A DNA stretch of 64,000 bases. It comes from Domibacillus indicus (GTDB taxonomy: Bacteria; Bacillota; Bacilli; Bacillales; Domibacillaceae). Below, in pieces: positions 1 through 64,000 of this stretch. Within the stretch, counting starts at the first letter, position 1. Every line of letters begins with the position of its first letter. The notes under the pieces were generated by a model. That model saw only the letters and a list, made by a program, of their open reading frames with translations. It had not been told where the DNA came from and did no database searches. The stretch lies in the NCBI RefSeq assembly GCF_023715895.1, contig NZ_JAMBOO010000002.1, positions 62,001 through 126,000 of the forward strand. The letters are read 5' to 3'. The position numbers and the translations under genes are program-made.

Positions 1-806
1 TCTAAAATAGCGTTAGAGATTTTAAAGTTTTTAATAAACCGTCCGTTAACAATCATCGACATATAATTTCGCGACGCACGTGTCACTTCGGGAAGCGACA
101 CGAAGCCGGACAGCCGAAAATCGAGCGACTGCGCTTCGACCGGAATCATTTGCTTGGCAATAGACGTTCCGTAAATAGCGGCAAGCACCTGTCTTGCATC
201 GCCGTTTCCGTTTGTTTTTAATAGCTCACGGCCATTATGGCGGAGACGGAACGACACATCCGGGCGGCTTAAAGCCATCCGGTTGACCCCGTCGGTAATA
301 TTGCCAAGTTCCGTATGAACGCTTTTCATGTATTTCAGTCGGGCCGGCGTATTAAAAAACAGGTTCGAAACCGTAATTTCCGTTCCTTTACGGGCAGGCC
401 CCGGCCGCTTGGACTGAATGGCGCCGCCGGACAAAACAATCTCCGTCCCGGCACCGCTTCCTGTAGACGTAGCCATCGTTACATCAGATACCGAGGCGAT
501 ACTCGGCAGCGCTTCGCCCCGAAAGCCGAGTGTGCGGATGCGGAACAGGTCATTTTCATCTTTAATTTTGCTTGTAGCGTGCCGGTAAAAAGCCCGCTCT
601 ACATCATCCGGCTCTATGCCGGACCCGTTGTCGGTAATCCGGATCAGTCCAAGTCCGGCTTCTTCCACATCAATTTCAACAACCGTGCTTCCGGCATCAA
701 GCGCATTCTCGGTTAGTTCTTTTACAACAGAGGCCGGACGCTCCACCACTTCACCGGCCGCAATTTTATTGGATAATGACTCGTCAAGCTGGCGGATAAT
801 CCCCAT
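1..806 (-). CDS. mutL: DNA mismatch repair protein MutL (3' part cut by window edge)
   Basis: MutL is the ATP-driven matchmaker that couples MutS mismatch recognition to strand incision. The ORF runs off the left edge, so only about the first 268 residues are here. They include the GHKL ATPase signatures: the ENALDAG motif, ITDNGSG (motif I/II) and [14 protein letters not shown] (motif III), all intact. ATG at 804-806 follows a GAGGTGA ribosome binding site, and that site overlaps the mutS stop codon (TGAGGTGA), with 11 nt between the genes, so the two are probably translationally coupled. The C-terminal domain with the DQHAxxER endonuclease motif typical of Bacillus MutL lies outside the window and cannot be checked. 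Confidence 0.97.
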
Positions 807-817
807 TTACGTTCACC

Positions 818-3397
818 TCATTTTTTTGCTTCTTTTTGCAGAGCATATAATGTATTCATTGCTTCCATCGGCGTCATTTCCATAATGTCATAGCTGAGCA
901 GCTTGGCAACAATAGACGGATCTTCCTTGGGCGGCTTTGTCTCCTTCTCAACCGGAGCCGGAACAGGTGCTTCATCAAAGAAAGAAAGCTGTCCTTCCTG
1001 GTGAGCGGCAGCCGGCGCATCGTGCTCCTCACGATTTTCTAAAGAGTGCAAAAGCGTTGACGCCCGCGAAATCACCGCCTCAGGAAGGCCGGCCAGCTCC
1101 GCTACATGAATGCCATAGCTTTTATCGGCCGCGCCGTCTCTCACTTTGTGTAAAAAGACGACTTTTCCCTCCTGTTCCGCTGCAGTGACGTGAACATTTT
1201 GCATATGCTCGAGGGATTGGTCCAGCACTGTTAACTCATGGTAATGAGTAGAAAACAGTGTTTTCGCACCAATTGTTGTATGAATATATTCAATCATCGC
1301 CTGTGCAAGTGCCATCCCATCATACGTGGATGTACCGCGGCCAATTTCGTCAAATAAAATGAGCGAGCGATTTGTGGCGCTGACGATCGCATGCTTCGCT
1401 TCAAGCATTTCAACCATAAATGTACTTTGTCCGGACACCAAATCGTCCGCTGCGCCGATCCGGGTGAATATCTGGTCAAAAATTGGCAGCACCGCTTCAT
1501 CTGCCGGCACATAACAGCCGATTTGCGCCAAAATCGCAATCAGCGCTGTCTGGCGCATATACGTACTTTTTCCGGACATATTCGGTCCGGTAATCAGCAG
1601 TACGTTCCGTCCTTCTTCCATGTGGCAGTCATTCGGCACGAATCCTTGCGCGTCCATTACTTTTTCTACAACCGGATGGCGGCCTTCTTTAATCCACATC
1701 CGGCCGTCCTTTGAAAACACCGGGCGGACAAACCGGCGCGACTCACTTACCGCCGCAAAGCATTGCAGCACATCCACTTCACTCACCATGCGGGCAAGGA
1801 GCTGCAGGCGCGGAATAAAGCTTTTCACGTGCTCGCGCAGCTCGCAAAACAGATCATACTCAAGCTCCACCATTTTTTCGTTTGCTTCTAAAATAAGGGC
1901 TTCTTTTTCTTTCAGTTCCGGTGTGACAAAGCGCTCGCAATTGGCGAGTGTCTGCTTGCGCTCATACCGGCCTTCTTCAAGCAAGCCAAGATTGGCTTTC
2001 GTTACTTCAATATAGTAGCCAAAAATGCGGTTGTAGCCGATTTTCAGCGATTTAATGCCTGTTTTCGCACGTTCCTGCTGCTCGAGTTCCGCGATCCACT
2101 GCTTGCCGTTACGGGAAGCATCCCGGTATTCATCGAGCTGATCATGGAACCCGTCCCGGATCATGCCGCCTTCTTTTACCGAGATTGGAGGCTCTTCCAC
2201 AAGTGCCTGCTCCAGCTCGTCCAAAAGCTCCTCGCACGGATCCAATGAATCAGCCAGCTTGTCCAGCTCGGCTCCATTCATTTGTTTTAATACGTGAACA
2301 AGCAAAGGAATTTGTCCAAGTGATTTTTTCAACTGAACCAAATCACGCGCATTTACACTGCCAAAAGCGACCCGGCCGGCAAGCCGCTCTAAATCATACA
2401 CTTCTTTCAGCTGTTCACGCAGTTCTTCCCGCTCAAAAAAAGCTTTGATAAATGTGTCTACAACCTCCAGGCGGCGGCCGATTTCTTTTTCATCGAGCAG
2501 CGGACGGTCAATCCACTGCTTTAGTAAACGCCCGCCCATGGCGGTTTTTGTTTCATCCAGCAGCCAGAGCAGCGAGCCTTTTTTCCCTTTTGAACGGATC
2601 GTTTCTGTCAGCTCTAGATTTCGTTTTGAAAAGTAATCGATATTCATATAATCACGAATTTCATACGGCTCTGCCGGCTGCAGGTGGTCGAGGCTGCGTT
2701 TTTGCGTCCGGTGCAGGTAATGATACAAGCGGGCTGTGGCCTGGCGGAGCAGTCCGTGCGTCAGCTGGCTCAAAAGAGGGCTGAATGAATCTTCTGCCGC
2801 CGCTTCCTCTACCGAAAGAACCGCGCCAAGCCGGCTGTGTATCTGCTTTGCTTCCAGCTCATCCAGCGTGCCGTCCGTAATTACTTCCTTTACCCCGTAA
2901 GCTGCCAGCTCATGAAGAGCCGCATCAAACGAAGGAAAAAGCGCTGTTTTACACTCGCCTGTTGTCACATCCGCTGCCGCTACCGCATAATCATTGCCGG
3001 AACGCTCGAACACCGCCAAGTAATGATTTTCTTTTTCTTGAATGCCGGACCCTTCCATCATGGTCCCCGGCGTAATGACCTGTACAACTTCCCGTTTGAT
3101 CACGCCTTTTGCCTGCTTCGGATCTTCCCGCTGCTCGCAGATGGCTACTTTATGGCCTGCTGCGACCAGCCGCTCTATGTACCCTTTGGCAGAATGATAG
3201 GGCACGCCGCACATCGGAATCCGGTCTGCGCTGCCGCCGTCCCGCGATGTTAAAGTGATTTCTAGTATCTGGCTTGCATTTAATGCATCCTCAAAAAACA
3301 TTTCGTAAAAATCGCCGAGGCGAAAAAATAAAAAGGCATCTTGGTAGTCTGCCTTTACACGCAAATATTGCTGAATCATTGGAGTATATTGTGCCAT
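818..3397 (-). CDS. mutS: DNA mismatch repair protein MutS
   Basis: Recognises base mismatches and small loops and recruits MutL. The protein has 859 residues, the usual length for Bacillus. Near the N-terminus is the mismatch-reading Phe-X-Glu motif (F30-Y31-E32 in GDFYEMF). Near residue 600 is the Walker A loop GPNMSGKST, followed by the Walker B/signature [12 protein letters not shown] and the STHYHELT segment of the ABC-type ATPase. The frame is open 14 codons further upstream, but ATG 3395-3397 has a good AGAGAGGA site 7 nt before it and gives the family N-terminus MAQYTPM, so I start there. It forms an operon with mutL and is preceded by the cotE terminator. Confidence 0.97.
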
Positions 3398-3429
3398 GTC
3401 GCATTCCTCTCTGTCTTTCTTCTTCTGAT

Positions 3430-3438
3430 AGTATAGCA
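3430..3438 (-). promoter_or_regulatory. Possible extended -10 promoter for mutSL
   Basis: Reading the minus strand, TATACT (3430-3435) is preceded by TGC, an extended -10 arrangement, directly after the T-run of the cotE terminator. No good -35 is visible at 17 bp. It would give a leader of about 25 nt before mutS. This is inference from sequence only. Confidence 0.35.
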
Positions 3439-3442
3439 CACG

Positions 3443-3474
3443 AAAAAAAAGCGGGAAAACGGTTCGTTCCCCGC
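3443..3474 (-). terminator. Factor-independent terminator after cotE
   Basis: On the minus strand a GC-rich stem (arms at 3451-3461 and 3465-3474, one unpaired base) is followed by eight T residues (3443-3450), just after the cotE stop. It separates sporulation-specific cotE from mutSL. Confidence 0.8.
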
Positions 3475-3482
3475 CAGCTCAT

Positions 3483-3983
3483 TTAGTGGTCATGATGTTC
3501 TTCTGCTGTTTCCCGCTCGCAATCCCATTCGTCTTCGTAGTCATGAAACGCCACGCAGACTTTTGTCTCACCTGTGACTTCTACAAGCAATTCGCGTTCC
3601 GCCTGCACGTTGATTTTTGTACCGCAGTCAGAAATGACGGCTTCCTGGCAATTTGGCTGCTGCAGCACTTTTACCCAAACATGATCATCTCCGTCGTACT
3701 CATCATCCCGGTACGTTAATTTCAACACGTCTTTGTATTCAACTTTATCCGTGACAACAGCCGTTTTCGTGTGGTTGTGGTAGGAATACCAGACGTTGAT
3801 TTCATACGTGCCAAATACTTCTACTTTATTGCCGGCTTTTTTCGCTTTGTACTCGTGGTTGATAATCCAGCAGCCTAAAATGCCGGACGGCTTATTCGGC
3901 GGCAGAACAGCATGGTGCGACTGCGTATACTTCCGGCCTTTGGCAACGACAGACTTTGTGATGATCTCGCGGAATTGGCTCAA
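3483..3983 (-). CDS. cotE: Spore coat morphogenetic protein CotE
   Basis: CotE forms a ring around the forespore and is required for assembly of the outer coat. This copy has 166 residues (about 180 in B. subtilis) and keeps the family opening [14 protein letters not shown], the central INVWYSY segment, the KVLQQPNC motif and the acidic C-terminus, which here ends in a His/Glu-rich tail (EEHHDH). The only start that fits is TTG at 3981-3983, preceded by AGGAGGG at 9 nt. It is a single-gene unit with its own SigK-type promoter upstream and a terminator downstream, consistent with mother-cell expression. Confidence 0.95.
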
Positions 3984-4013
3984 TCTGTTGTCCCTCCTCT
4001 GATGTGGTCTTCC

Positions 4014-4042
4014 TATTGTATGCAGAGGAAGTGAGACGGGTG
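4014..4042 (-). promoter_or_regulatory. SigK-type (late mother cell) promoter of cotE
   Basis: On the minus strand CACC (4039-4042), 16 bp, then CATACAATA (4014-4022). This matches the SigK consensus mACm-16-CATAnnnTA at every defined position. The -10 also resembles the SigE -10, but I see no SigE -35 at the right spacing. B. subtilis cotE has both SigE and SigK promoters, so a further promoter may exist. The start would lie about 20-25 nt before the cotE TTG. Confidence 0.65.
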
Positions 4043-4052
4043 CCCAAGATTG

Positions 4053-4080
4053 AAAAAAATCCCGCCTAAAAGGCAGGATT
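4053..4080 (-). terminator. Terminator after ricA
   Basis: Inverted repeat aatcccgcct/aggcaggatt (4059-4080) with a 2-3 nt loop, followed on the minus strand by a run of T (4053-4059), starting 6 nt after the ricA stop. Confidence 0.85.
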
Positions 4081-4085
4081 GTTTT

Positions 4086-4523
4086 TTACGAGCAGCTCCC
4101 TGACGGGCGGTTTCTTACCTGGGCGCCTGTTTCACCACGAAGCAGGTCGCCGCCTGTTTCCATAATAATATTGTCGGTCACTTTGTTAGAGATGGCTGTC
4201 GCAACCATTTGTAAAATGGCGTTTACATCTGTCTGCGACTGCTTGAATTGCTGCACGATCGGCATTTCATCAAGCTCCTGCTCAATTTTAGCGATTTTTT
4301 CTTCTGTTGCCTTCAGCGCTTCTGTTTTTTTATAGTGCTGAAAATTAACAGCTTGCTTTTGCAGGCTTTTTAAACCCGCCATTTTTTCACGGAGCTTCTG
4401 GTTTTCGTGGATTTTGGCTTCTGCCTGTTTAAAAAACGCCACTTCTTCTGTAGCCGAAATCATATTGGCGAGTTCTGTTGCTTTGGCAATAATCTCGTCT
4501 TTTGTGTAAATGGTTTTCTCCAT
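4086..4523 (-). CDS. ricA: RicA (YmcA) regulator of biofilm formation, competence and RNA processing
   Basis: Member of the YlbF/YmcA family. In B. subtilis RicA joins RicF (YlbF) and RicT (YaaT) in the Y-complex, which carries iron-sulfur clusters, stimulates phosphorelay to Spo0A and acts with RNase Y in mRNA maturation. The 145-residue protein is predicted to be mostly helical (residues 10-110), with a tail GGDLLRGETG ending in a single Cys at residue 144, a position that could serve as the C-terminal cluster ligand. ATG 4521-4523 starts 1 nt after the miaB stop, and the ribosome binding site GAGGTGA lies in the end of miaB, so miaB-ricA are coupled. RNase Y itself is encoded 5.7 kb away. 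Confidence 0.93.
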   Translation of the reverse strand: MEKTIYTKDEIIAKATELANMISATEEVAFFKQAEAKIHENQKLREKMAGLKSLQKQAVNFQHYKKTEALKATEEKIAKIEQELDEMPIVQQFKQSQTDVNAILQMVATAISNKVTDNIIMETGGDLLRGETGAQVRNRPSGSCS

Positions 4524-4524
4524 T

Positions 4525-6060
4525 TTAGTTCACCTCGGCCATATTTTCGATTTCTACCGCTTCCCCGTCCATTGACCATGATTTTGTTTCTGTAATACGC
4601 ACTGGAATAATTTTTCCGATGGCCGATTTTGGTGCTTTTACGTTTACAAGCTTGTTCTTAGATGTGTAGCCGGCAAGAACATCCGGATTTTTCTTGCTTT
4701 CTCCTTCAATGAGTACTTCAACGATTTGGCCTTTATACCGCTTCATGGACTCATTAGATAATTCGTTAACAAGGGCATTTAACCGCTGCAAACGCGCTTT
4801 TTTCACGTCCATCGGCACATTATCAACCATTTTTGCAGCCGGCGTGCCTTCACGCGGTGAATACAAGTACGTATAGGCCATTTCAAAGCCGACTTCACGA
4901 TAAAGCGACATCGTTTCTTCGAATTGTTCTTCTGTTTCGTTCGGATAGCCGACAATAATATCGGTTGTCAGTGCTACATCCGGCATTGCTGCTTTGATTT
5001 TGCGCACAAGCTCTAAAAACTGCTCGCGTGTGTATTTACGGGCCATGATTTTGAGGATATCTGTTGAACCGCTTTGTACCGGCAGATGGATATGGTCCAT
5101 CAAGTTGCCGCCTTTAGCGAGCACCTCGATTAAATGGTCGTCAAAATCACGCGGATGGCTTGTTGTAAAGCGTACACGCGGAATGCCGATCTGACGAATT
5201 TCATCCATTAAGTCCCCAAGACGATATTCCATGTCGGTAAAATCTTTTCCATAGGCATTTACGTTTTGGCCAAGCAGCATCACTTCCTGGTAGCCCTGCG
5301 CCGCAAGCTGGCGTACTTCCTGGATGATTTCTTCCGGACGGCGGCTCCGCTCTTTTCCGCGTGTATATGGCACGATGCAGTACGTGCAGAACTTGTCACA
5401 GCCGTACATAATGTTTACCCAGGCTTTTACATTGCCCTGGCGCACTTTCGGAAGGTTTTCGATCACGTCGCCTTCTTTAGACCATACTTCTATAACCATT
5501 TCTTTGGACATGTAGGCTTCATTTAAGATTTCCGGCAGACGGTGAATATTGTGTGTACCGAAAATCATATCCACGTGATGATATGATTTTAAAATTTTGT
5601 TTACCACTGATTCTTCCTGGGACATACAGCCGCAGACGCCCAGAAGCAGGTTCGGGTTATCCCGCTTTAAATGTTTCAGGAACCCGATCTCACCAAACAC
5701 CTTGTTTTCTGCATTTTCACGGATGGCACATGTATTCAGTAAAATAACATCTGCTTCTTCCGGTGTTTCCACCGCATTGTAGCCGAGTGCCATAAAAATA
5801 CCCGCCATGACTTCCGTGTCGTGGGCATTCATTTGACATCCGTACGTACGGATATAAAAGTTTTTGCCATTGCCCATCCCTTGAAAACGATCGTCGATTT
5901 TAAAATCATTGTGATACGCTACTTCTTCTTTTCCGCGCTTTTTAGCGTCTTTTAAAGAAGGCGGCGTGTAAACAGATTGGAAATACTGGCTGTAGTCCTT
6001 AACGGATTTTTTGTCCGATGGACGAGCCTGCTCGCTATTTTTTCGTTGTTCTTCGTTCAT
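4525..6060 (-). CDS. miaB: tRNA-2-methylthio-N6-dimethylallyladenosine synthase MiaB
   Basis: Radical SAM methylthiotransferase that adds a methylthio group to i6A37 of tRNAs. The 511-residue protein has three parts: an N-terminal MTTase domain with cluster ligands C75, C111 and C143 ([24 protein letters not shown]), the radical SAM core with C221-x3-C225-x2-C228 (GCDKFCTYC), and a C-terminal TRAM domain (about 440-505). The N-terminal extension of about 65 charged residues is usual for Bacillus YmcB. ATG 6058-6060 follows GGAAAGGGGA. It has its own SigA-like promoter and heads the miaB-ricA unit. Confidence 0.96.
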
Positions 6061-6106
6061 GGTGAATCCCCTTTCCGATCTTTCAAACTATCGTGCACAT
6101 TCCTTA

Positions 6107-6135
6107 AGTATATACCGTTCAAAGACCGCACTCAA
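6107..6135 (-). promoter_or_regulatory. SigA-type promoter of miaB-ricA
   Basis: On the minus strand TTGAGT (6130-6135), 17 bp spacer, TATACT (6107-6112), about 40-50 nt upstream of the miaB start and directly after the korB terminator. Confidence 0.65.
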
Positions 6136-6146
6136 GCAAGGCACAG

Positions 6147-6174
6147 AAAAAGCACAGAGATTTCTTCTCTGCGC
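6147..6174 (-). terminator. Terminator after korB
   Basis: Stem of 9 bp (6152-6160 with 6166-6174, one G-T pair), then TTTTT on the minus strand (6147-6151), starting 9 nt after the korB stop. Confidence 0.75.
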
Positions 6175-6182
6175 CATAAATC

Positions 6183-7064
6183 TTACATAAATTCTTCAAC
6201 AAGCTTCTTAAATGTTTCTTCTCCAAGATCTAGATCCGCTTCAGTGAGCGGCGTTTCCGCGTAGCCTTCAACGAGCTCCTGATAAGAAGGACGCTCTGTA
6301 TCCTGATAAATGATGCCTGTTACCAGGTCATCGTGCTGCATCAGCGTATTCATCGCAGCCTGACGGTCAGATGGATCGTAGCCTTCAATTGTCGAAAGCT
6401 TTGTTAAGTTTTCTTTAAACCAGTCATACGTGTTCACTTTATTATACGTTACACAAGGGCTGAACACATTAATAATAGAAAAACCTTTATGGTTAATACC
6501 CGCTTCAATGATCGCTGTTAAATCTTTCAAATCCGTTGAAAAGCTTTGCGCCACAAACGTAGCGCCTGTTGTAACAGCCAGTTGCATCGGTGACAATGTC
6601 TGCTCAATCGCACCAAGCGGTGTTGATTTTGTTTTAAAGCCGGCCGCTGAACGCGGAGAAGTCTGGCCTTTTGTTAATCCGTAAATTTGGTTGTCCATAA
6701 CGATATACGTTAAATCGATGTTGCGGCGCATCGCATGGATGGTATGACCCATTCCGATCGCAAATCCATCGCCGTCACCGCCGGATGCGATAACTGTCAA
6801 ATCTTTATTGGCCATTTTCACGCCTTGCGCAATCGGAAGCGCCCGGCCGTGAATGCCATGAAGTCCGTATGAATTAATGTAACCGGAAATTCGGCCGGAA
6901 CAGCCGATCCCGGAAATAACCGCTAGTTTTTCGGGCGTTAACCCCACATTGGCTGCCGCGCGCTGAATAGCCGCCTGCACGGAGAAGTCACCACAGCCAG
7001 GGCACCAGTTAGGCTTCACACTATTACGGAAATCTTTAAATGTTGCTGTTGTTGCTGTTGCCAT
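6183..7064 (-). CDS. korB: 2-oxoacid:ferredoxin oxidoreductase, beta subunit
   Basis: Thiamine-diphosphate-binding subunit of a CoA-dependent 2-oxoacid oxidoreductase, most likely 2-oxoglutarate to succinyl-CoA with reduction of ferredoxin. The 293-residue protein shows four cluster-type cysteines (C21 and C24 in WCPGCGD, C55 in GIGCSG, one near 205 in SPCVTYN) and the ThDP motif GDGDGFAIGMGH. ATG follows AAGGAGCTGA located in the end of korA, 2 nt after its stop. The exact substrate cannot be fixed from sequence; KorB of the two-subunit type is the closest family. B. subtilis 168 has tdh-kbl at this position instead. Confidence 0.93.
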   Translation of the reverse strand: MATATTATFKDFRNSVKPNWCPGCGDFSVQAAIQRAAANVGLTPEKLAVISGIGCSGRISGYINSYGLHGIHGRALPIAQGVKMANKDLTVIASGGDGDGFAIGMGHTIHAMRRNIDLTYIVMDNQIYGLTKGQTSPRSAAGFKTKSTPLGAIEQTLSPMQLAVTTGATFVAQSFSTDLKDLTAIIEAGINHKGFSIINVFSPCVTYNKVNTYDWFKENLTKLSTIEGYDPSDRQAAMNTLMQHDDLVTGIIYQDTERPSYQELVEGYAETPLTEADLDLGEETFKKLVEEFM

Positions 7065-7066
7065 GA

Positions 7067-8809
7067 TTAAATCAGCTCCTTGCTGCTCTTAACAATATGA
7101 TGCGGCTGGAATGGATTACCGTCATATTTCAAGATGCTTTTAATTTTATGCGGGTAGCCGGCGTTCATTTTAATGATACTTGCCAGCTGGCCTGTCGCGT
7201 TGTTTTCTACAACAGCGACCTGTTTTGCCGACTCAATAAGCGGCAGAATTTCTTCTGTCGGGAATGGGTGGATCAACCGGATACGCGCATGGTTTACTTT
7301 GATGCCATCCGCTTCAAGACGCTCCATCGCTTCTTCAATCACACCACCGGTAGAATTAAAGCCAATCAATAAAAGGTCTGCTTCCGCATGCTTGGCATTT
7401 TTATAAACAGGGTTCGGGAACACATGTGGCAGGTTTTCGAGTTTTCTCATACGCTTGTCCATTTGTGCGTTCCGGTTAGCTGGCGACTCGGACGGCTTGC
7501 CTGTTTCATCATGCTCAACCCCGGTTACGTGATGAATCCCGCCAACAACGCCCGGAATCACCCGTGGAGATACACCGTCTTGTGTGACTTCATACCGTTT
7601 AAAATAAGATTTATCTTCGCGCGGTGCAATGCCTTCTTTTACCAGTTTTCCGCGGCGGATGTTCACCCGGCTGTAATCGAGCGGCTCCACCGTGTGTTTG
7701 CCAAGTGAAAGCTGCAGGTCAGACAGGACAATTACAGGCACCTGATACTCCTCAGCAATGTTGAACGCTTCTACTGTATCGTAAAATCCTTCTTCTGCCG
7801 TTCCCGGCGCGATCACCACTTTTGGAATTTCACCATGTGTTCCGTAAATCATCGCCATTAAATCAGACTGCTCCTGCTTTGTTGGAAGTCCTGTTGACGG
7901 ACCGCCGCGCTGTGTATCAACGACGACAAGCGGCGTTTCCGTCATGCCGGATAAGCCAATGGCTTCCATCATAAGAGACAATCCCGGACCGGCTGATGCC
8001 GTAAAGGATCGGATACCGCCGTAGTTGGCGCCGATTGCCATCGTCGCAGCTGCAATTTCGTCTTCCGTTTGAATAACGGTGCCGCCGACTTTCGGTAATT
8101 TTTTAATTAAATACTCCATAATTTCCGAAGCGGGTGTAATCGGATAAGCTGCCATTAAACGTACACCTGCTGCAAGCGCACCAAGCGCTATCGCATCGTT
8201 ACCGATCATAAACATCCGCTTCTGTCCATCTGCCGGAGGAAGCTGAAGAGCGCTTGTCCCACCGTCAAGCTGTTCTTTCATGTACGCGTAGCCCTGCTGT
8301 ATAGCTTCCATGTTTTTTTGAACGACCGTTTCACCTTTACGGCCAAAAATCTCTTCTACTACTCCGAGAAACACGGAAACGTCGAGGTTAATAACGGCAC
8401 ATGTAGCACCAACAGCCACCATGTTTTTCATCAGTGAGGTGCCAAGCTCCGTTGCGATTTCGGTAAATGGAACCGCATAAAAACCAGCTTTTGTGTCATC
8501 CGGCTTGACCGGTTTAAACTTCGTATCTGCAATAATAATCCCGTTTGCATGAAGCTCGCGGTAATTCACATCAATCGTTTCCTGGTCAAAAGCCACTAAT
8601 ATATCAAGGTCATCTGCGACCGAGCTTACTTTTTTCGTGCTGACACGAATTTTATTGTTTGTATGTCCGCCTTTAATACGAGATGAAAAGTGGCGGTATC
8701 CGTACAGGTAGTATCCGAGGCGGTTCAATGCCATTGAGAAAATTTCACCTGTACTTTCAATTCCTTCCCCTTGCTGTCCTCCCACTTTCCAAGAAAGCTG
8801 CTCTGCCAT
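7067..8809 (-). CDS. korA: 2-oxoacid:ferredoxin oxidoreductase, fused gamma-alpha subunit
   Basis: Partner of korB. The first 190 or so residues are the gamma (KorC-like) domain that contacts CoA (start SWKVGGQQGEGIES), followed by the alpha domain with the pyrimidine-binding half of the ThDP site (ITPASEIMEYL, ASAGPGLSLMMEAIGLSG, TETPLVVVDTQRGGPSTGLPTK style motifs) and a C-terminal transketolase-like domain (LLIGFNSTGG). The frame opens at GTG 8821, but that codon overlaps the ribosome binding site AAAGGAG; ATG 8807-8809 is 11 nt after it and gives 580 residues. No linked ferredoxin gene lies in the window. Confidence 0.94.
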   Translation of the reverse strand: MAEQLSWKVGGQQGEGIESTGEIFSMALNRLGYYLYGYRHFSSRIKGGHTNNKIRVSTKKVSSVADDLDILVAFDQETIDVNYRELHANGIIIADTKFKPVKPDDTKAGFYAVPFTEIATELGTSLMKNMVAVGATCAVINLDVSVFLGVVEEIFGRKGETVVQKNMEAIQQGYAYMKEQLDGGTSALQLPPADGQKRMFMIGNDAIALGALAAGVRLMAAYPITPASEIMEYLIKKLPKVGGTVIQTEDEIAAATMAIGANYGGIRSFTASAGPGLSLMMEAIGLSGMTETPLVVVDTQRGGPSTGLPTKQEQSDLMAMIYGTHGEIPKVVIAPGTAEEGFYDTVEAFNIAEEYQVPVIVLSDLQLSLGKHTVEPLDYSRVNIRRGKLVKEGIAPREDKSYFKRYEVTQDGVSPRVIPGVVGGIHHVTGVEHDETGKPSESPANRNAQMDKRMRKLENLPHVFPNPVYKNAKHAEADLLLIGFNSTGGVIEEAMERLEADGIKVNHARIRLIHPFPTEEILPLIESAKQVAVVENNATGQLASIIKMNAGYPHKIKSILKYDGNPFQPHHIVKSSKELI

Positions 8810-8952
8810 TGTTTCTAACACTCCTTTAAATATGACCCCATCATTTTTCTGCTTCTCCTAGTGTATCACTTTTAAACTTAAATCACTATACGAATGCTCC
8901 ATCAGTAAAAAATGTCTTTTTGTGTGTTTTATGGTGTCTCCAGGGGGCCACT

Positions 8953-8986
8953 TAAAAAGCATTCCAGCCAAATGGCTGGAATGCTT
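8953..8986 (-). terminator. Terminator after spoVS
   Basis: Perfect 13-bp inverted repeat (8957-8969 with 8974-8986), 4-nt loop, then TTTTT on the minus strand. The stem begins inside the spoVS stop codon region, so the end of the message is very short. Confidence 0.9.
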
Positions 8987-9245
8987 ATCGGGATTGGACA
9001 ATTAATTTCATTGCCGTTCGCGCTTCTCCCGCGATTACAATACTTGTAAAAGCGGGGATACAAATAAGATCGATGCCGCCAGGTGCGACAAATCCTCTCG
9101 CAATAGCGACTGCTTTAACCGCCTGATTCAAGGCGCCTGCTCCGACGGCTTGTATTTCTGCACTGCCTTTTTCCCGCATGGTTCCGGCCAGCGCACCCGC
9201 GACCGAATTCGGGTTTGATTTTGATGATACTTTTAACACATCCAT
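8985..9245 (-). CDS. spoVS: Stage V sporulation protein S
   Basis: Small Alba-like protein of 86 residues, almost invariant in Bacillaceae; in B. subtilis it affects septation and progress past stage V of sporulation. The typical sequence blocks are all there: MDVLKVSSKSNPNSVAGALAG, the AVGAGALNQAVKAVAIARG core and the IPAFTSI segment. ATG 9243-9245 follows AGAAGGGGG at 8 nt. It sits between ymdB and korA as a single-gene unit with a strong terminator. I found a GACGAAT element upstream that resembles a SigH -10, but no matching SigH -35. Confidence 0.97.
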   Translation of the reverse strand: MDVLKVSSKSNPNSVAGALAGTMREKGSAEIQAVGAGALNQAVKAVAIARGFVAPGGIDLICIPAFTSIVIAGEARTAMKLIVQSR

Positions 9246-9312
9246 TCCCTAATCCCCCTTCTAAAGCCTCCATTCGTCTTTCATATATATTCAAAGGAAG
9301 AAGGGCTATGAA

Positions 9313-10113
9313 TCAATAATCGTGAAAAGGGTGGTCATCGTTAATTAAAATACGCTCTATCGACTTGGCACGTCCTGTTTTCCGGTCTGTTTGAATGAGA
9401 CATGCTGATAATTGGGTGCGTCCTTCTTTTGGCACCTCGAATCGGGCCGGGAGCTGGTTTTGAAACTTTTGGATAATCGTTTCTCTTTCCATGCCTAAAA
9501 TCCCGTCGTACGGCCCTGTCATGCCTACATCCGTTAAATAAGCGGTTCCGCCTGGCAGCACCCGATTGTCTGCTGTCTGTACATGTGTGTGTGTGCCGAC
9601 AACAGCCGTTACCCGTCCATCTAAAAACCAGCCCATTGCCTGCTTCTCGCTTGTTGTTTCCGCATGAAAATCAACAAAAATAAACGGCGTCCGCTTTCTT
9701 GCTTCTTCTACAAGCTGATCTGCTTTTTGAAACGGGCAGTCCAGATCGTTCATAAATACGCGGCCTTGTAAATTAATAACTGCTACTTCGAATTCACCGG
9801 CCGGCACATAAGCAATCCCTTTTCCTGGAACGGATGCTGGAAAGTTCGCCGGACGGACGAGCCATTTTGCCCCATCAATAAAATTAAATATATCCCGATT
9901 GTCCCATGCATGGTTGCCGAGTGTGACGGCGTTGGCACCATCCTGCATAAAGGTTTTATAAATTTTTTCTGTAATGCCGCGTCCCGCCGCTGCATTTTCA
10001 CCGTTAATGATGGTAATAGCCGGGCGGTATTTTTTCTTTAATTTCGGCACGTACTCACTTACCATATCGCGTCCCGGGGAGCCGACAACGTCCCCAACAA
10101 ATAATAAATCCAT
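9313..10113 (-). CDS. ymdB: YmdB-type phosphodiesterase (2',3'-cyclic nucleotide)
   Basis: Calcineurin-like metallophosphoesterase; in B. subtilis YmdB controls the switch between motility and biofilm gene expression and acts on RNase Y. All metal and catalytic residues of the family are visible with the same numbering: D8, E39, N40, N67, H68, H150, H175 and H177. The protein has 266 residues. The frame is open 21 codons upstream, but ATG 10111-10113 has AAGGAG 5 nt before it and gives the family start MDLLFVGDVVGSPGRDM. It lies just after rny, separated by the rny terminator, so read-through or its own promoter would be needed. Confidence 0.95.
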   Translation of the reverse strand: MDLLFVGDVVGSPGRDMVSEYVPKLKKKYRPAITIINGENAAAGRGITEKIYKTFMQDGANAVTLGNHAWDNRDIFNFIDGAKWLVRPANFPASVPGKGIAYVPAGEFEVAVINLQGRVFMNDLDCPFQKADQLVEEARKRTPFIFVDFHAETTSEKQAMGWFLDGRVTAVVGTHTHVQTADNRVLPGGTAYLTDVGMTGPYDGILGMERETIIQKFQNQLPARFEVPKEGRTQLSACLIQTDRKTGRAKSIERILINDDHPFHDY

Positions 10114-10137
10114 ATTTCTCCTTCTTTCTTCTTGTAA

Positions 10138-10173
10138 AAAAAGAAAAGCGGTGTGATTTTCGCACACCGCTTT
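10138..10173 (-). terminator. Terminator after rny
   Basis: 11-bp stem (10145-10155 with 10163-10173) and T-rich tract on the minus strand (10138-10147), lying between the rny stop and the ymdB ribosome binding site. Confidence 0.85.
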
Positions 10174-10176
10174 CAC

Positions 10177-11739
10177 TTATTTTGCGTATTCAACTGCTCT
10201 CGTTTCACGAATAACGGTTACTTTAATATGGCCCGGATAATCGAGCTCCCCTTCAATTCGTTTGCGAATATCGCGTGCAAGACGGTGAGCCTGCAAATCA
10301 TCAATTTGCTCTGGTTTCACCATAATCCGTACTTCGCGTCCGGCTTGAATGGCAAATGATTTTTCAACACCATCGTATGATTCCGAAATTTCTTCCAGTT
10401 TTTCCAAACGACGGATGTAATTTTCAAGTGTTTCGCTTCGTGCACCCGGTCGTGCGGCAGACAAGGCATCTGCTGCTGCAACAAGAACGGCAATAACAGA
10501 TGTTGGCTCTGTGTCACCGTGGTGAGAAGCAATGCTGTTGATGACAACAGGATGTTCTTTATACTTTTGACCAAGTTCTACACCGATTTCAACGTGGCTG
10601 CCTTCTACTTCATGATCGACTGCTTTACCGATGTCATGAAGCAGGCCTGCTCGGCGGGCAAGTGTTTCATCTTCGCCAAGTTCCGCTGCCAGTAAGCCGG
10701 AAAGATAAGCCACTTCGATCGAGTGTTTCAGTACGTTTTGCCCATAGCTTGTCCGGTATTTCAAGCGGCCGAGAATTTTGATGAGATCTGGATGCAATCC
10801 ATGGACGCCGACATCAAATGTGGTTTGTTCGCCAATTTCACGAATATGCTCATCCAATTCACGCCGGGCTTTATCCACCATTTCCTCGATACGCGCCGGA
10901 TGAATACGTCCATCCTGCACCAATTTCTCCAACGCAATGCGGGCCGTTTCACGGCGAATTGGATCAAAGCCGGAAAGGATGACCGCTTCAGGTGTATCAT
11001 CGATAATTAAATCGATACCGGTAAGCGTTTCAAGTGTACGGATATTCCGCCCCTCGCGCCCGATAATGCGCCCTTTCATTTCATCATTTGGCAGTGAAAC
11101 GACGGATACGGTCGTTTCTGCCACATGGTCAGCTGCACAGCGCTGGATGGCAAGTGATAGTACTTCACGTGCTTTTTTATCGGATTCTTCCTTCGCACGT
11201 TGTTCATTTTCTTTCACCATGATTGCAATATCGTGGGATAATTCCTGTTCCGTCCGTTCTAAAATGATGGAGCGTGCATCTTCACGTGTCAGAGCGGAAA
11301 TTCGCTCAAGCTCGGATTGCTGCTTTTTCACCATCTCATCCACTTTGCTGTCCATCTCTTCAATATGTTGTTGTCTTGTGTTTAACGATGCCTCTTTGTT
11401 TTCAAGAGTTTCTTCCCGTTTATTCAGGGATTCATCTTTTCGATCAAGGTTTTCTTCTTTTTGAAGGAGGCGGTTTTCCTGTTTTTGCAATTCATTTCGT
11501 CTCTCACGGAGTTCGTGCTCTGTTTCCGTGCGCAATTTATGAATTTCATCTTTTGCCTCTAAAAGAGCTTCTTTTTTCGACGCTTCCGCTTCCCGCTTTG
11601 CATCTTCAACAATCTGGTCAGCAACGCTGCGCGCGCCTGCGATTTTTGATTCGGCAATTGATTTTCTTACAAAATAGCCAACAACGACACCAATGATAAG
11701 GCCAAGCAAAATGGAGATGATTGTAATGGGTTCCATCAT
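10177..11739 (-). CDS. rny: Ribonuclease Y
   Basis: Membrane-anchored endoribonuclease that starts decay of most mRNAs in Bacillus. Order of parts in the 520-residue protein: one N-terminal membrane helix (about 5-25, [18 protein letters not shown]), a long charged coiled coil (about 30-200), a KH domain with [11 protein letters not shown] (about 215-275), and an HD domain with the [10 protein letters not shown] metal site (about 340-440). Two ATGs in a row at the start (11739 and 11736) follow AGGAGGTG; the second has the better spacing. It has its own strong SigA promoter and a terminator. RicA, encoded nearby, modulates its activity in B. subtilis. Confidence 0.97.
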
Positions 11740-11864
11740 TTCACCTCCTCTTGCTATAAATAATTGTCATGTGCTTCACATGTTGGCTGCTGTCGCATAA
11801 GTTATGAAACAAACAGCACTACATTTCCATTTTCAAGATAAAAAATGTCAAATATACAAGTTTA

Positions 11865-11893
11865 ATTTTATCGGTGTAAAATTTCATTGTCAA
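11865..11893 (-). promoter_or_regulatory. SigA promoter of rny
   Basis: On the minus strand TTGACA (11888-11893), 17 bp, TAAAAT (11865-11870). The leader would be about 120 nt. A second TTGACA on the same strand (11846-11851) lacks a convincing -10 at 17 bp. Confidence 0.75.
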
Positions 11894-11933
11894 GGTTTTC
11901 TCCATGAAACCCCTCATTTCGGAAGAGCCTAAC

Positions 11934-11974
11934 AAAAAAGCAGGAAAACGGGCTGACCCGCTCTCCTGCTTTTT
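11934..11974 (-). terminator. Terminator after recA
   Basis: 11-bp arms (11935-11945 with 11964-11974) flank a partly paired loop, and six T residues follow on the minus strand; it lies 4 nt past the recA stop. Confidence 0.88.
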
Positions 11975-11977
11975 CTC

Positions 11978-13027
11978 TTATTCTTCGTCAAACAACGTAT
12001 CCGCTCCGTTGTCTTCTTCCGCCGGCGGAAGCTCCTGAACATTGTCCAATCCATAACGCTCACGGATTTTCATCATAATCTCGTGACGTACATCTGGATT
12101 TTCTTTCAAGAACTGTTTCGCATTTTCACGGCCCTGTCCAAGACGTTCACCATTGTATGAATACCAGGCGCCGCTTTTTTCCACAATATCTTCTTCAGAA
12201 CCAAGGTCGATGATTTCCCCTTCACGCGAGATGCCTTCTCCATACATAATATCTACTTCGGCTACGCGGAACGGCGGCGCTACTTTGTTTTTCACGACTT
12301 TGATTTTTGTTTTGTTTCCGACAATGTCGTTCCCTTGTTTCAACGCTTCTGCACGTCTTACTTCAAGACGAATAGAGCTGTAGAATTTAAGCGCACGTCC
12401 GCCTGGAGTTGTTTCCGGGTTTCCGAACATAATCCCTACTTTTTCACGGATCTGGTTGATAAAGATCGCGATCGTGTTTGATTTATTGATCGCACCTGAT
12501 AATTTACGAAGCGCCTGCGACATCAAACGTGCCTGCAAGCCGACGTGCGACGCACCCATTTCGCCTTCAATTTCCGCTTTTGGTACAAGTGCAGCTACCG
12601 AGTCAACTACGATAATATCAATCGCGCCGCTGCGTACAAGAGCTTCTGCAATTTCAAGTGCCTGCTCACCTGTATCCGGCTGTGATAGAAGAAGCTCATC
12701 GATGTTTACGCCAAGTTTCTGTGCATAAACCGGATCAAGCGCATGCTCAGCATCGATAAAAGCAGCTTGTCCGCCTTTTGCCTGTACTTCTGCAATTGCG
12801 TGAAGAGCAACCGTTGTTTTACCAGAGCTTTCCGGTCCATAGATTTCGACAACACGCCCGCGAGGATAGCCGCCTACTCCAAGGGCGGAGTCAAGTGCAA
12901 GCGATCCACTCGGTGTAGTGGACACACGGCGCTCTGCCTGCTCACCAAGCTTCATAACCGAGCCTTTACCGAATTGTTTTTCAATTTGTTTAAGTGCCAT
13001 ATCTAAGGCAGCCTGACGATCGTTCAC
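11978..13027 (-). CDS. recA: Recombinase RecA
   Basis: Strand-exchange protein and co-protease for LexA in the SOS response. 349 residues with Walker A GPESSGKT at 64-71, the L1/L2 DNA-binding loops, the [12 protein letters not shown] segment and the acidic C-terminus ([11 protein letters not shown]). The start is GTG (13025-13027) 9 nt after GAGGAGG, giving [20 protein letters not shown] as expected. It is a single-gene unit controlled by a LexA box and SigA promoter and closed by its own terminator. Confidence 0.98.
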
Positions 13028-13102
13028 TATAAAATTCCTCCTCTAAAATGTGTATCTATATGGGAACAGCTGTTATGCCGGTTGTTGTTTTAACCTGCTT
13101 TA

Positions 13103-13131
13103 ACTATACCTTAATTGACGGTGAATTACAA
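13103..13131 (-). promoter_or_regulatory. SigA promoter of recA
   Basis: On the minus strand TTGTAA (13126-13131), 17 bp, TATAGT (13103-13108). The LexA box lies 8 nt upstream of the -35, a position where bound LexA would interfere with polymerase. Confidence 0.65.
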
Positions 13132-13139
13132 GCAAAAAA

Positions 13140-13153
13140 CGAACATTTATTCG
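13140..13153 (-). promoter_or_regulatory. LexA (DinR) SOS box
   Basis: CGAATAAATGTTCG on the minus strand matches the Bacillus SOS consensus CGAAC-n4-GTTCG with one change (C to T in the left arm). Placed just upstream of the recA -35. Confidence 0.8.
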
Positions 13154-13301
13154 ATTTTTTCATCCTTCCTAAAATTGGAATATGCTTGTGGAATGAAGAG
13201 ATAGAATTGAGTAAAAAGCTATGAAGAAAAAGAAGATCAGTTGAAGATTTTTATTTGCTTCAACCGGTTTACTGCTTTCTTATTATACCACGAAACCTAT
13301 T

Positions 13302-13330
13302 AAAAAAGCCCGCCGGAACTACCGGCGGAC
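13302..13330 (-). terminator. Terminator downstream of cinA
   Basis: GC-rich stem (arms 13308-13316 and 13322-13330, one mismatch) followed on the minus strand by six T residues (13302-13307). It ends the pgsA-cinA message about 110 nt after the cinA stop. Confidence 0.88.
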
Positions 13331-13439
13331 CTACATTTATGAAGAAATTTTTTGTCTATAAAACTGTCGTGCCAAGTCGGCTTTCCGGCCTTCTGCCAGC
13401 CATGAATCATGACGCTCGTTTCTTCGAAAAACGCCCTTT

Positions 13440-14690
13440 TCAGCCCTGCTCGGCTTCATCAAGCAAAGCAAGCAAATAGTGGCAGCCATATTTGACTGTA
13501 CGCTTGCGGATGCCAGCCCGGCTTCCAGCCATTTTCAGCGGATGAACAATGGTCTGCTGCCCTGCACGCGCAATCGCCAGGAAGACAGTGCCCGGCTCGT
13601 GCCCTTCTAATGGGTCCGGCCCCGCTGCTCCTGTGAAAGAAATGCCGATGTCAGCGCCGCACAGCTCACGAACATTTTCAGCCAATTCTTTTGCACATTC
13701 TGCGCTGACTGCCCCATGAGCCGCTAACGTTTCACTTTTTACCCCCAGCACCTTATGTTTCACTTCGTTTGTGTAACAAACGATGCCGCCTTTTACAACA
13801 GCGCTTGTACCAGGGACCGCTGTAAGTTCACCCGAAAACAAGCCGCCGGTTAAGCTTTCTGCAGCAGCAACCGTCACTTGCTTTTCTTTTAATTTCGCCG
13901 CCAGTTCAGCCGCGATCGTCGTTTCTCCATAGCCATAGAAAAAAGCACCGACCCGCTTTAAAATGTCGTCTTCTGCCTGCTGAATCAAACGTTCTGCTTC
14001 TGCTAACGATTCATGCTTGGCCGTAATCCGCAAAATAACTTCTCCGTCTCCTGCGAGCGGAGCAATTGTCGGATTGGTCTGCTTGACTAAAATATCGTCG
14101 ATTTCTGTTTCAAGTGCTGATTCGCCAATGCCGAAAAACCGCAGCACGCGCGACTCAATGCGCTCTACTTTTTCCATTGTCTTTAAAATTTCAGCGCGGC
14201 CGTAGTTCGTAAACATCGGCTGCATTTCACGCGGCGGACCCGGAAGAAGCATATAATATGTGTCGTCTGTTTTTGTAAACATCCCCGGAGCCATGCCGTT
14301 ATCGTTTGGCAGCACGGTGCTGCCTTCGATCACGAGCGCTTGTTTTTTATTGTTTTCCGTCATGATACGGCCGGTTTTTTGAAAGTACGCCTCGATACTT
14401 TCAAGCGCTTCTTCGTTGTATTCGAGCGTCTTACCAATTAAACGGGCAATGGTTTCTTTTGTTAAGTCGTCTTTTGTCGGACCGAGGCCGCCTGAAAACA
14501 CGATTAAATCCGCCCGTTTTTGCGCAAGCTGAACGGCGTCCACTAAACGCTGCTCATTATCGCCGACGACCGTATGATAATAAACGTTTACACCGATTTC
14601 CGCCAGATGCTGAGACAGGAAGCGGGCATTGGTATTGGTGATCTGGCCAAGCAATAATTCAGATCCTACTGCGATAATTTCTGCATTCAT
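13440..14690 (-). CDS. cinA: CinA, competence/damage-inducible protein with NMN deamidase domain
   Basis: Two-domain protein of 416 residues, the B. subtilis length. The N-terminal molybdopterin-binding-like (COG1058) domain begins with [13 protein letters not shown] and holds the [11 protein letters not shown] motif. The C-terminal PncC/CinA domain (about 255-410) has the AAESLTGG motif and [11 protein letters not shown], typical of nicotinamide mononucleotide deamidase. The frame is open 29 codons upstream, but ATG 14688-14690 gives the family start; AAGGAG lies a rather long 12 nt before it. It follows pgsA after a 64-nt gap containing a hairpin, and precedes recA as in B. subtilis, where cinA-recA are co-induced in competence. 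Confidence 0.95.
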
Positions 14691-14721
14691 CTTATGTATA
14701 CACTCCTTTTTAGTAAGCGAA

Positions 14722-14748
14722 AGGCACCGTGGAGAATCCAGGGTGCCT
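14722..14748 (-). other. Hairpin between pgsA and cinA
   Basis: AGGCACC/GGTGCCT arms of 7 bp (14722-14728 and 14742-14748) lie between the pgsA stop and the cinA ribosome binding site. The following TTTCGCTT is a poor U-tract, so this is at most a leaky terminator or a message-stabilising stem. Confidence 0.5.
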
Positions 14749-14754
14749 CTTTGC

Positions 14755-15333
14755 TCATTTCGAGTCTTTAAAAACATCTTTGTTTAACTTAAAGTAATCC
14801 CAGCCGGACCAAAGCGTGAAGAACAGGGCCACCCACAGCATAATATCGCCAAATGGAAAGCCTATGCTTTCAAACGGCGCATTATGCAGCAGCAAAACGG
14901 CAATGGCAACGATCTGCGTCCACGTTTTGATTTTCCCAAGCATATTCGCTGCCACCACTTCGCCCGTTTCCGCCAGAATGAGGCGAAGCCCTGTTACCGC
15001 AAACTCGCGGCAAATAATGGCGATGACAATCCACGCGGGTGCGAGCTGCAGTTCCACAAGTATAATAAGCGCTGCTGATACAAGCAGTTTGTCTGCCAAT
15101 GGATCGAGAAACTTGCCGAAATTCGTTACCAGGTTGTACTTTCTTGCAATGTAGCCATCAATCCAATCTGTCGTTGAAGCAATGATGAAAAGAAGCGCTC
15201 CGACAAAATGCTCGACTGGCATATTCGTTCCCAAAACCCGTATTGTTCCCCATCCAAAATCAACCGACATAATTAAGATAAAGAATGGAATCATTAAAAT
15301 ACGTGAAATGGTAATTTTATTAGGTAAATTCAA
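14755..15333 (-). CDS. pgsA: CDP-diacylglycerol--glycerol-3-phosphate 3-phosphatidyltransferase
   Basis: Essential membrane enzyme that commits CDP-diacylglycerol to phosphatidylglycerol. The CDP-alcohol phosphotransferase motif is complete: D56, D59, G60, A63, R64, G73, D77 and D81. There are about five or six hydrophobic segments in 192 residues. The start codon is TTG (15331-15333) with GGAGGG 7 nt before it, giving [12 protein letters not shown]; no ATG fits. It lies 24 nt after rodZ, so rodZ-pgsA-cinA are probably one message. Confidence 0.95.
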
Positions 15334-15357
15334 AACTGTTCCCTCCAGAAACGACCG

Positions 15358-16242
15358 TTATTGTGCTTTCGGGCGAATGATAATATCCTGCAGCACCTGG
15401 CTGTCTGCCGGCAGTTTGTATGCAAGTGCCTGGCCATTCACCGTAATAACGGTATCCGGGGCAAAGCCGACTTTAATCTTCGCTTCTTTTTGACCGGTCA
15501 TATTATGTGTTTGCGTTTGTCCTTTTGCAAGCATGCCGCTGAAATAGCTTTTGCCGCTTCCGTCCGTAATTTCAATCCATGTTTCTCCTTTGGAAGCAAC
15601 AGCAATTTCTAGCTTGTCCGCTCCGGAAAGCTCATAAACCGTCTGGCGTCCGCTTGTAGATACGGCTGAAAGTGTTTGAGCCGGTGCAGCTGGTTTAGCC
15701 GGTTCTGCTTTTTCTTCCTCAGCTGGTTTTTCCTCGGTTGCCGGTGTTTCTTCCACAGCCGGTTTCTCTGTTTGCGGCTCTTCTACCTGTACCTCTTCCT
15801 CTACAGCCGGATCACTTTCTGAACCGCTTTTTGGAATAAGCACATAAACGAGTGCAATCGCGCCAATGATAAACGCCCCTACTAAAAGCTTCGGCAGATA
15901 ATCAAGCCATTTAGAAGATTCACGAACGGGCTTTGATGCATCAACGCGTGTTTTCTGCTCAGACAAAGCGGCGCCCGTTGGACGAAGCGGCACTTCATCT
16001 TCGTTAGAGGACGGCACCTCGCTTTTAAATTCTTCAAATAGTTGTTCTGCATTTAAACCGACCGCTTCCGCATATTGCTTAATAAATGCCCGGACATAAA
16101 ACTTGCCCGGCATAATGTCGTATGTGCCTTCTTCAATACCTTCAAGATACCGTTTTTGAATTTTAGTGGTTTCCTGAACATCTGAAAGTGACATTCCTTT
16201 TGCTTCGCGCGCTTCCTTCAATCTTCTCCCTAATTCTGTCAC
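15358..16242 (-). CDS. rodZ: RodZ-like cytoskeletal/cell-shape protein (YmfM)
   Basis: Links the MreB cytoskeleton to the wall-elongation machinery. Residues 1-70 form an Xre-like helix-turn-helix domain (TELGRRLKEAREAKGMSLSD), a basic/linker stretch leads to one membrane helix near residue 110-130 (LLVGAFIIGAIALVYVLI), then an extracellular low-complexity linker rich in E, P, A and K (about 135-195), then a C-terminal DUF4115 beta domain. The frame opens at GTG 16251, but GTG 16240-16242 is 8 nt from GGAAGG and gives the family start, so 294 residues. Confidence 0.93.
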   Translation of the reverse strand: MTELGRRLKEAREAKGMSLSDVQETTKIQKRYLEGIEEGTYDIMPGKFYVRAFIKQYAEAVGLNAEQLFEEFKSEVPSSNEDEVPLRPTGAALSEQKTRVDASKPVRESSKWLDYLPKLLVGAFIIGAIALVYVLIPKSGSESDPAVEEEVQVEEPQTEKPAVEETPATEEKPAEEEKAEPAKPAAPAQTLSAVSTSGRQTVYELSGADKLEIAVASKGETWIEITDGSGKSYFSGMLAKGQTQTHNMTGQKEAKIKVGFAPDTVITVNGQALAYKLPADSQVLQDIIIRPKAQ

Positions 16243-16260
16243 CCATAACACCTTCCAATA

Positions 16261-17052
16261 TTAAAAGTTAAACCCACCGAACTCCGAGTCCTGAAATAGG
16301 TTATTTTTTTCGACTGCTTCATATGTAATCTCTTCGTCCGGTTCATTGCGCAGCTCGATAATATAGTCAAAATCATCGATTGAGTAGTGACTGTTTTCTG
16401 CAAATACATCCGGATGCTCTACCACTTTTACAGCCGGAAGCTGCATCACTTCCCGAATAAGCTGCCAATGCTTTTCGCCGGCACGTTTGGCTGAGATCAC
16501 TCCGTCTAGAATAAAGATATTCTTTGGGCTGTATTCATCACGAAGCAGTTGTTCACGAACAGTCTGTTTAATCATGGTGGACGACATGAACAGCCATTTT
16601 TTGTTCGCGCATACACTAGCCGCGACAATAGATTCCGTTTTCCCCACTCTTGGCATGCCACGAATACCAATTAATCGATGGCCATCCATTTTGTACAATT
16701 CTGCCATAAAATCAACCAGAAGTCCAAGCTCACTTCGTACAAAGCGAAAAGTTTTCCGATCATCCGCATCGCGTTCAATATAACGGCCGTGGCGCACAGC
16801 CATTCGATCCCGCAGCTTCGGCTCCCTCAGTTTCACAATTTCAATCGTGTCCATTGTGCGCAAAATAGATTCAAGACGCTTGATTTGGTCTTCACTTTCC
16901 GCCCGCATTAATAAACCGCGGTTTTGATCATCTACACCGTTAATCGTGACAATATTAATCGACAGCATGCCCAAGAGAGAAGAAATATCCCCGAGCAGGC
17001 CGGGACGGTTTTTTTTAATTTTGTATTCAAGGTAATATTCTTTTTTGACCAT
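16261..17052 (-). CDS. ymfK: YmfK family protein (ACT domain plus P-loop, DUF3388)
   Basis: Conserved in Bacillaceae next to pgsA; function unknown. The first 75 residues look like an ACT domain (KNRPGLLGDISSLLGMLSI, NIVTINGVDD), a fold that usually binds an amino acid. A Walker A-type sequence GMPRVGKT lies at 132-139, and the rest resembles a P-loop NTPase. Two ATGs are adjacent; the second (17050-17052) is better spaced from GGAGG. It lies 18 nt before rodZ. A 7-bp hairpin (17066-17089) sits just ahead of the ribosome binding site. I can name the family but not the role. Confidence 0.9.
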   Translation of the reverse strand: MVKKEYYLEYKIKKNRPGLLGDISSLLGMLSINIVTINGVDDQNRGLLMRAESEDQIKRLESILRTMDTIEIVKLREPKLRDRMAVRHGRYIERDADDRKTFRFVRSELGLLVDFMAELYKMDGHRLIGIRGMPRVGKTESIVAASVCANKKWLFMSSTMIKQTVREQLLRDEYSPKNIFILDGVISAKRAGEKHWQLIREVMQLPAVKVVEHPDVFAENSHYSIDDFDYIIELRNEPDEEITYEAVEKNNLFQDSEFGGFNF

Positions 17053-17065
17053 CATATTCCTCCAG

Positions 17066-17089
17066 CATGGCTTGTATAGTGCAGCCATG
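17066..17089 (-). repeat. Inverted repeat ahead of ymfK
   Basis: CATGGCT (17066-17072) and AGCCATG (17083-17089), perfect 7-bp arms with a 10-nt spacer, directly upstream of the ymfK ribosome binding site. It could be an operator or a leader stem; nothing else supports either. Confidence 0.45.
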
Positions 17090-17139
17090 GACCCTTTTAC
17101 TATAATAAAGGATATTATGTATTTTTAAAAGCACAAGTA

Positions 17140-17180
17140 AAAAGAAAACCCCTTCCAGCTTCAGACAGCTGGAAAGGGTT
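17140..17180 (-). terminator. Terminator after ymfJ
   Basis: 14-bp stem with one mismatch (17147-17160 with 17167-17180) and a T-rich tract on the minus strand (TTTTCTTTTT). It ends the ymfFHIJ message. Confidence 0.85.
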
Positions 17181-17190
17181 CGCCTTTGTA

Positions 17191-17436
17191 TTATTTTTGA
17201 ACGAGTTTCATCATGCATGACGCCAGGACTTTTTGCTCAGATTCATCAGCAACAGACCATAGATCCGCTAAAACACGCTCCTGCTCGTTTTTTGGCTCTA
17301 CATTTGCCTGCAAGTAGTCACCGATCTCATATGCCAATTTGTTAACTGCTTCTTCCGGCATACCACGGTGCAGGGCATTGTCCATTCGGTTACCTAAAAA
17401 TTTCTTCCAATCCTGCCAGTTGTCAAGTACAGACAT
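17191..17436 (-). CDS. ymfJ: YmfJ family protein (DUF3243)
   Basis: Small helical protein of 81 residues found across Bacillaceae between ymfI and ymfK; function unknown. The sequence starts MSVLDNWQDWKKFLGNRMDNA and is rich in helix-forming residues, with no membrane segment or known catalytic motif. The frame is open 26 codons upstream, but ATG 17434-17436 is 9 nt after AGGAGG and gives the conserved N-terminus. It is the last gene of the ymfF-ymfH-ymfI-ymfJ unit. Confidence 0.9.
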   Translation of the reverse strand: MSVLDNWQDWKKFLGNRMDNALHRGMPEEAVNKLAYEIGDYLQANVEPKNEQERVLADLWSVADESEQKVLASCMMKLVQK

Positions 17437-17494
17437 ATTGAGCATCCTCCTTTTCAAGTAAGAATCCTCTTTAGTGTGTACCCGGCGCACGAAT

Positions 17495-18217
17495 TTATGC
17501 GTACCATCCACCATTTACCGACAGCGTGTGGCCGGTAATGTAACCGGCTTCGCTGGAAGCTAAAAAAGAAGCCGCCGAAGCAATTTCATCGGGAAGAGCA
17601 AAACGGCCAAGCGGGATATCCGAAGAGATCTCCTCTTTTTCCTCCTGGGAAAATTCGCTGTTCATCGGTGTATCTACTGCACCAGGTGCAATTGTATTTA
17701 CACGAATTCGAGACGGCCCAAGCTCTTTCGACAGCGCTTTGGCAAAAGCAATCTGGGCGCCTTTCACAGCTGAATAAACGGATTCACACGAAGCACCCGT
17801 TTCACCCCAGACCGATGAAATAAACGTGATGGAAGCCGGCGCTTTTCGAAGCAAAGCCGGCAGCAGCTCTCTCGATAAAATCATCGGCGCTTTTACATGA
17901 ACAAGCCACAGCCGTTCCATTTCTTCATCTGAGACATCCTGGAGCAGGCCGTACTGGCTCATGCCAGCGGCAAAAATGAGCGCTTCCGCTGACTGAGATG
18001 CTTCTGCCAGGCGCTGGACCTCCTGCCGGTTTGTTAAATCAGCTTGAACCGTCAAAGCTTCTCTGCCCATTTTTTGAATGGTTTGTGCCGCCCCGCGCAC
18101 CGATTCTTCGTTGCGGCTGTAGTGAAGAATGGTATCCCAGCCTGAAGCGGCCATTTTCAAGGCAATCGCACGGCCGATGCCGCCTGATGCCCCGGTAATT
18201 AACACTGTTTTTTTCAT
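17495..18217 (-). CDS. ymfI: Short-chain dehydrogenase/reductase YmfI (FabG-like)
   Basis: NAD(P)-dependent SDR of 240 residues with the cofactor motif TGASGGIG (8-15), the NAAG-like AAGMS segment near 83-87, and catalytic Ser134/135, Tyr148 and Lys152 (YSAVK). In B. subtilis YmfI reduces the 5-aminopentanone group on EF-P to 5-aminopentanol, a modification needed for full swarming; the same job is likely here from conserved position and sequence, but a general 3-oxoacyl reductase activity cannot be excluded. Its ATG directly follows the ymfH stop with no gap. Confidence 0.93.
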   Translation of the reverse strand: MKKTVLITGASGGIGRAIALKMAASGWDTILHYSRNEESVRGAAQTIQKMGREALTVQADLTNRQEVQRLAEASQSAEALIFAAGMSQYGLLQDVSDEEMERLWLVHVKAPMILSRELLPALLRKAPASITFISSVWGETGASCESVYSAVKGAQIAFAKALSKELGPSRIRVNTIAPGAVDTPMNSEFSQEEKEEISSDIPLGRFALPDEIASAASFLASSEAGYITGHTLSVNGGWYA

Positions 18218-19513
18218 TTATGCCGTCTCTTTTGGCAGTACAAAGCAGGAAGAAAAACGTTCAGCTTGAATCATTTCTTTTGCAAAAGCAGTCACATCCT
18301 GAAGAGTCATCTCTTCTAATACCGGTACTGTATCAAATAAATTCAGTTCATTGAACTGATACCGCGTAAATTGGTTGGCAATGTATTCAGGCGAGTTAAA
18401 CGCGCGAAGTGTAGCGCCGATTTTCTTTTTGCGGGCACGTTCAAACGCTTCCTCCGTTAAATGACCGCCTTCTTTTGCTTCTAACAGCTGTGTTTGAATG
18501 CGCTCAGCCAGCGTATTCGGATCATTGGAATCCCCGCCGACAAGCGCGAAGCTGAACCCTCGTTCTGCTGTATAGTCAAAGCCGAACGTGTCGTCAATCA
18601 AGCCAGATTCATACGCTTTTTCATAAAACTCGGCTGTTCTGCCAAATAGCATTTCAAGCAAAAGGCTTGCCGCCAGTTCTTCCCGCAGCTTATCCTTGCC
18701 TGTGCGGTCTGAGGCCGGCATTTTAAAGCCTACTTCGCATTTTGGCGTATTCACACTCATGCGGATCTCTTTATGCTCAAGACCTGCTTTTTCAGCCTCT
18801 TCAGGGAACCGCCGCTCAACTGGAACGGGCTCCGGAAAAGACTTTTTCGATTGGTTTTCTTTCACGAAAGCCATCATTTCATCAGCATCCACCGGTCCAA
18901 CAATAAACAGCGACATGTTGACTGGATGGTAAAACGTGTTGTAGCACGTGTAAAGGTGGTCTTTGGTAATATCGGCAATGGATTCGACCGTGCCGGCAAT
19001 ATCAATTTTTACGGGATGGTCTTTATATAAATTTTCAATTAAGCCAAAATATACGCGCCAGTCGGGATTATCATCATACATCCGGATTTCCTGGCCGATG
19101 ATGCCTTTTTCTTTCTCGACCGTTTGTTCTGTAAAATAAGGGTCTTGAACAAAATCAATCAATGTTTCTGTGTTTTCTTTTATGTTGGATGTGGCTGAAA
19201 ACAAATAAGCCGTCCGCGTAAAAGAAGTAAAGGCATTCGCTGATGCCCCCTGGCTGCTGAATTTTTGAAATACATCGCCGTCTGCTTTTTCAAACATTTT
19301 GTGTTCAAGAAAATGGGCAATGCCGTCTGGCACATGAATAAATTCCGTTTCTCCATTTGGGATAAAGTCATTATCGATCGATCCGTAGTTTGTTGTAAAA
19401 GTTACGTACGTTTTATTAAACCCTTTTTTCGGAAGGATATACACATTAAGCCCGTTGTCGAGCTGTTCATGATAAACCGTTTCATTCATTTGGTCAAAAA
19501 CTGTTTTCTCCAT
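18218..19513 (-). CDS. ymfH: M16 family zinc metallopeptidase YmfH (catalytic partner)
   Basis: Insulinase-type peptidase of 431 residues with an intact inverted zinc motif H67-F-L-E70-H71 and the downstream EKEKGIIGQEIRMYDD block carrying the third zinc ligand. Similar to AlbF and processing peptidases that work as a pair with an inactive partner. ATG 19511-19513 is 7 nt after AGGAGG; its A is shared with the TGA stop of ymfF, a one-base overlap that enforces equal expression of the pair. Natural substrate unknown. Confidence 0.94.
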   Translation of the reverse strand: MEKTVFDQMNETVYHEQLDNGLNVYILPKKGFNKTYVTFTTNYGSIDNDFIPNGETEFIHVPDGIAHFLEHKMFEKADGDVFQKFSSQGASANAFTSFTRTAYLFSATSNIKENTETLIDFVQDPYFTEQTVEKEKGIIGQEIRMYDDNPDWRVYFGLIENLYKDHPVKIDIAGTVESIADITKDHLYTCYNTFYHPVNMSLFIVGPVDADEMMAFVKENQSKKSFPEPVPVERRFPEEAEKAGLEHKEIRMSVNTPKCEVGFKMPASDRTGKDKLREELAASLLLEMLFGRTAEFYEKAYESGLIDDTFGFDYTAERGFSFALVGGDSNDPNTLAERIQTQLLEAKEGGHLTEEAFERARKKKIGATLRAFNSPEYIANQFTRYQFNELNLFDTVPVLEEMTLQDVTAFAKEMIQAERFSSCFVLPKETA

Positions 19514-20790
19514 CACTCTTCCTCCTTGCCTGACAAAAAGTACACCGTATCAATCGTAATGGTTTGAGCGGCCGCTGCTGCCTGTTCTTTTGTTACAGCA
19601 TCAATCTCTTCCAGCCATTGATTGATTGGGCGCTTTGTCCCCGATGCGAGGTTATGGTAAAGCACTTCTACCAAACCGCGCGCTGTATCGGCTGATTCCT
19701 GCAGCTGGTTTTTCAAGAGTGCCTTTGTTTGATTTATTTCCAGATCGGAAATATGGCCGTTTTTCATTTCTTCCAGCTGTTCTTTCATGATTCGGACTGT
19801 TTTTTCATAATTTTTTTGATCAATACCCGCAAGCATCGCCACAAAGCCTTTATGGCTGTCGAGACGGCTTGCCGCGTAATACGCAAGACTTTCTTTTTCA
19901 CGCACATTCATAAACAATTTCGAGTGGGAAAAAGCACCAAATACGCCATTTGCGACCTGCATGGCGACAAATTGCGGATCTCCATACGTAATGGTTGTAC
20001 GGCAGCCGATGTTTAGCTTGCCTTGATTGATATCCTGCTTTTCATGAATTTCGCGTACTTCCTGATTGACCGTGCCCGGCTCTGTTTGGACAGGTGTTGT
20101 AGTCCGGTTTTGGAACGGAAGGTGCGACTCGATTTTGGCAGCGACTTCTTCTGCTTTCACATCACCAATCACGAAAATATCAATGATATCTTCTGCAAGC
20201 GCTTTTTGGTAATACGTATACAGTGATGCTGCATCAATCGAACCCACTTTTTCCAATAAACCGCCGGCTGGCAATGCATACGGATCATCTCCGTACATTT
20301 CTTCCACAAGCTTAAGTGAAGCATAACGGGTTTTATCATCGTAAATGGACCGGATCCGCTGCTCCAGGCTCCGTTTTTCCTGCTGGACAACTTTGTCCGG
20401 GAAAATCCCTTCTTTTAAATGGGGGCGAAACAGTAGGTCGGCCAAAAGTGTCAGCGCCCGGTCGAACAAACCATTCTCGCCGTGCAGGTACTTTTCATTG
20501 GCTGCTTCCATTGTAAAGGTAAGCACATGCTCGTTTCCTTTTTTTGCGGAATCTGAAAAAAACAATGCACCGTATAGTTCATCCAGCTCTGTGCGAAAAG
20601 CAGCTGCTGACGGCGCATTTTCGGTGCCGGACTGCAAAACATGAGGCAAAAGTGCACGCATCGTCACGGTCTCTTTTTGGAGAGGCGCCCTCATTTTAAT
20701 AATAATCGTATTTGTTTTAAATTTTTCCGTTTCAATCGTGTGAATATTATATCCTGGTTTAGTAAATGTCTGTTCACGTGTCGTTTCCAT
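19513..20790 (-). CDS. ymfF: M16 family protein YmfF (non-catalytic partner)
   Basis: 425-residue M16-fold protein. At the place where YmfH has HxxEH, YmfF reads LLPHVLQSGTENAPS, so the zinc ligands are gone and it must be a structural or substrate-holding subunit, like AlbE with AlbF. The C-terminal half keeps the M16 sequence FGAFSHSKLFMNVREKESLAYYA. The frame opens six codons upstream, but ATG 20788-20790 follows GAGGAGG at 6 nt. It is the first gene of the ymfFHIJ unit. Confidence 0.93.
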   Translation of the reverse strand: METTREQTFTKPGYNIHTIETEKFKTNTIIIKMRAPLQKETVTMRALLPHVLQSGTENAPSAAAFRTELDELYGALFFSDSAKKGNEHVLTFTMEAANEKYLHGENGLFDRALTLLADLLFRPHLKEGIFPDKVVQQEKRSLEQRIRSIYDDKTRYASLKLVEEMYGDDPYALPAGGLLEKVGSIDAASLYTYYQKALAEDIIDIFVIGDVKAEEVAAKIESHLPFQNRTTTPVQTEPGTVNQEVREIHEKQDINQGKLNIGCRTTITYGDPQFVAMQVANGVFGAFSHSKLFMNVREKESLAYYAASRLDSHKGFVAMLAGIDQKNYEKTVRIMKEQLEEMKNGHISDLEINQTKALLKNQLQESADTARGLVEVLYHNLASGTKRPINQWLEEIDAVTKEQAAAAAQTITIDTVYFLSGKEEE

Positions 20791-21076
20791 CGAATTCCTC
20801 CTCTGCATCCAGTTGCTGAATACCTTTTACTAGTATATCTTCACTATCTTCCTATAGGAAATATAATGTCTTAAAGGAAACAAAAACCTTATATATAATG
20901 AAGAATTTGGGCAGGATATACCTGTCAACATGTACGAACTTTAAAAACAGTATGAGAAAAAGCAGGCGTTTTTAATCACCTTTTCTCCTTCTGTTTTAAA
21001 GAATGAGGTAAAAGGTAAACAAAAGGCTATGACCTAAAGCAAAAAAAAAGAATTCCGCATATAGCGGAACTCTTTT
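20791..21076. other. Gap between ymfF and the permease gene
   Basis: 286 nt without a gene. It holds the importer-operon terminator at its right end and a perfect 12-bp palindrome TTCCTATAGGAA (20849-20860). A consensus TTGACA on the minus strand (20932-20937) has only poorly spaced -10 candidates, so the ymfF promoter is not certain. Confidence 0.5.
21040..21072 (-). terminator. Terminator of the ABC importer operon
   Basis: Stem of about 10 bp (21049-21058 with 21063-21072) followed on the minus strand by nine T residues; it starts 4 nt past the last permease stop. Confidence 0.88.
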
Positions 21077-22036
21077 TTATCTGCTGCCTTTAACATAGGG
21101 CGTACCCGATGCTTTCGGTGCATCAGCACGTCCGATAAAGCCGGCCAATGCTAAAATGGTCAGCACATATGGAGCAATCAGCAGGTAGACATCCGGAACG
21201 TCCTGCAAAAACGGAATGTTCGAGCTGACAATACTGAGGCTTTGAGCAAAGCCAAAGAAAATAGCCGCTCCCATCGCGCCAAGCGGATGCCACTTTCCAA
21301 AAATCATGGCTGCAAGTGCCATAAAGCCCTGGCCGGTAATGGTAGCGTGGCTGAAATCCAGTGAAATAGACTGGGCATACACCGCGCCGCCAAGACCGCC
21401 GAGAAGTCCTGAAATAAACACGGCAATATAGCGTGTTTTGGCCACATTTACGCCCATTGTGTCAGCCGCCATCGGATGCTCCCCAACAGAGCGGAGACGC
21501 AGGCCAAACGGTGTTTTGTACAGCACAAACCAGGAAATAATGGCGATCGCAAAAGCTAAAATGGTTGGTCTTGCAATATCGCTAAAGAAAATATCTCCAA
21601 TGACCGGGATATCACTTAAAAAAGGGATATCTTTTTTAATAAAATTCATTTTGATCATGTCTGTCTGGCCTTTGTCATACAGAAGTTTCACAAGAAACAG
21701 GGACAGACCGAGTGCGAGGAAGTTAATGGCGACCCCGCTGACAACTTGATCGGCACGGAACGTAATAGACGCCAAACCGTGAAGCAGCGACAGCAATCCT
21801 CCGGCAAGCATGGCCGCCAGAAGCGCAATCCAAGGTGTTGCACTGCCAAATGTATCAGCAAATGTTAAGTTAAAAATAATCCCTGTAAATGCGCCGATAA
21901 TCATCAGTCCCTCCAGGCCGATGTTTACAACGCCGGATTTTTCCGAAAATACGCCGCCAAGTGCTGTGAAAATAAGCGGTGTAGCTGCGAACAAGGACGA
22001 AGAAACGATTAACGCAATGATCGTTAACGCATCCAT
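21077..22036 (-). CDS. ABC transporter permease, nucleoside-type (NupQ-like)
   Basis: Integral membrane subunit of 319 residues with about eight hydrophobic segments and the BPD_transp_2 family hallmark FTALGGVFSEKSGVVNIGLEGLM near the N-terminus. Similar in type to B. subtilis NupQ (YufQ) of the guanosine importer. ATG directly follows the stop of the previous permease gene; GGAGG is 8 nt upstream. It works with the other permease, the ATPase and the lipoprotein encoded next to it. Substrate is inferred from family only. Confidence 0.9.
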   Translation of the reverse strand: MDALTIIALIVSSSLFAATPLIFTALGGVFSEKSGVVNIGLEGLMIIGAFTGIIFNLTFADTFGSATPWIALLAAMLAGGLLSLLHGLASITFRADQVVSGVAINFLALGLSLFLVKLLYDKGQTDMIKMNFIKKDIPFLSDIPVIGDIFFSDIARPTILAFAIAIISWFVLYKTPFGLRLRSVGEHPMAADTMGVNVAKTRYIAVFISGLLGGLGGAVYAQSISLDFSHATITGQGFMALAAMIFGKWHPLGAMGAAIFFGFAQSLSIVSSNIPFLQDVPDVYLLIAPYVLTILALAGFIGRADAPKASGTPYVKGSR

Positions 22037-23089
22037 TTATTTCGCCTCCTTCTTTTTAAAGCGGCCTAGAAGCCAGGTAATCATATAGCTTGATGCTACA
22101 AAGAAAATAATCAGCGCAATGACAATTTCAACGAGCTCATTCGGCACGCCTGATTCGATTGGCATATTCAATGAACCTACTTTTAATGCACCGAACAAAA
22201 GAGCCGCTAGCACAACGCCGATCGCTGTATTTCCTCCCAAAAGTGCAACGGCGATACCGTCAAAACCGATACCGGAAAATCCGGAGTTAATAAACATGTT
22301 GCCAAATGTACCAAGCCCCTGCATGGAGCCGCCAATACCGGCGAATGCACCTGAAATGACCATGGACAAAATAATGTTCCGGTTTACACTCATGCCGGCA
22401 TATTCAGAGGCATGCTGGTTGTAACCAACTGCACGCAGCTCATAGCCAAGCGTTGTTTTTTCCAGCATAAACCACATCACAATGGCAGCCACAACTGCTA
22501 AATAAATTCCGTTATGAAGTGATGAAAAATCTGTTATACTTTGCAGAAACTCCGATTGAAGACTGGCTGTTTCATGCACAGGATCTGTTGCATCCGCTCC
22601 GTCGCTGATTACGTCACGGATAAAATAGTTTGTTACGTGAAGCGCTGTGTAGTTCATCATAATGGTTACAATAACCTCATGTACACGCAGGCGCGCTTTT
22701 AGGAAGCCGGGAATAAAGCCCCAGGCCGCTCCTGCAGCCGCCCCCGCCAAAATAGCGAGCGGCAGATGAATGAATTTCGGAAGCTCAAATGCCAGACCAA
22801 CCCACACCGAAGCAAGCCATCCGACAAGAAGCTGTCCTTCTACCCCGATATTAAATAAACCTGTTCGGAAAGCGAATGCAACGGCAAGGCCCGCAAATAC
22901 ATATGGCGTCATTTGGCGCAATGTTTCACCTGTATAAAACGAATCACCGAATGCCCCGTTCCATAAGGCGGCATACCCCGCTGCTGGATCGTTTCCACTG
23001 ACCAGCATAATAATGGCCCCCGCAAGCAGGCCAAGCAGAACGGAAATAACCGGAACTGCCAATACAGTCCAATTTTTAGACACGCTCAT
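22037..23089 (-). CDS. ABC transporter permease, nucleoside-type (NupP-like)
   Basis: 350-residue membrane subunit of the same family as its neighbour, with the motif FAFRTGLFNIGVEGQLLVG and about nine hydrophobic stretches. Its ATG lies 14 nt inside the end of the ATPase gene, with GGGAG just upstream, so the genes are coupled. It pairs with the NupQ-like permease as a heterodimeric channel; B. subtilis NupP (YufP) is the nearest described relative I can name. Confidence 0.9.
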   Translation of the reverse strand: MSVSKNWTVLAVPVISVLLGLLAGAIIMLVSGNDPAAGYAALWNGAFGDSFYTGETLRQMTPYVFAGLAVAFAFRTGLFNIGVEGQLLVGWLASVWVGLAFELPKFIHLPLAILAGAAAGAAWGFIPGFLKARLRVHEVIVTIMMNYTALHVTNYFIRDVISDGADATDPVHETASLQSEFLQSITDFSSLHNGIYLAVVAAIVMWFMLEKTTLGYELRAVGYNQHASEYAGMSVNRNIILSMVISGAFAGIGGSMQGLGTFGNMFINSGFSGIGFDGIAVALLGGNTAIGVVLAALLFGALKVGSLNMPIESGVPNELVEIVIALIIFFVASSYMITWLLGRFKKKEAK

Positions 23090-24602
23090 CCGCTCCCTTC
23101 TTTGATCCGGCCATTAGGAGGCCGAGTTCCTGTTCTGTTGTTGTTTTTGGATCCACGTTGGCGACAATCTGCCCTTCATAAATAACTGCAATCCGGTCTG
23201 ATACATTCATAATTTCATCAAGCTCAAATGAAAGAAGCAAAACCGCTTTTCCACTGTCACGCTGTTCGATAAGACGGCGGTGAATAAATTCGATTGCTCC
23301 GACGTCAAGTCCGCGTGTCGGCTGGGCGGCAATTAAAAGGTCGGGATTACGATCCACTTCCCGGCCGATAATGGCTTTTTGCTGGTTCCCGCCTGAAAGA
23401 GCCCGTGCCAGCGTTGTCTCAGACGGCGTCCGTACGTCAAATTCCTTGATCAGCGTAGCTGCTTTTTTGTACACTTCTTTATAATTCATAATTCCCGCTT
23501 TTGAATACGGCTTTTGATAATACGTTTGAAGGACGATGTTCGTGCCAATCGGGTAGTCAAGCACCAAGCCATGCTTGTGCCGATCCTGTGGAATATGCCC
23601 AACACCGGCTTCGGTCACCTTCCGCGGCTTAAAGCCTGTAATATCTTTGCCATTCAGCTGAATAGAGCCGTCAGCTGCTTTTCGAAGTCCTGTAATGGCT
23701 TCGATCAATTCTGTTTGGCCGTTGCCGTCTACACCGCAAATACCGACAATTTCACCGGCCCGCACATCGAGGTTTAAATTGCGCACCGCTGGAACACCGC
23801 GCGAATCGTTTACCGAAAGTCCACGTACCTCGAGCACATTATGAGCTGGAGCGGCTTCCGTCTTCTCAGTCGTAAAGGTGACATCGCGGCCCACCATTAA
23901 GCTCGCTAAATGATTCGGATTTGTTTCCGACACGTCTACCGTGCCAATTCCTTTTCCTTTTCGAATGACCGTTACCCGGTCACATACTTCCATAATTTCT
24001 TTTAATTTGTGCGTAATGAGAATAATTGATTTTCCTTCTTTAATGAGCGCACGCATAATTCCAATCAATTCTTTGATTTCCTGCGGCGTCAAGACGGCGG
24101 TTGGTTCATCAAAAATTAAGATTTCCGCACCGCGGTATAGTGTTTTTAAGATTTCGACACGTTGCTGCATACCCACTGAAATATCCGCAATTTTCGCTGT
24201 CGGATCAACCGAAAGGCCATACTGCTCTGACAATTCCCGCACCTTTTGTTCGGCTTTTTTCATATTTACCGTTCCGAATTTCTTCGGCTCATTGCCCAGC
24301 ACAATATTTTCCGTTACAGTGAACGTGTCCACCAGCATAAAATGCTGATGCACCATGCCAATGCCTAAATCGTTCGCTTTATTCGGATCAGTAATGTGAA
24401 CGTCCTGTCCATTTACCCGAATGCGTCCTGCTTCTGGCTGATAAAGACCGAAAAGCACATTCATTAAGGTCGATTTTCCCGCTCCATTTTCACCGAGAAG
24501 AGCATGAATTTCTCCTTTGGCGAGCTGCAACGTAATATTATCGTTCGCCACGAATCCGTTAAATTCTTTTCGAATGCCAAGCATTTCGATTACATAATCC
24601 AT
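23076..24602 (-). CDS. ABC transporter ATP-binding protein, double NBD (NupO-like)
   Basis: 508 residues with two nucleotide-binding domains, as in sugar and nucleoside importers. The first has Walker A GENGAGKST (about 38-46), signature ISVGMQQRVEI and Walker B ILIFDEPTAVLTP. The second has a changed P-loop GVDGNGQTE and LSGGNQQKAIIGRE, so as usual in this family only the first site looks fully competent. The frame opens at GTG 24611, but ATG 24600-24602 is 10 nt from AAAGGAG. It follows the lipoprotein gene after a terminator-like hairpin. Confidence 0.92.
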   Translation of the reverse strand: MDYVIEMLGIRKEFNGFVANDNITLQLAKGEIHALLGENGAGKSTLMNVLFGLYQPEAGRIRVNGQDVHITDPNKANDLGIGMVHQHFMLVDTFTVTENIVLGNEPKKFGTVNMKKAEQKVRELSEQYGLSVDPTAKIADISVGMQQRVEILKTLYRGAEILIFDEPTAVLTPQEIKELIGIMRALIKEGKSIILITHKLKEIMEVCDRVTVIRKGKGIGTVDVSETNPNHLASLMVGRDVTFTTEKTEAAPAHNVLEVRGLSVNDSRGVPAVRNLNLDVRAGEIVGICGVDGNGQTELIEAITGLRKAADGSIQLNGKDITGFKPRKVTEAGVGHIPQDRHKHGLVLDYPIGTNIVLQTYYQKPYSKAGIMNYKEVYKKAATLIKEFDVRTPSETTLARALSGGNQQKAIIGREVDRNPDLLIAAQPTRGLDVGAIEFIHRRLIEQRDSGKAVLLLSFELDEIMNVSDRIAVIYEGQIVANVDPKTTTEQELGLLMAGSKKGADERV

Positions 24603-24683
24603 CTTTCTCACTCTCCTTTTTAAAACGCTTATAATCCAGTAGGATGTCTGACCTTATGAGCAAAATTTTTTAAAAATCAAGGC

Positions 24684-24702
24684 AGTATAGCTTGTCTATA
24701 CT
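24684..24702 (-). repeat. Second hairpin between lipoprotein and ATPase genes
   Basis: AGTATAG/CTATACT, 7-bp arms with a 5-nt loop, lies 13 nt beyond the terminator hairpin on the transcribed strand. It may protect the 3' end of the lipoprotein message or the 5' end of the downstream one. Confidence 0.45.
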
Positions 24703-24714
24703 CCCGTCATCTTT

Positions 24715-24746
24715 AAAAAGGGATGCCGGCGTTCAGTCCGGCATCC
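24715..24746 (-). terminator. Intra-operon terminator after the lipoprotein gene
   Basis: 9-bp GC-rich stem GGATGCCGG/CCGGCATCC (24721-24729, 24738-24746) then a T-run on the minus strand. Placed between binding protein and ATPase genes it would make partial termination, giving more lipoprotein than transporter core. Confidence 0.8.
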
Positions 24747-24756
24747 GCTAAACGGA

Positions 24757-25845
24757 TTATTTTCCGCTTGGTTTTGTTGGCACTTCAACTTCACCATTTT
24801 TAATTTTATCTGTCCATTCTTTTACAGCAGCTTTTGATTCTTCTGTTAAGTTATCCTGTGTTGGCGCAATGCTTACACCGTTTGCCTCAAGACCATACTC
24901 AATCACTTCGCCGCCCGGGAATTCACCGTTTTGGGCTTTTGTTGCCACGTCTTGAACAGCAAGGTCTACACGTTTAACCATAGAAGTCAGCGTTACGTTC
25001 ATTTCCTTGCCGCCTGCTGTTACTTTTCCTTCTTCTGCCTGGTCGCGGTCAACACCGATAACCCAGATTTCTTTGCTTGGATCTTTTTGTTTTAAGCTTT
25101 TCGCTTCTGAAAATACGCCGTTTCCTGTGCCGCCTGCTGCATGGTAAATGATATCAGCACCGGAAGAGTACATAGCAGATGCCATTTGCTGGCCTTTATC
25201 CGCTTTATCAAATGCACCGGCATATTCAATAACAACGTCCGCGTCTGGATTTACAGCTTTGACACCGGCTTCAAAACCGCCGGCAAATTTGTCGATCAGT
25301 TCACTTTCAACTCCGCCAATAAATCCGACTTTGTCTGTTTTTGTTTGAAGGCCTGCTACTACCCCAACAAGGAATGAACCTTCATTTTCTTTGAATGTAA
25401 TGCTTGTCACGTTATCTAAACCTTCTACCACATCATCCACAATCGCAAACTGGCTGTTTTTCCGCTGTTTTGCCACTTCTTCAATGGCTGGTTTTAACTT
25501 ATAACCAATACCATACGTTAAATCAAAGCCATTTCGAACTGCAGTATTCAAGTTTGTTTTGTAATCGGCATCGCTTTTTGATTGAATGTAATCAAAACCA
25601 TCCGTGCCTTTTTCAAGATTGTTTTCTTTACCGAATGCCTGAAGCCCTTCCCAGGCAGATTGGTTAAAGGATTTATCGTCAACACCGCCGACATCTGTTA
25701 CCATCCCAACCGTAAACTTATCGGATTCTCCTCCGCCGTTGCCGCCGCCATTATTATCAGCTTCTTCACCGCCGCCGCATGCACCTAAAATTGTGCCGGC
25801 TGCTAAAACCATGGACATTGCAAAACCAAAATTACGTTTTTTCAT
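24757..25845 (-). CDS. BMP family substrate-binding lipoprotein (nucleoside importer)
   Basis: 362 residues. The signal peptide ([19 protein letters not shown]) ends in the lipobox LGAC, so Cys23 is lipid-modified and the protein sits on the outside of the membrane. A short Gly/Asn/Glu-rich linker (about 24-42) leads to the BMP/PnrA fold, with [19 protein letters not shown] typical of purine nucleoside binders. Closest described type: B. subtilis NupN (YufN, guanosine) and Treponema PnrA. It is first in the transporter set and 45 nt behind the GntR gene, with no terminator between them. Confidence 0.93.
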
Positions 25846-25890
25846 TCTTTTATGCCCCCTCTAGTAATTTAATTAACGTGGATGCCTGGA

Positions 25891-26616
25891 TTACATACGT
25901 CTGCGCAGAACATGAAAACTGAACTTGTCCGCCCGAAAATAATTCACCGAATACAAAACCGGCACATCATTCTCCGTATAATGAAGCTGCTTTAAGGCAA
26001 GCAGTGCGGTTTCAGGCTCACAATCCAGAATCGGTGATACTTTTTCATGCCAGCCATATGGTTCAATGTTGGCTACAGCATGCGAAACAGGATGTGCAGC
26101 ATGCTCGTCAAATAAAGTAAACAAGGATTCCTGTCCTGCGTCAAATTGCCCCGGAAACAGTACTTTCGGTATTTTATCAATACAATAAACAACCGGTACT
26201 CCGTTAGCGGTCCGCACACGCTCAATCACCATTAATTCCGCATCCGGCTCACATGCCAGCCTGCGCGCATCCTCCTCAGTTGCCTGCATCACTGCAGACG
26301 AGAGAAAAATGGTACTCGGTTCCATGCCAGCATTTACAATCATATCCGTCACGCTGATCAACTGCTCAATGCCGGATGTGAATAATGGCTTGGAATGAAC
26401 AAATGTTCCTACTCCATGACGTCGGATAATCACATTTTCCTCCTCGAGTATGCGCAGCGCTTCCCGAAGAGTGGCTCTGCTGACGCCAAGCTGTTTGGCC
26501 AGCTCAAATTCTGAAGGAAGCTTTTCTTTTTCTTTGTAGATCCCTTCTTCAATATCTTTTTTCAGCCGGTCAATTACCTGAAGGTATAAATGCCGGTTGT
26601 CCTGTTTAATGGACAC
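25891..26616 (-). CDS. ymfC: GntR/HutC family transcriptional regulator YmfC
   Basis: 241 residues: N-terminal winged helix-turn-helix (about 8-75; [38 protein letters not shown]) and a C-terminal UTRA ligand-binding domain (about 95-235). The start is GTG (26614-26616) with only a weak AAGGTGG site. It lies upstream of spoIIIE's terminator as ymfC does in B. subtilis, but here it precedes a nucleoside importer and is probably co-transcribed with it, which suggests it controls the importer. A palindrome covers its likely -10. Confidence 0.9.
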
Positions 26617-26655
26617 GGAATCGTCACCACCTTTTCATTTCATTCGCTCGAGACA

Positions 26656-26667
26656 TCAGACCTCTGA
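26656..26667. promoter_or_regulatory. Palindrome TCAGA-CC-TCTGA in ymfC leader
   Basis: Perfect 5-bp arms separated by 2 nt, 40 nt upstream of the ymfC start. A second short palindrome, ACTATT-T-AATAGT, lies at 26727-26739. Either could be an extra regulator site; neither matches a consensus I can name with confidence. Confidence 0.35.
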
Positions 26668-26771
26668 GGTTTAACATTTACGCTAATTTCATTTAACATA
26701 TCATTTTTTTTGATAATTGAAAAGATACTATTTAATAGTGAAAAGAAAGAATTTCTTAAACATTCTCTTGT

Positions 26772-26805
26772 TTGTATTATTATACAAGTAAAGTAATAAC
26801 AGCAA
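26772..26805 (-). promoter_or_regulatory. Putative promoter and operator of ymfC and importer operon
   Basis: TTGTAT-TATT-ATACAA (26772-26787) is a 16-bp palindrome of the GT-n-AC type used by HutC-like GntR proteins. Its centre contains TATAAT on the minus strand (26779-26784), a perfect -10; TTGCTG (26800-26805) is a possible -35 but at only 15 bp. Binding here would block the promoter. Confidence 0.45.
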
Positions 26806-26851
26806 GGAAATCGCTTACATAGTCATACATACATTAACAAAAAAGTTTTTT

Positions 26852-26885
26852 AAAAAAAGAACAGCCCTTCGGCTGTTCTTTTTTT
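26852..26885 (-). terminator. Terminator after spoIIIE (possibly bidirectional)
   Basis: AAGAACAGCC/GGCTGTTCTT stem with a 4-nt CTTC loop (arms 26857-26866 region and 26871-26880) and T-runs on both strands. It overlaps the spoIIIE stop. Confidence 0.85.
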
Positions 26886-29181
26886 ACATATGCTCTTCAG
26901 ACGGCTTTGGAACGAGCACCGTTCTCGGTTTACTTCCTTCGTACGGACCAATAACGCCTCTCATTTCCATTTCGTCAATTAAACGCGCTGCCCGGCTGTA
27001 GCCGATTCGAAAGCGGCGCTGCAGCATAGACACCGACGCAGTCTGCATTTCAGCAATCAGCTGCACCGCATCATCATACAGCTCATCCTCCGACTGGCCG
27101 GCTGTTTCCGGCACATCTTCTGGAATCATTTCTTCCTGGTATTGCGCTTTTTGCTGGGCAATCACAAAATCAACGATATCTTCTACCTCTTCATCTGACA
27201 AAAAGGCACCTTGAACCCGAATCGGCTTTACCGCTCCAGACGGGTAAAAAAGCATATCCCCGCGTCCGAGAAGTTTTTCGGCACCGCCCATATCTAAAAT
27301 GGTGCGGGAATCGGTTGCCGATGAAACAGAGAAAGCGATACGCGATGGGATATTCGCTTTAATAACGCCGGTAATAACATCTACAGATGGACGCTGCGTG
27401 GCAATAATTAAATGAATGCCGGCTGCCCGGGCCATTTGAGCAAGCCTTGTAATCGAATCTTCTACGTCGCTTGAAGCAACCATCATTAAGTCAGCCAGCT
27501 CATCCACAATCACAACAATGTACGGCAAATGAGGCTGCTTCTCGCCCGTTTCGTTATTGTGCTTGGTCACATGCCCATTATAGCCTTCGATATTTCGCGT
27601 GCCTGTGTGCGAAAACAAATCGTACCGGCGTTCCATTTCCCCTACTACTTTTTTCAATGCCTGTGATGCTTTTTTCGCGTCTGTTACAACAGGGGCGAGC
27701 AAATGCGGAATGCCATTGTATACATTAAGCTCTACCATTTTCGGATCAATCATCATCATCTTCACTTCGTGCGGCTTAGCACGCATTAAAATACTGGTGA
27801 TAATGCCGTTGATGCAGACACTTTTTCCGCTGCCCGTTGCCCCGGCAACAAGCAAGTGCGGCATTTTATTCAGTTCAGCTGCAATGGCTTCACCGGTAAT
27901 ATCACGCCCAAGTGCTGCTAAAAGTTTTGAATCCTTTTTTTCATTCTGCTTTGCTTCAATCACTTCACGAAAGCTGACCATTGCCACTTCAGCATTCGGC
28001 ACTTCAATTCCTATAGCAGATTTGCCCGGAATTGGCGCTTCCATCCGAATATCTTTTGCCGCAAGCGCCAGCGCCAAATCATCCGTCAAGCCGACAATTT
28101 TGCTTACCTTTACGCCGGTATCCGGCTGTACTTCATACTTGGTAACAGCCGGACCAAGATGGATCTGAGTCACTTTCGCTTTAACACCAAAGCTTTGAAA
28201 CGTTTTTTCGAGTTTTTGAGCATTTTTTTGAATATGTTTTTTTTCATTGCTTTGATCTGCTTGCTGCGGCTTTTGGAGAAGAGAAGCCGGCGGCAGCTTG
28301 TAATCTTTGTTTTCTGATTCTGTAAACGATAGAACCGCTGGCTCTGCTTCCTGCGGTGCTTCCGGTTCATGTTTCTTCTGCTGCGTAACCGGTTCTTCTG
28401 TATAAGCTTTTTCAGCAAAGCTTGAAATAAGCGGTGCGGCCTCCGACATAACAGGGTCTTCTTTGCTTTCTACTTCAGGTAGAGCTTCTTTTGCCGCTGC
28501 TCTCGGCTTGTCCTTCTCAGCCTGCTCCTGCTCCTGTTCCTTCCATTCTCTTCGCTCTGCCCACTGTTCCCTCGCTTGATGCCAGGAATCGTTCAGCTTT
28601 TCGCCCGCAAGAGCGGCGCCATGTACCAATTTTTCAACAAGCGGTTTGCCGCCTACTAACACAATCCCTGCGAAAAATAAAGCCAGTCCAAAAATCCATG
28701 TGCCCGGCCGGCCAAATAGAAAGAAAAAAAGATGAAATAAAGCTCCGCCAATCATTCCGCCGCCGATATCCATCGTTCCGACACCTGAAACGCTTTGTTT
28801 GTATAAATACCACGTTTCAGCTGTGTAATTCACACCTTCTGCCGGGTTTTCAAACAGGCGAATATGCAGAAATACAAGCAGACTGGCAACTACCAGCAGG
28901 CTGCCCGTAATTTTACGTTCCCAAACCGGCGGACATTTTCGCCTTACGATCATATAAAGTGCCATACCGCAGAGACCGATCAATCCGAGCGCATACAGCG
29001 TACCGAAGAAAAAAGCGGCTGCTCCTTGGATAATGGCTCCAGCGACTCCGGTGCCAAGCAGCCCCACAGCGCAAAGGACAAAGATAAGAGCGCCGGCTCC
29101 CTGGATCTTCAATGATTCTATTTGCTTCTTTTCTTTATTGGTCCGACGCCGGGCCGGTTTTTTTCGTTTTTTTTGTGCCAT
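26884..29181 (-). CDS. spoIIIE: DNA translocase SpoIIIE/FtsK
   Basis: Pumps the chromosome into the forespore through the closing septum. 765 residues (787 in B. subtilis). A basic N-terminus ([10 protein letters not shown]) is followed by four or five membrane helices up to about residue 170, a charged linker of low conservation (about 190-290), the FtsK alpha/beta motor with Walker [10 protein letters not shown] near residue 447 and Walker [14 protein letters not shown], and the C-terminal gamma winged helix ([19 protein letters not shown]) that reads SRS polarity sequences. ATG 29179-29181. In B. subtilis ylzJ and tepA stand between it and rnjB; here they are absent. Confidence 0.96.
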
Positions 29182-29215
29182 GTCGTCACCCTACTTTTCA
29201 TGATCTTTAAACAGT

Positions 29216-29253
29216 TGAAAGCAGCCGGTTTCGGCTGCTTTCACATTATATCA
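29216..29253 (-). other. Hairpin and extended -10 between rnjB and spoIIIE
   Basis: An 11-bp inverted repeat TGAAAGCAGCC/GGCTGCTTTCA (29216-29226, 29233-29243) lies 40 nt past the rnjB stop but lacks a good T-run. Immediately upstream on the minus strand TGA-TATAAT (29245-29253) forms an extended -10 that could start a spoIIIE transcript within the hairpin. Roles are inferred. Confidence 0.4.
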
Positions 29254-29283
29254 TATGATCGACACATGAGAACATATGAGCGT

Positions 29284-30951
29284 TTATACTTCCATGATAA
29301 TTGGCAGGATCATTGGACGCCGCTTTGTTTTTTCATGTAAGAATGAGTTTAATTGATCACGAATATCCTGTTTAATACCAGACCATTCAAACGTTTCACC
29401 CGCAAGATTTTTCTCGACAATACCTGTCACAAGCTTTACGGAATCATCGATCAGCTTTTCTGACTCGCGTACATACACAAAACCGCGCGAGATAATTTCC
29501 GGTCCGGCAACAATTCTTTTTTGTTTTTTGCTTAACGTAATCACAACGGTGAAAATGCCATCCTGTGACAACAGCTTTCGGTCACGAAGAACAATATTGC
29601 CTACATCTCCTACACCAATTCCGTCAATCAGGACATTGCCGGCGGTTACACGGCCGGCCGGACGCATCTTTCCATTTTTAAATTCAATGACGTCGCCTTT
29701 TTCTGGGATGTACGTATTCTCTTCCGGCACGCCAGTCACTAGTGCCAAATTTTTATGTGCTTTAAGCATACGGTATTCCCCTTGAATCGGAATGAAATAC
29801 GTCGGCTTCATTAAATTAAGCATAAACTTTAAGTCTTCTTGAGATCCGTGTCCGGAAACGTGTACACGGCGGCTGCCTGTCAACACATTTGCGCCAGCAC
29901 GGTAAAGAAGGTTAACTGTTTTGGCCATCAGCAGCTCTAAGCCTGGAGATGGAGATGCAGTAATCAGCACCGTATCGCCTTCTTTAATTTTCACATGTCG
30001 GTTTGTTCCCTTCGCCATTTTCTGAAGCGCCTCAATTGGCTCACCTTGTACGCCTGTTGCGAGAATCACCACTTCATGATCAGCATGCTTGCTAATTTCA
30101 TTTAAGCTGATTAAAATATCATCTTCGACCTGCAAATAGCCAAGCCGGATGGCAATATCATTTACACGCTGAATGCTTTTTCCGCTCACCGCTACCTTGC
30201 GGCCATTTTCATAAGCGGCATCAAATACCTGCTGCATACGAATTAAGTTAGACGCAAAAAGTGAAACGATAATCCGGCCTTCAGCTGAATGAAACGCATC
30301 TGAAAGCTGAGAGGCAATGACTGCCTCAGAAGTTGTATGACCCGGACGTTCAGCTTCTGTAGAGTCAGAAAGCAAAGCGAAAACACCATTTTTGCCAAGC
30401 GCCGCCATTTTGCCGATATCCGGTGCGTAGTGGCCTTTTGCACTTTGGTCAAATTTAAATTCACCTGTGTGTACGATGGCGCCTTCGGATGTGTGGATGG
30501 CGACACCGACAGAATCCGGAATGCTGTGTGTTGTCCGGAAAAAAGTCACGTCCGCATGATCAAAACGCAATTTCGATTCGGAATGAACCGTGTAAAATTT
30601 AACGTCTTCTTTTACATTCTCTTCACGCAGGCGCATCTTGGCAAGCGCCAGGGTTAATTTGGTTCCATATACAGGTGCCTGTACTTTTTTAAGTACATAC
30701 CCGAGCGAGCCGATCGCATCTTCATGACCGTGCGTCAGGAAAATACCCTTTACCCGCTCCTTGTTTTCTTCCAGGTATGTAATGTCCGGAATGACAATAT
30801 CGATTCCAAGCATTTCATTCTCAGGAAACATAAGGCCGGTGTCGATCACGAAAATATCCTGATCCACTTCTACGACTGTCATATTTTTCCCGACTTCCCC
30901 GACTCCGCCCAGCGGGATAATCTTAATTAATTCATTTGTTCTCTTGCTCAC
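29284..30951 (-). CDS. rnjB: Ribonuclease J2
   Basis: Metallo-beta-lactamase/beta-CASP ribonuclease, partner of RNase J1 in 5' processing and decay. 555 residues from GTG 30949-30951 (AGGAGG 7 nt upstream); the frame is open 26 codons further but without a ribosome site. The metal motif reads H74-G-H76-E-D78-A79, so the last His of the canonical HxHxDH is Ala. B. subtilis RNase J2 is also degenerate here (HGHDEN) and weakly active. The later motifs (HTGEFKFD, SDSTEAERPGHT, HVSGHGSQED) are kept. Position next to dapA identifies it as rnjB rather than rnjA. Confidence 0.93.
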   Translation of the reverse strand: MSKRTNELIKIIPLGGVGEVGKNMTVVEVDQDIFVIDTGLMFPENEMLGIDIVIPDITYLEENKERVKGIFLTHGHEDAIGSLGYVLKKVQAPVYGTKLTLALAKMRLREENVKEDVKFYTVHSESKLRFDHADVTFFRTTHSIPDSVGVAIHTSEGAIVHTGEFKFDQSAKGHYAPDIGKMAALGKNGVFALLSDSTEAERPGHTTSEAVIASQLSDAFHSAEGRIIVSLFASNLIRMQQVFDAAYENGRKVAVSGKSIQRVNDIAIRLGYLQVEDDILISLNEISKHADHEVVILATGVQGEPIEALQKMAKGTNRHVKIKEGDTVLITASPSPGLELLMAKTVNLLYRAGANVLTGSRRVHVSGHGSQEDLKFMLNLMKPTYFIPIQGEYRMLKAHKNLALVTGVPEENTYIPEKGDVIEFKNGKMRPAGRVTAGNVLIDGIGVGDVGNIVLRDRKLLSQDGIFTVVITLSKKQKRIVAGPEIISRGFVYVRESEKLIDDSVKLVTGIVEKNLAGETFEWSGIKQDIRDQLNSFLHEKTKRRPMILPIIMEV

Positions 30952-30999
30952 ATTATTTCCTCCTAAACATTTAAAAGACCCGATCCAAACATTACGTCT

Positions 31000-31029
31000 A
31001 TTATAAGCGATGAAGAAAATGAAAGCCAA
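31000..31029 (-). promoter_or_regulatory. SigA promoter of rnjB
   Basis: On the minus strand TTGGCT (31024-31029), 18 bp, TATAAT (31000-31005), between the dapA terminator and rnjB. Confidence 0.6.
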
Positions 31030-31044
31030 TACTATCTGCCAGGA

Positions 31045-31091
31045 AATAAGAAAAGCCGGTTTTTGCAGAAGTTCTGCAAAAACCGGCTTTA
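31045..31091 (-). terminator. Terminator after dapA
   Basis: Perfect 19-bp inverted repeat (31052-31070 with 31072-31090), so the loop is only a few nt, followed by T-rich sequence on the minus strand. It begins 4 nt beyond the dapA stop. Also T-rich on the plus side. Confidence 0.9.
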
Positions 31092-31094
31092 TTT

Positions 31095-31961
31095 TTAAAG
31101 CAGTGTCGACAGGGTTGTTCGCTCCTCTTCTGTTAAAGGAAGAAGCGGCAGACGAACACCGCCCACATCGAGACCTTTCATTTGAAGAGCCGTTTTGACC
31201 GGCACCGGATTTGGTGCGGCAAACAATCCGCGGAAAAGCGGAAGAAGGGTTTGATGAATGGAAGCTGCTGTTTGAACATCTCCACTTAAATAAGCATTCA
31301 CCATTTGCTTCATTTCTTGTCCAGCCACGTGAGATGCGACAGAAATGATTCCTGTGCCTCCTACCGAAAGAACCGGCAGTGTCAGCCCGTCATCACCGCT
31401 GTATACAAGAAAATCATCTCCAGTATTTGCGACGATTTCTGTAATGATATCCAGACTGCCGCTCGCTTCTTTTGTTGACATGATATTTGATACTTCATTC
31501 GCAAGACGGATCGTTGTTTTTGGCTCAATTAAAACAGAAGAACGGCCCGGAATGTTATAGATCATAACGGGAAGATGAGTAGATTCCGCTACTGTTTTAA
31601 AGTGCTGGAACAACCCTTCCTGGTTCGGTTTATTATAATAAGGAGCGACGAGCATAATGGCGTCAACGCCTTCTGCCTCCGCTTTTTTCGTTAATTCAAT
31701 GGACGCTTTTGTATTGTTGCTTCCCGTACCTGCAACGACCGGAATACGGCCATTGACTACTTTAACGGTATGGCGGAAAAGCGCCACTTTTTCCTCAGTT
31801 GTAAGTGTTGGTGATTCACCGGTTGTTCCCGCTACGACAAGCGAATCGGTTCCGGTTCCGATTAAATGTTCAATCAGCTGTGTGGTTTTTTCGAAATCAA
31901 TGTTTCCTTTTGAGTCAAACGGCGTCACCATTGCCGTCGACAACCGGCCGAAAGAAATCAT
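31095..31961 (-). CDS. dapA: 4-hydroxy-tetrahydrodipicolinate synthase
   Basis: Condenses pyruvate with aspartate semialdehyde in the lysine/diaminopimelate pathway; its product also feeds dipicolinate made by DpaAB. 288 residues with the Schiff-base Lys164 (MSTKEASG), Tyr135 (YNIPGR), and the Thr46-Thr47 pair (AGTTGESPT). The frame opens 12 codons upstream, but ATG 31959-31961 is 9 nt from AGGAGG and gives the family start. It closes the asd-dapG-dapA unit. Confidence 0.96.
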   Translation of the reverse strand: MISFGRLSTAMVTPFDSKGNIDFEKTTQLIEHLIGTGTDSLVVAGTTGESPTLTTEEKVALFRHTVKVVNGRIPVVAGTGSNNTKASIELTKKAEAEGVDAIMLVAPYYNKPNQEGLFQHFKTVAESTHLPVMIYNIPGRSSVLIEPKTTIRLANEVSNIMSTKEASGSLDIITEIVANTGDDFLVYSGDDGLTLPVLSVGGTGIISVASHVAGQEMKQMVNAYLSGDVQTAASIHQTLLPLFRGLFAAPNPVPVKTALQMKGLDVGGVRLPLLPLTEEERTTLSTLL

Positions 31962-32003
31962 GTGCAATCGCCTCCTAATTCCGGCTTCCTCAATCAATTC
32001 AGC

Positions 32004-33212
32004 CTATTCATTTATTTGTTCAAGTAAAAATGCATCATGCAGAGCATTAACAGCAGCCGGCATCTGGTCTTCTTTCACTAACACCCAGATCGTCGTATGA
32101 CTGTCCGCGGACTGCATAATAGAGATACCTTTTGCAGCGAGCGCTGAAACAATTTTCGATGTAACTCCCGGTACGCCTGTCATACCAGCGCCTACAACTG
32201 ACACTTTCGCACAATCAGGGTCGAGAAGCGGGGTATATCCGTTTTCTTCCAAACGCTGCTTTGCTTTTGGCGCATCCGCATCTATAACCGTGTACGTGAC
32301 ACGATCTTCAGAAATGTTGATAAAATCAACACTGATGCCTTCTGATGCCATCAATGCAAAAATCTCCGCCTGCTCTGTCGTTTGTATCCGAATGCGCGTG
32401 ATGCCTGTTACGTGGGCAACCCCCGTCACGAGCCGGTCACGTGTATCAGAGCCTCGGTTTTCATCCGGAGAAGAAGTAACAAGGGTACCTGTTTCCTCCG
32501 AATACGTAGACCGTATACGAAGCGGCACCTTCGCCTGCATGGCAATTTCCACAGCCCGCGGATGAATGACTTTCGCACCTTGATAAGCCATGTTACATAC
32601 TTCTGTATAAGTTACAACAGACAATGGCCGAGCATTTTTGGCAATTCTCGGATCGGCTGTCATAATTCCGTTTACATCTGTAAAAATGTCGATAAAATCG
32701 GCCTGCAATGCTGCACCAAGCGCTGCTGCAGACGTATCGCTGCCGCCGCGTCCAAGAGTTGTAATTTCACCTGTGCTTGTCGCACCTTGAAAGCCTGCTA
32801 CGACAACGACGTCGCACGCTTCAAATTCTTTCAGCAGCCTTGACGGCTCGATTTTGACAATTTTCGCATCCATATGGTTATGGTCCGTTAAAAAGCCGGC
32901 TTGAGCGCCCGTAAGCGCAACAGACGACAGCCCGTTTTCTTTCAGCATCGCTGAAAAAACAAGACTGGAAATAAGTTCTCCGGTTGACATGAGCAGGTCT
33001 GTTTCCCGCTTTGTCAACACCCCTGTCCCGCTTCCTGCAAGCGAAAGAAGCGTATCCGTCGCATACGGATCGCCTTTTCGCCCCATTGCAGAAACTACGA
33101 CAACTACCTTATATCCTTCACGGACCGCGCGCTGTACATGACTAAGAGCGCTCAGCCGCGACTGTTCATCACGGACAGATGTCCCGCCAAACTTTTGAAT
33201 GATGATGTTCAC
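32004..33212 (-). CDS. dapG: Aspartate kinase I
   Basis: Phosphorylates aspartate at the head of the DAP/lysine pathway; the DapG type in B. subtilis is inhibited by diaminopimelate and supplies cell wall and spore needs. 402 residues with the kinase motif KFGGTSV (7-13), GRGGSDTSAAALGAAL near 150-165, and two C-terminal ACT domains (about 265-395). Start is GTG 33210-33212, 6 nt after AGGTG; the upstream GTG at 33221 lies inside that site. It follows asd by 40 nt. Confidence 0.95.
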   Translation of the reverse strand: MNIIIQKFGGTSVRDEQSRLSALSHVQRAVREGYKVVVVVSAMGRKGDPYATDTLLSLAGSGTGVLTKRETDLLMSTGELISSLVFSAMLKENGLSSVALTGAQAGFLTDHNHMDAKIVKIEPSRLLKEFEACDVVVVAGFQGATSTGEITTLGRGGSDTSAAALGAALQADFIDIFTDVNGIMTADPRIAKNARPLSVVTYTEVCNMAYQGAKVIHPRAVEIAMQAKVPLRIRSTYSEETGTLVTSSPDENRGSDTRDRLVTGVAHVTGITRIRIQTTEQAEIFALMASEGISVDFINISEDRVTYTVIDADAPKAKQRLEENGYTPLLDPDCAKVSVVGAGMTGVPGVTSKIVSALAAKGISIMQSADSHTTIWVLVKEDQMPAAVNALHDAFLLEQINE

Positions 33213-33252
33213 ATTATACACCTGGCTTTCTCAATTAGGAGTGGCAGCCGGC

Positions 33253-34305
33253 TTATTTTTCTGTTACAAGGCCCATTTCAATTAACGTCTCAGCAATCTG
33301 AACAGAATTCCAAGCTGCTCCCTTTAACAGATTATCAGAAACAACCCACATATGGAAACCGTTATCTGTATCAAGATCTTTACGGATCCGTCCAACAAAA
33401 GTATCATTTTTGCCTACGCAGTCTGCCGGCATTGGATAAAGCTGTTCAGAAGGATTATCCTGCAGCACAACACCTGGAGCGTCTTTTAGCAAAGCCTGGA
33501 TATCCGCTGCGCTCAAGCCGCCTTTTTCCGTTTCAAAATAAAGAGATTCTGAGTGGCCCGTTGCAATTGGCAGGCGGACACATGTTGCGGCAACCGGCAG
33601 GTCTTCCATATGCATAATTTTCTTTGTTTCATTAATCATTTTCATTTCTTCATATGTGAAGCCGTTATCTTGGAATTTATCAATTTGCGGAATGGCGTTG
33701 AATGCAATTTGATAATGTTTTTTGTCGCTGCCGACTGGTAAAATCTTCGGCTCAAACGATTCATTGTTTACGATCGCTTTTGTCTGGCTGTAAAGCTCTT
33801 CAACTGCTTTTGCTCCCGCACCAGATACAGCCTGGTACGTAGAAACGATTACTTTTTTCAAGCCTGCTGCCTGGCGGATCGGCTCAAGCGCTACAAGCAT
33901 TTGAATCGTTGAGCAGTTCGGGTTGGCAATGATGCCGTTATGGTTACGCAAATCTTCTTTGTTGACTTCCGGCACGACAAGCGGCACATCCGGATGCATG
34001 CGGAAAGCACTTGTATTATCGATCACGATCGCACCGCGTTTTGCCGCTTCCGGAGCCAATGCTTCTGATACGCTGCCTCCTGCGGAAAACAGGGCGATAT
34101 CGATTCCTTCAAAGCTTTCTGGCTTTGCTTCTTGAACTGTTACTTCTTCGCCTCTAAAAGAAACGGTTTTTCCCGCTGAACGGGCGGATGAAAGAAGCGT
34201 CAATGTCTTAATCGGAAAATTGCGCTCTTCCAATGTTTTTAGCATTTGCTGTCCGACCGCTCCCGTCGCTCCAACGACGGCTACGTGAAAACCTGTGTTA
34301 CTCAT
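33253..34305 (-). CDS. asd: Aspartate-semialdehyde dehydrogenase
   Basis: Reduces aspartyl phosphate with NADPH to aspartate semialdehyde, the branch point to DAP, threonine and methionine. 350 residues; Rossmann motif [12 protein letters not shown] (10-21), catalytic Cys131 in NPNCST, and the [11 protein letters not shown] segment. ATG 34303-34305 follows GGAAGGGGA. First gene of asd-dapG-dapA, downstream of dpaB; no lysine riboswitch is visible in its 173-nt leader. Confidence 0.96.
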
Positions 34306-34478
34306 TCAAATCTTCCCCTTCCGGTAATAAAAGTTCATCTTTTTGTATAAAGATACATTGTCGAATTATCATGAATGTTGAAAAAAGTATCTTGATACTG
34401 ATAATAGCACTATTTTAACACATTAAAGGACGATGGAAAGAAGAAAATCAATGGGAAATAAAAAAAGCGGTGATTTCT
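34306..34478. other. Gap between dpaB and asd with two inverted repeats
   Basis: 173 nt. After dpaB there is a T-run on the minus strand but no stem, so no clear terminator. Two palindromes follow: AGTATC-TT-GATACT (34386-34399) and ATCTTT-TTGTAT-AAAGAT (34337-34354). I do not see a convincing SigA promoter. Confidence 0.45.
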
Positions 34479-35084
34479 TTAAACGGTTGAAGACGGATAT
34501 TCTTTCAACAGCGGCTGAATTTGTTTATGGGAAAGGGCTTCTGAAACCGTTGCGGGAATCAAATCCATAAACGCCACTAAAGAATTTGGTTTTTTAATGG
34601 GATCGTCCTGGCCAAAAGGAACAAAATAAATATTTTTCATATTTAAGAGCTTCACAATATTTTGGCTGTTTAACCCAAGCGCATCGTTTGTTGAGACAGC
34701 GACCACCACAGGGCTTCCATTTCGCAGTGTAGCCTTGGCAGCCATTAAGACGGGAGAGTCTGTAGCAGCGTTGGCAAATTTACTGATGGAGTTTCCGGTC
34801 ATAGGCGCGATTACCATGCAATCCACTGGATTTTTTGGTCCCAGCGGTTCAGCATCTTGAATGGTTGTAATCGCTTTTTGGCCTGCTACCTCCTCTACTT
34901 TCTTCAGCCACTCTCCTGCCGAACCGAACCGGCTTGCTTCTTTTTGTACTGTATTCGTTGCCACCGGTACTACCTCGGCTCCCAGTTCTTTTAACTTTGC
35001 CACGACCGGCACTATTTCTTCAAATGTACAATGTGATCCTGTGATCCCGAACCCAATCCGACGCCCTTTTAACGATAGGTCCAC
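34479..35084 (-). CDS. dpaB: Dipicolinate synthase subunit B
   Basis: Flavoprotein-like subunit (SpoVFB) of the mother-cell enzyme that makes dipicolinic acid for the spore core. 201 residues with the FMN-fold opening RIGFGITGSHCTFEEI and the PMTGNSISKFANAATDSPVLMAAKATLR block. GTG start (35082-35084), AAAGGGG 10 nt upstream, 3 nt after the dpaA stop; the two genes are one unit. Confidence 0.95.
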   Translation of the reverse strand: MDLSLKGRRIGFGITGSHCTFEEIVPVVAKLKELGAEVVPVATNTVQKEASRFGSAGEWLKKVEEVAGQKAITTIQDAEPLGPKNPVDCMVIAPMTGNSISKFANAATDSPVLMAAKATLRNGSPVVVAVSTNDALGLNSQNIVKLLNMKNIYFVPFGQDDPIKKPNSLVAFMDLIPATVSEALSHKQIQPLLKEYPSSTV

Positions 35085-35087
35085 TTC

Positions 35088-35960
35088 TTACAATCCCCTT
35101 TCTTCTTTCCATTCTTTTACAGCATCCCATAAAACATGAGCCAGTATTTCCCCAGCTGTTTTCGGCGCTACTTTGCCCGGCAGGCCTAGAGCATGAATGG
35201 CTTCTATTCCTGCTTTTTGGGCAGCTTCGAAATCCGTTCCTCCTGGTTCAGAGGCGAGATCAATCACCAGAGAGCCCGGCTTCATTTGCTCTAATATTTC
35301 TTTTGTTAAAACCATATCCGGCACTGTATTGATCACAATGTCGGCCCGTTTAATTTCTTCTTTCATGCTTTCCATATAAAAAGGATACAGGCTCATTTCT
35401 TTTGCTCTAGCAAACTTCCCTGTTTCCCGGACCGCTGCCGTTACATGAGCACCGGCCTGGTGGAACAGCCGGGCCGTTGTAATACCGACGCGGCCAAGCC
35501 CGATCACCATCACATTGGCCCCGTGAATGGTATGATCCGTTTTTTGCATGGCGATCATCAGGGTTCCTTCAGCTGTCGGAATAGAGTTAAGCACCGCTGC
35601 GTCTTCCCGGTCGAAAATATACAGAATGTCACGGTCTACTATGCTTTTTAAAGCTGGTGTTTCAATGCCGCTTACGATAATGCAATTGGGTGACAGAGAC
35701 TCGGCAATTTCTTTTGTCATGAAAAGCGGTTTTGATGAAAACGGGGCATCCACTACCCCTCCTTTTTTCACGCCCGAAACCGGCAATATAAACAAGTCCA
35801 TCAGCTGATAGGACACGTCTTCTGGTTTCAGAACCTGTGCGCCTGAGAGTTCCTTCTTTGCCTGATCAAATCCAGCCATGTACACATGGATGCCGCGTTC
35901 CATTAACAGGCGGCCCATCTCAATCTGTCTGGCATCTCCGCCATAAATCAATGCTTTCAC
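35088..35960 (-). CDS. dpaA: Dipicolinate synthase subunit A
   Basis: Oxidoreductase subunit (SpoVFA) converting the DapA product to dipicolinate with DpaB. 290 residues; N-terminal domain MKALIYGGDARQIEMGRLL, then a Rossmann fold with VMVIGLGRVGITTARLF near 155-170. GTG start (35958-35960) 6 nt after GGAGGAG. It has a SigK-type promoter directly upstream, as in B. subtilis. B. subtilis has ymxH between mlpA and this gene; here it is missing. Confidence 0.95.
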   Translation of the reverse strand: MKALIYGGDARQIEMGRLLMERGIHVYMAGFDQAKKELSGAQVLKPEDVSYQLMDLFILPVSGVKKGGVVDAPFSSKPLFMTKEIAESLSPNCIIVSGIETPALKSIVDRDILYIFDREDAAVLNSIPTAEGTLMIAMQKTDHTIHGANVMVIGLGRVGITTARLFHQAGAHVTAAVRETGKFARAKEMSLYPFYMESMKEEIKRADIVINTVPDMVLTKEILEQMKPGSLVIDLASEPGGTDFEAAQKAGIEAIHALGLPGKVAPKTAGEILAHVLWDAVKEWKEERGL

Positions 35961-35992
35961 CTAAATCTCCTCCAATTGCGGCGTATTCTTTT

Positions 35993-36021
35993 TATTGTAT
36001 GAACCGCCATTTTTCCCTGTG
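35993..36021 (-). promoter_or_regulatory. SigK promoter of dpaAB
   Basis: On the minus strand CACA (36018-36021), 16 bp, CATACAATA (35993-36001); full match to mACm-16-CATAnnnTA. The B. subtilis spoVF operon is known to be SigK-dependent. Same -10 as found before cotE. Confidence 0.75.
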
Positions 36022-36035
36022 CGTTCTGTTTTGTT

Positions 36036-36068
36036 CCAAAAAAAAGAATCCACTCTTTGAGTGGATTC
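36036..36068 (-). terminator. Terminator after mlpA
   Basis: Perfect 10-bp stem GAATCCACTC/GAGTGGATTC (36046-36055, 36059-36068) with a 3-nt loop and nine T residues on the minus strand; it overlaps the mlpA stop. Confidence 0.92.
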
Positions 36069-37308
36069 AAATTTGGGCTGTTTTCGGCCATTTGCCATCC
36101 GGGCTGATCAGCGCGGCTGAGAATGGTTTATTAAACAATTCTGCTGCTAGTGCGTCCACCCGGTCTTTTGTTACGTTATCAATTAGTGAGACGACTTCAT
36201 CAAGCGTACGGTGGCGCTTAAGAAGCAGCTCATTTTTTCCATTACGGCTCATACGGCTGTTTGTGCTCTCCAGGCTAAGCATTAAGCTGCCTTTAAGCTG
36301 TTCTTTGCTGTTTTGAAGCTCTTTTGGTGTAATTCCTTCCTTTTTAACAAGGTCGATGGACTTCATAATGGTCGCATATAATTCTTCCAGCTGTTCGGCT
36401 CCTGTTCCACCATAAAATGTGATCAGACCCGTATCTTTATAAGAAGAATGGTACGAGTACACGGAATACGCAAGACCCCGTTCTTCACGAACTTCCTGGA
36501 AAAGGCGGCTAGACATGCTTCCACCGATAATATTATTGAGTACGATTAAATTGTAAATGTCTTTGTCTCCGATTGGGACACCTTCATATCCAAAGCATAA
36601 ATGCGCTTGCTCTGTTTCTTTCGAGCGTGCTTTTTTCTCATGGTAAAAGTGGGAAACAGCCTCCATGGCCGGCGCTTTGCCGCCTTCGTACTCTCCAAAA
36701 AGAGCTTCTGCTTTTTTCACGAGCTCTTCTGTAATATTGCCTGCGATCGAAATGACTACCCGATCCGGTGTATACATGTTGTACATGTATTCTTTGAGCG
36801 TGTCACGTGTGAAAGCAGCCAATGTTTCTTCTGTCCCCAAAATCGGAAGGCCAAGCGGATGGTCACCGTAAGCGGCGCTGCTAAGCAAATCATGAACGAT
36901 ATCGTCCGGCGCGTCTTCATACATTTTAATTTCCTCTAAAATAACATTGCGCTCTTTTTCAAGCTCTTCTGTATCAAATTTAGAATGGAAAAACATATCT
37001 GCCAGCACATTTAAAGCGTGCTCTGCGTGATTATCAAGCACCTTTGCATAGTAACACGTGTATTCTTTTGACGTAAAAGCATTTACTTGACCGCCGATGC
37101 TGTCAAAGCTTTCTGCTATTTCTTTTGCACTTAATGTATCTGTTCCTTTAAAGAACATATGTTCAAGAAAATGGGACACACCGTTTAGTTCTGGTGACTC
37201 GTCACGGGATCCTGTTGCAATCCATATGCCAATTGCAGCGGACCGAACCGTGGTCATTTCTTCTGTTACGATGGTCACGCCATTCTTGCATGTAAATCGT
37301 TTTATCAA
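36067..37308 (-). CDS. mlpA: M16 family zinc protease MlpA (YmxG)
   Basis: Mitochondrial-processing-peptidase-like protease conserved next to pnp in Bacillus; B. subtilis MlpA affects extracellular protease (aprE) regulation, mechanism unclear. Zinc motif HFLEH is intact (about residues 46-50), with ERNVILEEIKMYEDAPDD downstream for the third ligand and the FQEVREERGLAYSVYSYHS block in the C-terminal half. Start uncertain: ATG 37317 is only 2 nt from AGGGGG, while TTG 37308 is 11 nt away and gives the usual opening (M)IKRFTCKNG; I prefer TTG. Unlike YmfF, this single protein carries the active site. Confidence 0.92.
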   Translation of the reverse strand: MIKRFTCKNGVTIVTEEMTTVRSAAIGIWIATGSRDESPELNGVSHFLEHMFFKGTDTLSAKEIAESFDSIGGQVNAFTSKEYTCYYAKVLDNHAEHALNVLADMFFHSKFDTEELEKERNVILEEIKMYEDAPDDIVHDLLSSAAYGDHPLGLPILGTEETLAAFTRDTLKEYMYNMYTPDRVVISIAGNITEELVKKAEALFGEYEGGKAPAMEAVSHFYHEKKARSKETEQAHLCFGYEGVPIGDKDIYNLIVLNNIIGGSMSSRLFQEVREERGLAYSVYSYHSSYKDTGLITFYGGTGAEQLEELYATIMKSIDLVKKEGITPKELQNSKEQLKGSLMLSLESTNSRMSRNGKNELLLKRHRTLDEVVSLIDNVTKDRVDALAAELFNKPFSAALISPDGKWPKTAQI

Positions 37309-37399
37309 CGTAATCATATCCCCCTAGTTTCTGTTCATCTTGTTGACCACATCACAATATCAATGAATAACAATATCATACTTCGCTTCCAAAAGCTAT

Positions 37400-37432
37400 A
37401 AAAAAAGCAGAGACTTCACACGAAGTCCCTGC
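37400..37432 (-). terminator. Terminator after pnp
   Basis: 11-bp stem with one mismatch (37407-37417 with 37422-37432), 4-nt loop, seven T residues on the minus strand. Confidence 0.88.
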
Positions 37433-37440
37433 CTTTAATG

Positions 37441-39567
37441 TTACTGCTGCTGTTTAGCTGCTTCTTCTTTTTCACGCTGTTCTTTTAAAACAGCTTTTCT
37501 AGACACATTTACGCGCCCTTGATTATCAATGGCAATTACTTTAACAAGGATTTCATCGCCTATTTTCAATACATCTTCTACCTTGCCAACCCGCTCTTCA
37601 GCAAGCTCGGAAATGTGCACAAGACCGTCTTTGCCTTTGAACAGCTCAACAAAAGCGCCGAATTTTTCAATACGCTTTACTTTCCCCATGTAAAGCTCGC
37701 CGACTTGTACTTCACGTACAATGTCTTCGATAATTTTCTTCGCCCGTTCATTGTCTTCCTGGTTCACCGATGAAATAAAGACGGTTCCGTCTTGTTCAAT
37801 ATCGATTTTTACGCCAGTTTCTTCAATAATTTTATTGATTTGTTTGCCGCTCGGCCCAATAACATCACGGATTTTATCCGGATTGATGGTCATGGTCATA
37901 ATTTTCGGCGCGTAAGCCGACAATTCATTGCGCGGCGTATCAATCACAGACAGCATATGCTCTAAAATATGCATTCTGCCTTCTTTTGCCTGCTGAAGTG
38001 CTTCTTCTAAAATCTCGCGGCTTAATCCGTCGATTTTAATATCCATTTGAAGCGCGGTCACGCCTTTTGCTGTACCTGCTACTTTAAAGTCCATATCACC
38101 AAGGTGGTCTTCCATGCCTTGAATATCAGACAACACTGTATAATGCTCGCCAGACTTAACAAGACCCATTGCAATACCAGCTACAGGCGCTTTAATTGGT
38201 ACACCTGCATCCATCATCGCCATTGTGCTTGCACAAATACTCGCTTGAGATGAAGATCCGTTCGATTCAAGCACCTCTGATACAAGGCGAATCGTATACG
38301 GGAAGTCTTTTTCATCAGGGATAATCGGATAAAGAGCACGCTCTCCAAGAGCACCATGCCCAATTTCCCGGCGGCCCGGTGCACGAAGCGGACGTGTTTC
38401 CCCTACGCTGAACGAAGGGAAATTGTAATGGTGCATAAACCGTTTTGATTCTTCCGTTCCAAGACCGTCCAAAATTTGCACATCACCTAAAGCACCAAGC
38501 GTAGCTACACTCAGTACCTGTGTTTGTCCACGGGTAAACATAGCGGAGCCGTGTGTACGTGGAAGTAATGTGGTTTCGGAAGAAAGCGGACGAATTTCGT
38601 CGATCTTCCGGCCGTCTGGACGAATTTTTTCAACGGTAATCAAACGGCGCACTTCTTCTTTAACGAGTTTTTCGAGAATAGCGGAGGCTTCAGCCAGCAC
38701 TTGTTCTTCTTCGCCTTCCGAAAGAAGCGCTTCTTTCACAGCATTTTTCACTTCTGTGATCGCTTCCTCGCGCGCATGCTTTTCAGGCGTTTGAATAGCC
38801 TGCTTCATATCCGCTTCACACATTGCACGAATTTTGGCTTCCAGTACTTTGTCGTTTTCATAAAGAACAACTTCACGCTTTTCTTTTCCGCATGCAGCGA
38901 CAATTTCTTCCTGGAAAGCGATTAAGCGCTTGATTTCTTCGTGGCCAAACATAATCGCTTCAAGCATCACTTCTTCTGGTACTTCGTCTGCTCCCGCTTC
39001 AACCATGTTGATTGCTTCTTTAGTACCAGCGACCGACAAATCAATGTCACTTTTTTCCTGCTGCTCCACTGTCGGGTTGATCACGAAAGAACCGTCTACA
39101 CGGCCGACGTTTACCCCGGCAATTGGACCTTCGAATGGAATATCTGATACTGACAGCGCCAGTGAGGAACCGAACATTGCAGCCATTTCAGGTGAGCAGT
39201 CCTGGTCTACACTCATGACCATGCTGATCACTTGAACTTCATTACGGAATCCATCGGCAAAAAGCGGACGAATTGGGCGGTCAATTAACCGGCTTGCCAG
39301 TGTCGCTTTTTCACTCGGACGGCCTTCTCTTTTAATAAATCCGCCTGGAATTTTACCTGCGGCATAAAGACGCTCTTCGTAGTTTACTGTTAACGGAAAG
39401 AAATCCACTGCTTTCGCTTCTTTAGAAGCTGTTGCAGTACTAAGTACGACCGTATCGCCGTAGCGAATTAGCGCTGAACCATTGGCCTGCTTCGCGATTT
39501 GTCCTATTTCAACCGTTAATTCGCGTCCTGCCCAGTCGATGGAAAATGTTCTTTTTCCCTGCTCCAT
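37441..39567 (-). CDS. pnp: Polynucleotide phosphorylase
   Basis: 3'-5' phosphorolytic exoribonuclease, the main one in Bacillus, acting with RNase Y and J1/J2. 708 residues: two RNase PH domains separated by a helical linker (first about 10-140, second about 310-540, with [17 protein letters not shown] and the [15 protein letters not shown] block), a KH domain (about 555-610, [15 protein letters not shown]) and an S1 domain (about 620-690). ATG follows GAGAGGTG. It lies after rpsO, behind the rpsO terminator. Confidence 0.97.
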
Positions 39568-39589
39568 TTGGTTGCACCTCTCTTTATTT

Positions 39590-39605
39590 AAAAAAACGTT
39601 TTTTT
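39590..39605 (-). repeat. A7-CG-T7 palindrome in the pnp leader
   Basis: Perfect 16-bp palindrome between the rpsO terminator and the pnp ribosome binding site. As RNA it forms an A-U stem with no real loop; it could also act as a DNA bend or add a T-run to termination. Role unknown. Confidence 0.5.
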
Positions 39606-39607
39606 CC

Positions 39608-39636
39608 TAACAAAAAAGCGGGAAAAATCCCGCTTT
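39608..39636 (-). terminator. Terminator after rpsO
   Basis: 9-bp stem AAAGCGGGA/TCCCGCTTT (39615-39623, 39628-39636), 4-nt loop, and a T-run on the minus strand. It lies between rpsO and pnp, as in B. subtilis. Confidence 0.88.
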
Positions 39637-39644
39637 ATCGTGAA

Positions 39645-39914
39645 TTATCGGCGCAAACCGAGCTTTTGGATCAACTCGCGGTAACGTGCTACATCCTTGT
39701 TACGAAGGTATGAAAGCAGGTTACGACGGCGGCCGACCATTTTTAGAAGACCGCGACGTGAATGGTGGTCTTTTTTATGTGTACGTAAGTGATCATTCAA
39801 CGTGTTGATTTGTTCAGTTAATACAGCGATTTGAACTTCTGGAGACCCAGTGTCGCTTTCGTGTGTTCTGTACTCCTGAATTAGTTCGTTTTTGCGTTCT
39901 TGTGTTAATGCCAT
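39645..39914 (-). CDS. rpsO: 30S ribosomal protein S15
   Basis: 89-residue primary 16S rRNA-binding protein; standard sequence ([41 protein letters not shown]). ATG after AGGAGG. It has its own SigA promoter located in the end of ribF, and a leader of about 90 nt that can fold. Confidence 0.98.
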
Positions 39915-40005
39915 TTGTAATTCCTCCTTTAAATTGATTCATCCCCGTCAGCCGAGCATGCGTTGGAGATTCGCGATGCCAAGCAGCGGTTCAAAATGTC
40001 AAGCA
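39915..40005 (-). promoter_or_regulatory. rpsO 5' leader, possible S15 autoregulatory RNA
   Basis: About 90 nt between the promoter and the rpsO start. AUCUCC (39970-39965) can pair with GGGGAU (39946-39941), bringing a stem close to the ribosome binding site, with a GCAUGC self-complementary stretch inside. S15 binds its own leader in Geobacillus; whether this leader has the same site is not shown by eye. Confidence 0.35.
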
Positions 40006-40011
40006 CTTCTT

Positions 40012-40040
40012 ATTATAAGAAATTTATGCTTCTTCGTCAA
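40012..40040 (-). promoter_or_regulatory. SigA promoter of rpsO
   Basis: On the minus strand TTGACG (40035-40040, inside the last codons of ribF), 17 bp, TATAAT (40012-40017). The -10 lies in a palindrome TTCTTA-TTA-TAAGAA. Confidence 0.75.
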
Positions 40041-40986
40041 GACGTTTGCTGTCGAAGAAATGCACAGCTGCTTTTTTATCCCGTTCAATTTGTGCAGCCA
40101 GCTCTTCGATACCGCTAAACTTTTGCTCCCCGCGCAGCCGAATAAACCAGTCCACTTCCACTTCTTCTCCGTAAATATCCCCCGTATACTGAAAAATATG
40201 CACTTCGATTGATAAAACCGGCTTGTCCGGACTTTTAAATGTTGGACGGAACCCAACATTGCACACCCCTTCATGCCATTCATTTTTCACACGGATTTTC
40301 ACGGCGTATACACCGGTGCGCGGCAGGAAATAATCATCATCGGGTTCGATATTCGCGGTGGGAAAACCCATTTTCCGGCCGCGTTTATCACCGTGAATAA
40401 CCGTCCCGTGCATCCGGTAAGGGCGGCCGAGTAAATCGGACGCATCGCGTACAAGTCCTTCCGAAAGCAGCTCTCTTATTTTGGTCGAACTTACTTTTTC
40501 CTCCCCAAATTCAAGCTTATCAACAGATGTAAAAGCAAATGCCCCGCGTGAATGAAACAGTAATGTTTCCATCGTTCCTTTTCCAAGACGGCCGTATGTA
40601 TAATCAAAACCGGCCGTCACGTGCTGAACATTTAAACCAATGATATACTGGTCTACAAACTGCTGTGGTTCGAGGGCTGCAAAATCAGACGTAAATCGGA
40701 CCACGAACAAATAGTCAATACCGAGATCAGCGATCAAACGCTTTTTTTCCTCAAGAGGAGTAATATAGCGGATATGCTGATGCTTTCTGCCAAGAACAAC
40801 AGACGGATGAGGATCAAACGTCATCACGGCACTTTTCCAGCCGTGCGTATCTGCCGTTTTTTTAGCGGCAGAGATTACCTGCTGATGCCCTTTATGTACC
40901 CCGTCAAAAAAACCAAGCGCAAGCGCCATCGGTTCGAATTCTTCTTTTTTATGGCTGTGCGGGTGGCGCAGCATAATAACATCCAT
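40024..40986 (-). CDS. ribF: Bifunctional riboflavin kinase/FAD synthetase
   Basis: Makes FMN from riboflavin and FAD from FMN (ribC in B. subtilis). 320 residues: N-terminal nucleotidyl transferase with GFFDGVHKGH (about 25-35) and FVDQYIIGLNVQHVTAGFDYTYGR-type core (about 105-130), then C-terminal flavokinase with HGDKRGRKMGFPTANI (near 200-215). The frame opens at GTG 40995, which overlaps the AGGTG site; ATG 40984-40986 is 8 nt after it. It lies 22 nt after truB. Confidence 0.95.
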   Translation of the reverse strand: MDVIMLRHPHSHKKEEFEPMALALGFFDGVHKGHQQVISAAKKTADTHGWKSAVMTFDPHPSVVLGRKHQHIRYITPLEEKKRLIADLGIDYLFVVRFTSDFAALEPQQFVDQYIIGLNVQHVTAGFDYTYGRLGKGTMETLLFHSRGAFAFTSVDKLEFGEEKVSSTKIRELLSEGLVRDASDLLGRPYRMHGTVIHGDKRGRKMGFPTANIEPDDDYFLPRTGVYAVKIRVKNEWHEGVCNVGFRPTFKSPDKPVLSIEVHIFQYTGDIYGEEVEVDWFIRLRGEQKFSGIEELAAQIERDKKAAVHFFDSKRLDEEA

Positions 40987-41008
40987 ACATTTCACACCTG
41001 TCTCTCTG

Positions 41009-41902
41009 TCATTGTGGCATCACTTTAACCGGCTTGATCAGCCCTGTTTTTCCCGGGTGAACCTGGTAGATGGCCAATAGTTCCCCGTTTAAATAAACAG
41101 CTGCTTCGGACTCTTCAGCCGGCCACTGGGCAGGCTTCGACAAAACAGCCCCATTCTTTACCTTTACTGCTACTGTATCATTTACAATCCACTTCGGCAA
41201 ATGAGAAACCGCTGTTTCAACCGGCTTTAAGACGTCCTCCGGAGCCCGTTCTGCCAGCACAGACAGCGTGACGCAGTCGTCTTCATCAAAGCCTCCTGAA
41301 TGGGTACGTACCAAGCGTGACATATGCGCCGGGTAGCCAAGCTTTTCGCCAATCATTACAGCCAAAGTTCGAATATAGGTCCCTTTCCCGCAAGAAACGC
41401 GAATGGAAAAGCGGACTTTTTCATTTTCCTGTTCGATCGGGCTGATTCGCTCAATGCTGTAAATAGAGACGATCCGTGACGGGCGCTCTACCGTTTGTCC
41501 AGCCCGTGCATATTCATATAAACGCCTGCCGTTCACTTTTACAGCCGAGTACATAGGGGGTGTTTGCTCAATTTCACCAGTGAGGCTTTGGAGCACACTT
41601 TCAAGATCGGCATCTGTAATAGACCGGTCAACCGCCCTTGACTCCACCACTGCTCCAGACGCATCCTCCGTTTCTGTTGAAAAGCCAATGGTTACCTCTG
41701 CCTCATAGGTTTTTCCACTATCGGTAATATATTCAGCGAGCCTCGTTGCTGTCCCGATACAAAGAGGAAGCACGCCTTCTACATCGGGATCAAGTGTACC
41801 CGTATGGCCTACTTTTTTCGTACGAAGAATTTTACGGGCCTTAAATACACAGTCATGTGATGTCATTCCTTTTTCTTTCCATAGCGGCAAAATGCCATTC
41901 AT
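41009..41902 (-). CDS. truB: tRNA pseudouridine(55) synthase
   Basis: Converts U55 of the T-loop to pseudouridine. 297 residues; catalytic Asp38 in GHTGTLDPDVEG, YSAVKVNGRRLYEYAR, and a C-terminal PUA-like tail. ATG 41900-41902 after AGGAGG. Separated from rbfA by a strong terminator and from ribF by 22 nt, so truB-ribF are likely one message. Confidence 0.96.
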   Translation of the reverse strand: MNGILPLWKEKGMTSHDCVFKARKILRTKKVGHTGTLDPDVEGVLPLCIGTATRLAEYITDSGKTYEAEVTIGFSTETEDASGAVVESRAVDRSITDADLESVLQSLTGEIEQTPPMYSAVKVNGRRLYEYARAGQTVERPSRIVSIYSIERISPIEQENEKVRFSIRVSCGKGTYIRTLAVMIGEKLGYPAHMSRLVRTHSGGFDEDDCVTLSVLAERAPEDVLKPVETAVSHLPKWIVNDTVAVKVKNGAVLSKPAQWPAEESEAAVYLNGELLAIYQVHPGKTGLIKPVKVMPQ

Positions 41903-41925
41903 ATTTCAAGCCTCCTTTTGCTGTC

Positions 41926-41980
41926 AAAAAAAAGCGCCTGATCAAGCAGCCGACATTCCTGCTGCTTCTCAAGGCGCTCT
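41926..41980 (-). terminator. Terminator between rbfA and truB
   Basis: Long interrupted stem (about 41933-41950 with 41958-41976) ending in GGCGC pairs and followed by eight T residues on the minus strand. It would end the rimP-nusA-infB-rbfA transcript ahead of truB. Confidence 0.85.
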
Positions 41981-41987
41981 TTTTGTA

Positions 41988-42338
41988 TTACGACGGGTCT
42001 GAGTCTCTTAATTCCCGCAGCAGCGTATCGATTTTGTTTCCGTACGCAACTGATTCATCAAACTCAAACATAAGCTCCGGGGTTTTGCGAAGACGGATTC
42101 GAGTTCCAAGTTCAGAACGGATAAATCCTTTTGCTTTCGCTAATGCCTTCAGTGTGCCCTCCCGCTCTTCTTCACCGCCAAGCACCGTAATATAAACGGT
42201 TGCCTGCTGCAGATCTCCGGTAACCTCTACATCCGTTACGGTTAGAAATCCGATACGGGGATCTTTTACTTTCCGGCTTAAAATTTCCGTCAGTTCTTTT
42301 TTCATTTGTTCCGCCACACGATTAGAACGCATTGACAT
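41988..42338 (-). CDS. rbfA: 30S ribosome-binding factor A
   Basis: Late 30S maturation factor with a KH-like fold. 116 residues with [20 protein letters not shown] and the [19 protein letters not shown] block. The frame opens at GTG 42347, but ATG 42336-42338 is 8 nt after AAGGAG. Only 24 nt follow infB; ylxP, which lies between them in B. subtilis, is not present. Confidence 0.96.
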
Positions 42339-42362
42339 ACTTCTCACTCCTTGGGACGAAGG

Positions 42363-44342
42363 TTACTTACGTTCGATTTCCTGTTCGATAAACGCTTCAA
42401 TAACATCGCCTTCTTTGACATCATTAAAGCCACGAATAGTAATCCCGCACTCATAGCCCTGCGCGACTTCTTTTGCATCATCTTTGAAGCGTTTCAGCGC
42501 ATCGACTTCTCCTTCGAAAATAACGATGCCGTCGCGAATCAAGCGGACGCCTGAATCACGTGTGATTTTCCCTTCTGTTACATAGCTTCCCGCAATTGTA
42601 CCGATTTTAGACACTTTGAATGTCTGGCGTACTTCCGCTTGTCCGATAATTTTTTCTTCAAATTCCGGATCAAGCATTCCTTTCATCGCAGCCTCGATTT
42701 CTTCGATGACTTTGTAGATAATACGATGCAGGCGTACTTCCACTTCTTCCGCTTCCGCCGTGCGTTTTGCATTCACATCCGGACGCACATTGAATCCAAT
42801 AACGATGGCATTCGAAGCAGAAGCCAAAATAATATCTGATTCTGTAATCGCACCGGCACCGGTATGGATGATTTTTACGTTTACGCCTTCTACTTCAATT
42901 TTTTGAAGAGCAGCCGCTACCGCTTCAACCGATCCTTGTACATCGGCTTTTAAAACGATGTTTAAATCTTTCATTTCCCCTTGTTTCATATGTTCAAACA
43001 GGTTATCAAGGCTGACTTTTGTTTTCTCGCTCCGCTGTGCCAAAAGAGCATCCTGCGCACGGGATTCCCCGATTTGACGTGCTGTTTTCTCGTCTTCGAA
43101 TACGACGAATCGATCACCCGCAAGCGGCACTTCATTCAATCCGGTAATTTCAACCGGGGTAGACGGGCCAGCTGTTTTAACACGGCGGCCAATGTCGTTT
43201 ACCATGGCGCGGACACGGCCAAATGTGTTTCCAACAACAATCGGGTCACCGACATTTAACGTACCGTTTTGAACAAGCAATGTTGCTACAGAACCGCGGC
43301 CTTTATCCAGCTCGGCTTCAATAACTGTACCCATTGCTTTTCGTTTTGGATCTGCTTTTAATTCTTCTACTTCTGCAACAAGAAGAATCATCTCGAGCAA
43401 TGTATCAATACCTTCGCCGTGTTTTGCTGAAAGCGGAACGAAGATGGTATCGCCGCCCCATGCTTCAGGAACAAGTCCATGCTCTGTTAATTCCTGCATC
43501 ACACGATCCGGATTTGCAGCCGGCTTATCAATTTTGTTTACAGCAACGATAATCGGCACTTCTGCTGCTTTTGCGTGGTTGATGGCTTCAACGGTTTGTG
43601 GCATAACACCGTCATCGGCTGCCACTACAAGAATGGTAATATCGGTTACTTTCGCACCACGTGCACGCATTGTTGTAAACGCAGCGTGTCCTGGTGTGTC
43701 AAGGAATGTAATCTTTTTGCCGTTTGCTTCAGCTTGGTAGGCACCGATATGCTGCGTAATACCACCAGCTTCGCCTTCTGTTACTTTTGTGTTACGGATA
43801 GAATCCAAAAGTGTCGTTTTCCCGTGGTCAACGTGACCCATAATGGTTACAACCGCCGGACGTTCAACCGCAGTTTCCTCAGAATCTTCTTCTTCAAAAT
43901 ATGTTTCAAGGTCCGCTTTATCGATTAAAATTTCTTCTTCTACCTCTACGTTAAACTCGCCTGCCACAAGTTCAATGGCATCTTTATCAAGCTCCTGATT
44001 GATCGTTGCCATTACGCCGAGCATAAACAATTTTTTAATGACATCAGATGGTTCCACGTTCATTTTCTTAGCAAGCTCGCCCACTGTTAAAGAACCGGAG
44101 AAAACAATTTTTTCCGGAATTTCTTTCTTTTTCACTGGAATTGGCTGTTTCGGTGCTCCTTTACGCTGCCCACCGGAACGGCCTTTTCCGCGTGGCCCGC
44201 CGTTAATGCCGCGGGAACCCGGTTTTGAACCGCCCTGCTTTTGCTGGCCTGGTCTAGAACCTGTTGGCTTCGGCTTTGCCGGTCCACGGTTTCCCGCCGG
44301 TTTATTCGTAGTTGATTGTTGATTATTCGGTTTATTATTCAA
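42363..44342 (-). CDS. infB: Translation initiation factor IF-2 (short N-terminus)
   Basis: GTPase that places initiator tRNA on the 30S subunit. 659 residues against about 716 in B. subtilis. The first 80 residues are a basic Gly/Pro/Lys/Gln-rich disordered stretch; the usual opening domain with the YEYAK motif is missing. Then an IF2-N-type helical domain (about 83-135, [14 protein letters not shown]), G domain with G1 GHVDHGKT (169-176), DTPGHAAF and NKID, and domains II to IV. Start is TTG (44340-44342), AAGGAGG 10 nt upstream; an in-frame TGA lies seven codons before it, so no longer form is possible without a frameshift. Confidence 0.95.
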
Positions 44343-44379
44343 ATTTAAACAGCCTCCTTGTCATGACAGATCGCTTCTG

Positions 44380-44688
44380 TCACTCCTCCTCGATAAGCGT
44401 TTTAAGCTTTTTAGCAAAACCGGTGTCCGTTACCGCCACAACGACACGCGCTTCTTTGCCAATGGCCTGTCCGAGTACTTCGCGATTTTCTACGCGGCGC
44501 ACCGGCACTTTGTAAAAAGCTGCTTTATCCGTTATTTTCTTTTCTGTGTTGCGGGATGCATCTTTCGATAAAAGAACCAGTTTTGCATTCCCGCGCTGTA
44601 TTTCTTTTACGGTCAGTTCTTCACCGGTAATCAGCTTGCCGGCTCGGTTGGCAAGACCAAGAAACGAAGCCCATGGATGTACGGCCAT
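44380..44688 (-). CDS. ylxQ: L7Ae-family RNA-binding protein YlxQ
   Basis: Ribosomal L7Ae/L30e-like protein of 102 residues, probably binding kink-turns; in the nusA-infB operon of most Firmicutes. [31 protein letters not shown] and [19 protein letters not shown] are typical. ATG 44686-44688 lies 1 nt past the rnpM stop; its ribosome binding site is weak (AAAGG), so it likely depends on coupling. Confidence 0.93.
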
Positions 44689-44689
44689 C

Positions 44690-44965
44690 TCAGTCGTTGC
44701 CTTTCGCCACAAGCTCAAATAATTCCTCATAAATAGATGGCGGCACTTCCGCACTCAGCTGCCGTGCCAGCACATTTTTCTTTTGAGCCGCTTCCACCGC
44801 TTCTTTCGTCCGGGAAACATAAGTGCCCCGTCCCGATTTTTTGCCGGTTGGGTCAACGGACACTTCGCCTTCCTTCGACCGGACAATGCGGATCATTTCT
44901 TTTTTAGGTTTCATTTCTCCTGTTGCCGCACACTTTCTAAGCGGCACTTTTTTAGGCATTGGCAT
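44690..44965 (-). CDS. rnpM: RnpM (YlxR) RNA-binding protein
   Basis: 91-residue basic protein of the YlxR family, which has been reported to bind and modulate RNase P RNA. Conserved [20 protein letters not shown] and [14 protein letters not shown] are present. ATG 44963-44965, 9 nt from AGGAGG. Member of the nusA operon. Confidence 0.94.
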
Positions 44966-44979
44966 TGCAGTACGCCTCC

Positions 44980-46116
44980 TTATTCGATTTCTTCAGAAAA
45001 GAAATCTTCAAGGTTGTTGTTCGACGGCTCCGTATCGTCTTCATCCTGCTCGGCTGTTTTTCCGCTTGGATAAATGCCTGCTGCCCGAGCGTCCGTTTCA
45101 CTTTTGATATCAATTTTCCAGCCGGTTAGTTTCGCTGCAAGACGGGCGTTTTGACCGCGCTTGCCGATAGCCAGTGATAATTGATAATCCGGTACGATAA
45201 CGGTTGTTGCTTTGTTTTCCTCTTCCACCATAACCTCAACGACTTTAGCCGGGCTGAGGGCATTAGCCACAAAGACAACCGGATCTTCTGACCACTGAAC
45301 GATATCGATTTTTTCGCCTTTCAGCTCGTTTACGATTGCCTGAACGCGATTGCCTTTCGGACCGACGCATGCGCCAATCGGATCCACTTCCGGGTTTTCT
45401 GCATGAACAGAAATTTTGGAACGGTCGCCTGCTTCGCGTGATACCGAGCGAATTTCAACAGTGCCGTCAAAAATTTCCGGCACCTCAATTTCAAACAATC
45501 GCTTCAGAAGTCCTGGATGTGTGCGTGATACATAAATTTGCGGACCTTTTGTTGTCCGCTCCACTTTTGTAATAAACACTTTGATTCGATCATGCGGCTT
45601 GTATGTTTCATTCGCCATTTGCTCTGCCTGTGGCAAAAGCGCCTCGATTTTGCCAAGGCTTACATAAATAAAGCGGGCATCCTGGCGCTGTACAATGCCG
45701 GTCATAATATCTTCTTCACGGTCGATAAATTCTGAATAAATAATTCCGCGTTCTGCTTCACGAACACGCTGCGTTACAACTTGCTTTGCTGCTTGAGCTG
45801 CAATCCGGCCAAAATCTTTTGGTGTTACTTCCATTTCGACCACATCGCCAATTTCATACGAAGGATTGATTTGTACTGCATCAGCCAGCGCAATTTCCAA
45901 ACGGAAGTCGAATACTTCCTCTACTACCTCTTTCCGGGCAAACACACGCATTGAGCCGGCTTCTAAATTCAGCTCCACCCGAACGTTTTGTGCCTGGTTA
46001 AAATTGCGTTTATACGCTGAGACAAGTGCTGCTTCAATTGCTTCAATTAACAAACTGCGCTCAATGCCTTTTTCTTTCTCAAGATAAAGCAACGCATCAT
46101 ATAATTCTGAACTCAT
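44980..46116 (-). CDS. nusA: Transcription termination/antitermination protein NusA
   Basis: RNA polymerase-binding factor that promotes pausing and intrinsic termination. 378 residues: N-terminal polymerase-binding domain (1-125), S1 (about 135-200), KH1 and KH2 (about 205-345; GACVGPKGNRVQAIVNEL and SLAIGKRGQNARLAAKLTG), and a short acidic tail without the C-terminal repeats of E. coli, as usual in Firmicutes. ATG after AAGGAGG. Confidence 0.97.
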   Translation of the reverse strand: MSSELYDALLYLEKEKGIERSLLIEAIEAALVSAYKRNFNQAQNVRVELNLEAGSMRVFARKEVVEEVFDFRLEIALADAVQINPSYEIGDVVEMEVTPKDFGRIAAQAAKQVVTQRVREAERGIIYSEFIDREEDIMTGIVQRQDARFIYVSLGKIEALLPQAEQMANETYKPHDRIKVFITKVERTTKGPQIYVSRTHPGLLKRLFEIEVPEIFDGTVEIRSVSREAGDRSKISVHAENPEVDPIGACVGPKGNRVQAIVNELKGEKIDIVQWSEDPVVFVANALSPAKVVEVMVEEENKATTVIVPDYQLSLAIGKRGQNARLAAKLTGWKIDIKSETDARAAGIYPSGKTAEQDEDDTEPSNNNLEDFFSEEIE

Positions 46117-46158
46117 TGGCCAAAAAGCCTCCTTACATCCATATCTTATTAAATTTTT

Positions 46159-46632
46159 TTAAAATGTGACAGCCAGACGCGCTTTTGCCACTTTGGAAAG
46201 TGGAACCGTCACTTGCTTTTTGCGGGTTTTAACCATATATTCTACAGTCAGCTCGCCATCTGCAAACGAAAGAAGTGTTCCTTCAAATGTTTTTTCCCCA
46301 TCAATTGGCTCATAAAGCTTAATGTTCACATGCCGGCCGACAGCCCGTTCGAAATCCTGCTCTTTTTTAAGCGGGCGCTCTGCCCCTGGTGATGAGACTT
46401 CAAGGAAATAATTGTGTGGAATCGGGTCCGGGTCAAGTGCATCAAGCTTTTCGCTCAACCGTTCGCTGACCGCTGCGCACTCTTCAATGTCCACGCCGTT
46501 TTCTTTGTCAATGTAAAGGCGCAAAAACCAGTTTTTCCCCTCTTTTACATACTCTGTTTCAACGAGTTCGAGGTGTAATTCTTCAATGATTGGTACGGCG
46601 ATTTGTTCAACCGTTTCGATGATTTTGCTCAT
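46159..46632 (-). CDS. rimP: Ribosome maturation factor RimP
   Basis: Needed for 30S assembly; 157 residues with the [20 protein letters not shown] and [12 protein letters not shown] blocks. ATG after GGGAGG. First gene of the nusA-infB operon; a SigA-like promoter lies 110 nt upstream. Confidence 0.96.
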
Positions 46633-46686
46633 TTTTTATCCTCCCGCATGAAAAAATTTGTTTCGGAACATCCCCGCAACAAACAC

Positions 46687-46713
46687 GAAAGAGTGGGGGC
46701 GGCCCACTCTTTC
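46687..46713 (-). other. Hairpin between polC and rimP
   Basis: Perfect 11-bp stem GAAAGAGTGGG/CCCACTCTTTC with a 5-nt loop. The sequence after it on the minus strand is GTGTTTGTTG, not a clean T-run. If the promoter at 46745-46773 is used this hairpin is inside the rimP leader; otherwise it is a weak polC terminator. Confidence 0.6.
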
Positions 46714-46744
46714 GAAGAGAGTTATCATGCAATTTCCATCTGTA

Positions 46745-46773
46745 AGGATACCATAAATGCACCCTTTTTGCAA
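46745..46773 (-). promoter_or_regulatory. Possible promoter of the rimP-nusA operon
   Basis: On the minus strand TTGCAA (46768-46773), 17 bp, TATCCT (46745-46750), with TGG before the -10 (extended type). It lies in the gap after polC. Confidence 0.4.
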
Positions 46774-46780
46774 ACGCGCC

Positions 46781-49700
46781 TCAAAACAGTGACAGCTGGT
46801 TTTGGTCGGGCAGCGCATCGAGACATCCCATTTTGTCCAAGTATTCCATAATGGTTTTCGAAACCTTGCCGCGCTGCTGTAAATCCTCTTTGGATAAAAA
46901 CTCACCGTGTTCACGGGACGCCACAATATTTTTAGCCGCATTTGTCCCAAGACCCGGCAGCGCATTAAACGGCGGAATAAGAGAATTGCCGTCAATGACA
47001 AATTCGTCTGCGCTTGAACGGTATAAATCCACTTTTTTGAACGTAAAGCCTCGCTCTACCATCTCAAGTGCCAGCTCAAGAACCGTCATCAAGTTTTTCT
47101 CTTTCGGTGATGCATCCAGCCCTTTTGCGTTAATTTCCTGAAGCAGTGCTTTGATCGCAGAGGAGCCCTTTGACATCACATCAATATCAAAGTCTTCCGC
47201 ACGGACCGTAAAATAAGCAGCATAGTAAAGAAGCGGCAAATGCACTTTAAAGTATGCGATCCGCACGGCCATTAAAACGTAAGCGGCGGCGTGCGCTTTC
47301 GGAAACATGTATTTGATTTTTTTACATGAATCAATATACCATTCCGGCACTTCATTTTTGCGCATTTCTTCTTCCATTTCTTCCGTCAGCCCTTTTCCTT
47401 TACGGACAGATTCCATGATTTTAAAAGCAAAAGCCGGTTCAAGCCCTTGATAAATCAAATAGACCATAATGTCATCCCGGCAGCCGATTACGTCAGACAG
47501 CTGGCAGATGCCTTTTTGAATCAGTTCCTGCGCATTTCCGAGCCATACATCCGTTCCGTGAGACAAACCGGAAATTTGAACGAGCTCTGAGAATGTAGTT
47601 GGTTTTGTTTCTTCAAGCATCTGGCGGACGAACCGCGTACCAAATTCCGGAATACCAAGTGTACCGGTTTTACACATAATTTGTTCTTCCGTTACACCGA
47701 GGGATTCAGTGCCGCTGAAAATCTTCATTACTTCAGGATCATCAGTCGGAATCGTTTTTGGATCTATGCCTGATAAATCCTGAAGCATCCGGATTACCGT
47801 TGGATCGTCGTGGCCGAGAATATCGAGCTTAAGCAGGTTATCGTGAATGGAATGGAAATCAAAATGGGTCGTTTTCCACTCCGATTTATCAGAGTCAGCC
47901 GGATACTGAATCGGTGAAAAATCGTATATATCCATGTAATCCGGCACAACAATAATACCGCCTGGATGCTGTCCGGTTGTCCGCTTAACGCCCGTACATC
48001 CGGATACAAGACGGTCTACTTCGGCACTCCGGTATTGCTTCGTATATTCTTCAGCATACTTTTTCACATAGCCGTAGGCGGTTTTTTCCGCTACCGTACC
48101 AATGGTGCCGGCCCTGAATACATAATCCTCGCCAAACAGCTCTTTCGTGTAATTATGCGCACGCGGCTGATACTCACCGGAAAAGTTCAAATCGATATCC
48201 GGCACCTTGTCCCCTTTAAACCCAAGGAATGTTTCAAACGGAATATCATGTCCGTCTTTTTTGTAGGGGATCTTGCAGTTTGGACAATCTTTATCCGGCA
48301 GGTCAAATCCGGAGCCGACCGACCCATCATCAAAGAACTCGGATTTTTTGCACGATGAGCATACATAGTGCGGAGGCAGCGGATTTACTTCTGTTATTTC
48401 GGTCATTGTGGCAACAAATGACGAACCGACCGATCCGCGTGAGCCAACCAGGTAACCGTCATCAAGTGACTTTTTCACCAGCTTATGTGAAATCAGGTAA
48501 ATAACCGCGAATCCATGGCCGATGATACTTTTTAATTCTTTTTCAAGCCGCGCTTCTACAATTTCCGGCAGGTCATCCCCATAAATCTTCCGTGCCATGC
48601 CATAACTCATTTCCCGCATTTCTTCGTCAGCGCCTTCTATTTTCGGCGTATACAGATCGTCCTTAATCGGTTTGACTTCTTCGATCATATCAGCGATCTT
48701 ATTCGTGTTGGCCACAACGATCTCATGCGCTTTTTCTTTCCCCAAAAATGAAAAAGCGTCAAGCATATCATTCGTTGTCCGGAAGTGAACGTCCGGCAGC
48801 GTCTGGCGATTTAATGGATTGGCTCCGCCCATAGATGAAATTAAAATGTGGCGGTACACTTTGTCTTCTTCATTTAAATAATGAACATTGCCGGTTGCGG
48901 CAACTAGTTTGTTTTGTTCTTCTCCAATGGTGACGATGTTTCGAATAATATCTTCAAGCCCTGCTTCATCACGTACAAGCTCCATTTCAATCAGCGGCGC
49001 ATTCACGGCTTTCGGCTGCACTTCTAAATAATCATAAAACTCAGCAGCCTGTCGTGCTTCGTCCATCCCTTTTTGCATCATCGCTTCAAATACTTCCCCT
49101 TTGTTGCAGCCGGAGCCAATCAGCAAGCCGCCGCGGTGCTTTTGCAAAACAGACCGCGGGATGCGCGGCACACGGTAAAAGTAATTGATATGCGAGAGGG
49201 ACACAAGCTTAAATAAATTTTTCAGCCCTTCTGCATTTTGGGCAAGAATCGTACAGTGGTAAGGGCGTGCACGTTTATAGGCCCCGCCTTCCCCCATAAA
49301 GTTATTGAACTCGTTATGTTTCTTAATCCCTTTTTCATCTGCCTCTTTTAACAATTTAAGCAGGATGTATCCCGTCGCTTCCGCATCGTAAATCGCGCGG
49401 TGATGCTGGGTTAATTCTACATCGAATTTTTTCGCCAGTGTGTTCAGCCGGTGATTTTTCATATCCGGGTACAGTAAACGTGCCAGCTCCAGTGTATCAA
49501 TCACTGGATTTGAGGTCCGGCCTATAGCATACTTTTTGTAGCCTGTTTGAATAAAGCCCATATCAAACGACGCATTATGCGCAACCAAGATGGCATCCCC
49601 GGTCCACTCTTTGAAATCACGGAGCACTTCGTCTATCTCAGGTGCATCTTGTACCATGTCATCGGTAATGCCGGTCAGTTCAATGGTCGTTGCAGACAGC

Positions 49701-51091
49701 GGATGATGCGGGTTGGCAAATCGTTCAAACCGGTCGATAATTTCACCGTCTTTTATTTTGACTGCGGCCAGTTCAATAATCGTATCGTATACTGCTGAAA
49801 GACCCGTCGTTTCAACGTCAAAAACCACATACGTGTCTGTAGCAAGGTCCCGGTCGGCATCTTCGTATGCGATCGGCACACCGTCATTAACGAGATTGGC
49901 TTCCATCCCATATAAAATTTTTACACCATGTTTTTTTCCGGCACTGTATGCTTCCGGGAACGACTGAGCCACTGCATGATCGGTAATAGCGATAGCCGGA
50001 TGTCCCCATTTTTTTGCCTGCCCGACTAATGTGCTGATGGAAGTTATGGCATCCATCTGGCTCATCGGTGAATGAAGATGAAGTTCCACCCGTTTTTCCT
50101 CTGCTGTATCTTCCCGCATCGGGGAACGAATTTCATTTACATCATTGGCGATCATCACGAGGTCACGGACAAAGGTGTCATTTTGAACAGACCCCCGCAC
50201 ACGTACCCACATGCCTTTTTTAATACGGTTAAACATCGCAGCGTCTTCTTTATCACGTGAAAACATTTTGATCATTAAGGAGTCCGTGTAATCGGTAATC
50301 TTAAAAGTAAGCAGCGTACGGCCGCTGCGCAGCTCTTTCGTTTCTGCGTCAAAGATATACCCTTCTGAAGCAATCCGGCGCTCTTCATCAACAATTTCTT
50401 CAAGCTTTTTAAAGTCTGCATCCGGCTTGATCATATAACCAATCGTTACAGGGCCGGATTCTTCCGGAGCCTCACCCTGCTCTTTTGCCCGGTTTTGCAT
50501 ATCGATGACTGCCTGACGTGCCCGTTCCGCATCTTCTTTACGCTTTTCTTCTAAAAACTTTTCATATTCTTCGTTTCGTTCGTTTTGGGAAACCTGTATG
50601 TCAAATGTCAGCGGCGGAAATCCAAGACTTTCATACACTTCGGACAAGCGGCGTCCATATTTGTTTTTCAGCGCCATGCCTTCCATTTCATTTTGAGTGC
50701 GGATCACAAGCTTGGTCCCCGATACCTCCGGTTTTTGCCCGTTTAATGCCGCTAAAAGCGGAGGCGCCATGCCTTCAAGCTGGCGGACGCAATACGGCCA
50801 GTAATCGATGATATGCTCCGGTGTACATGTACGATCCTGTACTTCCATCGAGAAAGTAACCGAGGCAAATGTGGCAAATGTGGCAGACAGCGCATCGGCA
50901 AACCGCATGAGAACATTACACGGAATCAGCGCTGGGGCCGCAAATACAAAATGCCACTTTTTTTCTTGTTTTAATACGGTTAATTTTTTGATTTCGGTTC
51001 CTTCAAAGTGGCGGACCACTGCATCTTCTGTTAGCCGAAGCTGGTCCAGCAGGATTAAAAAGCGGCTCCGTCCACTTGATGCTTCCTTCAT
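46781..51091 (-). CDS. polC: DNA polymerase III alpha subunit, PolC type
   Basis: Replicative polymerase of low-GC Gram-positives with built-in 3'-5' proofreading. 1436 residues (1437 in B. subtilis). N-terminal domain, OB fold (about 225-310), PHP domain ([16 protein letters not shown], near 335), inserted DnaQ-type exonuclease with DVETTG near residue 420, and the polymerase core with [12 protein letters not shown] near 963 and a zinc-binding [10 protein letters not shown] / CPNC cysteine set just before it. Ends in QLSLF, a beta-clamp-binding peptide. Confidence 0.98.
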
Positions 51092-51112
51092 TTTTATTTC
51101 CCCCTTACACAG

Positions 51113-51147
51113 AAAAGGATGAGCGGCACGAGCCGGTCATCCTTTTT
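51113..51147 (-). terminator. Terminator between proS and polC
   Basis: AAAAGGATGAGCGGC pairs with GCCGGTCATCCTTTT (one mismatch) around a 4-nt loop, and a T-run follows on the minus strand. Confidence 0.78.
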
Positions 51148-51150
51148 CTT

Positions 51151-52857
<1,707 letters not shown>

Positions 52858-52885
52858 TCAATCGCACCTCGACTAAAATAATAAT

Positions 52886-54145
52886 TTACTGTAAAAAGAA
52901 TCTTTCAATATCATTCCATGTAACCACAATCATCAAAAGCATAAGCAGCGCAAAGCCGACAAAATGCACCATACCCTCCATGCGGCGGTCTACCGGCTTT
53001 CCACGTATCGCTTCATACAAGAAAAACAGCAGGCGTCCGCCGTCTAAAGCTGGAAGCGGCAGGAGATTCATAATTCCGAGATTTATGCTCAGTACACCCG
53101 CCCATTTTGCCAGGTTTAAAATGCCGGACTGAGCGACTGTATCGGTGGAAACATAAATGCCGACAGGCCCTGACAGCATATCAAGCGAAAACTGCCCCGT
53201 TACAATCGTGCCAAGCATATTGACGATCATCTTCGTCCAAACGTACACTTCTTTGGCCCCGTACGTGAACGAGCCAAGTACAGAGTGCTCAAAAGGACTA
53301 TACACGCCGATACGGCCGAATGTTTCGCCTTCTGCCGTTTCTTTATCCGGCGTAACAGGTATCGTTAATTGTTCCCCATTACGATCGATGGCAAAAGTTA
53401 ACTCTTTTCCTGGGTTGTCCTGAATAACCGTAACGATTTCTTTCCAGGATCCCATGTTTTCTCCATTAATGGAGATCACACGGTCTCCTTCTTTCAGGCC
53501 GGCTTCAACTGCTGCCCCATTGTTAATCACTTCACCAAGCTTTGGCTCGTCCGTTGGAATTCCCTGAATCATGGCCAGTACTACGAAAATAATGAACGCG
53601 AGAATGAAGTTAAACAAAGGACCGGCAAAAATAGCCATAGCACGCTGCGGAAGCGTTTTTGAATTAAATTGGCGGTCATACGGCGCAATTTGCGTGCTTA
53701 ACTGGTCTTCGGTCATTAAAGCTTCACGGTGTACCGGATAAGTGCGCAGTTCTTCTTCGCCTTCTTCGTATCCACTGATCGTTAAGCCATGCTCAAGATC
53801 CGCTTTTTCAATTTCAATCGTGCGAGCATCTTTAAAGCGATCCCGGCCATTTACAATTAAATTAACCGCCTCGCCTTTTTCATTAAAAACAACGCCAATT
53901 CTCTGGCCGGCTTTCAGTTCTGTCGTTTCCGGGTCTTCACCCGCCATGCGTACATAGCCTCCGAGCGGAAGCAGGCGGATCGTATAAACGGTTTCTCCTT
54001 TTTTATGCGCAAATATTTTTGGACCGAATCCGATCGCAAATTCACGGCATAGAATACCGGCCCGCTTAGCAAAGAGAAAGTGGCCTAATTCATGGAAAAA
54101 AACAAGCGATCCAAAGATAACGATAAACGCTATAACGGTATTCAA
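52886..54145 (-). CDS. rseP: RseP-type intramembrane zinc metalloprotease (RasP)
   Basis: Site-2 protease that cleaves anti-sigma factors and leftover signal peptides within the membrane. 419 residues; zinc motif H18-E-L-G-H22 in the first membrane helix, a PDZ domain (about 190-275, PKLGEVINNGAAVEAGLKEGDRV), and the NLLPLPALDGGRLLF motif near 370 in a later helix. About four membrane helices. Start is TTG (54143-54145), AAGGTGG 10 nt upstream; no ATG fits the family N-terminus. Confidence 0.96.
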   Translation of the reverse strand: MNTVIAFIVIFGSLVFFHELGHFLFAKRAGILCREFAIGFGPKIFAHKKGETVYTIRLLPLGGYVRMAGEDPETTELKAGQRIGVVFNEKGEAVNLIVNGRDRFKDARTIEIEKADLEHGLTISGYEEGEEELRTYPVHREALMTEDQLSTQIAPYDRQFNSKTLPQRAMAIFAGPLFNFILAFIIFVVLAMIQGIPTDEPKLGEVINNGAAVEAGLKEGDRVISINGENMGSWKEIVTVIQDNPGKELTFAIDRNGEQLTIPVTPDKETAEGETFGRIGVYSPFEHSVLGSFTYGAKEVYVWTKMIVNMLGTIVTGQFSLDMLSGPVGIYVSTDTVAQSGILNLAKWAGVLSINLGIMNLLPLPALDGGRLLFFLYEAIRGKPVDRRMEGMVHFVGFALLMLLMIVVTWNDIERFFLQ

Positions 54146-54165
54146 ACGTTTCTAACCACCTTTTT

Positions 54166-55311
54166 TTATGATAAAAGTGAGCGTACTGCCGCCCTGGCTT
54201 CAGCATCTGCCTCCAGCACTGCCCCAAGTTCTGGTGATTGAACAGGTGTATGTCCCTCCATCGTCCGCTCCACCATTTCATCAATTTGCAAAAATGATAT
54301 TTTCCGATCGAGAAAAGCAGCTACCGCTTCTTCATTTGCCGCATTCATCACGGCAGGCATCGTTCCGCCTGTGCGTCCCGCTGTGTACGCAAGATGAAGC
54401 ATACGGTATCGGTCAAAATCCATCTCTTGAAAATGAAGACGGCCAATCTCGGCTAAATTCAACTGAGCCGTATCAGGAAGAGGCAGCCGGTCCGGCCAAG
54501 TGAGCGCATACTGGATCGGCACACGCATATCAGGTGAACCAAGCTGTGCCATCACCGACCGGTCATGAAACTCGACCATCGAGTGGATGATGCTTTCACG
54601 GTGCAAAATAACATCAATTTGTTCATAAGGCAGGCCAAACAGCCAGTGCGCTTCAATTACTTCAAGCCCCTTATTCATCATTGTAGCAGAATCGACTGTT
54701 ATTTTCGCGCCCATAGACCAGTTTGGATGATTTAATGTTTCTTCTACGGTTACTTTTTCGAGCTCTTCCCTTTTTCTATCACGGAAGCTTCCGCCTGAAG
54801 CTGTTAAAATGAGCCGGCTGATATTTTTTTCCTGTTCACCCTGCAGGCTTTGAAAAATGGCTGAATGCTCACTGTCAACTGGAAGTAAATGAACGCCCGC
54901 CTGCTTTGCGGCCTCTGTTACAATATGTCCAGCTGTAACAAGCGTTTCTTTATTGGCAATGGCGATGTTTTTTTTCGCCTTTATCGCTTTAAGCGTCGGC
55001 TCCAGGCCGACACTGCCAATCACCGCGTTTACAAGTGTGTCTGCTTCCGGAACCACTGCCGCTGCTTCAAGCCCTTCCTTTCCATACAATACGCGTACGG
55101 ACGGAAACTTCGCCTGCAGGCGTTCCGCTGTATTTTTTTCGATAACGGAGACGAGCGCTGGCTCAAATTCTCGAATGATGTTTTCAGCAGCTTCCTCGTT
55201 TTTCCCTGCAGAAAAAGCCGCCAGCCGGAAAGAATCTGGATGCTTCCGTATAATATCAAGAGTCTGCACACCAATGGATCCGGTTGCCCCTAATAAACTT
55301 ATCGTTTTCAC
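54166..55311 (-). CDS. dxr: 1-deoxy-D-xylulose 5-phosphate reductoisomerase
   Basis: Second step of the MEP isoprenoid pathway; NADPH site [16 protein letters not shown] at the N-terminus, [23 protein letters not shown] and [18 protein letters not shown] (metal and substrate residues) are all present. Start choice: ATG 55320 touches its GGGAG site, whereas GTG 55309-55311 is 9 nt away and gives (M)[13 protein letters not shown], the family start, so 381 residues. It feeds UppS two genes away. Confidence 0.95.
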
Positions 55312-55324
55312 TACATTCATCTCC

Positions 55325-56116
55325 CTACAATAGTTGAAGCATGTGCAACAGCGGAAACACGAACAGCCAGCTGTCTGTGCGGTCTAAAATCCCACCATGG
55401 CCTGGCAGCAGATTACCTGAATCTTTTACACCATAATGCCGCTTCAGAGCGGATTCTGCCAAATCGCCCACCTGGCCTGCTACAGACAGAATCGCTGCCG
55501 ATACGAGTACCCACAGAGCCGGCGCCTGGAAATCAAGAAACAGCAGAAAAACTGCCGCAACGACTACGGCCGAGCCAATTCCCCCGTAAAAGCCGGCCAC
55601 TGTTTTGTTCGGGCTGATATCCGGCCAAAGCTTGCGTTTTCCAAATGAGCGGCCAATAAAATATGCGCCCGAGTCAGATGCCCACGTAATAAACAGCGCA
55701 AAAAAGACATACAAAACGCCGCCGGCTTCTCTCGTTTCGATAAAATAATAGAAACCAAAGCCGATATAAAGTGTCAGCAATATACAATAAGCAGCATCTT
55801 CAAACGTAAATTGGTTTTTCGTCATGACCGTTACAACAAGAAACAGCAAAACGAATAAGCCAAGATATTCAAACTTCTCCATGCCAAGGAATTGCCAGTC
55901 CGCCCTGTCGCTCTGCGGAATCAGCATAATAAAGACGAGCAAAATCGACAACAGGCCCGGTATGGAGAAAATCGAAATCTGTTTCATTTTTAATGCTTCT
56001 ATTACAGCCGCCGCACTCATTACATAAACAAGAATAAGAAAGGGCAGCCCCCCAATCAGTACGATTGGCAAAAATGCTGCTGCCGCTATTATTCCTGTTA
56101 TCATTCGTTGTTTCAT
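55325..56116 (-). CDS. cdsA: Phosphatidate cytidylyltransferase
   Basis: Makes CDP-diacylglycerol, the substrate of PgsA encoded elsewhere in the window. 263 residues, about seven or eight membrane helices, and the C-terminal CDP-DG synthase signature [20 protein letters not shown] followed by [11 protein letters not shown] 56114-56116, GGGGG upstream. Lies 24 nt after uppS. Confidence 0.96.
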
Positions 56117-56140
56117 GATTGTTAATCCCCCATCATTCCA

Positions 56141-56902
56141 TTACGACAACCCGCCAAACCGCCTTGATCTTTTTTGATATGAAGCTACTGCCTCAAGTAG
56201 ATGTTTTTCTGAAAAATCAGGCCATAAAACGTCCGTAAAGAAAAATTCCGTATAAGCCAGCTGCCATAACATAAAGTTGCTTAGTCGATGCTCTCCGCTT
56301 GTTCGAATGAGGAGGTCGGGCTCTGGCAAATGGCTGGTCATTAAATAGCGGGAAACAGTAGCATCTGTTATATCCTGCTCCGATAATGTTCCCGACTGAA
56401 CATCTGTTATCATAGAACGCATAGCCTGTACAAGCTCTGTTCGACTGCCATAATTCAAGGCAAAATTAAGAATAAGTCCATTATTTTCGGCTGTTTGGTT
56501 TATTGCATTTTGCACAGCATTTCTTGTGTGTGCAGGAAGCTGCTCGATATCACCTATCATTTCTACACGTACGTTTTCTTCCATTAGTTCAGGCAAAAAT
56601 GTAGAGAGAAACTCCTGTGGAAGCTTCATTAAAAAATCAACTTCAAGCTTAGGCCGCTTCCAGTTTTCTGTCGAGAACGCATAAAGCGTCAGCACTTTAA
56701 CACCAAGCTTATTTGCAGCCCTTGTGATTTCCCGAACCGTTTTCATTCCCTCATTATGACCGGCAATACGGGGCAGCGCTCTTTTTTTTGCCCAGCGGCC
56801 GTTCCCATCCATAATAATGGCAATATGCGCAGGAATCCCTTCTTCGGAAATCACAGGCTCTCCTGCATTTTTTGATTGCCAAAACCACTGTTTATGTGCC
56901 AT
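56141..56902 (-). CDS. uppS: Undecaprenyl pyrophosphate synthase (isoprenyl transferase)
   Basis: Builds the C55 lipid carrier for cell wall synthesis. 253 residues with IIMDGNGRWAKKR (about 30-42, catalytic Asp), GHNEGMKTVREI, LTLYAFSTENWKRP and the C-terminal LIRTSGEHRLSNFMLWQLAYTEF-type block. ATG after GGGGG. First gene of uppS-cdsA-dxr-rseP-proS; the frr terminator lies upstream. Confidence 0.97.
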   Translation of the reverse strand: MAHKQWFWQSKNAGEPVISEEGIPAHIAIIMDGNGRWAKKRALPRIAGHNEGMKTVREITRAANKLGVKVLTLYAFSTENWKRPKLEVDFLMKLPQEFLSTFLPELMEENVRVEMIGDIEQLPAHTRNAVQNAINQTAENNGLILNFALNYGSRTELVQAMRSMITDVQSGTLSEQDITDATVSRYLMTSHLPEPDLLIRTSGEHRLSNFMLWQLAYTEFFFTDVLWPDFSEKHLLEAVASYQKRSRRFGGLS

Positions 56903-56933
56903 ACAAAATCCCCCATATCGCTTCTTCCAACCT

Positions 56934-56963
56934 ATTTTACCATAGATGCTGTTTTCGTAGTAA
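56934..56963 (-). promoter_or_regulatory. Possible promoter of uppS operon
   Basis: On the minus strand TTACTA (56958-56963), 18 bp, TAAAAT (56934-56939) preceded by TGG (extended -10). It lies between the frr terminator and uppS. Confidence 0.4.
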
Positions 56964-56980
56964 TTGGAGCGATAAAATCC

Positions 56981-57014
56981 AAAAAAAGAAACCCTCCTGC
57001 CAGCAAGAGGGTTT
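56981..57014 (-). terminator. Terminator after frr
   Basis: AAACCCTC..TGC pairs with GCA..GAGGGTTT (one internal mismatch, 56989-57014), then seven T residues on the minus strand. T-rich on both sides. Confidence 0.85.
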
Positions 57015-57019
57015 TTTCT

Positions 57020-57577
57020 TTACACTTCCATGATCTCTTGTTCTTTTTCCTTGGCAATTTCATCCACTTTGCGGATATAATTGTCCGTTTGTTTTTGAAC
57101 ATCTTCTGTGTAGCCGCGAAGGTCATCCTCAGTTAGATCACCATTTTTTTCGCCCTTTTTCAAATCATCGTTCGTGTCACGACGAATATTGCGAATCGCT
57201 ACTTTTGCCTCTTCCGCTTCTTTTTTAACAAGCTTGGCCAATTCTTTGCGGCGCTCTTCTGTTAAAGCAGGAAAATTCAATCGAATCACAGAACCATCAT
57301 TCGATGGTGTCAAACCAAGGTCTGACTTTAAAATTGCTTTTTCAATATCACCCATAGATGATTTATCATATGGTGTAATGACTAACAGGCGGGCTTCTGG
57401 AATGTTGATAGAAGCAAGCTGGTTAATTGGCGTTGGCGCGCCGTAATAATCAATTGTAATACGGTCAAGCACGTTCGCGCTTGCGCGTCCAGCACGAATG
57501 GAAGCAAGCTCGCGATTAAATGCGGAGATCGCTTTATCCATTCTTTCTTTTGATTGATTCATTACTTCTTGAGACAC
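57020..57577 (-). CDS. frr: Ribosome recycling factor
   Basis: Splits post-termination ribosomes with EF-G. 185 residues, normal length; [27 protein letters not shown] and [10 protein letters not shown] are family blocks. Start GTG (57575-57577) 8 nt after GAGGGGG; the ATG five codons later would cut the family start MSQEV. 2 nt after the pyrH stop. Confidence 0.97.
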
Positions 57578-57579
57578 GT

Positions 57580-58302
57580 TTATTTCCCCCTCACGATTGT
57601 TCCGATATTATCACCAAGTACAACGCGTTTGATGTTTCCTTTTTCCGTAACCGAGAAAACAACAAGCGGAATATCATTGTCCATGCATAGAGAAGAAGCA
57701 GTGGAATCCATAACCGCAAGTCCTTCCTTAATCACATCTAGGTAAGACAACTCTGAGTATTTAACCGCATCTTTGTCTACTTTTGGATCGGCGCTGTACA
57801 CGCCATCCACGTTGTTTTTCGCCATTAAAATAACTTCCGCTTCAATTTCAGCAGCACGCAGTGCAGCAGTTGTATCGGTTGAGAAGTAAGGATTTCCAGT
57901 ACCCGCAGCAAAAATAACAACACGACCTTTTTCCAAATGACGAATCGCACGACGGCGAATGTACGGCTCAGCAATCTGGCGCATTTCAATGGATGTCTGT
58001 ACGCGTGTTTCAATTCCGAGCTGTTCCAGACTGTCCTGCAGCGCCATTGAATTCATCACGGTTGCAAGCATCCCCATATAATCCGCTGTTGCGCGGTCCA
58101 TACCCATTTCGCTGCCAATCTTGCCGCGCCAAATGTTGCCGCCGCCTACCACAACTGCCACTTCCACATCCAGTTCGCTTACTTCTTTTACCTGTTCTGC
58201 AACAGATTGAATAACAGCAGGGTTAATCCCAAATCCTGCTTCACCTGCTAATGCTTCACCACTTAATTTTAATACAACACGTTTATACTTTGGCTGGCTC
58301 AT
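57580..58302 (-). CDS. pyrH: UMP kinase
   Basis: Hexameric bacterial UMP kinase, 240 residues; [43 protein letters not shown] and [15 protein letters not shown] are typical. The frame opens four codons upstream (ATG 58314), but ATG 58300-58302 is 5 nt from GGAGG and matches the family. Forms a unit with frr. Confidence 0.97.
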
Positions 58303-58329
58303 GTAGACCTCCATCTGTAATGTACATGA

Positions 58330-58357
58330 AATCCCTCACCAAGAGCGGCAAGGGATT
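58330..58357 (-). terminator. Weak terminator after tsf
   Basis: AATCCCT/AGGGATT arms (58330-58336, 58351-58357) with two more pairs inside, but only TTTC after the stem. Read-through into pyrH is likely. Confidence 0.5.
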
Positions 58358-58393
58358 CCATTTATTCCTTTCCGACCGGCGGATGCGGAATCA

Positions 58394-59275
58394 TTATTTT
58401 TTAACTTGGCTCATAACTTCTTCTGCAAAGTTATCTTGACGCTTTTCTAAGCCTTCGCCCACTTCGTAACGAACGAACTCAGTTAAAGTTGCTCCTTTAG
58501 ACTCAAGGAACTGGCGTACTTTTTGATCTGGATCTTTAACAAAGCTTTGATCCAAAATGCAGATTTCTTCAAAGAATTTGCCAAGACGGCCTTCAACCAT
58601 TTTTGCAACAATGTTTTCTGGTTTGCCTTCGTTAAGCGCTTGTTCTGTTAATACTTTACGCTCACGATCTACTTCTTCTTCAGAAACTTGGTCGCGTGAA
58701 ACATATTTTGGATTTAGTGCAGCTGCATGCATTGCTACATCTTTGGCTGCTGCAGCATCTGTAGTGCCTTCAACAATAGCTAATACGCCGATACGGCCGC
58801 CCATGTGCAGGTACTCACCAAATGCAGCGTTTTCGCCTTTTGTACGAATTTCAAAGCGGCGAAGTGTAATTTTTTCACCGATTTTCGAGATTGCTTCGCT
58901 GATGTACATATCAACTGTTTTACCGTTTTCCATTGTTTGTGCAAGAGCTTCTTCAACAGAAGCTGGCTTGTTCGCTAATAGGTGAGCTGCGATTTCTTTT
59001 ACAAGCACTTGGAAGTTTTCGTTTTTTGCAACGAAATCTGTTTCTGCATTTACTTCCAAAAGAACAGCTGTGTCGCCTTCACTTGTAATAAATGTTGTAC
59101 CTTCAGCTGCAATACGGTCTGATTTTTTCGCTGCTTTTGCAATTCCTTTTTCACGAAGGAAATCGATTGCTTGATCTAAATCACCGTTTGTTTCAACAAG
59201 TGCTTTTTTGCAGTCCATCATGCCTGCGCCTGTTTTTTCACGAAGTTCTTTTACCATTTGTGCAGTAATAGCCAT
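58394..59275 (-). CDS. tsf: Elongation factor Ts
   Basis: Nucleotide exchange factor for EF-Tu. 293 residues; [19 protein letters not shown] (about 8-26), [11 protein letters not shown] and [16 protein letters not shown] are family signatures. ATG after AAGGAGG. Follows rpsB, from which it is separated by a terminator and a small GC hairpin (59301-59315). Confidence 0.98.
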
Positions 59276-59333
59276 TTTGGTTCCTCCTTTAAATATGTAG
59301 AACCGCTATGCGGTTTTATTGTTTCTTTCTTTA

Positions 59334-59369
59334 AAAAAAGGTGATAAGGGTATCCCTCTTATCACCTTT
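59334..59369 (-). terminator. Terminator between rpsB and tsf
   Basis: Stem AAAGGTGATAAGGG with the complementary CCCTCTTATCACCTTT (one bulge), then seven T residues on the minus strand. Partial termination here would set the rpsB to tsf ratio. Confidence 0.85.
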
Positions 59370-59379
59370 ATCTGTTTCA

Positions 59380-60132
59380 TTACTCAGCTGCTGCTTCTGC
59401 TGTTTCAGCTTCTTGCACTTCTTCTTGAACTTCTTCTTCAGCGATTTCTTCGCCTTGTTTCGCTTCAAGAACAGCGTCAGCCATTTTACCTGTTAGAAGT
59501 TTAACCGCACGGATCGCATCATCGTTCGCTGGAATTACATAATCGATTTCATCCGGATCGCAGTTTGTATCAACGATACCTACGATAGGAATGTTCAATT
59601 TACGTGCTTCTGCAACAGCGATACGCTCTTTGCGTGGATCGATAATGAATAGGGCATCAGGAAGACCTTTCATATCACGAATACCGCCAAGGAATTTAAC
59701 AAGACGCTCATGCTCTTTTTTAAGCTGAACAACTTCTTTCTTTGGAAGTACTTCGAATGTACCGTCTTCTTGCATTTTTTCAATGTTTTTCAAACGTTGT
59801 ACACGCTTTTGGATTGTTGAGAAGTTAGTAAGTGTACCACCCAACCAGCGTTGGTTTACATAGTACATACCTGAACGTTCTGCTTCTTCTTTTACAGAAT
59901 CTTGTGCTTGTTTTTTTGTACCAACAAACAAGATTTTACCGCCGTCACCGGCAACTTCTCTTACAAATTTGTACGCTTCTTCCACTTTGCGAACGGTTTT
60001 TTGAAGATCGATGATGTAGATCCCGTTACGCTCTTGGAAAATGTACTTTTTCATTTTTGGGTTCCAACGGCGAGTTTGGTGACCGAAGTGAACGCCTGCT
60101 TCAAGCAATTGCTTCATAGAAATTACTGACAT
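59380..60132 (-). CDS. rpsB: 30S ribosomal protein S2
   Basis: 250 residues: [41 protein letters not shown] and the acidic C-terminal tail ([15 protein letters not shown]). The frame is open 36 codons upstream, but ATG 60130-60132 with AGGAGG is the real start. It has a clear SigA promoter and a structured leader of about 110 nt. Confidence 0.98.
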
Positions 60133-60243
60133 GTTTTGTTTCCTCCTGTTTGGTTTGATTTCCTCCGTCTTTCTCACACTCACACAGCTTCCGTCTGAGA
60201 CGGCACCGGCTGATGAATCAAAAGACGTGTGTATTAACACCGT
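60133..60243 (-). promoter_or_regulatory. rpsB 5' leader with hairpins
   Basis: About 110 nt. Contains a perfect CCGTCT-C-AGACGG hairpin (60191-60203) and a second CCGTCTTTC stretch nearer the gene that could compete for pairing, plus GTGT-ATTA-ACAC (60229-60240). This is the form expected of a ribosomal-protein leader that binds its product, but I cannot match it to a known S2 leader. Confidence 0.35.
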
Positions 60244-60248
60244 TAGTT

Positions 60249-60277
60249 ACTATAACACATTCGATATGGGGCTGCAA
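60249..60277 (-). promoter_or_regulatory. SigA promoter of rpsB
   Basis: On the minus strand TTGCAG (60272-60277), 17 bp, TATAGT (60249-60254), directly after the swrB stop. Confidence 0.75.
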
Positions 60278-60754
60278 CTACTTTCCTTCAGTTTTGTTAA
60301 ATTTAAGTGCAAGCTGCACTTCCGTTACCCCAATATGAAGCGTTTTTGCGATTTGTTCCTCTGTCATTCCCTGCTCTTTCATATCCGCTATTTTTTTCGA
60401 CTGCGGCACCTCCTTTTCTGTATTCCTTTCTACTTGGACTGTTTTTATCCCCGTATAGGCTTTGGCCGCAGCTTTTCGAGGCATGAGCGGAGGCAGTGGC
60501 TTTCCCCTGGGTTCTGGGTCTTTAGCATTTGATTTTTTTGCCGGAGGAATACTTCCCAATTTCGCAATAAGCTGCTCATTTTCTTCTTTTATTTCTATTA
60601 GGAAGGCCGTCATCATTTCTTCCATATCCTTTGCGGCCTGCTTTGCTTTTTTCTCCGAGTCGCTGATTTTGTTCTGCCGCTGGAAAAGGATAATCAGGGC
60701 AAATAAGCTCATCGCATGAATTAAAAAAGAAATGGTGATTAAAAATATTGTCAT
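60278..60754 (-). CDS. swrB: Swarming motility protein SwrB
   Basis: Membrane protein that in B. subtilis promotes flagellar type III export and SigD activity. 158 residues: one N-terminal membrane helix (2-25), a coiled coil (about 28-65), a Pro/Lys-rich linker, and a C-terminal helix-turn-helix-like segment (about 118-152, KIADMKEQGMTEEQIAKTLHIG). Position between sigD and rpsB matches B. subtilis ylxL/swrB. ATG 60752-60754 with a weak GAGGG site 4 nt away. Confidence 0.88.
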   Translation of the reverse strand: MTIFLITISFLIHAMSLFALIILFQRQNKISDSEKKAKQAAKDMEEMMTAFLIEIKEENEQLIAKLGSIPPAKKSNAKDPEPRGKPLPPLMPRKAAAKAYTGIKTVQVERNTEKEVPQSKKIADMKEQGMTEEQIAKTLHIGVTEVQLALKFNKTEGK

Positions 60755-60763
60755 ACGTCCCTC

Positions 60764-61056
60764 TTACCCGCTAAAGTCGATCTGCTTCCCTATTATAAGG
60801 ATGGGCATATCCCATCTTTTGCGGATTTCTTTTTTCTTTTTCTGTTTGTTTTGCTGCTCTTCGCCACCCTGCCCGCCTGTTTTGTTGCTTTGATGACTCT
60901 CAGCTGCCACCGTCCCTTTCCACTTCATTTCTTTGACGGCTTTATGCTGTATAGCTGCTGGGCAGCAAAAAAGGTCTGCTGGTGGTCTTGAGCCGGCTTT
61001 GCTCCTTCAAATGTACGTGGAAGCGCCACCTGCATTTCAATTGATTTAAAATCCAT
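60764..61056 (-). pseudogene. Frameshifted small gene between sigD and swrB
   Basis: ATG 61054-61056 with AGGGGG at 7 nt opens a frame MDFKSIEMQVALPRTFEGAK that resembles a small protein family I recall after sigD in other Bacillaceae. It stops after 43 codons (TGA 60925-60927). Reading continues sensibly in a second frame (AVKEMKWKGTVAAESHQ, then a Gln/Lys-rich stretch) and ends at TAA 60764-60766 with GKQIDFSG; the family-like HPY just before this end is in the third frame. So at least one and perhaps three frameshifts are present. Either decay or sequencing error; function unknown. Confidence 0.65.
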
Positions 61057-61081
61057 TTACCAGCCCCCTCTGCATTCATAT

Positions 61082-61843
61082 TTAATGCTTTAAGAGCTGC
61101 TGCTTCAACTTAAAAAGAGCTTTTGAATGGATTTGTGAGATACGTGAAGTGGATAAGTTTAATACCTCGCCAATTTCCGTAAGCGTCAATTCTTCTTTAT
61201 AAAAGAGATCAATCACCAGCTGCTCTTTATCTGTTAACTTTTTGATTTGCGAGGACAGCTCTTGAATCTGCTCCTGCTTGACCATTTCCTCCTCAGGTGT
61301 TTTGGTGCGCGGGTCTTTCAGTACAAACCCTCCTGCTTCCGGCTGATCAGGATCCTGCGCCTGTTCATCCATAGACAGTACATGAGAAAAAAAATGTTCC
61401 GCCATTGTATCTTGAATGTCGGCCACAGACATGCCAAGTTCGTCGGCTACCTCTTCGGGTGTAGCCGCACGTAAGTATTTCTGTTCAAGCATTGAAGAAA
61501 CTGCTTCAATTTTTTTGGATTTTTCTCTCGTTGCCCGCGGCAGCCAGTCCTCTTTTCTGAGACCGTCTAAAATGGCGCCACGGATCCGAAAAGAAGCATA
61601 GGTGTCAAACTTTAAATCTCGTGATGGTTCAAACTTCAGCAGAGCATCGTAAAGCCCTGTCATTCCATAGCTCGCTATTTCTTCCCTGCTTACTGTTTTT
61701 GGGAGAGCTGCTCCAATACGCCGACAATGAAATGTGACAAGCGGCATATAACGAGCTACCAGTGCATCTCCAGCATCGGGATGCTGTTCCTGCTTCCATC
61801 TTTCCCATAGTTTTTGCTCATCTTCAGGCATTTTTCGTGCCAT
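61082..61843 (-). CDS. sigD: RNA polymerase sigma factor SigD (motility)
   Basis: FliA/WhiG-type sigma for flagellin, autolysins and chemotaxis genes. 253 residues: region 2 (YMPLVTFHCRRIGAALPKTVS, YGMTGLYDALLKFEPSRDLK), region 3 (RATREKSKKIEAVSSMLEQ) and region 4 with the helix-turn-helix LTLTEIGEVLNLSTSRISQIHSKAL-type end. ATG 61841-61843 after AAGGAGAGG. A terminator precedes it and it has its own SigA-like promoter, unlike the long fla/che read-through known from B. subtilis. Confidence 0.97.
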   Translation of the reverse strand: MARKMPEDEQKLWERWKQEQHPDAGDALVARYMPLVTFHCRRIGAALPKTVSREEIASYGMTGLYDALLKFEPSRDLKFDTYASFRIRGAILDGLRKEDWLPRATREKSKKIEAVSSMLEQKYLRAATPEEVADELGMSVADIQDTMAEHFFSHVLSMDEQAQDPDQPEAGGFVLKDPRTKTPEEEMVKQEQIQELSSQIKKLTDKEQLVIDLFYKEELTLTEIGEVLNLSTSRISQIHSKALFKLKQQLLKH

Positions 61844-61894
61844 TGAACCTCTCCTTCCGGCGTACGACTACAACACGCTGCAAGTCTTTCTTTT

Positions 61895-61923
61895 ATTCTA
61901 ATGAAAAGTATTTCTTTTGCCAA
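61895..61923 (-). promoter_or_regulatory. SigA-type promoter of sigD
   Basis: On the minus strand TTGGCA (61918-61923), 17 bp, TAGAAT (61895-61900), between the cheD terminator and sigD. Confidence 0.6.
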
Positions 61924-61934
61924 CAATATACACT

Positions 61935-61962
61935 AAAAAGCAGCGGACATCCGTCCGCTGCT
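61935..61962 (-). terminator. Terminator between cheD and sigD
   Basis: Perfect 9-bp GC-rich stem AGCAGCGGA/TCCGCTGCT (61939-61947, 61954-61962), 6-nt loop, then TTTTT on the minus strand. Confidence 0.85.
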
Positions 61963-61970
61963 CGCTCAAA

Positions 61971-62471
61971 TTAAATCTTTTGTTCTCCCTTATTAACTGT
62001 CCGAATATGCAAAAGAAACGTCATTGGATCGAATTCAATCGTTCTGCCGCTGCTGCCGCCGGTATCTTCTGAAAGAATAGGAATATGGGCTTTTTGCAGC
62101 TGTTCTTTTACAGCAGCTACATTCCGGGGGCCGATTTTCATTAAATCAGAACCTGATTTAAATTGAAACATCTGGGCGCCTCCCGCTATTTTCGCCTTCA
62201 GGCGACCTGGACGGACCCCCTGTTTTGCAAGCTCCGCAATTAGCGCTTGAATACCCGTATCGGCAAATTTGGCTTTATTTTTAATATCAGCTTTTGCAAG
62301 ATTGGAATCCGGAAGCATCACATGGACCATTCCCGCTATGTGTGACACTTCATCGTAAAGAACAACCCCGACACAGGAGCCGAGCCCGGAAGTTCGAATC
62401 ATATTCGGCGGCTTGACGATATTCATGTCTGCGATACCGACTTTGATGATTTCACCTATTTTATTTATCAT
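61971..62471 (-). CDS. cheD: Chemoreceptor glutamine deamidase CheD
   Basis: Deamidates receptor glutamines and binds CheC. 166 residues, the B. subtilis length; catalytic Cys33 (LGSCVGV) and His50 (MVHVMLP) are in the same places. The frame opens far upstream, but ATG 62469-62471 lies within the last codons of cheC (11-nt overlap) and gives the family start. The ribosome site is weak (GGTG), so translation is probably coupled to cheC. Confidence 0.95.
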   Translation of the reverse strand: MINKIGEIIKVGIADMNIVKPPNMIRTSGLGSCVGVVLYDEVSHIAGMVHVMLPDSNLAKADIKNKAKFADTGIQALIAELAKQGVRPGRLKAKIAGGAQMFQFKSGSDLMKIGPRNVAAVKEQLQKAHIPILSEDTGGSSGRTIEFDPMTFLLHIRTVNKGEQKI

Positions 62472-63102
62472 AGCCTGCACCAAGCGCTTTAAACAAAATA
62501 GGAAAAGAATCCGGTGACAGAAAAAGAAAGAAATGGCCTTTGACCGTTTCAACGTCTCCTTCATCCGTTTCAGTTAAAATCGTATCAATGACGATGGTAT
62601 AATCGCTGTATTGAGAGATCTCAAGCAGCCCATAGCTAATGATTGCGCCAAACATATCCACCGCCAGTTCTGGTACGGAAGGCTGCAGCTTGAGCTGTGT
62701 AAAATCTCCCAAAGCAGACAAGTATGAACCAGATAAAATATTGCCCATTTCCTGCATGGCAGAAAAGCCGATCGTATGCGTATCATGTTCGCGGAATGTA
62801 AAGGATTCGTCACCCATTAATTTTTGAATAAAACGATCGGCTTCTTCAACAGCCAGCATAAAAAACATATTGCCGCCTGCTTCCCCTTCAATTCGCAAGC
62901 TCACACTGACTACTTCTTTTTCAGAGCCGCCGGTTAGCTCCATCATCTCTGCAAAAGGAACAATCCGGACGTTCGGGACCTTCATATCAATTTTCCGGTT
63001 TAATAAAGTGGAAAGGGACGTCGCCGCATGACCTGCTCCTATATTGCCTACTTCTTTTAAAATATCAAGGTGAATGGGTTGAATTCTATCAATATAATTC
63101 AT
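62461..63102 (-). CDS. cheC: CheY-P phosphatase CheC
   Basis: Removes phosphate from CheY and partners CheD in the adaptation loop. 213 residues with both phosphatase sites: D13-x3-E17-x2-N20 (DILKEVGN) and S114-x3-E118-x2-N121 (SAMQEMGN). ATG 63100-63102. Between cheW and cheD as in B. subtilis. Confidence 0.95.
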   Translation of the reverse strand: MNYIDRIQPIHLDILKEVGNIGAGHAATSLSTLLNRKIDMKVPNVRIVPFAEMMELTGGSEKEVVSVSLRIEGEAGGNMFFMLAVEEADRFIQKLMGDESFTFREHDTHTIGFSAMQEMGNILSGSYLSALGDFTQLKLQPSVPELAVDMFGAIISYGLLEISQYSDYTIVIDTILTETDEGDVETVKGHFFLFLSPDSFPILFKALGAGYDK

Positions 63103-63112
63103 AGCAGCAGCC

Positions 63113-63550
63113 TTAGTTGAAAATCTTCTGCAGGCTCAGCATAATAAGCAGCCTTTTTTCAAGTTTTGCTACACCTGTTATATACTCATCTCCAAGTGAG
63201 CCTACCACTTCGGGCTGAGGCTCAATGGCATCTACCGGAATATCAAGTACGTCGTTGGCACCGTCTACAACCAGTCCCACCTCAATATCATCAAAAGAAG
63301 CAATAATAATACGGGTTGATTCATCATATTGTTTATCCGACAAACCGAAACGGCTGCGAAGGTCAATAATCGGCGTTACAACCCCTCTTAAATTAATAAC
63401 CCCTTTCACAAAAGGAACTGTTCCCGGGACACGTGTAATATGCATTAACTTCTCAATAGAGTAAACCTGGTGAACGGGAAGTGCATATTCTTTATCTACC
63501 AGCTGAAAAGCTATCACTTTTACTGTTTCAGATGCAAGGGTTTCACTCAT
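63113..63550 (-). CDS. cheW: Chemotaxis coupling protein CheW
   Basis: Bridges receptors and CheA. 145 residues; KVIAFQLVDKEYALPVHQV, VPGTVPFVKGVINLRGVVTP and the GLVVDGANDVLDI segment are typical. The frame opens three codons upstream, but ATG 63548-63550 is 8 nt from AAGGAGG. 13 nt after cheA. Confidence 0.96.
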   Translation of the reverse strand: MSETLASETVKVIAFQLVDKEYALPVHQVYSIEKLMHITRVPGTVPFVKGVINLRGVVTPIIDLRSRFGLSDKQYDESTRIIIASFDDIEVGLVVDGANDVLDIPVDAIEPQPEVVGSLGDEYITGVAKLEKRLLIMLSLQKIFN

Positions 63551-63563
63551 TTGATGCACCTCC

Positions 63564-64000
63564 TTATTTAATCAGCGCATTGCAATCTACAATCAGCGCT
63601 ACTTGTCCGTCTCCGAGTATAGTCGCGCCGGAGATCGCAAAAACATTTGATAAGTAGTTTCCGAGTGATTTAAGCACTACTTCCTGCTGTCCGATAAATG
63701 AATCTACCACTAATCCAGCCATCTTTTCCCCTTTGCGGACGAGGACAACAGAGTAAAAACGGTCGTCATCTTCTTCATGCGGCACAGAGAAAATATCCTC
63801 TAAAAACAAAAGAGGTACTACCTTTCCACGGAAATCAATGACCTGCTGGTTATGCGCATGCATAATATCTTCTTTTTTGACAATCGCCGTTTCGATAATA
63901 GAAGACAAAGGAATGGCATATTTTTCTTTTTCCACTTCGACGAGCATAACAGAAATAATCGATAGTGTCAGCGGCAGCTGAATGGAGAAGATGGAGCCTG
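63564..64000 (-). CDS. cheA: Chemotaxis histidine kinase CheA (C-terminal part, cut by window edge)
   Basis: Only the last 145 or so residues are inside the window. They start within the end of the ATPase domain (GSIFSIQLPLTLSII) and then form the CheW-like P5 domain (VEVEKEKYAIPLSSIIETAIV, FRGKVVPLLFLEDIF, VVDSFIGQQEVVLKSLG). The phosphotransfer, CheY-binding and most of the kinase domain lie outside. Upstream gene of cheW. Confidence 0.96.
   Translation of the reverse strand, partial: GSIFSIQLPLTLSIISVMLVEVEKEKYAIPLSSIIETAIVKKEDIMHAHNQQVIDFRGKVVPLLFLEDIFSVPHEEDDDRFYSVVLVRKGEKMAGLVVDSFIGQQEVVLKSLGNYLSNVFAISGATILGDGQVALIVDCNALIK

Follow-up and report, generated by a model that had tools for sequence, protein, structure and literature searches.

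The junction between cheD and sigD in Domibacillus indicus quite likely marks a transcription-unit boundary, at which a predicted terminator follows cheD, sigD has its own sigma-A-type promoter, and the supply of SigD would come mainly from that promoter. This reading rests on sequence, folding, conservation, and gene order. The window, the whole stretch of DNA analyzed here, comprises 64,000 nucleotides of contig NZ_JAMBOO010000002.1. On its minus strand, cheD (stop at 61971) is followed by a hairpin with a T-run, the element TTGGCA-17-TAGAAT, and then sigD (ATG at 61843) with its ribosome-binding site in front. Table 1 summarizes the features of the locus. The closest named SigD among the matches listed, 98% identical, is that of Domibacillus sp. 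PGB-M46. The DUF6115 gene after sigD, which we take to resemble swrB, would possibly be carried on the sigD transcript.

Table 1. Features of the cheD-sigD locus (positions in the window).
Feature	Position	Strand	Basis
cheD	61971..62471	-	PF03975 CheD, E 6.3e-37
Intrinsic-terminator-like hairpin and T-run	61935..61962	-	Sequence, folding; kept in 13/13 Domibacillus genomes
-35 element TTGGCA of the predicted sigD promoter	61918..61923	-	6/6 positions invariant, both with n=12 and with n=13
Conserved spacer box CTTTTCAT, directly upstream of -10	61901..61908	-	7/8 positions invariant (n=12), 6/8 (n=13)
-10 element TAGAAT of the predicted sigD promoter	61895..61900	-	TA[AG]A[AC]T with 17-nt spacing, 13/13
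Ribosome-binding site GGAAGGAGAGG of sigD	61848..61858	-	Sequence
sigD, 253 aa, FliA/WhiG-type sigma factor	61082..61843	-	NF005809, E 8.6e-118; Sigma70 r2, r3, r4
swrB-like gene (DUF6115)	60278..60754	-	PF19610, E 1.9e-7

A small gene lies between sigD and the swrB-like gene in part of the genus. It is open, with 97 to 101 aa, in five loci (L007, L008, L009, L011, and L012), and no such frame was listed in four others (L005, L006, L010, and L013). The window's genome has short frames at this place (60755-61081, minus strand), and the gene is also disturbed in its two nearest relatives (the three loci together being L002, L003, and L004). Judged from these frames, the gene seems to be decaying in the three genomes.

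The hairpin at 61962-61935 of the minus strand reads AGCAGCGGAC-GGAT-GTCCGCTGCT, then TTTT, and starts 8 nt past the cheD stop. The sequence-only reading had described a perfect 9-bp stem with a T-run after cheD; this was confirmed, and the stem is slightly longer (10 pairs, and 11 in the hairpin scan). Folding of the 51-nt hairpin stretch resulted in -20.9 kcal/mol (z -5.1), and 0 of 200 shuffles were as low. With a G+C-rich stem, a T-run directly 3' of it, and a stability above chance, the element is predicted to be an intrinsic (Rho-independent) terminator. The window's group has a short T-run (TTTTT, then A), whose first T is paired. No Rfam element matched in 58000-64000. Among the Domibacillus loci, the stem starts only 2 to 8 nt past the cheD stop; therefore, a terminating ribosome could hinder the folding of the hairpin if translation keeps pace with transcription.

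The fla/che genes span approximately 26 kb, from flgB (contig position 149854) to cheD (end at 123971); we assigned topA, codY, rpsB, flg, and most of the fla/che gene names by eye, presumably correctly. A scan for hairpins followed by a T-run covered 36 kb on this strand of the window's contig and listed sites down from -9. The four strongest sites were located after topA (-21.0), codY (-20.9), cheD (-18.8), and rpsB (-16.7), and the codY hairpin sits just before flgB. The 10 matches between flgB and cheD were weaker (-9.3 to -15.4), and all of them fell inside called ORFs. The codY and cheD hairpins thus appear to bracket the 26-kb operon. Since hairpins of similar strength stand at both flanks, fla/che most likely ends at cheD, with sigD as a separate sigma-A-type unit.

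The predicted sigD promoter, TTGGCA-17-TAGAAT, occupies 61923-61895, matches the consensus at 10 of 12 positions, and lies 51 nt upstream of the sigD ATG. Its hexamers are near TTGACA and TATAAT, and the 17-nt spacing lies within 16-18 nt, as expected of a sigma-A-type promoter. A single match of this kind, taken alone, would not stand out from chance: the consensus scan of 14 kb found 22 promoter-like sites against 20.1 expected from shuffles, and 19 of 2000 shuffles of the cheD-sigD gap reached 10/12. We accepted the promoter because TTGGCA-N17-TA[AG]A[AC]T is conserved in 13 of 13 Domibacillus genomes, and not because of its match score; the earlier claim of such an element between the hairpin and sigD is thus borne out. 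The sigD transcript is predicted to start near 61888.

Other sigma factors were considered for the same region. The sigma-54 and sigma-H readings were rejected by eye against consensus sequences, as the spacing or the variants TAAAAT and TAAACT did not fit. The sigma-D promoter consensus is TAAA-N14-16-GCCGATAT. A sigma-D reading, with autoregulation of sigD, was rejected as well, for no match of at least 9/12 was found in the gap plus 100 nt upstream of the 12 Domibacillus loci with cheD, in a scan that misses weak sites. As a separate observation, a CTTTT box stands directly upstream of the -10 in 12 of 13 genomes (61901-61908 in the window) and, by eye, also in the fla/che promoter region of the genus (codY-flgB gaps, L182-L194), where 11 of the 12 readable cases have it. 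We claim no shared regulator for it, because the two promoters place it at different distances from the -10 (4 and 3 nt, by eye).

The hairpin, the T-run, and the promoter with its 17-nt spacing were all present in 13 of 13 Domibacillus genomes. In 12 of these loci, cheD lies upstream of sigD; the thirteenth is locus L015 of the draft genome G011. Across the 12 genomes, the invariant positions were 15/16 in the stem, 4/4 in the T-run, 6/6 in the -35, and 4/6 in the -10. Within the spacer, 7 of the last 8 positions were invariant versus 1 of the first 9, and the loop and the leader had 0/9 and 3/50 invariant positions, respectively. None of the four-fold sites was invariant (0/53 in sigD and 0/48 in cheD, 0/101 together). 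With 13 genomes, the counts were 13/16 for the stem, 4/4 for the T-run, 6/6 for the -35, 4/6 for the -10, and 6/8 for the last part of the spacer. Covariation support for the stem is moderate. With 13 rows, the covariation score and the percentage paired were each matched by 3 of 500 shuffles, but 70 of 500 matched the count of stem pairs with a two-sided change; six of the ten stem pairs never vary. With 12 rows, the same three measures were matched by 2, 15, and 366 of 500 shuffles, respectively.

This pattern indicates that the predicted hairpin and promoter are real and under selection in Domibacillus. An accidental hairpin next to an accidental promoter match would agree with the frequency of promoter-like sites in the region, which equals that of shuffles; the module is, however, kept in 13/13 genomes where neutral sites are saturated, and therefore chance is rejected for the genus, with next to no probability left for it. 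Stable intergenic hairpins can also shield mRNA ends, and the hairpin could accordingly be a 3'-end stabiliser or processing site within one long transcript rather than a terminator. Such shielding is the point in favor of that alternative, which we regard as very improbable given an invariant T-run directly 3' of the stem, followed by the invariant -35.

The thirteenth genome adds support to the boundary reading, because the module is kept without cheD. G011 is a draft (2.1 Mb, 77% complete), and its sigD contig has 3919 bases. The order at 1-1830 is an flhF-like fragment, an flhG-like gene, 215 nt, and sigD; the flhF-like and flhG-like names were given by eye and are presumed. The 215-nt gap harbors a hairpin followed by a T-run (-17.2 kcal/mol, z -4.0; 2 of 200 shuffles reached this energy) and the promoter TTGGCA-17-TAAAAT, and one stem pair is changed on both sides, from C-G to A-U. 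Since the upstream gene is flhG-like and not cheD, the module goes with sigD. The 77% complete genome gave no CheD and no CheW-family match, against 1 and 3, respectively, in the comparison genome G008. The genes from flhG to cheD thus seem to have been lost, with the predicted terminator and promoter retained by sigD, or the draft may have a gap or misassembly here.

We then surveyed other Bacillales. A total of 142 loci were scanned (L002-L015 and L032-L159; L016-L031 are other sigma factors), and the relative G057, with only a distant sigma factor (E 5e-19), was left out. Seven loci without a CheD match were set aside (L014, L015, L065, L150, L156, L157, and L159), of which L015 was later re-examined. 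The remaining 135 loci, minus 17 duplicates, gave 118 distinct loci with cheD and sigD; the 80 named loci are the best 80 of at least 577 and are biased toward near relatives. Gaps shorter than 60 nt occurred in 33 of the 118 loci, 0 with a hairpin. Among the 85 longer gaps, 46 had one (46/118 loci), against a mean of 4.2 and a maximum of 7 in 20 rounds of shuffling and, for 108 coding windows used as a control, a mean of 3.0. Outside Domibacillus, the hairpin was found in 34 of 73 longer gaps (34/106 loci), of which four lie inside a plus-strand open frame of at least 60 aa and may be false. A cut-off of -12 lowered the counts from 46 to 35 overall and from 34 to 23 outside Domibacillus.

By group, the hairpin was found in 8/8 Sporosarcina, 2/2 Lysinibacillus, 2/2 Psychrobacillus, 3/4 Niallia, and 3/5 badius-group loci. 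On a rapidly built tree, the hairpin is gained or lost at least 18 times, a figure that includes prediction noise; the tree comes from FastTree only, leaves 35 of 115 inner branches open, and has many long branches. Outside Domibacillus, sigma-A-like matches downstream of the hairpin exceeded the shuffles only slightly: 16/34 at 9/12 (shuffle mean 9.3, maximum 15) and 3/34 at 10/12 (shuffles 1.7, maximum 5). The terminator does recur, and the private promoter is, for this reason, well supported only within Domibacillus. Other Bacillales thus share with Domibacillus a hairpin and T-run before sigD, whereas the hairpin sequences look unrelated, the promoter evidence is weak, and in some loci a small membrane-protein-like gene separates cheD from the hairpin.

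Frames of approximately 100 aa were seen in ten cheD-sigD gaps (L034, L039, L042, L045, L110, L112, L130, L138, L140, and L146), with a membrane-like N-terminus and an acidic C-terminus by eye; in Pfam, three examples gave nothing above the cut-off. Neither the 12 Domibacillus nor the 16 subtilis-group loci have a gap long enough for such a frame. In the badius/aerolatus/wudalianchiensis group, a sigma-D-like motif precedes sigD, with 10 to 11/12 in L033, L037, and L038 and 9/12 in L036; it is absent in L035. It represents one shared site, not independent cases. Sigma-D-like matches of at least 11/12 were seen once across 116 kb of shuffled gaps. The motif may reflect direct autoregulation, and a sigma-A reading of it is possible too.

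Under the boundary reading, polymerase moving from flgB through fla/che would mostly halt at the intrinsic terminator after cheD, and TTGGCA-17-TAGAAT would drive sigD on a transcript of its own, which has approximately 45 nt of leader and probably continues into the swrB-like gene. The supply of SigD would be set mainly by its own promoter together with the anti-sigma factor FlgM; how frequently polymerase reaches the end of the 26-kb operon would matter much less. The main competitor is a strengthened form of the B. subtilis design, in which a leaky terminator, perhaps tuned by NusA/NusG, lets fla/che readthrough feed sigD in addition to a basal promoter of its own. According to the accessible part of PMC9250202, B. 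subtilis combines long-operon transcription with a promoter before sigD, and NusA and NusG affect the share of sigD in its operon, as the accessible part of PMC8060035 states; moreover, the Domibacillus terminator is predicted from sequence and could have any efficiency. However, the strength of the cheD stem is near that of the codY hairpin (-18.8 vs -20.9), and no position of the -35 varies among the 13 genomes, which suggests an important role for the promoter. We consider such a dual input unlikely, though clearly less remote than chance or a stabilising hairpin.

Taking the boundary as the preferred reading, the operon-length motility switch of B. subtilis probably does not work likewise in Domibacillus, and an altered fraction of motile cells, as proposed from the sequence, would be a reasonable consequence. 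More tentatively, and with less than even confidence, the coupling of sigD to fla/che may be a lineage-specific switch design, repeatedly made and broken in Bacillales: in the subtilis group, sigD would be read from the end of a long operon; in Domibacillus, transcription would begin at a sigma-A promoter past a terminator, which is kept with sigD even without the che genes; and some members of the sister badius group may use a sigma-D-type promoter, with direct autoregulation. If so, the three designs would yield different motile-cell fractions. How far sigD lies from the fla/che promoter has been considered, for B. subtilis, to help set the share of motile cells; Cozy and Kearns, cited in PMC8060035, reportedly found, in 2010, that the 3' part of the operon is expressed at a lower level. 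Relatives with the same gene order, together with a terminator and a private promoter, offer a natural control for the operon-length model. If such relatives are still bistable, operon length is not required, and if they are uniformly motile, the model gains support.

Other parts of the B. subtilis switch were searched for in the genus. SwrA closes a feedback loop on the B. subtilis fla/che operon, according to the accessible part of PMC3874003; a search for SwrA (PF17423) gave no match in any of the 13 Domibacillus genomes, of which one is 77% complete, and the B. subtilis control was positive. FlgM was found in 12 of 13. A PD-3-type sigma-D site before flgB reached at best 9/12 in 12 readable upstream regions, a 13th region being cut by a contig end, in a scan that is too insensitive, as the control B. 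spizizenii also reached only 9/12. The exact genome-wide sigma-D pattern gave 13 matches versus 12 in the reversed control and is hence uninformative, and in a looser scan of four flagellin loci, a single plausible site turned up upstream of a flagellin gene (L177, 10/12). In the titles and abstract starts of the literature searched, we found no report of a terminator between cheD and sigD, or of sigD in Domibacillus.

A minor promoter before B. subtilis sigD is said to be known from work of Allmansberger in 1997 and of West and colleagues in 2000. The accessible part of PMC9250202 places the only promoter annotated downstream of flgE immediately upstream of sigD, and that of PMC8060035 describes sigD as the penultimate gene of a 27-kb operon transcript. 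B. subtilis and Domibacillus thus have in common sigD after cheD at the end of fla/che and a promoter directly before it, and the operon-position effect on the SigD level involves this very gene in this position. That effect, however, requires an uninterrupted transcript with sigD at its distal end, whereas the Domibacillus transcript is predicted to stop before sigD, with a terminator in 12 of 12 loci with cheD and in L015. The 16 loci of the subtilis/pumilus/licheniformis group all have a gap of 22 to 26 nt without a terminator (hairpin in 0/16), in contrast to the terminator and conserved free-standing promoter of Domibacillus. The proposal that sigD is separable from the che genes by a terminator and a private promoter therefore holds for a conserved, boundary-like junction and not for the promoter as its special feature: a promoter before sigD is already known in B. 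subtilis, and the predicted terminator, absent from the subtilis group, is what sets this junction apart.
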